NCBI GenBank assembly: GCA_019120615.1
Contig: DWUT01000249.1
Location: forward strand, 1 to 38,048
Direction of reading: 5' to 3'
DNA: 38,048 nucleotides
Source of the DNA: Candidatus Mediterraneibacter norfolkensis
Lineage (GTDB): Bacteria; Bacillota; Clostridia; Lachnospirales; Lachnospiraceae
In this document: one piece after another, positions 1-38,048 of the stretch
How positions within the stretch are numbered: the stretch's first letter is position 1
Layout of the letters: each line of letters starts with the position of its first letter
The notes under the pieces: generated by a model
Seen by the model: only the letters and a program-made list of their open reading frames with translations
Told to the model about the DNA's origin: nothing
Database searches by the model: none
Made by a program: the position numbers and the translations under genes

Positions 1-1
1 A

Positions 2-229
2 TTAAGAAGAATGGGACAGAAGAAAGCTCCTTTTTATAGAATCGTAGTAGCTGACTCAAGGTCCCCGAGAGACGGAAGATTTATCGAGGAGATCGGAACA
101 TACGATCCGAACCAGGAGCCCAGCGCTATCAAAGTAGACGAGGAAGCAGCGAAGAAATGGCTTAACACAGGTGCACAGCCGACAGAGGTTGTCGGAAAGA
201 TCTTCAAGGCAGCAGGAATCGAGAAATAA
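2..229 (+). CDS. rpsP: 30S ribosomal protein S16 (5' end truncated by the window; in-frame codons continue upstream of the listed ATG)
   Basis: [38 protein letters not shown] is classic S16; followed by khpA and rimM. Confidence 0.97.
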
Positions 230-260
230 GTATTAGTTGTTTTCGCGGAGGTGCGCGTAA

Positions 261-488
261 ATGAAAGAGTTGGTTGAAGTTATCGCAAAAGCCCTCGTGG
301 ATAATCCGGATGAAGTTTCGGTCAATGAAAAGAAAGAAGGGCGTACTACCGTGCTTGAGCTTCATGTCGCAGAAGGCGATATGGGCAAAGTGATCGGAAA
401 ACAGGGACGCATCGCCAGAGCGATCCGCTCTGTGGTAAAAGCGGCAGCGGCAAAGGAAGATAAGAGAGTCGTTGTTGACATCGTTTAA
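261..488 (+). CDS. khpA: KH-domain RNA-binding protein (KhpA/YlqC)
   Basis: [24 protein letters not shown] signature; synteny rpsP-khpA-rimM. Confidence 0.95.
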
Positions 489-504
489 AAGGATGATCAG
501 AGAG

Positions 505-543
505 AGGGACAGTCTCCGTATCAGCGGAGATCTGCCCTTTTCT
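505..543 (+). terminator. Imperfect hairpin followed by a short T run between khpA and rimM
   Basis: agggacagtctccg tatcag cggagatctgccctttt. Confidence 0.45.
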
Positions 544-620
544 TGTGCGATTTTAAAGTATAAGCTGTGATCTTTTGACGAAAAAAGAAAATAATAACAG
601 GATTTTGAAGGAGACAGAGA

Positions 621-1124
621 ATGGAACAGTTTCTTCAGGTCGGGGTTATCTCATCCACTCACGGAATCCGTGGAGAAGTCAAGGTGTTTCCCACAACAGA
701 TAACGCCGCCCGTTTTAAAGAACTGAAAAACGTGCTGCTTGATACGGGAAAAGAGCGGATCGGACTTGAGATCCAGTCCGTGAAGTTTTTCAAGCAGTTT
801 GTGATCGTGAAATTTAAAGGGATTGACAATATCAACGATATTGAGAGGTATAAGGGCAGAAGTCTTCTTGTTGCAAGAGAGGACGCCGCAGAACTGGGTG
901 AAGATGAATATTATATCGCAGATCTGATCGGAATGGACGTGTTTACGGAGGAAGGGCACTTCGGTGTGCTTCGAGACGTCATGGAGACAGGGGCGAATGA
1001 AGTATATATCGTAGATTCGGACCGTCACGGGGAGGTGCTCATCCCGGCGATACGACAGTGTGTGCTGGAGGTGGATCCGGAGGAGAACAGGATGACGGTG
1101 CGGATCATGGATGGGTTGATATAG
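621..1124 (+). CDS. rimM: 16S rRNA processing protein RimM
   Basis: LQVGVISSTHGIRGEVKVFPTTD, PRC-barrel-like C-terminus, ends MDGLI; synteny. Confidence 0.96.
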   Translation: MEQFLQVGVISSTHGIRGEVKVFPTTDNAARFKELKNVLLDTGKERIGLEIQSVKFFKQFVIVKFKGIDNINDIERYKGRSLLVAREDAAELGEDEYYIADLIGMDVFTEEGHFGVLRDVMETGANEVYIVDSDRHGEVLIPAIRQCVLEVDPEENRMTVRIMDGLI

Positions 1125-1217
1125 TTAGGTGTTGTCAGAATTAAGTCCGTATTATGGGACGAGTTAAGCGATATTCTTATTGTATCAGGTGGTGTATAAA
1201 ATGAAGGAGCTGTTAAG

Positions 1218-3017
1218 TTGAACGACATTAAACACTTATTTGAAAGACCGTTACCTTCTGTTAGAAGTGGGGCTTTCTTTAATACATTTTCATATCCGAC
1301 TAAAATATCACCGGAGTCTATTGCTGTGTACATTGCGGCAACAACAAAGCCAGGTGAAACAGTTCTGGATACTTTTAGCGGGAGTGGGAGTACGGGTATT
1401 GCAGCTTTACTATGTGAACATCCAACAGATAGAATGAAGGTATTAGCGGATGAATTAGGTTTATCTCCGATTTGGGGACCAAGGAATGCTATTGGGTATG
1501 AGGTTGGGACATATGCTTCCTTTGCTTCAAAAACTATAAGTAGCAGACTAAAATCAATTGAGTTCAAAGAGGCCGTTGCAGATTTTACTAAGAAAGAAAA
1601 AGAACATCTAATGTCCTATTATTCAGCAGTAGACCCAGATGGTAAAATAGGAACTATACGATATATCATATGGTCAGAAGTCCTGCTGTGTCCTGACTGT
1701 GGTAATGAAGTTTCTTTTTTTGAAAGTGGAACAAAAAGGAATCCGGTTGTATTTGAAAAAGACATTATTTGTCCACATTGCCAAAAGAAGACGTCTGTTA
1801 ATGAGATGAAATTCCAGACAGAAAAATATAAGGACGGATTAACGGGGAAACAGTCTATAAGAAAGAAGCGCATCCCTGCATGGGTTTATGGTACTACAAA
1901 TGGAAAAAATTGGGATAGACCTGCAATAGCTGAAGATTTAGAGTATGCAATAGAGATTGAACAAGAATTACGAGAATTAGATGATAAGCCCAAAGAAATA
2001 CAATGGGGCGAATTGCACAGGAATGGATATCATTTTGGAATTAAATATTTGCATCAGTTTTACACATCACGAAATTATTTAATTATGCGCAAACTATGGG
2101 ATGCTACAAATGAATATCCACCAAAGGTTAGAGATGGATTAAAATTATTATTGCTCAGCTATAATGCATCACACTGTACTTTGATGACTCGTGTTGTCGC
2201 AAAGAAAAATGCAAAAGATTTCATTTTGACAGGAGCACAGAGTGGAGTCCTATATATAAGTAAACTACCTGTTGAAAAAAACATAATTCTTGGCATTGAA
2301 AGAAAAGCTAAATCTTTTTACGAAGCATATGCAATGTTGGAGAATTGTACAGGAAATTTTACGATCAAGAATAAATCGAGTGAAAAACTTGAGGAAAAAG
2401 ACAACAGTATAGATTTCGTGTTTACAGACCCTCCCTTTGGTGATTTTATTCCTTATGCTGAAGTAAATCAGATTAATGAGCTATGGTTGGATAAGGTAAC
2501 AGACAGAAAAAAAGAGATTATTATCAGTACATCTCAGAATAAAGGAATTAATGATTATCAGAAAATGCTTTCAAAAGTTTTTTCTGAAATAAACAGAGTG
2601 TTGAAGGATAAGTCTTATGCGGCTGTTGTTTTCCACGCTGCAAAAGCTCAAATATGGACAGCTTTCGAAGACTCCGTTCTTAGCTCAGGATTAAATATTG
2701 AGCTTACAAATATTTTAGACAAAAAACAGGCGAGCTTTAAGCAGGTTGTTTCTAAATCCTCAGTGCAGGGAGATCCATTGCTATTATTAAGCAAGGAAGC
2801 CCGACATATTGGTGCGGTTAAGAATGAGGAAGACATTATAGAAAATATCATTTTATCAATGGAGTCTGGGGGGACTTTTGACGAACGAAGGGCATATTCT
2901 CTGTATGTCAATGAGTGTCTTCGTAATAATATTCATGTTTCGTATGATGCAAAAGATGCATATGTCCTTATTCGCCGGTTACGGAAGGGGGTAATTGATG
3001 CAGCATTTCAGGGATGA
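1218..3017 (+). CDS. SAM-dependent DNA methyltransferase with internal Zn-ribbon (DUF1156/COG1743-like topology); probable TTG start
   Basis: Motif I VLDTFSGSGSTGIAAL; CPDC...CPHC Zn-ribbon; motif IV DPPFGDFIPYAEVNQINELWL; SD aaggag about 8 nt upstream of TTG. Confidence 0.8.
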   Translation: MNDIKHLFERPLPSVRSGAFFNTFSYPTKISPESIAVYIAATTKPGETVLDTFSGSGSTGIAALLCEHPTDRMKVLADELGLSPIWGPRNAIGYEVGTYASFASKTISSRLKSIEFKEAVADFTKKEKEHLMSYYSAVDPDGKIGTIRYIIWSEVLLCPDCGNEVSFFESGTKRNPVVFEKDIICPHCQKKTSVNEMKFQTEKYKDGLTGKQSIRKKRIPAWVYGTTNGKNWDRPAIAEDLEYAIEIEQELRELDDKPKEIQWGELHRNGYHFGIKYLHQFYTSRNYLIMRKLWDATNEYPPKVRDGLKLLLLSYNASHCTLMTRVVAKKNAKDFILTGAQSGVLYISKLPVEKNIILGIERKAKSFYEAYAMLENCTGNFTIKNKSSEKLEEKDNSIDFVFTDPPFGDFIPYAEVNQINELWLDKVTDRKKEIIISTSQNKGINDYQKMLSKVFSEINRVLKDKSYAAVVFHAAKAQIWTAFEDSVLSSGLNIELTNILDKKQASFKQVVSKSSVQGDPLLLLSKEARHIGAVKNEEDIIENIILSMESGGTFDERRAYSLYVNECLRNNIHVSYDAKDAYVLIRRLRKGVIDAAFQG

Positions 3018-4980
3018 AGATTTAAAGATAAAACGCTATGGACAAGTATTCTCTGGAAAACTTGTAGGCAATTTGCTGGTTGCAATGCTGCCGGGTGATT
3101 TTGACGGAAAAACGATCATAGATCCAATGGTTGGACAGGGAGATTTGTTAAAAGCAGCATGTACAAAGTACTCGAATGCAGATTTAGTGCTGGGAATTGA
3201 TATTGATAAGGACGTGATAGATAAATGCAAAGACAACATTCCGGAAGCAAAGATAGTCAGGGATAATGCATTTATCAGCACAGAAATTAATATTGTTGAT
3301 GGTTGGGATTTAGTAATTACAAACCCGCCATATATCAGATATCAAACGCTTAGAAGAAATCCGGAGATTGGTTTGCCAGATGGCAGGGAACTCAGAAAAA
3401 GTTTAATAAAGCATATTCAGCAGTCAACAATTTTAAATGGCCGGGAAAAAAAGCTTTATTTAGAAATTGCAAATGGATATTCAGGGCTTTCAGACATGGC
3501 AGTGCCCTCTTGGATTTTATGTGCATCAATAGTGAAATCGGGCGGCTATATGGCAATGGTGGTGCCAGAAACATGGTTGAATAGAGATTATGCATTACCG
3601 ATACATTATTTACTCCTGCGGTGTTTTGAAGTCATTGCTATTGCACGAGATGTAGAGTCTGCGTGGTTTGAAAATGCCGAGGTGCGTACATGTTTGGTGA
3701 TATGTAGACGAAAAGAAAGTGAAACAATTAAAAAAAGTTTTTCAGATACAGTCGTTTTAGAGATTGGTCATAAAGTTAAAAGCGAAGATTCCCTTATTGG
3801 CAATTTGAAGTTTAATAATAGCTTCAACTACGAAGCTTTAAGGCAGATTCTTATGGAAAGGATTACTCATTCTGAAGAGGGCTTTTCGGCAAAATTAACT
3901 CCTTTGGCGGATCTTTTTCCAGGTCTTGTAGGCAGGCTTTCAGACCAGAAATGGGTTTTCAGAGAGGATAAAACAGATGTTCGGAAATCCGATTACATTC
4001 CGAATGAAATAAGGGAAATATTGGGCAATATAAATGATGTCGATTACGATTCTCTGGAATCATTAGGATGGTCTATTGGACAAGGCCTTAGAACAGGTGC
4101 AAATGAATTCTTCTATGTAAAAATTATATCTGAAGATGAGACGCCAGTTGTTAATACAGAACCGTGGTACGGGAGAGAAATACCTGTATCGGCGGATAAT
4201 CTCAGAAAGGCACTAAAAAAGCGTTCAGACATAGATGGACTTGTTGTTAATTATAATGATCTGGAAAGATGTATACTATATATTCAGCATCAGGTTAGAC
4301 AGGTGGATTTTCAAAGAGTGTCATATAAAGTAAAGGGCATGTATACATTGATGGAGACTGAACTGGATGATTATATTAGTTGTGGAGAAAAATATGTTTC
4401 ACCGTCACACAAAAAAGCCTTTAAGGAATTGTCTGCGGTTATCACTAATGAGAAAAAAATGGATGATGGATATGAAAGATTCTGGTATATGTTGCCCAAA
4501 TTAAAGAAAAGGCATGTGCCAAACTTATGCATGCCGCGAGTTTGCGGCGATAGCCCCGAAGCTCTGTTTGTAAATCAGGTAGAAGAAAAAAACATTATAG
4601 TTGACGCTAATTTTATTACTCTTTGGAATCCGGACACAAGATCTCAAGTTATCGCGTTTACTTTGTTGAATTCTACATGGGCAAAACTTTTTCTTGAGGT
4701 TATTGGAACAGTGATGGGCGGAGGTGCATTAAAAGTTGAAGCAAGTCATATAAGAAAAGTAGTATTTCCCCATTTAAATACTGAAAAGCAAAGAGAATTG
4801 GAGAAAATCGGAAAAATGATTCTTAAAGGAGGGAGGGTAGACAACAATATTCAAGAGCAAATTGACAGAATCGTAACATCTCCTTATGGAGAGGCTAAGA
4901 GCAATTTTCTGAATATTCAACTAAGAAAATTGCTTATAAAAAAATTGCATGAAAGGACTGGGCAAAAACATGATGAATAA
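2998..4980 (+). CDS. N6-adenine-specific DNA methyltransferase (gamma type, Eco57I/TaqI-like)
   Basis: Motif I IIDPMVGQGDLLKAA; motif IV DLVITNPPYIRY; C-terminal TRD-like LLNSTWAKLFLEVIGTVMGGGALKVEASHI; SD ggaaggggg before ATG 2998 (listed ORF starts at upstream TTG 2995). Confidence 0.85.
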   Translation: MQHFRDEDLKIKRYGQVFSGKLVGNLLVAMLPGDFDGKTIIDPMVGQGDLLKAACTKYSNADLVLGIDIDKDVIDKCKDNIPEAKIVRDNAFISTEINIVDGWDLVITNPPYIRYQTLRRNPEIGLPDGRELRKSLIKHIQQSTILNGREKKLYLEIANGYSGLSDMAVPSWILCASIVKSGGYMAMVVPETWLNRDYALPIHYLLLRCFEVIAIARDVESAWFENAEVRTCLVICRRKESETIKKSFSDTVVLEIGHKVKSEDSLIGNLKFNNSFNYEALRQILMERITHSEEGFSAKLTPLADLFPGLVGRLSDQKWVFREDKTDVRKSDYIPNEIREILGNINDVDYDSLESLGWSIGQGLRTGANEFFYVKIISEDETPVVNTEPWYGREIPVSADNLRKALKKRSDIDGLVVNYNDLERCILYIQHQVRQVDFQRVSYKVKGMYTLMETELDDYISCGEKYVSPSHKKAFKELSAVITNEKKMDDGYERFWYMLPKLKKRHVPNLCMPRVCGDSPEALFVNQVEEKNIIVDANFITLWNPDTRSQVIAFTLLNSTWAKLFLEVIGTVMGGGALKVEASHIRKVVFPHLNTEKQRELEKIGKMILKGGRVDNNIQEQIDRIVTSPYGEAKSNFLNIQLRKLLIKKLHERTGQKHDE

Positions 4981-7900
4981 AGACGAATTAAAATCATTTA
5001 TTGCAACCGCTCAGCATGAAATAGACAATGGCTCTGTGGAGGATAAACTTAGGCATTTGTTATCAGCAAGCCTGAGCAAAATATTTCCAGATACACCATG
5101 GTGGGTTCAGGATCATGTGATGGGCACAGAAACCTATCTTCATTTCGCAAATGCCAAAGGAAAAGAGCGAATTGGCTTTGCTGATTCCGTTGTTGGAAAA
5201 ACTGCAATTGAGTATGAGAAAAACCTGAGAATACCGGCTGTTTTTAATGAGGGATATCATCAGGTGGAAGAGTACTGTGCCGCATTATGTAATCTTGGCA
5301 TAGAGGAAAATGAGGTTCTTGGTATATTATCAGATACAGTAAGATGGTACGGATATTCGGTAAAAATAGTTGGGGATCATGAGAAAGAAGGGCTTTTAGG
5401 GGCTAATGATATCGAACTGAATCAAATGGATTTTGTTGACTTGTCAAATTCTACAGACGAGGAAATGGAGAAATTTGAAGTATTTGTTAATAAATATTTA
5501 GGGAGAGAACAGTCCAGAATTCTTACGGCTAAAACGCTGGTGCTGGATTTCGGTCTGGAGAGTGATTTTTACCGTAAGCAAATAAAGAGTTATAGAGATG
5601 TAGTTGAAAATGCAATGCAGTCAAATCCAAATTATGCGGAATTGATAAAAAAGTTATGGCAGAATTTTGTTGCATATTTAGGAGCATCTGAATCTGGAAC
5701 ATTCTCAATGGAAACATATACAAATGAGTATTATCTTGTTACTGTTGCAAAGATTATTTGCGCAAATATTCTTCATGGTTCCCCTCTCATTTGCGATGAA
5801 GCCGAGATGATTAAAATTTTGAACGGTCAGTATTTTCAGCAGAAGAATATCCAAAACTTCGTGGATTATGATTATTTTGGATGGTTGAACAGATCTCCAT
5901 ACGTTGAGGGGATTATTGAATGTGCAAAAAGAATACAGAGACTTCTGGTTAGTTATGACTTTAAGGTAATCGCTGAAGAAGATTTATTCGGTGCTTTGCT
6001 GGCTCAGCTATCTAATCGTGAACACCGCCTGCTTTTGGGACAGGACTTCACGCCACATTGGGTGGCGAAATGTATGGTGGAGTATGCTATTGAGGATATT
6101 GAAGAAGAGCCAGCAATTTTAGATATGTGCTGTGGATCAGGTGTATTCTTGATTGAGGCAATTAGAAAAGTACGTGAAAAGTACACGATTAATCCGAAGG
6201 AATATAATGCTGAGAAGGATAAAATAGTTTTTTCTTGTGTAATGGGATTTGACATTGATCCTCTTGCAGTTATGCTTGCAAAGGTCAACTGGATAATGTC
6301 GATGAGAGATTTATTTCCATATCACAGTGGTCAGATCACGATTCCTGTCTATCACGCAGATTCGTTATTTGTGGCAACACCAATCACCCATAATATGCCT
6401 TCCGGCAGCCAGGATTCTTATGTTATGCATTTTGATAATAATGAGGTCGAAATCCCTGGACACATGTTAACGCCTGCTCATAGACGTACATTTGATGCGT
6501 TTATGTCTATATGCTATAAATATGCCATGAAAAGGGCTGAGAAAAAGGAAAGTAATCTCACGGATAAACAAATTGATTTTGTTTTAACTTCTGTAGAAGC
6601 AGAAAGCAATATTGAGTTATCCCGTATAGAAAGGCAGACCGAGAGAGTGGCTGCGTACAACTTAATTTTACAACTGGAAAATCTTCAAAGGCGGGGGCGG
6701 AATGGAATCTGGTATTTCATTTTGAATAACAGTTATAAGCCAGGTTTAGTAACTAATCAGTTCAACTGTATTGTTTCGAATCCGCCGTGGCTGGCTATGA
6801 GTAAACTGGTTGATAATCCATACAAGAAAACCCTGCAGAGAAAAACAGATATGTTTGGAATAAAGCCACCGGGAGCTTCGCATCTTCACATGGAATTGGC
6901 GACCACTTTTTTATTAGCATCGATAGACAAATATTTGAAGGATGGCGCGAGATGGATGTGTATTATGCCGGGAAGTGTTTTAAGTGGTTATCATCACAAT
7001 CCACTAAGATTGGAAAAGTATAGAGAGTCTGCAGATTCAGTCGATACAAATATAGATATAATCTGGGAATTGCCTCTTTCAACATTCAAGAATAAGGCTG
7101 TAGTACTGGGAGGGATAAGAAGTAATAAGAAAAATGAATATCCTATCCGGGGAAGGGTTTATGTGGAACCGGATTTCTATGAAGAATGCAGATATACACT
7201 TAATAGACAGGGTAATCGTTCTGTATGGACAAATAAAGGAGAAAACGCAGATTTTTTGGATGTTATCAATTCTGATCCATGGGAATTTAATCAAGGCGCG
7301 GATATTATGCCAAGAACAGCATTGTTTCATGAATTCACAAAGTTGCCTAATGGGACATGGACAATAAAGAAAATAGAGAATAAATCTGATTTATACTATT
7401 TACTTAGTGACAGCCATAAGGATGTGTGTAGAAATTTGGAGGCAGAAGGATTCAGCGATGATTACATTTATGATTGTTTGATTTCAAAGCATTTATCACC
7501 CTTTTATGTTTCACAACCGGCAAAAGTAATCATACCTGGAAGTAAAACGGAAGGAAAATGGAAAGGAATTACTGAAGAAGAACTGGCACTGTTAAATTCA
7601 GGAACTGAATATGTTTTTTCCGAAATCCAGACGGCAAGTGGAATGCCGTTATCGGTACTGTTTGATCAGAAGATTAACATACGAAATAAGTTAGATAAGC
7701 AGAATTTTGCCCTGGCAAGATGGCTTGTATTATCTAATGCAGGTGGAACTAATCCCTGTGCTGCTTATATAGATTTAAATAAAACAGACAAGAAAAAACT
7801 AATTGTTGATCAGACAATATACTGGTATCTGGCAAAATCAGAAGAGGAAGCACTTTACATTACAGGTATATTGAACAGCGCAACATTGTCAACTGCAATA

Positions 7901-8209
7901 TCAGATTTTCAACCACAAGGAGGATTTGGCGCAAGACACATTCACACAATACCATACAAGATTATCCCTCGGTATGATGCAACTATTGATGCACATTTGG
8001 ATGTAGTTAATACAACAAAAGAGCTAATCACTGAATGGACAGAATATTGTGCTTCTGGAAAAGATGGGAGATATCTCTCTCCAAATAGTGGAAGTTTAAA
8101 TAGTAGACGGCGTAAACTGCGAACATCGCTCAAGACAATGACTTCATATGAAATTTATGAAGAAGCATGCAGTAGTATTTTGTGTACGGAACAAAATGCC
8201 CGTGATTGA
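4949..8209 (+). CDS. Large N6-adenine DNA methyltransferase with putative N-terminal PD-(D/E)xK-like nuclease (type IIG-like restriction-modification fusion); start 4949 or 4970
   Basis: GQDFTPHWVAKCMVEYAI; motif I ILDMCCGSGVFLIEAI; motif IV IVSNPPWLAM; N-terminal GFADSVVGKTAIEYEK...HQVEEY. Confidence 0.82.
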   Translation: MKGLGKNMMNKDELKSFIATAQHEIDNGSVEDKLRHLLSASLSKIFPDTPWWVQDHVMGTETYLHFANAKGKERIGFADSVVGKTAIEYEKNLRIPAVFNEGYHQVEEYCAALCNLGIEENEVLGILSDTVRWYGYSVKIVGDHEKEGLLGANDIELNQMDFVDLSNSTDEEMEKFEVFVNKYLGREQSRILTAKTLVLDFGLESDFYRKQIKSYRDVVENAMQSNPNYAELIKKLWQNFVAYLGASESGTFSMETYTNEYYLVTVAKIICANILHGSPLICDEAEMIKILNGQYFQQKNIQNFVDYDYFGWLNRSPYVEGIIECAKRIQRLLVSYDFKVIAEEDLFGALLAQLSNREHRLLLGQDFTPHWVAKCMVEYAIEDIEEEPAILDMCCGSGVFLIEAIRKVREKYTINPKEYNAEKDKIVFSCVMGFDIDPLAVMLAKVNWIMSMRDLFPYHSGQITIPVYHADSLFVATPITHNMPSGSQDSYVMHFDNNEVEIPGHMLTPAHRRTFDAFMSICYKYAMKRAEKKESNLTDKQIDFVLTSVEAESNIELSRIERQTERVAAYNLILQLENLQRRGRNGIWYFILNNSYKPGLVTNQFNCIVSNPPWLAMSKLVDNPYKKTLQRKTDMFGIKPPGASHLHMELATTFLLASIDKYLKDGARWMCIMPGSVLSGYHHNPLRLEKYRESADSVDTNIDIIWELPLSTFKNKAVVLGGIRSNKKNEYPIRGRVYVEPDFYEECRYTLNRQGNRSVWTNKGENADFLDVINSDPWEFNQGADIMPRTALFHEFTKLPNGTWTIKKIENKSDLYYLLSDSHKDVCRNLEAEGFSDDYIYDCLISKHLSPFYVSQPAKVIIPGSKTEGKWKGITEEELALLNSGTEYVFSEIQTASGMPLSVLFDQKINIRNKLDKQNFALARWLVLSNAGGTNPCAAYIDLNKTDKKKLIVDQTIYWYLAKSEEEALYITGILNSATLSTAISDFQPQGGFGARHIHTIPYKIIPRYDATIDAHLDVVNTTKELITEWTEYCASGKDGRYLSPNSGSLNSRRRKLRTSLKTMTSYEIYEEACSSILCTEQNARD

Positions 8210-8254
8210 TTTAGAAAAATCAAGTCATATTTTGGAGTGAAGGAGAACAGACAT

Positions 8255-9088
8255 ATGAATTTTCACATACTTACTCTTTTTCCGGAGATGGTCCTGAACG
8301 GGCTGAACACCAGCATCATCGGGCGTGCCGTAAATTCAGGACTGCTCTCGATCGAGGCGGTGAACATCCGGGACTACGCGTTCAACAAACATCAGAGCGT
8401 GGACGACTACCCCTACGGCGGAGGCGCCGGGATGCTGATGCAGGCGGAACCGGTTTATCTTGCCTGGGAGGCGGTGGAAGAGAAGATAAGGGCGCGGCGG
8501 GAACTCCCGGCGGAGAACGAGGCGGCGCTGGCAGAACAGGCGGAAATACCGGAACAGAGCAAAGCGGCGGAGAACGAGGGAAAGAGGACCCGGGTCGTCT
8601 ATCTTTCTCCACAGGGCGATGTCTTTAATCAGAAGATGGCGGAAGAACTGGCGCAGGAGGAGGACCTGATCCTTCTGTGCGGCCATTACGAAGGAATCGA
8701 TGAGAGAGTGCTGGAGGAGATCGTGACGGACTATGTGTCTATCGGGGACTATGTCCTGACCGGCGGGGAACTCCCGGCAATGGTCATGGTGGACGCCATA
8801 TCCAGGCTGGTGCCAGGCGTCCTGCACAACGACGTGTCCGCGGAGTTTGAGTCCTTCCAGGACAACCTTCTGGAATATCCCCAGTATTCCAGACCGGAGG
8901 AATGGCACGGGAAAAAAGTGCCCCCGGTCCTCCTGTCCGGACATCACGCCAATATCGAAAAGTGGAGGCGGGAGCAGTCCATCCTCCGGACAAAGGAGCG
9001 GAGACCGGATCTTCTTGAAAAGTGCGAGCTGACGGAGAAGGAGAAAAAGTGGCTGGAAGGGCTTGCATTCCCGGAAGAAATATGGTAA
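8255..9088 (+). CDS. trmD: tRNA (guanine-N1)-methyltransferase, with a charged/Ala-rich insertion
   Basis: [13 protein letters not shown]...[19 protein letters not shown]...[11 protein letters not shown]...[13 protein letters not shown]...[23 protein letters not shown] aggag before ATG 8255. Confidence 0.97.
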
Positions 9089-9094
9089 ACTACA
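9063..9094 (+). promoter_or_regulatory. Candidate promoter for rplS inside the 3' end of trmD
   Basis: TTGCAT-17 nt-TAAACT with extended -10 TGG. Confidence 0.4.
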
Positions 9095-9103
9095 ACAGTT
9101 GTG

Positions 9104-9165
9104 AAAAGAAGAGCGATGGTCCTCTGGCACACAGGATGTGTTAAGAACGTCAAATATTAAGGAGG
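9104..9165 (+). ncRNA. Candidate L19 ribosomal protein leader
   Basis: Untranslated segment ctggcacacaggatgtgttaagaacgtc directly upstream of rplS; resembles the Firmicutes L19 leader from memory. Confidence 0.55.
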
Positions 9166-9174
9166 TCACACAAA

Positions 9175-9522
9175 ATGAACGAGATCATTAAGAAGATCGA
9201 AGCAGAGCAGTTAAAGGCTGAGGTTCCCCAGTTTAACGTGGGTGATACCGTAAGAGTACACGCAAAGATCAAAGAGGGTAACCGCGAAAGAATCCAGGTT
9301 TTCGAGGGAACAGTCCTGAAGAAACAGGGTGGCGGAGCGAGAGCTACTTTCACAGTAAGAAAGACATCCAACGGAATCGGAGTTGAGAAAACATGGCCGA
9401 TCCACTCTCCGCACGTTGAAAAAGTAGAGGTTGTCCGCAGAGGTAAAGTAAGAAGAGCTAAACTGAACTACTTGAGAAAACGCGTGGGTAAAGCTGCTAA
9501 GGTGAAAGAATTAGTAAAATAA
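9175..9522 (+). CDS. rplS: 50S ribosomal protein L19
   Basis: [60 protein letters not shown]. Confidence 0.98.
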
Positions 9523-9530
9523 TGACCATG

Positions 9531-9568
9531 AGAGGGACAATTACAGATCTGTATTTGTCCCTCTTTTG
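9531..9568 (+). terminator. Rho-independent terminator after rplS
   Basis: agagggacaa ... ttgtccctct tttt with inner palindrome tacagatctgta. Confidence 0.9.
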
Positions 9569-9582
9569 CTTATGGAGGATAT

Positions 9583-10242
9583 ATGAAGGGGTTAGATTTT
9601 CGTAAGAAGCGAAAGAAGCCGTCGCAGAGACCGCGCAGAAAGCCCGGGAGCAGCAAGCTCAAGTTTGAGGACAGAAGGCAGAAGCTTCATTTTGAAAGAA
9701 GACATATCGTCATAAATGCGAAGGCGGTCGTCATATGGGCCGTGGAGATCCTGATCCTGTGCATGGCGGCGGTATTTCTTGTGCTGGCGTTCGGCGAGCG
9801 GGTAAGTGTTGCCGGAGATTCCATGAATCCGGCCCTGAAAAACGGGGATGTTGTCCTGATCAACCGGCTCGTCTATGGGATCAAGTCACCGTCGAGAGGA
9901 GATGTTGTGGCTTTCCGGCCGAACGGGGATGTGGATGCCCATTATCAGATCAAACGGATCGTAGGACTTCCGGGGGAGACTGTCCAGATCACGGATGGCA
10001 GCGTCTATATCGACGGAGAGGAAGTGACAGATCACGTCTATGTGACGGGAATCGACTATGCCGGACTGGCGGAGGAACCGCTGGAACTGGGCGAGGACGA
10101 GTATTTCGTGATGGGCGACAATGCTTCGGCAAGCGACGACAGCCGGACGGCGGAGATCGGGAATGTCAGCCGTGACGATATCTACGGAAAAGTATGGTTT
10201 GAGGCGGGATTCGGGGAAAACTTCGGATTCGTCAGTGATTAG
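9583..10242 (+). CDS. lepB: Signal peptidase I (copy 1)
   Basis: VAGDSMNPALKNGDVVLINR; IKRIVGLPGETVQ; GDNASASDDSR; N-terminal TM. Confidence 0.92.
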   Translation: MKGLDFRKKRKKPSQRPRRKPGSSKLKFEDRRQKLHFERRHIVINAKAVVIWAVEILILCMAAVFLVLAFGERVSVAGDSMNPALKNGDVVLINRLVYGIKSPSRGDVVAFRPNGDVDAHYQIKRIVGLPGETVQITDGSVYIDGEEVTDHVYVTGIDYAGLAEEPLELGEDEYFVMGDNASASDDSRTAEIGNVSRDDIYGKVWFEAGFGENFGFVSD

Positions 10243-10252
10243 GAGGGAAAAG

Positions 10253-11110
10253 ATGCACTTTCAATGGTATCCGGGCCACATGACAAAGGCAAGGAGAATG
10301 ATGCAGGAAAATATCAAGCTGATCGATCTGATCATCGAGCTGGTGGACGCCAGGATCCCCCTGAGCAGCAGGAACCCGGACATCGATGAACTGGGGAAGA
10401 ACAAGGCAAGGCTTATCCTGCTGAACAAGGCGGACCTTGCGGAGGACCGGCGCAACGACGAGTGGCTGGAATATTTTAAAGAAAAAGGATACTCTGCAGT
10501 CAAGGTAAACTCAAAAAAGGGGGGCGGGATCAAGTCCATCCAGTCTGTTATCCAGGAGGCATGCCGGGAGAAGACGGAACGGGACAGAAAGAGAGGCATC
10601 CTGAACCGCCCTGTGCGCGCGATGGTGGTAGGGATCCCCAATGTGGGAAAATCCACATTTATCAATGCGCTTGCGGGAAAGGCATGTGCAAAGACAGGGA
10701 ACAAGCCGGGAGTCACAAAGGGAAAACAGTGGATCCGCCTGAACAAAAACGTGGAGCTGCTGGACACGCCGGGAATCCTCTGGCCGAAGTTTGAGGATCA
10801 GGAAGTGGGACTGAAGCTTGCTTTTATCGGATCGATCAAGGATGAGATCCTTCAGACAGAAGAACTTGCGGCGGAGCTGATCAGGTTTCTGAACCGTGCT
10901 TATCCCGGGGTACTGGACGGGAAATACAGGATCGAGGCATCGGAAGATCCCTACGAAACTCTGGGGATGATCGCCGAGAGCCGGCACTGCCTTGCAAAGG
11001 GGAGCGGATATGACACGGAGAAGGCCGCGTCGATCCTGCTGGATGATTTCCGAAACGGCAATCTGGGGAGGATCACCCTTGAGACGCCTGAAAAAGCACA
11101 GCAGCAGTAG
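10253..11110 (+). CDS. rbgA: Ribosome biogenesis GTPase YlqF/RbgA (circularly permuted GTPase)
   Basis: MHFQWYPGHMTKARRMM; LLNKADL; GIPNVGKSTFIN; LLDTPGILWPK; SD aggaggg. Confidence 0.95.
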   Translation: MHFQWYPGHMTKARRMMQENIKLIDLIIELVDARIPLSSRNPDIDELGKNKARLILLNKADLAEDRRNDEWLEYFKEKGYSAVKVNSKKGGGIKSIQSVIQEACREKTERDRKRGILNRPVRAMVVGIPNVGKSTFINALAGKACAKTGNKPGVTKGKQWIRLNKNVELLDTPGILWPKFEDQEVGLKLAFIGSIKDEILQTEELAAELIRFLNRAYPGVLDGKYRIEASEDPYETLGMIAESRHCLAKGSGYDTEKAASILLDDFRNGNLGRITLETPEKAQQQ

Positions 11111-11127
11111 AAAGAAGGACTGAGCAG

Positions 11128-11664
11128 ATGAAAAGCATTTTAAAAGAGCTTATGGGCTGGATCGTATATATTATTATCATAGTCGGGCTTGCCTGGGTGA
11201 TCATCACCTTTGTGGGCCAGAGGACACAGGTGAGCGGATCTTCCATGGAGACGACGCTCTCGGACGGAGATCAGCTTATCGTAGATAAGATTTCCTACCG
11301 GTTCCGGGATCCGAAGAGATACGATATTGTCGTATTCCCCTATCAGTATGAGGAGAATACCTATTATATCAAGAGGATTATCGGTCTCCCGGGAGAGACG
11401 GTCCAGGTTGTTGACGGTTATGTCTACATAGACGGGGAGCAGCTGGACGAGCATTATGGAAATGAAGTGATGCTGGATCCGGGGATCGCAGAGGAGCCGA
11501 TCACACTGGGGGACGATGAATATTTTGTCCTCGGTGATAACAGAAATAACAGCCAGGACAGCAGAGCGGCCAACGTGGGAGTGATCCACAGGAAGGATCT
11601 CCTCGGGCGCGCCTGGATACGGATCTGGCCTCTTTCGGAGTTCGGAGTGATAAAGCATGAGTAA
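11128..11664 (+). CDS. lepB: Signal peptidase I (copy 2)
   Basis: VSGSSMETTLSDGDQLIVDK; IKRIIGLPGETVQVVDGYVYIDGE; GDNRNNSQDSR. Confidence 0.94.
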   Translation: MKSILKELMGWIVYIIIIVGLAWVIITFVGQRTQVSGSSMETTLSDGDQLIVDKISYRFRDPKRYDIVVFPYQYEENTYYIKRIIGLPGETVQVVDGYVYIDGEQLDEHYGNEVMLDPGIAEEPITLGDDEYFVLGDNRNNSQDSRAANVGVIHRKDLLGRAWIRIWPLSEFGVIKHE

Positions 11665-12421
11665 AAGTATAGCTGAGATAAAAAAGGAATTTGATCGTGC
11701 CGCAGAGAACGAATGGGATGTTCTCTGCGGCGCGTATGCTTCTGACAGCCGCCAGGGCGTGCAGAACCTGATCGCCGGCTGCAGGAAAAAACAGGCGGCG
11801 CTTGCCCGTGAGAGGGAGCGGCTGTATGAGATGAGAGCTTATGAGAGAAAATATGAAGAGTACACTTATATCTGCGGAATCGATGAGGCGGGGAGAGGAC
11901 CTCTTGCAGGTCCGGTGGTGGCGGGGGCTGTGATCCTGCCAAAAGACTGCGAGATCCTTTATCTGAATGATTCAAAAAAACTGTCAGCCGCAAGGAGGGA
12001 GGAACTCTATGACGAGATCATGGAGAAGGCGGCGGCCGTCGGAGTCGGCATGGCTTCCCCGGCAAGGATCGACGAGATCAATATCCTCCAGGCAACCTAT
12101 GAGGCGATGCGCCAGGCGGTGGCATCCCTTTCGACAGCTCCGGAGATCCTGCTCAACGACGCGGTGACGATTCCGGATATGGTGATCCCTCAGATCCCCA
12201 TTATCAAGGGCGATGCGAAGAGCGTGTCTATCGCAGCGGCAAGTATCATCGCAAAAGTGACAAGGGACAGAGTAATGGTGCAGTATGACGAGATCCTGCC
12301 GGGATACGGGTTCGCCCAGAACAAGGGATACGGTTCAAAGGAGCATATCGAGGCGCTGAAGAAGCTGGGACCGACTCCCATACACCGGCTTTCTTTTATC
12401 GGTCATTTTGTAAATGTGTGA
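11657..12421 (+). CDS. rnhB: Ribonuclease HII
   Basis: YICGIDEAGRGPLAGPVVAGAVILP; LNDSKKLS; overlaps lepB stop. Confidence 0.96.
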   Translation: MSKSIAEIKKEFDRAAENEWDVLCGAYASDSRQGVQNLIAGCRKKQAALARERERLYEMRAYERKYEEYTYICGIDEAGRGPLAGPVVAGAVILPKDCEILYLNDSKKLSAARREELYDEIMEKAAAVGVGMASPARIDEINILQATYEAMRQAVASLSTAPEILLNDAVTIPDMVIPQIPIIKGDAKSVSIAAASIIAKVTRDRVMVQYDEILPGYGFAQNKGYGSKEHIEALKKLGPTPIHRLSFIGHFVNV

Positions 12422-12435
12422 GAGGGTGAGGAAAT

Positions 12436-12786
12436 ATGCCGGAGAAAAGGAACAGACGGCAGACAGGCACGGATTATGAGCGGGCGGCCGGATTCTATCT
12501 GGAACAGATGGGGTGGACGATACTGGAATACAATTACAGATGCAGGAGCGCAGAGATAGATATAGTTGCCAGAGACGGGGAGTATCTGGTATTCTGTGAA
12601 GTGAAGTACCGTTCGGACGGAACAAAAGGAGATCCGCTCGAGGCGGTGGACGCGCGGAAACAGCAGCGGATCCGAAGAGCGGCTCTGTATTATCTGACAG
12701 AGCATGGGAAGAACGACGCGCCCTGCCGGTTTGATGTGATCGGGATCCAGGGAACGAAGATCACACATATCCGGGACGCTTTCTGA
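12436..12786 (+). CDS. YraN/UPF0102 family putative endonuclease
   Basis: RRQTGTDYERAAGFYLEQMGWTILEYNYRCRSAEIDIVARDGEYLVFCEVKYR; synteny with rnhB. Confidence 0.93.
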   Translation: MPEKRNRRQTGTDYERAAGFYLEQMGWTILEYNYRCRSAEIDIVARDGEYLVFCEVKYRSDGTKGDPLEAVDARKQQRIRRAALYYLTEHGKNDAPCRFDVIGIQGTKITHIRDAF

Positions 12787-12829
12787 AAAATGTGCTTGAA
12801 AAAAGTTATTTGAGAAGGGAGGCGGCTAT

Positions 12830-13693
12830 ATGAGTCTGGGGCTTCATTATAAGGATGACAGGCATATATTTGACGAGCGGGGACTGGGAGGAACCCCTTA
12901 TCTGGAATTTCCTCTCTTAAGAGAAACAGGGATCGTGAAACATGGATTCTCCACCAGGCTGGGCGGTGTAAGCCGCGGAGACTACGCTTCTCTGAACCTG
13001 AGTTTTGACCGGGGAGACGATCCGGAGGCAGTGCGGGAGAACTTCAGGCGCATCGGAGCAGCCATCGGTGTGAGATGTGAGGATATGGTCCTTTCACAAC
13101 AGACCCATACTACCAATATCCGGCTTGTGACAGAAGAAGACAGAGGAAAAGGCATTGTAAGGGAACGGGACTACACAGATGTGGACGGTCTGATCACAGA
13201 TGTTCCGGGAATCTGTCTCGTGACCGGTTATGCGGACTGCGTCCCCCTGTATTTCGTGGATCCGGTTAAGAAGGCGATCGGGCTGAGCCACTCCGGATGG
13301 CGCGGCACTGTCGGGAAGATCGGGAAAAAGACAGTGGACATGATGACGGAGCAGTTTGGGTCTGATCCGAAAGATATTCTTGCCGCAGTGGGTCCTTCGG
13401 TCTGTATGGACTGCTACGAGGTAAGTGAAGAGGTGATCGAAAAGTTCCGGGAAAACTTTGATGAAGAGTGCTGGAAGGAACTTTTTTACAGAAAGGACAA
13501 TGGAAAATATCAGCTGGATCTCTGGAAAGCGAATGAATTGATCTTCCGGGAAGCCGGGATCCTGCCGGAGCATATGGCAGTGACAAACGTCTGTACCCAC
13601 TGCAACAGCCGGATCCTGTATTCTCACCGTGCGGCGGGAAACCGGAGGGGAAACCTCTCTGCGTTTCTTGCCCTCAGACAAGGAGGTAGATGA
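12830..13693 (+). CDS. pgeF: Peptidoglycan editing factor PgeF (YfiH family)
   Basis: KHGFSTRLGGVS; QQTHTTNI; DGLITDVPGICLVTGYADCVPLYFVDP; GLSHSGWRGT. Confidence 0.93.
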   Translation: MSLGLHYKDDRHIFDERGLGGTPYLEFPLLRETGIVKHGFSTRLGGVSRGDYASLNLSFDRGDDPEAVRENFRRIGAAIGVRCEDMVLSQQTHTTNIRLVTEEDRGKGIVRERDYTDVDGLITDVPGICLVTGYADCVPLYFVDPVKKAIGLSHSGWRGTVGKIGKKTVDMMTEQFGSDPKDILAAVGPSVCMDCYEVSEEVIEKFRENFDEECWKELFYRKDNGKYQLDLWKANELIFREAGILPEHMAVTNVCTHCNSRILYSHRAAGNRRGNLSAFLALRQGGR

Positions 13694-14646
13694 ATATGTT
13701 TGAAACAGCAGGAAAGTTAATGGCATATCTGACGGTCCTTACATCCACATCCGGTACGACGGATCAGACTGTGGAAGAGGTGATCGACTCCGCAACGGAG
13801 GTTACGGCGGAAGCGGGACAGGAAGTGAACCAGTTCTTCCAGATGTTCCAGGACAACCTGCCGAACATTGTAGCGTTTGGACTTCAGGTTGTGTTTGCAT
13901 TTGTCTTTTTTATTATTGGAAGCAAAGTGATCAGCTGGATCCGGAAGCTGGTACGCCGGTCCATGGAACGTGCAGATGCGGATACCGGGGTGCAGCAGTT
14001 TGTGGATTCACTGCTGAAATTCGGTTTATACGCCATCCTTCTCTTCTCTATTGCAACCAGGTTTGGAGTTGAGCCATCTTCGGTTGCGGCTCTGATCGCT
14101 TCAGCAGGAGTGGCTGTAGGCCTGGCATTACAGGGGAGCCTTTCAAACTTTGCAGGCGGGATCCTTATCCTTCTCATCAAGCCGTTTGCGGTGGGAGACT
14201 ATATTATCGTGACGGGAGAAGGGATCGAGGGGACGGTAAAAGAGATCCAGATCTTTTACACGAAGATGGCGACAGTGGACAATCAGACTGTCGTCGTACC
14301 TAATGGCATCCTGACGGACAACAGTCTGACAAACGTTACGGCAAGGCCGGAGCGACAGCTCGATCTGAAGGTGGGAATCTCATATGATTCTGATCTGAGA
14401 AAGGCAAAAAGCCTGATCGAGAACATGCTTTTATCCCATGAAGATATCATACAGGATAAGGATATCAAGGTGTTTGTGGACTCTCTTGCCGACAGCGCTG
14501 TCATGATCGGGCTGAGGGCATGGGTCCCGACAGAGAAATACTGGGCGACCAGGTGGCAGCTTCTGGAAAATATCAAGCTGACCTTCGACGAGGAAGGGAT
14601 CGAGATCCCGTATGATCAGCTTACGGTACATGTGAAGGAGCAGTAA
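13690..14646 (+). CDS. MscS-family mechanosensitive ion channel (start 13690 or 13696)
   Basis: Three N-terminal hydrophobic segments; ASAGVAVGLALQGSLSNFAGGILILLIKPFAVGDYI. Confidence 0.93.
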   Translation: MNMFETAGKLMAYLTVLTSTSGTTDQTVEEVIDSATEVTAEAGQEVNQFFQMFQDNLPNIVAFGLQVVFAFVFFIIGSKVISWIRKLVRRSMERADADTGVQQFVDSLLKFGLYAILLFSIATRFGVEPSSVAALIASAGVAVGLALQGSLSNFAGGILILLIKPFAVGDYIIVTGEGIEGTVKEIQIFYTKMATVDNQTVVVPNGILTDNSLTNVTARPERQLDLKVGISYDSDLRKAKSLIENMLLSHEDIIQDKDIKVFVDSLADSAVMIGLRAWVPTEKYWATRWQLLENIKLTFDEEGIEIPYDQLTVHVKEQ

Positions 14647-14702
14647 CGGGGAACGGAAGCGCCGCGCTGAAAATGAATAAGGAAATTTAAAATCTATAGA
14701 TT

Positions 14703-14750
14703 GAAGATGTATTGATTTTTGAAAATAAAAACAATACATCTTCTTATTTT
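14703..14750 (+). terminator. Hairpin with T-rich tail after mscS; its arms share AAGATGTATTG with the downstream promoter region
   Basis: GAAGATGTATTG-17 nt-CAATACATCTTC ttatttttt. Confidence 0.6.
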
Positions 14751-14789
14751 TTGCCAAAAATCAGAATTTATTTTTGTGGATGCTGCGAA

Positions 14790-14818
14790 TTGTATTGAAA
14801 GATGTATTGTTTTATCAT
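14790..14818 (+). promoter_or_regulatory. Candidate promoter/operator of the AraR-like regulator
   Basis: TTGTAT-17 nt-TATCAT; spacer contains AAAGATGTATTG, matching the 14703-14743 inverted repeat arms. Confidence 0.5.
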
Positions 14819-14840
14819 ATTGACAGAGAGGAGGCGGCGG

Positions 14841-15923
14841 ATGCAGAAAAAATACGAAACAGTCATAGCCTGGGTCACAGAAGGGATCGAGAGCGGAGCG
14901 CTGCGGTATGGAGAAAAGCTCCCTTCTGAAAAAGAACTTGCGGAGCGGTTCGGCGTCAGCCGGCAGACGGTAAGACGGGCGCTGGAAGACCTGAACAGGG
15001 ACGGGATCGTGGAGAGCCGTAAGGGAAGCGGGACATACGCTGCGGCCACAGGCCGGAGAAGGACGGAAGAAAAGCTGACTATTGCCGCTATGCTGACTTA
15101 TGTGGATACCTATATTTTCCCTTCGATCATCAAAGGAATGGAATCGGAGATCTCTCGGGAAGAAAATGTGCTTCAGATCACGATGAATGATAATACGGCA
15201 GAAAAGGAGCGAAGGATACTGCAGGATTTTGTGAGAATGGGGTCCATTGACGGACTGATTGCCGAGGCGGTCAGGAGCAGTCTGCCGAATCCGAACCTGG
15301 ATCTGTACAGACAGCTTGAAAAGGCGGGGATTCCGGTCCTTTTTGTGAACAGCTGGTATGACGGTCTGGACATCCCTCATGTAAGCATGGACGACCGGAT
15401 GGCAGGGTACAGGGCGGCAAAACACCTGCTGGAGTGCGGACACATGAGGATCGGCGGGGTGTTTAAATCCGATGACGGACAGGGAAGACTGAGGTATGCG
15501 GGATACACAAGAGCTCTTATGGAGAAGGAGATCCCTGTGAAGGACAGCAGAGTGATTTGGATGGATTCCGAGGAAATCCGGGAACCCGGGGAGGTAAGCG
15601 AAAAAATTCTCCGAAGGCTTCAGGATTGCACGGCATGTGTCTGCTACAATGACGAGATTGCCTGTAAGCTGGTCAATATCCTGAAAGGGGCAGGGCGCGG
15701 CGTCCCCGATGATATTTCGATCATTGGGATCGATAACTCTGCTTTTGCGGAATTCTGTGCCGTACCGCTTACCTCGGTGGTCAATCCCGTGGAAGAACTG
15801 GGACGCACGGCGGCACGCAAGATCACAGACCGGATCGTACATGGACAGAAGATGGAGACGACGGAATTTCAGCCGGAGATCTGCATACGAGATTCTGTGC
15901 GCATGATCCGGGACGGGACATGA
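14841..15923 (+). CDS. araR: GntR-type HTH / LacI-type effector-binding transcriptional regulator (AraR-like)
   Basis: GEKLPSEKELAERFGVSRQTVRRALEDLNRDGIVESRKGSGTY plus periplasmic-binding-like C-terminus; upstream of araA; SD gaggcgg. Confidence 0.82.
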   Translation: MQKKYETVIAWVTEGIESGALRYGEKLPSEKELAERFGVSRQTVRRALEDLNRDGIVESRKGSGTYAAATGRRRTEEKLTIAAMLTYVDTYIFPSIIKGMESEISREENVLQITMNDNTAEKERRILQDFVRMGSIDGLIAEAVRSSLPNPNLDLYRQLEKAGIPVLFVNSWYDGLDIPHVSMDDRMAGYRAAKHLLECGHMRIGGVFKSDDGQGRLRYAGYTRALMEKEIPVKDSRVIWMDSEEIREPGEVSEKILRRLQDCTACVCYNDEIACKLVNILKGAGRGVPDDISIIGIDNSAFAEFCAVPLTSVVNPVEELGRTAARKITDRIVHGQKMETTEFQPEICIRDSVRMIRDGT

Positions 15924-16013
15924 AACCGGAAAAACATAACAGCCGAGAAAGGAAAAAACAGAAATATTAAGAAAACGGGAGCAGACTGCTTCCTTATCAA
16001 GGAGGAAAACACT

Positions 16014-17513
16014 ATGCTGAAAAGAAAAGACTACAAATTCTGGTTCTGTACGGGATCACAGGACCTGTACGGCGACGAATGCCTTGCCCATGTGGCGGAG
16101 CATGCGAAGATCATTGTGGAAAAAATAAACGAGTCCGGCGTCCTTCCCTATGAAGTGATATGGAAACCGACTCTGATCACGAACGAGCTGATCCGAAAGA
16201 CATTTAACGAGGCAAACATGGATGAGAACTGCGCGGGCGTCATCACCTGGATGCACACGTTCTCTCCGGCCAAATCCTGGATTCTGGGACTTCAGGAGTA
16301 CAGAAAGCCTCTTCTCCACCTTCACACTCAGTTCAATATGGAGATCCCCTACGATACCATCGATATGGATTTCATGAACGAAAACCAGTCTGCTCACGGC
16401 GGCCGTGAGTTCGGACATATCTTTACCCGGATGGGAATCGAGCGAAAAGTTGTCGTGGGACACTGGTCTGACGAGAAAGTGCAGAAAAAGATCGCGTCCT
16501 GGATGCGCACTGCGGTGGGCGTGATCGAGAGCAGTCACGTCCGTGTCATGAGAGTTGCAGACAATATGAGAAATGTTGCGGTGACAGACGGTGATAAAGT
16601 GGAAGCACAGATCAGATTCGGATGGGAAGTGGACGCATATCCGGTCAATGAGATCGCCGAGGCGGTAGAGGACGTAAAAGCGGGAGAGGTGAACGCTCTT
16701 GTAGACGAGTATTATGATACCTACCAGATCCTTCTCGAGGGAAGGGATCCGGATGAGTTCCGCCGTCATGTGGCAGTGCAGGCACAGATTGAGATCGGGT
16801 TCGAGCGGTTCCTGGATGAGAAAAACTATCAGGCGATCGTCACACACTTCGGTGATCTGGGAAGTCTGAAACAGCTTCCGGGCCTGGCGATCCAGAGGCT
16901 GATGCAGAAAGGATACGGCTTCGGAGGAGAAGGAGACTGGAAGACCGCCGCCATGGTCCGCATCATGAAGATCATGACAGAAGGCATGAAAGACGCAAAA
17001 GGAACGTCGTTTATGGAGGACTATACATACAATCTGGTACCTGGAAAGGAAGGGATACTCCAGGCTCATATGCTGGAAGTGTGCCCGTCCATCTCAGACG
17101 GTCCCATCAGCATCAAGGTGAATCCGCTTTCCATGGGAGACAGGGAGGATCCGGCGAGACTGGTATTTACCGCGAAGGAAGGCCCGGCCATCGCCACGTC
17201 CCTGATCGACCTGGGAGACCGGTTCCGCCTGATCATCAACAATGTGGAGTGCAAAAAGACGGAAAAGCCCATGCCGAAACTGCCGGTGGCGACTGCGTAC
17301 TGGACTCCGGAACCGGATCTCTATACCGGGGCGGAAGCGTGGATCCTCTGCGGAGGCGCGCATCACACAGCTTTCACTTACGACCTGACTGCGGAGCAGA
17401 TGGGCGACTGGGCGGCGATGATGGGCATCGAGGCGGTTTATATCGATAAGGACACGAAGATCAGAGACCTGAAAAATGAACTCAGGTGGAACGAGATCGC
17501 ATACCGGAAATAG
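16014..17513 (+). CDS. araA: L-arabinose isomerase
   Basis: FWFCTGSQDLYGDECL; ITWMHTFSPAKSWILGL; HTQFNMEIPYDTIDMDFMNENQSAHGGREFGHI. Confidence 0.97.
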   Translation: MLKRKDYKFWFCTGSQDLYGDECLAHVAEHAKIIVEKINESGVLPYEVIWKPTLITNELIRKTFNEANMDENCAGVITWMHTFSPAKSWILGLQEYRKPLLHLHTQFNMEIPYDTIDMDFMNENQSAHGGREFGHIFTRMGIERKVVVGHWSDEKVQKKIASWMRTAVGVIESSHVRVMRVADNMRNVAVTDGDKVEAQIRFGWEVDAYPVNEIAEAVEDVKAGEVNALVDEYYDTYQILLEGRDPDEFRRHVAVQAQIEIGFERFLDEKNYQAIVTHFGDLGSLKQLPGLAIQRLMQKGYGFGGEGDWKTAAMVRIMKIMTEGMKDAKGTSFMEDYTYNLVPGKEGILQAHMLEVCPSISDGPISIKVNPLSMGDREDPARLVFTAKEGPAIATSLIDLGDRFRLIINNVECKKTEKPMPKLPVATAYWTPEPDLYTGAEAWILCGGAHHTAFTYDLTAEQMGDWAAMMGIEAVYIDKDTKIRDLKNELRWNEIAYRK

Positions 17514-17546
17514 ACCTGATGCATGCTGGAAATAGCCCGTAATACG

Positions 17547-17575
17547 TTGAAAAGTTACTCCCCGGACGGTATAAT
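17547..17575 (+). promoter_or_regulatory. Near-consensus sigma-A promoter upstream of ddh
   Basis: TTGAAA-17 nt-TATAAT. Confidence 0.75.
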
Positions 17576-17649
17576 AACAAAAGGAGCGATGCCTTTTGGG
17601 ATCTGGTCCTGGAGTGTATCGTGATCAACAATACCAAAGGAGTAGAAAA

Positions 17650-18636
17650 ATGAGTATTAGAATCGGAATTTTAGGTTATGGAAATCTGGGACGGGGCGTG
17701 GAGTGCGCGATCCGTCAGAACAGTGATATGGAACTTGCGGCAGTGTTCACCCGCAGGGATCCGTCAGACGTGAGCATCCTGACAGAAGGAGTGCCGGTGT
17801 GCCGGATCGATGACGCGGCAGAATGGAAAGATAAGATCGATGTGATGATCCTCTGCGGGGGAAGCGCTACGGATCTGCCGGAGCAGACGCCGAAGTTTGC
17901 TGAGATGTTCAATGTGATCGACAGTTTTGACACTCATGCGCGGATCCCGGAACATTTTGCAAACGTGGACGCCGCTGCGAAGAAAGGCGGCAAAGTCGGG
18001 ATCATCTCCGTGGGCTGGGATCCGGGAATGTTTTCCCTGAACAGGCTGTATGCCAACGCGATCCTTCCGGAAGGAAAGGATTATACCTTCTGGGGAAAGG
18101 GAGTCAGCCAGGGACATTCTGACGCCATTCGCCGTGTAGAGGGCGTGAAAGACGCGAAACAGTACACGATCCCGGTGGAGAGCGCTCTGGAAGCGGTGAG
18201 AAACGGAGAAAATCCGGACCTGACAACAAGAGAGAAACATACAAGAGAGTGTTTCGTAGTACTGGAGGAAGGCGCAGACGCGGCAAAGGCGGAGGAAGAG
18301 ATCAAGACCATGCCGAACTATTTCTCAGACTATGACACAACAGTACATTTTATCAGCGAGGAAGAGCTGAAAGAGAAACACAGCGGGATCCCTCACGGAG
18401 GATTTGTCCTCCGCAGCGGAAAGACCGGATGGGAGAAAGAAAACAGCCATCTGATCGAGTACAGCCTGAAGCTGGACTCCAATCCGGAGTTCACTTCATC
18501 CGTGCTCGTGGCATATGCCCGGGCTGCTTTCCGGCTTGCATCAGAGGGAGCGTCCGGATGCAAAACTGTGTTTGATATCGCTCCGGCTTATTTGAGCCAG
18601 AAGAGCGGAGAAGAACTGAGGAAGACCATGTTGTAA
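17650..18636 (+). CDS. ddh: meso-Diaminopimelate D-dehydrogenase
   Basis: MSIRIGILGYGNLGRGVECAIRQNSDMELAAVFTRRDP; NVIDSFDTHARIPEHF; ISVGWDPGMFSLNRL. Confidence 0.92.
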   Translation: MSIRIGILGYGNLGRGVECAIRQNSDMELAAVFTRRDPSDVSILTEGVPVCRIDDAAEWKDKIDVMILCGGSATDLPEQTPKFAEMFNVIDSFDTHARIPEHFANVDAAAKKGGKVGIISVGWDPGMFSLNRLYANAILPEGKDYTFWGKGVSQGHSDAIRRVEGVKDAKQYTIPVESALEAVRNGENPDLTTREKHTRECFVVLEEGADAAKAEEEIKTMPNYFSDYDTTVHFISEEELKEKHSGIPHGGFVLRSGKTGWEKENSHLIEYSLKLDSNPEFTSSVLVAYARAAFRLASEGASGCKTVFDIAPAYLSQKSGEELRKTML

Positions 18637-18651
18637 AAGTATGAGCAGGCA

Positions 18652-18755
18652 TTTGCCGGGCAACGGACAGCGGCGCTGAACGTCCAGTGGACGTTCGTTT
18701 AGCGCGGACCGAAGCGGAGCGTAGAACGGCTTTGCTGTGAGCTGTCCGTTGTATC
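18652..18755 (-). repeat. Structured intergenic repeat family 2, copy 1 (reverse orientation relative to 31204-31265)
   Basis: CAACGGACAGC (18661-18671) / GCTGTCCGTTG (18741-18751); inner GAACGTCC agt GGACGTTC; reverse complement matches 31204-31265. Confidence 0.7.
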
Positions 18756-18828
18756 GCATAGATTGAATAAGGGAAAGGGGATTCCCCTGTCCGATATAAA
18801 GAGAAAAAATGACAAGGAGGAACATGGG

Positions 18829-20430
18829 ATGCGCGGAAAAGAAGAAATCAGGGAAACGATCGCGTCTGGCCAGGCCATACTGGGGATCGAACTGGGCTCT
18901 ACCAGGATCAAGGCGGTGCTCATCGATGTGGACAAGGCGCCTGTGGCTTCGGGAAGTTATGACTGGGAAAACAAATATGTGGACCATATCTGGACCTATG
19001 ACATGGAGGATATCTGGGCAGGACTTCAGGGATGTTACAGGGATCTGGTGAAAAATGTGAAAGAGGAGTACGGGGTAAAACTGACCCGGTTCGCGGCGAT
19101 GGGCGTCAGCGCCATGATGCACGGATATCTGGCATTTGACGAAAACGATGAACTCCTCGTGCCGTTCCGTACATGGCGGAACACGATCACCGGTGAGGCT
19201 TCGGAAAAGCTCTCTGAGCTTTTTGCCTACCATATTCCTCAGCGCTGGAGCATCGCACATCTGTACCAGGCGATCTTAAACGGAGAAGAGCATGTGGATA
19301 AAGTCCGCTTTTTCACTACCCTTTCCGGATATATCCACTGGAAGCTGACCGGAAAGAAAGTGCTGGGAAGCGGAGACGCTGCCGGAATGTTCCCGATCAA
19401 CATCGAGGCGAAAGATTTTGACGCTAGGATGCTGGATCAGTTCGACGAACTTGTGGCGGACAAAGGATATCCGTGGAAGATCCGGGAACTTCTTCCCAAA
19501 GTCCTTCTTGCCGGTCAGGATGCCGGCTGCCTGACAGAAGAAGGGGCAAGACTTCTGGATCCGGACGGAAATCTGGAGGTGGGGATCCCACTGTGTCCGC
19601 CGGAAGGAGATGCAGGGACCGGGATGACGGCGACCAACAGCGTTGCCGTGCGCACCGGAAATGTGTCCGCCGGGACCAGCGTGTTTGCCATGGCTGTGCT
19701 GGAGAAAGATCTGACAAAACCCTACGAGGAGATCGATCTTGTGACAACGCCGTCCGGAGACCTGGTGGCTATGGTGCACTGCAACAACTGTACCTCTGAC
19801 CTGAACGCATGGGTGGGAATCTTCAGAGAGTTTGCGGAAGCCTTCGGCATCGACGTGGATATGAACCGTCTCTTCTCAACTCTGTACAACAAGGCGCTGG
19901 AGGGAGACGAGGACTGCGGCGGACTGCTGGCGTATAACTATTTCTCGGGCGAGCACATTACCGGATTCGACGAAGGCAGGCCTCTTTTCGTCCGCACACC
20001 GGAGAGCCGCTTTAATCTTGCGAACTTTATGCGTGTGAACCTTTATACTTCCCTCGGCGCACTGAAGACCGGGATGGATATCCTGCTCAAAAAGGAGAAT
20101 GTGAAATTGGACCGCATGATGGGACACGGCGGTCTGTTCAAGACAAAGGGCGTGGGTCAGAGGATCCTCGCCGGAGCCATCGATACCCCTGTGTACGTTA
20201 TGGAGACTGCCGGCGAAGGCGGCGCCTGGGGGATCGCGCTTCTGGCGGATTACCTTGTGAGAAGGGAAGAAGGAGAGAACCTGACCGACTATCTTGCAAA
20301 TAAAGTGTTCCACGAGACGAAAGGCACCGGAATGGATCCGGTTCCCGGGGATGTGGAAGGCTATGAGAAATTCATGGAGAGGTATATAAAAGGGCTGGCG
20401 ATCGAGAGGGCGGCAGTGGAGAATCTCTGA
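18829..20430 (+). CDS. FGGY-family carbohydrate kinase, probable L-ribulokinase
   Basis: [89 protein letters not shown] aaggagg; linked to araA. Confidence 0.85.
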
Positions 20431-20465
20431 TCCGGTGGGGGCGAGAATGTCCGCAGGAAGAGACA

Positions 20466-20570
20466 GACTGTTGGCAGGCACGTTTGCACTCGGAAAACAA
20501 CGCAGCGGTACATAGGCGCACAAAGAACGTGCGCCAAGTGCCGGCGTTGTTTTACGGCCTTTCAACAGTC
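20466..20570 (-). repeat. Structured intergenic repeat family 1, copy A
   Basis: Nested inverted repeats: GACTGTTG/CAACAGTC, AAAACAACGC/GCGTTGTTTT, GGCGCAC/GTGCGCC; inverse orientation of 20787-20918. Confidence 0.8.
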
Positions 20571-20594
20571 CATCCCTTCCTGCTGCATTTTCGT

Positions 20595-20648
20595 GGCCGG
20601 AAGGAGAAGGAATTCTTGGAGAAATGATTTCACGGCCGGAAGGAGAAG
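20595..20648 (+). repeat. Direct repeat of ggccggaaggagaag (20595-20609 and 20634-20648)
   Basis: Exact 15-nt match in the araB-pdaA intergenic region. Confidence 0.75.
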
Positions 20649-20786
20649 AGAATTTCGGGGCTGCTTTGGCTGCGGGAGGAAGGAAAACTCTCTGTGGGAG
20701 CTTTTCGAAATCCAGGGAGCAGCGCCCCTACGGGGCGTGCCTCTCCCGTCCGCTCCCGGAACTACCGCGGTGACTGGAACAACCCG

Positions 20787-20918
20787 GCCGGAGGGGATAT
20801 GTTGACGAAAGACCGTAAAACGACGCCGGCACTTGGAGCGCGTCTTTTGCGCTCCTATGTGTCCGCTGCGTCGTTTTCCGAGCGAGAGCGGGTCTGCCGT
20901 CAACATATCCCCTCCGGC
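20787..20918 (+). repeat. Structured intergenic repeat family 1, copy B
   Basis: 21-nt terminal inverted repeat GCCGGAGGGGATATGTTGACG / CGTCAACATATCCCCTCCGGC; inner AAAACGACGC/GCGTCGTTTT and GGAGCGC/GCGCTCC. Confidence 0.85.
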
Positions 20919-20926
20919 GGCCTGTT

Positions 20927-21805
20927 TCACTCCCCCGCCAGATCCGTAAGCGGTTTTATGGTGTATCCCATTTCCTCCCATTTTGTCAGCAGTTCATCCA
21001 GGATCTGCGCGTTGGTGGAGGAGGTACTGTGCAGCAGCACAATGGCGCCGGGATGGATCCGACCGAGGAGCTTGTCGAAGGCTTCTTCCGGGGAAGGCTG
21101 GTCATCCTGGTACCAGTCTACATATGCCAGGCTCCAGAAGAAGGTCTTGTATCCGAGTTGTTGCGCCATTTTCAGATTCTCTTCATTGTATTTCCCCTGA
21201 GGAGGCCGATAGAATTTCGTCATTTCCTGTCCGGTCACGTCCCGATAGGCGTCCTCCACATCTACAAGTTCTTTTTTGAAGGAATCCATGGTTGAGATCT
21301 GGGACATATCCGGGTGATGCCAGGTGTGGTTTCCCACAGTGTGACCTTCTTCCACCATTCTTTTTATCAGTTTCGGTTCAGAATCTATGTATGTTCCAAC
21401 TACAAAAAATGTGGCGGATACGCTGTGCTTTGCAAGGGCGTCCAGAATGGGCTCTGTGTTTCCGTTTTCATAGCCTGCGTCGAAGGTGAGATAGAGGACT
21501 TTCTCGTCAGTGTCTTCCGCATAGTAGGCGTCATATTGGGCCAGTTCGTCAAATGTGGCGTTCCCCACAGGCGTCTGTCCCGCCTCCTGAAAGCTCAGTC
21601 CCCAGTTCCCTTCCGCGGAGACGGGAAGCGCAGGGGAGCTGTAAGAGGAGTGAGAAGAGGTTCCGGAGAGTGCGTCTTCTGCAGCTCCGGCTGCCGTGCC
21701 GAGCAGAAAGGCTCCGGCAAACAGGGCGAGCGTTTTCGCGGCTGTTCTGGTGATAAAAATTCTTTTGAGAGAAGCGGATACTTTTTTGGGAAAATCTTTT
21801 TTCAT
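20927..21805 (-). CDS. Polysaccharide deacetylase (PdaA-like NodB domain), membrane-anchored/secreted
   Basis: KVLYLTFDAGYENGNTEPILDALAKHSVSATFFVVGTYI; EGHTVGNHTWHHPDMS; N-terminal hydrophobic segment. Confidence 0.93.
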   Translation of the reverse strand: MKKDFPKKVSASLKRIFITRTAAKTLALFAGAFLLGTAAGAAEDALSGTSSHSSYSSPALPVSAEGNWGLSFQEAGQTPVGNATFDELAQYDAYYAEDTDEKVLYLTFDAGYENGNTEPILDALAKHSVSATFFVVGTYIDSEPKLIKRMVEEGHTVGNHTWHHPDMSQISTMDSFKKELVDVEDAYRDVTGQEMTKFYRPPQGKYNEENLKMAQQLGYKTFFWSLAYVDWYQDDQPSPEEAFDKLLGRIHPGAIVLLHSTSSTNAQILDELLTKWEEMGYTIKPLTDLAGE

Positions 21806-21867
21806 ATTCCTGCTGACTGATCTGGTTTACATCTATTATATGAACCGAGAAAGCGGATAATGAAGGA

Positions 21868-21896
21868 TTGATTTCCAATCATGTTTTTAGTAAAAT
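21868..21896 (+). promoter_or_regulatory. Candidate promoter for the BMC gene pair
   Basis: TTGATT-17 nt-TAAAAT. Confidence 0.45.
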
Positions 21897-21983
21897 AAGA
21901 GAAGGTAAAACAGGAGAATTACAGTGTTTCCGGTGTGAAAAGTCGTTTGGATATTTACTCCGGGACAGGGTCAGGAGGAAGGT

Positions 21984-22283
21984 ATGGCAGAGAAATATAC
22001 AGGGATGGCGATCGGAGTCTTTGAACTGGACAGCGAGTGCATCTGCTTTGTGGCGCTTGATGCTGCGGCAAAAGCGGCGGATGTGAAGATCCAGGCGGTG
22101 GAGAGGAACCGTCTCGGGGCCGGCGCCTGTGTAAAGATGAGGGGAACAGTATCTGATGTGAAGGCTGCAATGGAAGCGGCTTTGGAGACAGCACGTCCGT
22201 TGGCAAAGATCATTTCCCATACAGTAATCGCAGCTCCTTCGGAAGATACGGAGACGGCGATCGCGATGACGATAGGAAAGTAG
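21984..22283 (+). CDS. BMC-domain (bacterial microcompartment shell) protein
   Basis: GMAIGVFELDSECICFVALDAAAKAADVKIQAVERNRLGAGACVKMRGTVSDVKAAMEAALETA...HTVIAAPSEDTE; SD aggagg. Confidence 0.88.
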   Translation: MAEKYTGMAIGVFELDSECICFVALDAAAKAADVKIQAVERNRLGAGACVKMRGTVSDVKAAMEAALETARPLAKIISHTVIAAPSEDTETAIAMTIGK

Positions 22284-22337
22284 AGATAAGACTTTGGAAG
22301 TTACATGTGAATGGTAACCTTCGGGGAAAGGAAAGGT

Positions 22338-22622
22338 ATGGTTATGAAATACGGTGCTTATGGACTGGTGGAAGTTGTAGGGGATGCGAACGGCGTGATT
22401 GTTACGGACCGCATGCTGAAGACGGCGGATGTGGAGTATGTGACAAAGGATACAAAATGCGGCGGACATGTCCTGATCTTCATGGGAGGCGATGTTTCGG
22501 CGGTGACAGCGGCAGTGGAAAGCGTAAAGAATGATCCGCCCTGTCCGGTGGTGCAGTCGGCAGTTGTCTCAAATCCGTCTCCGGAGATGGTGGATATTGT
22601 GGAGACTTTCAGAAAAAGATGA
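22338..22622 (+). CDS. BMC-domain (bacterial microcompartment shell) protein, second copy
   Basis: YGAYGLVEVVGDANGVIVTDRMLKTADVEYVTKDTKCGGHVLIFMGGDVSAVTAAVESVK...VVSNPSPEMVD; start chosen for SD ggaaagg. Confidence 0.86.
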   Translation: MVMKYGAYGLVEVVGDANGVIVTDRMLKTADVEYVTKDTKCGGHVLIFMGGDVSAVTAAVESVKNDPPCPVVQSAVVSNPSPEMVDIVETFRKR

Positions 22623-22677
22623 GAAAAAGCTGTTGGATAGTCATGCAGATAAACTGCATTGACAGGTACAGGCAGAC

Positions 22678-22730
22678 ATCACGGTGCATCGGGAACGGAG
22701 GATCCGTTTCTGGTATACCGTGATATTTTT
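22678..22730 (+). terminator. Hairpin plus T run downstream of the BMC pair
   Basis: ATCACGGT...ACGGA gga TCCGT...ACCGTGAT attttt. Confidence 0.6.
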
Positions 22731-22934
22731 GTGTGTGGAAATTCCTGCGGAAGTCACCTGGGTCTGTCGGGTGACTGGTGCGGGGAATCCGGCAGGATAA
22801 ATCTCTGTTTTACATAGTATACACAGTAGACATCTGTTTCCGGGAGTGATAAAGTGTACAGGGAGCAATTCGAAGCTTCACAGGGGCAGATATCTTCAGG
22901 CCCCGACAGTTAGATTTACAGGAGCAGAAAGAAG

Positions 22935-23726
22935 ATGGAGAGAGCAGTCTTATTTTTTGATATTGACGGGACGGTCATAAGCGATGATACGAAGATGGTG
23001 CCGGAAAGCGCGATCATTGCGCTGAGAGAAGCGCAGAAGAATGGGCATCTGCTGTTTATCAACACGGGAAGGACGATCTGCAGCGTCCCCTCCGAGGTAA
23101 GGAGAGTACGGTTTGACGGATATCTGTGTGGGTGCGGAACCTATCTTTTATACGGTGATGAGATCCTGTTTGCACGGTCTGTACCACAGGAACGGGGAAA
23201 GAAGATCATAGAGGAGATAGGGAGATGCAACCTGGGTGGCGTTGCCGAGGGAGTGGAGGACGTTTACTTTCCAGGGCGGATGACCAGATTTGAAAATCTG
23301 GAGCAGTCAAGGAGACATTTCCGGGGAAAAGGAATGGGGATAGAGCAGCCGCTGGAATCAGGCGGTTTTATCTATGACAAGCTTTTCATATACGCGGATG
23401 AGAAGAGTGATCTGGAGCGGTTCCTGAAGTATATTGAGGAAGATATGGAAGCGATTGACCGAGGCGGGAATACTTATGAGGTGATCCAGAAGGGATATTC
23501 CAAAGCGACGGCGTGTGAATTTACTTTGAAGAAACTGGGGATACCGAAAGAGAGAGCTTATGTCTTCGGAGACAGCAGCAATGATCTGTCCATGTTTGAG
23601 TATGCCTGCCATACGATTGCCATGGGAGTTCATTCTCCGGTGCTTGACCCTTATACGGAATATGTGACCAGCAGAGTGGAAGAGGACGGGATCGCCAATG
23701 CACTGAGGCATTACGGGCTTATATGA
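22935..23726 (+). CDS. HAD-superfamily hydrolase (Cof type)
   Basis: LFFDIDGTVISDD; INTGRT; KGYSKATACEFTLKKLGI; VFGDSSNDLSMFEYA. Confidence 0.93.
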   Translation: MERAVLFFDIDGTVISDDTKMVPESAIIALREAQKNGHLLFINTGRTICSVPSEVRRVRFDGYLCGCGTYLLYGDEILFARSVPQERGKKIIEEIGRCNLGGVAEGVEDVYFPGRMTRFENLEQSRRHFRGKGMGIEQPLESGGFIYDKLFIYADEKSDLERFLKYIEEDMEAIDRGGNTYEVIQKGYSKATACEFTLKKLGIPKERAYVFGDSSNDLSMFEYACHTIAMGVHSPVLDPYTEYVTSRVEEDGIANALRHYGLI

Positions 23727-23825
23727 CGGAGCCCCCTCTCTGAGAGAGGGAGGAACGCACCGAAGCATACCGGACGGATCAGGATATTATGCTATACGAT
23801 GAAATAAAAGCGAGGGAGTATCAGG

Positions 23826-24809
23826 ATGAAGATTTTTGTTTTTGACTACAGAGAATTTGACGAGGCGGAATATTTTCAGAAATTTGCGGAGGAATATCAT
23901 GTGGAACTGGGGATCTGTACAGCTCCTCCTACACTGGAAAACGCCCATCTTGCGGCGGGATATGAATATGTAAGCATCATCACCTCAAAGATCGACGCTA
24001 AGCTGATGGAGCGGTTTCATGAGCTGGGAGTGAAGATGATCTCCACGAGGACGATCGGGTACGATCACATTGATCTTGACGCTGCGAGAAAGTACGGGAT
24101 CCATGTGAGCAATGTGTCTTATTCTCCGGAATGCGTGGCGGATTATACAGTCATGCTCATGCTGATGTCGATCCGGAAGATGAAGCGGATCATGCAGAGG
24201 GCAGAGGTAAATGATTTCTCTCTTCCCGGGATCCAGGGACGGGAACTCCCGAATTTTACAGTCGGCGTGCTTGGAACAGGAAGGATCGGCAGGTCTGTGA
24301 TCCGTGATCTGTCCGGCTTCGGCTGCAGGGTCTATGCCTATGATAAATATGAGAATGAAGAGGTAAAGGAGCATGCGCAGTATGCGGATCTGGATACCAT
24401 TTTCCGGGAGTGTGATCTGATCACGCTGCATATGCCTCTTACGGAGGATAATTTCCACCTGATCGACAAGACGGCAATAGAAAAGATGAAGGACGGCGTG
24501 GTCATCGTCAATACGGCCCGTGGCGGTCTGATCGACACAAAGGCGCTGATCGAGGGGATCGAATCAGGAAAAGTCGGAGCAGCAGGGCTGGATGTGATAG
24601 AAGATGAGTTCGGCCTGTATTACAATGACCTGAAATCAGATATCCTCAGCAAACGGGATCTGTATATCCTGCGCGGCTTCCCGAATGTGATCGTGACGCC
24701 GCACATGGCGTTCTATACAGACCAGGCAGTGAGCGACATGGTGAAACACTCCATTGAGAGCTGCCTGTTGAGAGCAGAGGGGAAAGAAGACCCCTGGGCA
24801 GTGCTGTAG
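23826..24809 (+). CDS. D-isomer-specific 2-hydroxyacid dehydrogenase (D-lactate dehydrogenase / VanH-like)
   Basis: ISTRTIGYDHIDLDAA; FTVGVLGTGRIGRSVIRDLSGFGCRVYAYD; NTARGGLIDTKALI. Confidence 0.9.
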   Translation: MKIFVFDYREFDEAEYFQKFAEEYHVELGICTAPPTLENAHLAAGYEYVSIITSKIDAKLMERFHELGVKMISTRTIGYDHIDLDAARKYGIHVSNVSYSPECVADYTVMLMLMSIRKMKRIMQRAEVNDFSLPGIQGRELPNFTVGVLGTGRIGRSVIRDLSGFGCRVYAYDKYENEEVKEHAQYADLDTIFRECDLITLHMPLTEDNFHLIDKTAIEKMKDGVVIVNTARGGLIDTKALIEGIESGKVGAAGLDVIEDEFGLYYNDLKSDILSKRDLYILRGFPNVIVTPHMAFYTDQAVSDMVKHSIESCLLRAEGKEDPWAVL

Positions 24810-24813
24810 AATC

Positions 24814-25884
24814 TCAGACAGTGATATCCTGACTGAAAAATCTTATATCTGTGGGACAGGTATAGCTGTCGCCGATTTCACGGAGAAGTACAACGTTCAG
24901 ATGTCCGTCCAGATTTTTCTTGTCGAGCGTGATCGCTTCGGTCAGAACGGAAAGCGGAAGGCCGCACTGGGATGGAAGTCCGTAGATATCAAGGGCTTTC
25001 TTGATCTTTTCTGCACATCCCGGAGCGGTCAGACCTTTTTCTTCTGCGATCTTTGTGATCTGGTACATGCCGATCCCGACCGCTTCGCCGTGACTCTCAC
25101 GCTCGTAGTTGTAGTGCTGTTCAATGGTGTGGGCAAGGGTATGGCCGAAGTTCAGGAGCATACGCTCTCCTTTGTCAAACTGATCGGCTTCAACGACTTC
25201 TCTCTTTATGTCCACACATCTGGTGATCACATCAGTGAGGTCGGATTTCAGGTCTTCAAAAGAACTGTGGGAACACAGGGAGTTAAACAGTTCTGCATCC
25301 TTGATACAGCCGTATTTGATCACTTCCCCCATTCCGTCGTTGATAAAGTGCTGCGGAAGCGTGTCCAGGACGTCGGGATCGATCAGAACCATTTTCGGAT
25401 GATAGAAGGCTCCAACCAGGTTCTTCCCCTGAGGAAGATCTACCGCTACCTTGCCGCCCACGGAAGAGTCCACCTGGGCCAGGAGCGATGTGGGGATCTG
25501 GATCAGTTTTACCCCGCGCAGATAGCTTGCAGCGGCAAATCCGGCGAGATCTCCGATCACGCCGCCGCCGAGGGCGATGACCAGATCGCTGCGTGACAGA
25601 CGGGCGTCCAGAAGGGCAGAATAAACGGCGGGCAGTGTGCGGAAATTTTTGGTCAGCTCCCCGTGGGGGAGAACGAGAGTGTGACATTCATAATCATTCA
25701 GACTGCCCATGAGCGTGGCGCCGTACAATGGGAAAACATTGTCGTCCGAAATTATCATGATTTTTTGCCCATTAAAAACTTTTCTGACATATTCCCCTGC
25801 TCTGGGGAGGATTCCCTTTTCAATATAGATATTATAGGTGTTTTCGGCTAAATTAACTGTCAAATTCATATTTTGATACCTCAT
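24814..25884 (-). CDS. aroB: 3-dehydroquinate synthase
   Basis: ALGGGVIGDLAGFAAASYLRGVKLIQIPTSLLAQVDSSVGGKVAVDLPQGKNLVGAFYHP. Confidence 0.97.
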   Translation of the reverse strand: MRYQNMNLTVNLAENTYNIYIEKGILPRAGEYVRKVFNGQKIMIISDDNVFPLYGATLMGSLNDYECHTLVLPHGELTKNFRTLPAVYSALLDARLSRSDLVIALGGGVIGDLAGFAAASYLRGVKLIQIPTSLLAQVDSSVGGKVAVDLPQGKNLVGAFYHPKMVLIDPDVLDTLPQHFINDGMGEVIKYGCIKDAELFNSLCSHSSFEDLKSDLTDVITRCVDIKREVVEADQFDKGERMLLNFGHTLAHTIEQHYNYERESHGEAVGIGMYQITKIAEEKGLTAPGCAEKIKKALDIYGLPSQCGLPLSVLTEAITLDKKNLDGHLNVVLLREIGDSYTCPTDIRFFSQDITV

Positions 25885-25900
25885 TTTTAGAAAATATTTT

Positions 25901-25943
25901 AAAAAGGTGCCAGGTACTTTTTAAAAAGTACACGGCACCTTTT
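25901..25943 (-). terminator. Long hairpin between aroF and aroB (terminator or attenuator-like)
   Basis: AAAAGGTGCC ag GTACTTTTTAAAAAGTAC ac GGCACCTTTT. Confidence 0.6.
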
Positions 25944-25951
25944 AAAGAAAT

Positions 25952-26965
25952 TTACAGAATCTTTCCTACAACTTCAGCAATTTGCCGTACCTGTTTGAGA
26001 AGTGCATCATATTTCTCCGGTTTCAGGGACTGAGCTCCGTCGCACAACGCACATTCCGGATCGTTGTGGACTTCGATCATGAGCCCGTCAGCGCCGGCAG
26101 CGACAGCGGCTTTTGCCATCGGCTCTACCAGCCACCATTTTCCGCCTGCATGGCTGGGATCTACCATGACAGGAAGATGAGTTTTCTTACGGAGCACGGG
26201 GATGCTCTGAAGATCCAGGGTGTTCCTTGTGAAGGTCTCGAAAGTACGGATCCCTCTCTCGCAGAGGATGACATTCTCATTTCCGGCAGCCATAATATAC
26301 TCTGCGGACATGATCCATTCTTCATAGGTGGCGTTGAGACCGCGCTTGAGAAGGATAGGGCGATCGACCTGACCTAACTGTTTGAGCAGGTCGAAGTTCT
26401 GCATATTGCGGGCGCCGATCTGGATCAGGTCCACTTTCTCGTTGAAGATATCGAGATACTGCGGAGACATGAGCTCTGTCACAATGGGGAGACCGACCTC
26501 CTCTTTTACCGCGCAGAGGATATCCAGTCCCTCCAGCCCGAGTCCCTGGAAAGAGTAGGGGCTGGTCCTGGGTTTGAACGCGCCGCCGCGGAGCAGGTTC
26601 GCTCCGGATTCTTTTGCAGCTTTCGCGATCTCGAGTACCTGCTCGAAAGACTCTACAGAGCAGGGACCTGCGATCAGTCCAAGATGCCCTCCGCCGATCT
26701 TTACACCGGAGACGTCTACTACAGAATCCTCCGGGTGGAAAGCACGGTTGGCAAGCTTATATGGTTCCTGGACATGCATGACTTTGTCAACACAGCTGTC
26801 CACCTCAAACTGGCGCGGATCGATCAGTGTCGTATCTCCGATACAGCCAATGATCGTCATCTCGGTACCGCGGACAACGTGAGTGTCCAGCCCGCGTTTT
26901 TTGACAAGATTTTCCACACGTGTTATATTTTCTTCGGTCGTGTGCGGTTTCAGTACAATGATCAT
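25952..26965 (-). CDS. aroF: 3-deoxy-7-phosphoheptulonate synthase (AroA-beta/KDOPS-like type)
   Basis: LIAGPCSVESFEQVLEIAKAAKESGANLLRGGAFKPRTSPYSFQGLG; MVDPSHAGGKWWLV. Confidence 0.95.
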   Translation of the reverse strand: MIIVLKPHTTEENITRVENLVKKRGLDTHVVRGTEMTIIGCIGDTTLIDPRQFEVDSCVDKVMHVQEPYKLANRAFHPEDSVVDVSGVKIGGGHLGLIAGPCSVESFEQVLEIAKAAKESGANLLRGGAFKPRTSPYSFQGLGLEGLDILCAVKEEVGLPIVTELMSPQYLDIFNEKVDLIQIGARNMQNFDLLKQLGQVDRPILLKRGLNATYEEWIMSAEYIMAAGNENVILCERGIRTFETFTRNTLDLQSIPVLRKKTHLPVMVDPSHAGGKWWLVEPMAKAAVAAGADGLMIEVHNDPECALCDGAQSLKPEKYDALLKQVRQIAEVVGKIL

Positions 26966-27208
26966 TTCTGTAATCCTCCAAAAATATATTGATAAAATTT
27001 CTTGATTTTAACTTCACACTGTAAAATTTTAGTTGTTTAAAGTGTGAAAACATTTGTATCATAAATCATATAGTAACGATTGTCAAGTAAAATCATATCC
27101 GTTGACATACTTATATCAGAATGGTATTTTATCATGTGGACGTCCGGGAAGGTGAGACGGTCTTCCTGCCGGATGTTACATTACACTATATATAAAAGGA
27201 AAGAGAAA

Positions 27209-27568
27209 ATGAAGATCATAAAACAGATAGGCATCATATTTTCCGTCTGCTGGATCAGTATGGTCATCGAGAAGATCTCCCCGGGTGTTTTCCCGGCGAG
27301 CATCATCGGCATGATCCTGCTGTTTCTGTGTCTTGCGGTCGGAATCCTGAAGATAGAGCATATCCAGGAAAAGTCAGATTTTCTCCTGGAAAATATGGCG
27401 TTCTTTTTCATCCCGGCAGGGGTGAGCATCATCAACTATACAGATATCCTGAAAAATGCGCTGGTACAACTCATCGTCATCTGCGTGGTGTCCACTGTCG
27501 TTACATTTGCGGTGACAGCTTATACAGTCCGTTTCACCATGTATCTGCTCAGAAAGAAGAAAAAGTGA
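27209..27568 (+). CDS. CidA/LrgA-family holin-like membrane protein
   Basis: Multiple TM; ISPGVFPASIIGMILLFLCL; FLLENMAFFFIPAGVSIINY; followed by an LrgB homologue. Confidence 0.88.
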   Translation: MKIIKQIGIIFSVCWISMVIEKISPGVFPASIIGMILLFLCLAVGILKIEHIQEKSDFLLENMAFFFIPAGVSIINYTDILKNALVQLIVICVVSTVVTFAVTAYTVRFTMYLLRKKKK

Positions 27569-27587
27569 TACGTAAGGAGGAAAAATC

Positions 27588-28271
27588 TTGAAAGAACTTT
27601 TTGAATCACCTTATTTCGGAGTTGCCCTGAGCGTGATTACTTTCGGGATCGGGGTAAAACTGAACCGGAAGCTGAAGACGCCGGTGTGCAACCCGCTGAT
27701 CATCGCCATAGTCCTGACATCAGGTGTACTGGTGATTTTTGACATCCCCTATGAATCCTACAATGTGGGCGGAGAGATCATCAACATGTTCCTGGCTCCG
27801 GCCACGGCATGTCTTGCCGTGGCGATCTATACAAAGAGACAGGTCCTGAAGGAATACTGGCTGCCTATCCTGGTGGGGTGCAGCGCCGGATCTGCGGCAT
27901 CCATGACAAGTGTCTACGTGATGTGCAGACTGTTCGGCCTGGATGACAGCCTGACAGTGTCTCTCATCCCGAAATCCGTGACCACGCCGATCGCGGTGAG
28001 CATCGCGGAGCCGGCGGGCGGCGTGGTCCCCATCACTGTGGTGGCGGTGATCGGAACGGGGATTCTGGGCGGGATCTTCGCCCCTCTCCTTATCAAAATA
28101 TTCCATGTCACAGATCCGGTGGCTGCGGGACTGGCGATCGGCGCATCCAGCCACGCTGTTGGAACTTCGAAAGCCATTGAGATCGGAGAAGTAGAAGGCG
28201 CTATGAGCGGACTCGCTATCGGGATCTGCGGGATCATCACAGTTCTGTTTTCCCTGCTGATCCATTTGTAA
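27588..28271 (+). CDS. LrgB/CidB-family protein (TTG start)
   Basis: NPLIIAIVLTSGVL; FLAPATACLAVAIYTKR; SLIPKSVTTPIAVSIAEPAGG; GASSHAVGTSKAIEIGEVEGAMSGLAIGI; SD aaggagg. Confidence 0.92.
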   Translation: MKELFESPYFGVALSVITFGIGVKLNRKLKTPVCNPLIIAIVLTSGVLVIFDIPYESYNVGGEIINMFLAPATACLAVAIYTKRQVLKEYWLPILVGCSAGSAASMTSVYVMCRLFGLDDSLTVSLIPKSVTTPIAVSIAEPAGGVVPITVVAVIGTGILGGIFAPLLIKIFHVTDPVAAGLAIGASSHAVGTSKAIEIGEVEGAMSGLAIGICGIITVLFSLLIHL

Positions 28272-28310
28272 GAGAAAAAGTCTCCGGGGAAAAAGAAAGG
28301 GGCATGGATT

Positions 28311-29873
28311 ATGAAAAAAGATATATCCCATACGATACGGAGAGCAGAGCGCTTCCCGGTCATCCTGATCGGAGAAGGACTTCTGGTGGGGGCAGCAGCC
28401 GGGCTGGTCGTGCTGCTCTACCGGCTGGCGCTGACCTTTGCGGGGAATGCGCTGTGTGAGATCCTAGGATTTATCGGAAAGGATCCGCTCCGGATCCTGG
28501 GATGGATGGCCGTTCTGGTCCTGATGGCGGTGATTGTGGGAAGACTGGTGAAACTGGAACCCATGATCTCCGGGAGCGGAATCCCTCAGGTGGAGGGAGA
28601 GATCCTCGGCAAGCTTTCCCAGAAGTGGAAGAGGGTGCTGCCGGCAAAATTTCTGGGAGGTTTCCTGTGTATCCTTGGAGGTCTCTCGCTGGGAAGGGAA
28701 GGCCCGTCGATCCAGCTGGGAGCAATGACGGGACAGGGTGTATCGCGTCTGCTGGACCGTGGAAAGACGGAAGAAAAATATCTGATGACCTGCGGTGCCA
28801 GCGCCGGGCTTGCCGCTGCGTTCCACGCGCCGCTTGCAGGGATGATGTTTTCCCTGGAAGAGATACATAAAGGATTCTCCGTGAATATATTGATCTCTGT
28901 TATGACAGCATCCGTAACGGCGGATTTCATCTCCTCCCATATCATCGGGATCGACCCGGTGTTCCAGTTTTCCATTGAACATGCCCTGCCGCAGAACTAT
29001 TACTGGATGCTGCTGATCCTCGGTGTGATCCTTGGCGTCCTTGGAGCGCTTTACAACCGTCTCATGCTCAAGGCCCAGGATCTGTATAAAAAACCGGCGT
29101 TTCTCGGAGTTACAGGGCGGCTGGTGATCGCCTTCCTGGCAGCAGGAGTGGTGGGACTTATCATGCCTTCCGTGCTTGGCAGCGGCAACGGACTGATCGT
29201 CTCTCTGACAGCCGGGGAGATGACGCTGGGACTGGTCGTGATCACATTTATTGTAAAGCTTCTGTTTTCCGCAGTCAGTTTCGGTTCCGGCGCTCCGGGA
29301 GGAATCTTCTTCCCGCTGCTGATCCTGGGAGCGCTGGCAGGCGGAGCCTTTGCCATGGCCGGGGTGCAGATCTTCGGGCTGGATCCCATGTATATCAATA
29401 ACTTCGTTCTTCTCGCCATGGCCGGATTTTTCACCGCCATCGTGCGGGCTCCTATTACCGGCATCATTCTTCTCTTCGAGATGTCCGGCTCAGTCAGCCA
29501 GATGCTTTCCCTTGCGATCGTCTCCGTGGCAGCGTACATCACGGCGACGCTCCTTCGATCCGAGCCTATCTATGAGAGCCTTCTGGGGAGGATCCTGGAA
29601 GGACAGGGTGCGAAGAGACAGACTGCCGGCGGACAGAAGGTGCTGAGCGAGTTTGCGATCATGGGCGGATCTGTGCTGGAAGGGCGGAAAGTCATGGAGA
29701 TCCACTGGCCCTCCAGATGTCTCATCGTCTCCCTTGAGAGGGACGGAAAGGAACTCATTCCCAGGGGAAAGACCATACTCCAGGCAGGGGACAGGCTGAC
29801 GGTGATGACGGATGAGAGAGATGCAGGATATATACATGACAAATTGGAAAACTTATGTTATACTTCAATTTAG
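28311..29873 (+). CDS. ClC-family H+/Cl- exchange transporter with C-terminal TrkA-C (RCK_C) domain
   Basis: GSGIPQVEGE; GREGPSIQLGAMTG; MMFSLEEIHKGFS; GSGAPGGIFFPLL. Confidence 0.93.
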   Translation: MKKDISHTIRRAERFPVILIGEGLLVGAAAGLVVLLYRLALTFAGNALCEILGFIGKDPLRILGWMAVLVLMAVIVGRLVKLEPMISGSGIPQVEGEILGKLSQKWKRVLPAKFLGGFLCILGGLSLGREGPSIQLGAMTGQGVSRLLDRGKTEEKYLMTCGASAGLAAAFHAPLAGMMFSLEEIHKGFSVNILISVMTASVTADFISSHIIGIDPVFQFSIEHALPQNYYWMLLILGVILGVLGALYNRLMLKAQDLYKKPAFLGVTGRLVIAFLAAGVVGLIMPSVLGSGNGLIVSLTAGEMTLGLVVITFIVKLLFSAVSFGSGAPGGIFFPLLILGALAGGAFAMAGVQIFGLDPMYINNFVLLAMAGFFTAIVRAPITGIILLFEMSGSVSQMLSLAIVSVAAYITATLLRSEPIYESLLGRILEGQGAKRQTAGGQKVLSEFAIMGGSVLEGRKVMEIHWPSRCLIVSLERDGKELIPRGKTILQAGDRLTVMTDERDAGYIHDKLENLCYTSI

Positions 29874-29900
29874 TTAGTAAATCAAAGGAGTACTGCAGAC

Positions 29901-30596
29901 ATGAAGAGAATTTTGCTTAAACTGAGCGGAGAGGCACTGGCAGGAGAGAAGAAGACCGGATTCGACGAGGAGACCTGCATCGGTGTGGCGCAGCAGGTAA
30001 AAAAGCTGGTTGATGACGGCATCCAGGTGGCGATCGTGACCGGGGGAGGAAACTTCTGGCGCGGGAGGACAAGCGAGACGATAGACCGGACGAAGGCGGA
30101 CCAGATCGGGATGCTCGCAACGGTGATGAACTGTATCTACGTGTCGGATATCTTCCGCCATGTGGGAATGAAGACAGAGGTGTTCACTCCTTTTGTGTGC
30201 GGCGCGTTCACAACGTTGTTTTCAAAGGACGCGGCGGTGGAAGCGCTGGAGTCGGGGAAGGTGATCTTCTTTGCCGGCGGAACAGGACATCCGTACTTCT
30301 CAACGGATACAGGGGCTGTGCTCCGCGCCATTGAGATCGAGGCGGACGCGATGCTTCTTGCCAAGGCCATCGACGGGATCTACGACAGCGATCCGAAGGT
30401 CAACCCGGAGGCGGTCAAGTACGATGAAGTTTCGATCCAGGAAGTGATCGACAAAAAGCTGGCGGCAGTGGATCTGACAGCATCGATCCTCTGTCTGGAA
30501 AATAAGATGCCTATGCTCGTGTTCGGGCTGAACGAAGAGAACAGCATTGCCAGGACTATGAGCGGAAATTTCACAGGAACAAAAGTGACAGTTTAG
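29901..30596 (+). CDS. pyrH: UMP kinase
   Basis: KRILLKLSGEALAGEKKTGFD; IVTGGGNFWRGR; DAMLLAKAIDGIYDSDPK. Confidence 0.97.
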   Translation: MKRILLKLSGEALAGEKKTGFDEETCIGVAQQVKKLVDDGIQVAIVTGGGNFWRGRTSETIDRTKADQIGMLATVMNCIYVSDIFRHVGMKTEVFTPFVCGAFTTLFSKDAAVEALESGKVIFFAGGTGHPYFSTDTGAVLRAIEIEADAMLLAKAIDGIYDSDPKVNPEAVKYDEVSIQEVIDKKLAAVDLTASILCLENKMPMLVFGLNEENSIARTMSGNFTGTKVTV

Positions 30597-30608
30597 GAGG
30601 ACTCTGGT

Positions 30609-31160
30609 ATGGATGAGAAATTAGTTGTATATGATAATAAGATGACGAAGACGATCAATAATCTTGATTCTGAGCTCGTGACGATCCGTGCGGGACGCGC
30701 CAATCCCCATGTGCTGGACAAGATCGTGGTAGATTACTATGGAGCGCCCACTCCGATTCAGCAGGTGGCGAATGTTTCGGTTCCCGAGGCCAGGATGATC
30801 CAGATCCAGCCCTGGGAGAAAAGCATGTTAAAGGCGATCGAGAAAGCGATCCTTACATCGGATATCGGGATCAACCCGACCAACGACGGATCCTCGATCC
30901 GGCTGGTATTCCCGGAACTGACGGAGGAGCGCAGAAAAGAGCTGGCAAAGGATGTAAAGAAGAAGGGCGAGGCGGCAAAGGTGGCTGTCCGCAATATCCG
31001 CCGCGATGGAAACGTGGCATTTAAGAAACTGAAGGGAACCGAGATATCAGAGGACGGCATCAAGGATCTGGAAGACGGACTTCAGAAGATCACAGACAAG
31101 TATATCGAGAAGATCGACAAGATGGTCGAAGCGAAGTCAAAAGAAATCATGACAGTATAG
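30609..31160 (+). CDS. frr: Ribosome recycling factor
   Basis: LVTIRAGRANPHVLDKIVVDYYGAPTPIQQVANVSVPEARMIQIQPWEKSMLKAIEKAI. Confidence 0.98.
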   Translation: MDEKLVVYDNKMTKTINNLDSELVTIRAGRANPHVLDKIVVDYYGAPTPIQQVANVSVPEARMIQIQPWEKSMLKAIEKAILTSDIGINPTNDGSSIRLVFPELTEERRKELAKDVKKKGEAAKVAVRNIRRDGNVAFKKLKGTEISEDGIKDLEDGLQKITDKYIEKIDKMVEAKSKEIMTV

Positions 31161-31203
31161 AAAGAGAGGATCGGATAGGGGAAGATTCCCTTCGCCTATC
31201 CGC

Positions 31204-31265
31204 CGCGATACCGCGGACAGCTCACAGCACTGCTGTTCGCTGTCCGTGCCCGGCAAACAGCTGCT
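31204..31265 (+). repeat. Structured intergenic repeat family 2, copy 2
   Basis: GCGATACCGCGGACAGCTCACAGCA...CGCTGTCCGTGCCCGGCAAA; matches the reverse complement of 18652-18755 with a shorter centre. Confidence 0.7.
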
Positions 31266-31294
31266 CGTGCAAGCATGGCAGCTGCTTGCCGGGC
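31248..31294 (+). other. Strong GC-rich hairpin in the frr-uppS intergenic region
   Basis: GCCCGGCAA a CAGCTGC ... GCAGCTG c TTGCCGGGC. Confidence 0.7.
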
Positions 31295-31310
31295 TTATCG
31301 CACAAAACAG

Positions 31311-31340
31311 AAAGGGGGCTTTTTTCAGGCTCCCTTTTGC
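31311..31340 (+). terminator. Hairpin with T run upstream of uppS
   Basis: aaagggggc tttttca ggctcccttttg. Confidence 0.65.
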
Positions 31341-31376
31341 TCTGACAGCAGAATAAAAATGAGAGAGGGATAGAAA

Positions 31377-32084
31377 ATGAAAGTACCGCAGCATATAGCG
31401 ATCATCCTGGACGGAAACGGCCGCTGGGCAAAGGGAAAAGGGATGCCGAGAAATTACGGTCATGCTCAGGGGAGCAAGAACGTGGAGCGGATCTGTGAGG
31501 AAGCCTGGAGGATGGGGATAAAATACCTTACCGTGTACGCCTTCTCCACAGAGAACTGGAACCGTCCAAAGGGCGAGGTGGACGCGCTGATGAAGCTGCT
31601 CCGCAATTATATGAAGTCCTGCCTGAAAACGGCGGCGAAAAATGATATGAAGATCCGCGTGATCGGAGATATCAAAACTCTGGATGAGGATATCAAAAGC
31701 AGGATCAAGGAGCTGGAGGAAGCGACTGTGAACAACGGCGGCCTGAATTTCACCATTGCCCTGAACTACGGAAGCCGGGATGAACTGACAAGAGCGGCAA
31801 AAAGGATGGCAGAGGACTGCGCAGCCGGAAAGCTGGATCCGTCAAAGATCGATGAGACAGTGTATGAGTCTTACCTGGATACTCACGGGATCCCGGATCC
31901 GGATCTGATGATCCGGACCAGCGGAGAACAGCGGCTTTCCAACTATCTGCTCTGGCAGCTGGCATACTCGGAGTTTTATTTCACGGATGTGCCCTGGCCT
32001 GATTTTACAAAAGAAGAACTGGTAAAAGCAGTGGAGGAATACAACCACAGGCACAGACGTTTCGGCGGAGTGGAGGAGGAATAG
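31377..32084 (+). CDS. uppS: Isoprenyl transferase (undecaprenyl diphosphate synthase)
   Basis: HIAIILDGNGRWAKGKGMPRNYGHAQGSKNVERI; PDPDLMIRTSGEQRLSNYLLWQLAYSEFYF. Confidence 0.97.
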   Translation: MKVPQHIAIILDGNGRWAKGKGMPRNYGHAQGSKNVERICEEAWRMGIKYLTVYAFSTENWNRPKGEVDALMKLLRNYMKSCLKTAAKNDMKIRVIGDIKTLDEDIKSRIKELEEATVNNGGLNFTIALNYGSRDELTRAAKRMAEDCAAGKLDPSKIDETVYESYLDTHGIPDPDLMIRTSGEQRLSNYLLWQLAYSEFYFTDVPWPDFTKEELVKAVEEYNHRHRRFGGVEEE

Positions 32085-32087
32085 ATC

Positions 32088-32900
32088 ATGTTTAAAACAC
32101 GGCTGTTAAGCGGAATACTACTGGTGATCATCGCGCTGGTCACCCTGATAACAGGCGGAAATCTTCTCTTTCTTGTTCTGCTTGCCATCAGCCTGATCGG
32201 ACTGACAGAATTGTACAAGGTGTTTGCGATCGAGAGAAAGGCGCCGGGGATCGTCGGCTATGTCTTCGCAGTGCTCTATTACGGCCTTCTCTACTTTAAA
32301 CCGATCCTCCCGGGGGATACAGTGGACTGGTTCATGATGCTCTTTCTGGGCCATCTGATCTGTCAGATGGCTGTGATCGTGTTTGCCTATCCGAAATATA
32401 ACACGCAGCAGATCATGGCGGCTTTTTTCGGCGTTTTCTATGTGGCGGTGATGCTCTCCTACATCTACCAGACCAGGATCCTGCCGGGAGGCGTGTTTAC
32501 AGTCTGGCTTGTCTTTGTCTGTGCATGGGGATGCGATACCTGCGCTTACTGTGTGGGGATGCTCATCGGAAGGCATAAGATGGCTCCGATATTGAGCCCG
32601 AAGAAATCCGTGGAAGGTGGCATTGGCGGTATCCTGGGAGCAGCTCTGATCGGAGTACTTTACGCTCTGGCGATCAATTACTGGGGGGACGCCGGTGTGA
32701 ACACACTGTCCTTTGCTGTCATCGGGGCAGTGGGAGGAGCAATCTCCCAGGTAGGAGATCTGGCGGCTTCCGCGATCAAGAGATATCACAACATCAAAGA
32801 CTACGGAAAACTGATCCCCGGACACGGCGGGATCCTGGACCGGTTTGACAGTGTGATCGTCACTGCGCCGATCATCTACTATCTTGCGATCCTGCTTTGA
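32088..32900 (+). CDS. cdsA: Phosphatidate cytidylyltransferase
   Basis: Polytopic; SPKKSVEGGIGGILGA; SQVGDLAASAIKRYHNIKDYGKLIPGHGGILDRFDS. Confidence 0.96.
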   Translation: MFKTRLLSGILLVIIALVTLITGGNLLFLVLLAISLIGLTELYKVFAIERKAPGIVGYVFAVLYYGLLYFKPILPGDTVDWFMMLFLGHLICQMAVIVFAYPKYNTQQIMAAFFGVFYVAVMLSYIYQTRILPGGVFTVWLVFVCAWGCDTCAYCVGMLIGRHKMAPILSPKKSVEGGIGGILGAALIGVLYALAINYWGDAGVNTLSFAVIGAVGGAISQVGDLAASAIKRYHNIKDYGKLIPGHGGILDRFDSVIVTAPIIYYLAILL

Positions 32901-32955
32901 GTCCATGTCTGATCGCAATAAAGAGATTATTCGAGAGAAGAAGAGGGAAACATAT

Positions 32956-34098
32956 ATGAAGAAAATCGCAATACTTGGTTCCACAGGATCCATCGGGACT
33001 CAGACTCTGGAGATCGTAAGGACGAACGGGGATCTGGAAGTAGTGGCTCTGGCTGCTGGAAACAATATCGATCTGCTGGAGCAGCAGATCCGGGAGTTCA
33101 GACCAAAGCTTGCCGCTGTTTGGAAAGAAGAGCGGGCGGCAGAGTTAAAAAGCCGCCTGGGCGACATGAATGTGCGCGTGGTATACGGTATGGACGGCCT
33201 TCTTGAGGTGGCGGCAGTACCGGAGTCGGAAATCCTGGTAACGGCGATCGTCGGGATGATCGGTATCCGCCCCACTATTGAAGCGATCCGCGCGGGAAAG
33301 GATATTGCCCTTGCGAACAAGGAGACCCTGGTCACAGCAGGTCATATCATCATGCCTCTGGCAAAAGAATGCGGCGTGTCCATTCTTCCGGTGGACAGTG
33401 AGCACAGCGCCATCTTCCAGTCTTTCCAGGGAGGGCAGAGAAAGGCTCTGCACAAGATTCTCCTGACTGCCTCCGGCGGACCTTTCCGGGGAAAGAAAAG
33501 AGAGGAACTGGAGAATATCCAGGTGGAGGATGCGCTGAAACATCCGAACTGGGAGATGGGGAGGAAGATCACCATCGATTCCTCCACCATGGTGAACAAA
33601 GGCCTGGAAGTGATCGAGGCAAAATGGCTCTTCGGGGTCACGGTGGATCAGATCCAGGTCGTCGTGCAGCCCCAGAGCATCATTCATTCCATGGTGGAAT
33701 ATGAGGACGGGGCGGTCATCGCACAGCTTGGAACGCCGGATATGAAGCTTCCGATCCAGTATGCCCTGTATTATCCGGAGCGCAGATACCTGCCCGGAGA
33801 CAGACTGGATTTCGGGACACTGTCACAGATCACATTCGAGAAACCGGATATGGAGACCTTTTACGGACTGAAGCTTGCCTTTGAGGCAGGACGCCGGGGA
33901 GGATCCCTTCCGACTGTCCTCAACGCGGCAAATGAGTTCGCGGTGGCCATGTTCCTTGACAGGAAGATAAAGTATCTTCAGATCCCGGAGATCATACAGG
34001 CGTGTATGGAGGCACATAAAAATATTCCGGATCCGACGGTGGAAGAGATACTAAAGACCGAACAGGAAACATATGAATTTATTAAAAACAGGTGGTAA
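32956..34098 (+). CDS. dxr: 1-deoxy-D-xylulose-5-phosphate reductoisomerase
   Basis: MKKIAILGSTGSIGTQTLEIV; ANKETLVTAGHIIMPLA; PVDSEHSAIFQ; NWEMGRKITIDSSTMVNKGLE. Confidence 0.97.
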   Translation: MKKIAILGSTGSIGTQTLEIVRTNGDLEVVALAAGNNIDLLEQQIREFRPKLAAVWKEERAAELKSRLGDMNVRVVYGMDGLLEVAAVPESEILVTAIVGMIGIRPTIEAIRAGKDIALANKETLVTAGHIIMPLAKECGVSILPVDSEHSAIFQSFQGGQRKALHKILLTASGGPFRGKKREELENIQVEDALKHPNWEMGRKITIDSSTMVNKGLEVIEAKWLFGVTVDQIQVVVQPQSIIHSMVEYEDGAVIAQLGTPDMKLPIQYALYYPERRYLPGDRLDFGTLSQITFEKPDMETFYGLKLAFEAGRRGGSLPTVLNAANEFAVAMFLDRKIKYLQIPEIIQACMEAHKNIPDPTVEEILKTEQETYEFIKNRW

Positions 34099-34101
34099 TC
34101 A

Positions 34102-35133
34102 ATGGGGATTATTATAGCGATCATACTATTCAGCTTTATCATCATCTTTCATGAGCTGGGACATTTTCTCCTGGCAAAGGCCAATGGTATCCGGGTGGAT
34201 GAATTTTCACTGGGACTTGGGCCGACGCTGGTGGGGAAGGAGATTGGCGGCACAAAATTCTGCATCAAGCTCCTTCCTTTCGGCGGCGCCTGCATGATGG
34301 GAGAAGACGACGCGGATGATATGTCAGAGGGGAGCTTTAACAGCAAATCCGTCTGGGCGAGGATCTCCGTCATAGCTGCGGGACCGGTGTTCAATCTGAT
34401 CCTGGCATGGATCATGAGCGTGATCATCATTCTGTTCGTGGGATACCAGCCCACAACGATCAGCGGTGTGAGCGAGGGTTACTCTGCGGAAGAACAGGGG
34501 ATGCAGGCCGGCGATGAGATCAGGGAGATCAACGGAAGGCGGGTCTACATCTGGAACGATATCAGTCTCTATACGCTCACCCATCCCAATGAGACGACGC
34601 TGGAAGTGGTGTATGAGCGGGACGGTGAAGAGTACACGGCAGTGCTGGAGGCACGTCAGCTGGAGGGAGACACTTCCTCGAAACTGGGCGTTATCAGCAG
34701 CGGTTCCGTGGAGACCGGGGTTCTGGGCTCCCTGGAATACGGAGTCTACACAGTGAGATACTGGATCACCTACGCCATCGACAGTCTGCGGATGCTGGTG
34801 ACCGGTCAGGTGGGGATCCGGGATATGTCAGGACCCGTGGGAATCGTGAGCGCGGTGGACAGTGTATACCAGGCGGCCGCGCCGTCAGGGCTTCTGATGG
34901 TGATCCTGAATCTGATGAATTTCGGTGTGTTCATATCTGCCAACTTAGGCGTCATGAACCTGCTTCCGATCCCGGCTCTGGACGGAGGACGCCTTGTCTT
35001 TCTTATCGTGGAGGCGGTGCGCCGCAAGCGTATCCCGCCGGAGAAGGAGGGAATGGTCCATTTTGCGGGATTTGCCCTTCTGATGGTGCTGATGGTGGTC
35101 GTCATGTACAACGATATTCTGAGACTGTTCTGA
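34102..35133 (+). CDS. rseP: RIP metalloprotease (site-2 protease, RseP/RasP)
   Basis: FHELGHFLLAKANGIRVDEFSLGLGP; PDZ region; NLGVMNLLPIPALDGGRLVF. Confidence 0.95.
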   Translation: MGIIIAIILFSFIIIFHELGHFLLAKANGIRVDEFSLGLGPTLVGKEIGGTKFCIKLLPFGGACMMGEDDADDMSEGSFNSKSVWARISVIAAGPVFNLILAWIMSVIIILFVGYQPTTISGVSEGYSAEEQGMQAGDEIREINGRRVYIWNDISLYTLTHPNETTLEVVYERDGEEYTAVLEARQLEGDTSSKLGVISSGSVETGVLGSLEYGVYTVRYWITYAIDSLRMLVTGQVGIRDMSGPVGIVSAVDSVYQAAAPSGLLMVILNLMNFGVFISANLGVMNLLPIPALDGGRLVFLIVEAVRRKRIPPEKEGMVHFAGFALLMVLMVVVMYNDILRLF

Positions 35134-35155
35134 TCTTATAGTTGTTCTAAACAGC

Positions 35156-35203
35156 TGCCTCTGCATATATATTAAAGAAATGATCATATGCAGAGGCATT
35201 TAA
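35156..35203 (+). terminator. 13-bp perfect hairpin after rseP that overlaps the next gene's initiation region
   Basis: TGCCTCTGCATAT (35156-35168) / ATATGCAGAGGCA (35186-35198) then tttaattATG. Confidence 0.6.
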
Positions 35204-35205
35204 TT

Positions 35206-36471
35206 ATGAGTGAAATAAGAGCAATGCAGGATGAGGCTTCCGAAAAAGGAAAGCTCCAGATCAATATCGTATCCTCCGTGACCTCTTACCCGGTCACGAA
35301 CGCGGTGATCTCCATTTCCTACACCGGAGTTCCGGAGAGCACTCTGGAGAGACTAACCACAGATTCCTCCGGCCAGACAGAAACCATTGAGCTGAACGCT
35401 CCGCCGGAGGAGTGGAGTCTGGACCGTAACAATGAGAGACAGCCCTACTCGGAATATACGCTGGATATCAGCGCGCCCGGTTTTGAGCCGGTCAGTATCG
35501 CAGGGACGGAGATCCTGGCAAACACAAAGGCAATCCAGAATGTCAGGATGCGTCCAAGTGACAACGGTCAGGAGGAAGAAGAGGTCTTTGTAATCCCCGC
35601 ACATACCCTGTACGGGGATTATCCGCCCAAGATTGCGGAGGAGGAGATCAAACCGGTCAATGAGAGCGGAGAGATTGTCCTGAGCCGTGTGGTAATCCCG
35701 GAATACATCGTGGTCCATGACGGATCCCCGCGGGACAGTACGGCGACTAACTACTATGTAAAGTACAAAGACTATATCAAGAATGTGGCGTCCAGCGAGA
35801 TTTACGCAACCTGGCCGGCGAATACGATCCGAGCCAATGTGCTGGCGATCATGTCGTTCACGTTGAACAGGGTCTACACTGAGTGGTACAGAAATAAAGG
35901 ATATGATTTTACGATCACATCCTCCACTGCTTTTGACCACAAGTGGATCCCGGAGCGGAATATCTACGAGTCCATCTCGGTCATCGTGGATGAACTTTTC
36001 TCAAACTATCTCTCCAGGCCCAATGTGCGTCAGCCCATCCTGACCCAGTACTGCGACGGGAAAAGGGTGACCTGTCCGAACTGGATGACCCAGTGGGGGG
36101 CCAAGGAACTGGGGGATCAGGGATTCAGCCCCATAGAGATCCTTCGTTACTATTACGGGGACGATATGTATATCAATACGGCACAGGAGATCTCCGGGAT
36201 ACCAGCGTCCTGGCCGGGAAGCAATCTGGAGCAGGGATCCCGGGGCGAGAAGGTCAGGCAGATGCAGGAGGAGATCAATGTGATCGCAGGAGCATATCCC
36301 GCCATACCCAGGATCAACCCGGACGGGATATACGGTCCTGCAACCGCCGCGGCGGTGGAAAAGATCCAGTCTGTCTTCGGCCTTCCTGTGACGGGCGTGG
36401 TGGATTATAAAACATGGTATAAGATCTCAGAGATCTACGTGGGCGTCTCCAGGATCGCGGAACTGACCTGA
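35206..36471 (+). CDS. SpoIID/LytB-like protein with C-terminal peptidoglycan-binding domain (start probably 35206)
   Basis: YIKNVASSEIYATWPANTIRANVLAIMSFTLNRVYTEWYRNKGYDFTITSSTAFDHKW; SRGEKVRQMQEEINVI...YGPATAAAVEKIQSVFGLPVTGVVDYKTWYKI. Confidence 0.82.
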   Translation: MSEIRAMQDEASEKGKLQINIVSSVTSYPVTNAVISISYTGVPESTLERLTTDSSGQTETIELNAPPEEWSLDRNNERQPYSEYTLDISAPGFEPVSIAGTEILANTKAIQNVRMRPSDNGQEEEEVFVIPAHTLYGDYPPKIAEEEIKPVNESGEIVLSRVVIPEYIVVHDGSPRDSTATNYYVKYKDYIKNVASSEIYATWPANTIRANVLAIMSFTLNRVYTEWYRNKGYDFTITSSTAFDHKWIPERNIYESISVIVDELFSNYLSRPNVRQPILTQYCDGKRVTCPNWMTQWGAKELGDQGFSPIEILRYYYGDDMYINTAQEISGIPASWPGSNLEQGSRGEKVRQMQEEINVIAGAYPAIPRINPDGIYGPATAAAVEKIQSVFGLPVTGVVDYKTWYKISEIYVGVSRIAELT

Positions 36472-36526
36472 GGAAGAGAAGAACACTGACAAAGAATCTG
36501 ATATTACGGATACAGAGAGGAGAACC

Positions 36527-37768
36527 ATGGCGAGAAGAAAGAGAAAACGGAAAAAGAGGATATTTCCGAAAATAGCGGGGCTGGTACTCATTCTGGCACT
36601 GGCGGGTGGGGCTGCCCTGTCCGCACAGCGTTTCTGGCCCAGGTTCCTGCAGACGGCGGAAGAGACGGCAGGACAGGTATCGGAGCAGGTGCTGGAACAG
36701 GTATCGGAACAGCAGACAGAGTTTCCGGAGCTGACGATCCAGGAGGAAGAGACTGCGGATGGTTTCTATTATCAGCAGCTTACAGAGCGGGAGCAGACGA
36801 TCTACCGGGAGATACTTCAGGGCGTAAACAGCATGGAGGAGACGATACGGATCCATGCCACCATAGAGGATGATATGGGAAAAATCTATGAATATCTTCT
36901 CTATGACCGGCCGGAGCTTTTCTGGTGTGCGGGAAATACAAACCTTACGATCTATGACACGTATACGGATCTGATACCAGGATATACCTGTTCCGTGCAG
37001 GAGAAGGAGGAGCGTCAGTCGCAGATCGACGCGTCGGCACAGGAGTGCATTTCCGGAATCGACAGCGGCGCTTCGGATTATGAGAAGGTCAAATATGTCT
37101 TTGAGTATGTTGTGAATACGGTGGAGTATGACGTAAATGCGCCGGATAACCAGAACATCTACAGCTCCATGGTGGGAAAGAGGTCAGTATGCGCGGGGTA
37201 TTCCCGGATGGCGCAGTATCTGCTGAAACAGATGGGAATTCCCTGTATTTATGTCATTGGGGATATAGAAGGACAGGGGGCACACGCGTGGAATATCGTG
37301 AACTGTGACGGAACGTATTACCAGATGGACACCACCTTCGGCGATCCGGTGTTCCTTCAGGCGGAGAGCGGAGAGAATATGCCTTCCGGCAGTATAAATT
37401 ATGACTATCTTTGCTGCACGGATGCGGAGATCATGGTGGACCATGTGCAGTGGGATGAGGTGGATTACCCGGAGTGCAACTCAGATGATCTGAACTACTA
37501 CCGTATGAACGGGATGTATTATGAAAGCTTTGACTCCTATGAACTCCTGCAGAAGATGAACGACAGTGTTTATGCAGGAGAAGAAAGCTTTGTATGCAAA
37601 TTTTCCAATGCTTCTGTCTATGGGGAAGCTAGAGATACAGTGATCAATGAGCTCCTTCCCCAGGCGGCACAGAATCTGGTCTCCTACTATGGTCTGGGCA
37701 GTGTAAGTTATACTTACACAGAGGATGGGGAACATAATAAGATCACGGTGTTTTGGAGTTACGAATGA
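36527..37768 (+). CDS. Membrane-anchored transglutaminase-like domain protein
   Basis: N-terminal TM; SVCAGYSRMAQYLLKQMGIPCIYVIGDIEGQGAHAWNIVNCDGTYYQMDTTFGDP (C/H/D core). Confidence 0.88.
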   Translation: MARRKRKRKKRIFPKIAGLVLILALAGGAALSAQRFWPRFLQTAEETAGQVSEQVLEQVSEQQTEFPELTIQEEETADGFYYQQLTEREQTIYREILQGVNSMEETIRIHATIEDDMGKIYEYLLYDRPELFWCAGNTNLTIYDTYTDLIPGYTCSVQEKEERQSQIDASAQECISGIDSGASDYEKVKYVFEYVVNTVEYDVNAPDNQNIYSSMVGKRSVCAGYSRMAQYLLKQMGIPCIYVIGDIEGQGAHAWNIVNCDGTYYQMDTTFGDPVFLQAESGENMPSGSINYDYLCCTDAEIMVDHVQWDEVDYPECNSDDLNYYRMNGMYYESFDSYELLQKMNDSVYAGEESFVCKFSNASVYGEARDTVINELLPQAAQNLVSYYGLGSVSYTYTEDGEHNKITVFWSYE

Positions 37769-37876
37769 TCCTTCCTGGCAGTCCTCAGAGTTTAGGAAAA
37801 TGCGGGAAAAAAGGGAATGTAAACGATTTGTGAAAACCTGACAAAAATTGGAAAAGTTTTTTGTCTAGTATTGTTC

Positions 37877-37905
37877 TGGACAAATTGACAGATCTTTGTT
37901 ATCAT
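37877..37905 (+). promoter_or_regulatory. Candidate promoter for a short transcript ending at the right-edge terminator
   Basis: TGGACA-17 nt-TATCAT; coordinates approximate. Confidence 0.35.
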
Positions 37906-37967
37906 ATTTTTCGTTGAAAAGAGGATACATGAAAAGGCTTGTTACTGAAATATGATTATCGTCAGGC

Positions 37968-38010
37968 AAGACCTATAGTCCGAATCTGTTTTCGGACTAT
38001 AGGTCTTTTT
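37968..38010 (+). terminator. Strong Rho-independent terminator
   Basis: AAGACCTATAGTCCGAA tctgtt TTCGGACTATAGGTCTT TTT, 17-bp perfect stem. Confidence 0.93.
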
Positions 38011-38012
38011 AT

Positions 38013-38048
38013 GTGTGCCGAGCATGGCGCTAATCTTACTGGTGCAAG
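38013..38048 (+). mobile_element. 5' end of a probable group IIC intron (truncated by window)
   Basis: GTGTGCCGAGCATGGCGCTAATCTTACTGGTGCAAG closely resembles the group IIC 5' end (GUGUGCC.GGCAUGG...GGGUGAGAGUCCC); sits directly after a terminator hairpin and T run. Confidence 0.8.

Follow-up and report, generated by a model that had tools for sequence, protein, structure and literature searches.

A probable Type IIG restriction-modification cassette with two companion methyltransferases in the rimM-trmD gap of a gut Lachnospiraceae genome

What are three large, overlapping DNA methyltransferase (MTase) genes doing between two genes of a ribosome-maturation operon, with no ATPase in sight? They lie in a window of 38,048 nucleotides (the whole stretch of DNA analyzed here) that is part of the 3.58-Mb assembly of Candidatus Mediterraneibacter norfolkensis. 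A sequence-only reading had described genes A, B, and C as apparently translationally coupled, each with its own SAM motif I and catalytic motif and none an obvious duplication of another; it had seen a nuclease-like domain on the third protein and no helicase or translocase, and had suggested a novel multi-methylase restriction-modification (R-M) or phage-defense module of an architecture unlike any it recognized.

Three intact genes inserted in a host operon

The description of the genes holds. All three are intact and lie on the same strand, and both junctions overlap, which supports translational coupling. Motif I and the catalytic motif read DTFSGSGSTG (1368-1397) and TDPPFG (2424-2441) in gene A, DPMVGQGD (3121-3144) and NPPY (3322-3333) in gene B, and DMCCGSGVF (6122-6148) and NPPW (6779-6790) in gene C. 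The features of the locus are as follows.

621-1124, plus strand: rimM, left flank, host operon (PF01782)
1125-1217, plus strand: left junction from the rimM stop to the gene A start; foreign, AT-rich, with AAGGAG preceding the TTG
1218-3017, plus strand: gene A, 599-aa amino-MTase of the PglXI/BrxXI family, proposed companion MTase (PF01555; PglXI, 1.1e-98)
2998-4980, plus strand: gene B, 660-661-aa gamma-class N6-adenine MTase, proposed companion MTase (PF07669, PF02384)
4970-8209, plus strand (ORF open from 4949): gene C, predicted Type IIG R~gammaM~S protein of ~1,080 aa (1,078-1,086) (PDLC03630)
5174-5275, plus strand: PD-(D/E)XK-like motif of C, D79 ... E88-Y-E90-K91 ... Q105xxxY109 (13-homolog alignment)
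8210-8254, plus strand: right junction from the gene C stop to the trmD start (ATG 8255); the trmD Shine-Dalgarno GAAGGAGAACAG is kept as in the empty-site relative
8255-9088, plus strand: trmD, right flank, host operon (PF01746)
9175-9522, plus strand: rplS, host operon, after trmD (PF01245)

Gene A starts with TTG, three close relatives having GTG at the aligned position, and gene B with the ATG at 2998, immediately preceded by a TTG at 2995. For gene C, a start at ATG 4970 or 4973 is more likely than one at 4949, because a Shine-Dalgarno-like stretch (AAAGGA) lies ahead and the proteins of two relatives (L012 and L013) start at the same MNKxELRS. The three reading frames are not chance products, since 200 shuffled versions of this DNA yielded no stop-free run longer than 145 codons and pairwise dN/dS among close relatives is 0.04-0.14 (computable in 17 of 18 comparisons, dS being saturated in the other). 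A, B, and C are all under purifying selection, with gene C the most constrained (0.04-0.10).

The cassette has a GC content of 36-38% against ~52% in its surroundings, and a GC3 of 0.29-0.33 against 0.57-0.72 in rimM, trmD, lepB, and araA (0.47 in rplS). The insertion is clean, bounded by rimM on the left and trmD on the right; this essential operon is absent from the sequence-only reading. In the 38 same-genus genomes where both genes are readable, the gap is empty and 2-63 nt long (minus-strand gaps were derived from match coordinates). The closest empty site (L030/L072; rimM 95% identical) reads GATATAACAGGAAGGAGAACAGCCGTATG, and the window retains GAAGGAGAACAGACATATG ahead of trmD, so that the insertion preserved the trmD ribosome-binding site. 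We rejected ends of the mobile-element kind, as no direct or inverted repeat of at least 9 bp is common to both cassette ends and the cassette has no integrase. It also encodes no helicase or ATPase, and none is matched by Pfam in A, B, or C; the ATP-dependent translocase or helicase subunit or domain of Type I, Type III, and ISP systems is missing.

Families of the three proteins

Gene C is predicted, from its motifs and family matches, to be a Type IIG restriction enzyme-MTase, a single protein in which a PD-(D/E)XK-like motif in the N-terminal part precedes a gamma-class MTase, with a specificity region at the C-terminus. It matches the PADLOC family REase_MTase_IIG (PDLC03630) at 1.4e-59, has motif I at residues 392-400 and NPPW at 611-614, and its profile finds solved gamma-class enzymes including RM.BsaXI. 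D79, E88, L93, Q105, Y109, D129, and W133 are invariant in the N-terminal part of 13 homologs, a signature that we read as PD-(D/E)XK plus a Q..Y pattern and that agrees with the nuclease-like domain noticed earlier. Pfam detects no nuclease domain in C or its homologs, and the predicted structure of C (pLDDT 44) is too poor for judging a nuclease fold. In the trio clade the lysine of "ExK" is a glutamate with a lysine next to it (E-Y-E-K); among the distant homologs, the majority have EVK or EFK, and two stand-alone ones (L021 and L024) have EWEK.

Outside the trio, gene C is related to N-6 MTase proteins that stand alone and have the Type IIG layout (22-26% identity), with alignments covering 67-96% of its length among the distant matches listed. 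Full-length, stand-alone homologs occur on plasmids of Salinibacter, Cupriavidus, Methylocystis, Rhodococcus, Corynebacterium, Kocuria, and Rhizobium, and the distant one on the Rhizobium Q54 plasmid is annotated "BseRI"; the nearest named relatives are "uncultured Lachnospiraceae" MAGs. The Cupriavidus plasmid (L021:1-11099) has SNF2-related, site-specific MTase, and DEAD helicase genes upstream of the C-like Type IIG gene, an arrangement that possibly represents nested defense systems.

Gene B matches Eco57I (PF07669) and N6_Mtase (PF02384) in Pfam and has a long C-terminal putative target-recognition region; it would be the separate gamma-class m6A companion MTase of a Type IIG RM & M1 & M2 system. 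Its profile finds M.BseCI at 1.4e-05, and Foldseek, run on a low-confidence model (pLDDT 48; the MTase part, mostly 50-80, is its sole usable part), returns CamA, M.BseCI, BpuSI, and M.TaqI. Gene B also weakly resembles the Alw26I/Eco31I Type IIS MTases (met_A_Alw26, TIGR02987; 2.7e-11 over the MTase domain), but its 43 bits fall far below the curated cut-off of 353 bits and the cassette lacks a separate Type IIS REase. When the profiles of B and C were compared, only 84 columns aligned, around motif IV, and no homologous specificity domain was found between them. Given this short alignment and the different MTase families assigned by Pfam and PADLOC, we rejected a set of duplicated MTases, in line with the sequence-only reading. 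Single-sequence searches of the PDB gave no match for B or C, and for A only short MTase-motif stretches or unrelated weak matches.

Gene A belongs to N6_N4_Mtase (PF01555) in Pfam and, as a putative amino-MTase, may produce m6A or m4C. It matches MTase_II families at 3e-60 and 7e-50 and PglXI over residues 19-519 (profile positions 114-615 of 919). Motif I is followed by a nested four-cysteine region and then by motif IV, DPPF; C158, C161, C185, C188, and DPPFG are invariant in an alignment of seven sequences. Motif I, the four cysteines between motifs I and IV, and DPPFG are common to gene A and two BREX-3 MTases, which we accepted as genuine through their neighboring brxF and pglZ. This nested-TRD, four-Cys architecture has been described for BrxXI, for whose insert-TRD no homologs outside BREX systems were reported (PMC12839542). 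Gene A appears to be such a homolog, and it ties the BREX-3 MTase family to a system without ATPase, helicase, or PglZ.

Unlike the ~900-aa PglXI/BrxXI proteins of BREX type 3, gene A ends at 599 aa, just where the HTH-rich C-terminal ~300 residues of the BREX-3 MTases begin, and its partners are B and C. None of BrxC, PglZ, BrxF, BrxHII, and BrxA is encoded between rimM and trmD or recurs beside the other trios; with these partners missing and PglXI truncated, we rejected a BREX variant. The cassette also falls outside DISARM, MADS, and DUF1156 systems, its matches staying below the curated cut-offs (NF042963, 34.9 vs. 1000 bits; MADS2, 32.7 vs. 720), and the DrmMI match reaches only 16 bits. 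On a Pseudarthrobacter plasmid (L058:8977-16627), two PglXI-like MTases of 592 and 611 aa lie in tandem, together with an AAA_5 ATPase and a 668-aa protein that has no match in Pfam; this may be a distinct, uncharacterized system.

Recurrence of the trio and its interpretation

The sequence-only reading depended on A, B, and C belonging together, and they do: the trio recurs across phyla, in the same order and with tight junctions, in six loci from Bacillota, Bacteroidota, and a phage contig. Three gut Lachnospiraceae (L011, L012, and L013) carry it with identities of 78-80% for A, 63-67% for B, and 80-84% for C, and a plasmid of Hymenobacter cellulosilyticus with 45% (A, in two frames), 34%, and 41%. 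The Hymenobacter copy, which is the sole plasmid match of gene B and adjoins A and C, has its gene A homolog split by a frameshift (L020:5069-5096) and annotated as two hypothetical proteins, which points to a sequencing error or to a disrupted gene. Another copy lies on an IMG/VR tailed-phage contig (L063, 1-13761), A being cut by the contig end. We found it with the C alignment; the single C sequence and the B alignment gave no viral-contig match. On this contig the capsid, protease, portal, and terminase genes are on one strand and the trio is on the other, and another MTase is present at 12776-13750.

In addition, a B-C pair fills a 3-kb contig and runs off both ends (G925), and one genome (G819) has A-B (50% and 35% identity) followed by unrelated genes, gene C not being found in the genome. 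The latter is expected if C restricts, the toxic subunit having been lost and the protective ones left. Gene A adjoins gene B in every copy with that side visible, and the identity ranking is congruent across A, B, and C. The family is rare: C-like orthologs occur in 2 of 388 class-level genomes and B-like orthologs in 2 of 398 phylum-level genomes, its own genome counted in each.

Several copies have known defense genes as neighbors. In L012 the cassette sits in an island with LmuA/LmuB-like (Lamassu-like) genes upstream and PDDEXK_5 and LeoBC-like genes downstream, and the Hymenobacter trio adjoins an ABC-3C operon and an integrase; known defense genes and an integrase beside the copies give the trio the profile of a mobile defense cassette. 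In L011 and L013 the cassette lies directly downstream of a 23S rRNA MTase rlmD/rumA-like gene (assigned by eye from the translation). Such a gene is near all three close copies, an apparent second landing site of the trio.

Comparison with known systems shows that the layout is already published. BpuSI is R~gammaM~S & M1 & M2, and BseRI is R~gammaM~S & M1~M2, with an m4C-MTase fused to a gamma-MTase (PMC3874165 Table 4). The cassette shares with BpuSI a fused RM-specificity protein, two separate companion MTases (one of them gamma-class m6A), and the lack of an ATPase, which is expected because Type IIG enzymes need none. In BpuSI, however, the second companion is an m5C-MTase rather than a PglXI-type amino-MTase, and the nuclease domain is FokI-like, whereas gene C has D...E-x-(E/K)...Q..Y. 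BseRI, compared by its described layout, likewise pairs R~gammaM~S with two modification enzymes, a gamma-MTase and a second amino-MTase, but these are fused there and separate genes here. The idea of an architecture unlike any known thus falls to the BpuSI precedent (PMC3874165 Table 4; PMC3817140); what survives of the proposed novel module is a compact R-M or defense cassette, and a match to a named system exists for the kind of layout but not for the protein family, of which the libraries searched contain no named member. The trio is a new, uncharacterized family within a known R-M layout, and our literature search found nothing on it or on the rimM-trmD gap as a defense site.

We therefore consider it highly probable that the cassette is a Type IIG R-M system with two stand-alone companion MTases (RM & M1 & M2). 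Two features are mildly surprising: one companion is of the BREX-3 type, and R-M systems have settled repeatedly in the rimM-trmD gap. Stable clones of the BpuSI RM enzyme need both M1 and M2, and clones without M1 are unstable; M1 and the RM enzyme methylate the same adenine and M2 the other strand, and the methylation by RM.BpuSI itself is minor, too weak as the main protection (PMC3817140). By the same logic, C would restrict, and A and B would protect. Modeled on BpuSI and BseRI, C would use its C-terminal specificity region to bind a short site, probably an asymmetric one. On unmodified sites, its N-terminal PD-(D/E)XK-like domain would cut a fixed distance away, with SAM stimulating the reaction and ATP not being required. 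B (gamma-class, m6A) and A (PglXI-type, m6A or m4C) would share this specificity and jointly modify both strands of the site in the host, dividing the strands between them, with C's own methylation weak or auxiliary and the three genes traveling as a single mobile unit. Such a trio extends the R-M repertoire by a mobile Type IIG family that spans phyla and includes two companion methylases, and it lets the division of labor among three MTases on one site be tested, G819 offering A-B without C.

Other readings of the same evidence are unlikely to differing degrees. A BREX-3-type MTase might have been recruited as an obligate Type IIG partner, with methylation or binding by A in an A-B-C complex gating cleavage by C; we think this unlikely, and if true the system would combine marking in the manner of BREX with cutting of the Type IIG kind, in place of independent companion MTases. 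It is quite unlikely that the system is degenerate and now methylates only, C having lost its nuclease activity in this lineage: the E-Y-E-K of the trio clade and the persistence of A-B without C in G819 would fit, yet C is under tighter constraint than A or B, D79, E88, Q105, and Y109 are fully conserved, and the stand-alone homologs L021 and L024 have the E-W-E-K form. E-x-E is, furthermore, found in active PD-(D/E)XK enzymes such as BamHI.

We regard as improbable a new type of defense in which C is not a conventional Type IIG endonuclease and an A-B-C complex marks or blocks DNA without cutting, as in BREX. The BREX-3 family of gene A, the overlapping genes, and the variant nuclease motif point in that direction, but the BREX partners are absent from the cassette and do not recur with the trio, the BREX-3 homologs of A adjoin brxF and pglZ as the trio does not, the nearest full-length relatives of C beyond the trio are Type IIG-like proteins that stand alone, and the nuclease signature is invariant in 13 homologs. 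Unrelated orphan or epigenetic MTases, adjacent by chance and each with its own site, would suit the faster evolution of B (63-67% against 78-84% identity), but we reject them as most improbable given the six recurrences with one order and tight junctions, the congruent identity ranking, and a sole plasmid match of B that adjoins A and C.

The rimM-trmD gap in relatives

A close genus relative (G398) has a different R-M system in the rimM-trmD gap (L069:769-9840 and L029:110-2170), comprising Fic, hsdM, a 139-aa ORF, hsdS, an integrase, a second hsdS, and hsdR; it is apparently split over two contigs, the second of which runs into trmD. The gap, within an essential operon, is thus a repeated R-M landing site, a small, checkable observation on where defense genes settle. 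A second relative (G1195, L074) has in its gap a scar of ~0.8 kb that contains an HsdM-like fragment and a copy of the 139-aa ORF broken by a frameshift. In a third (G1184, L071), AT-rich DNA with this ORF extends for 1.2 kb or more before the contig ends. These remnants suggest that R-M systems have been both gained and lost at this site.
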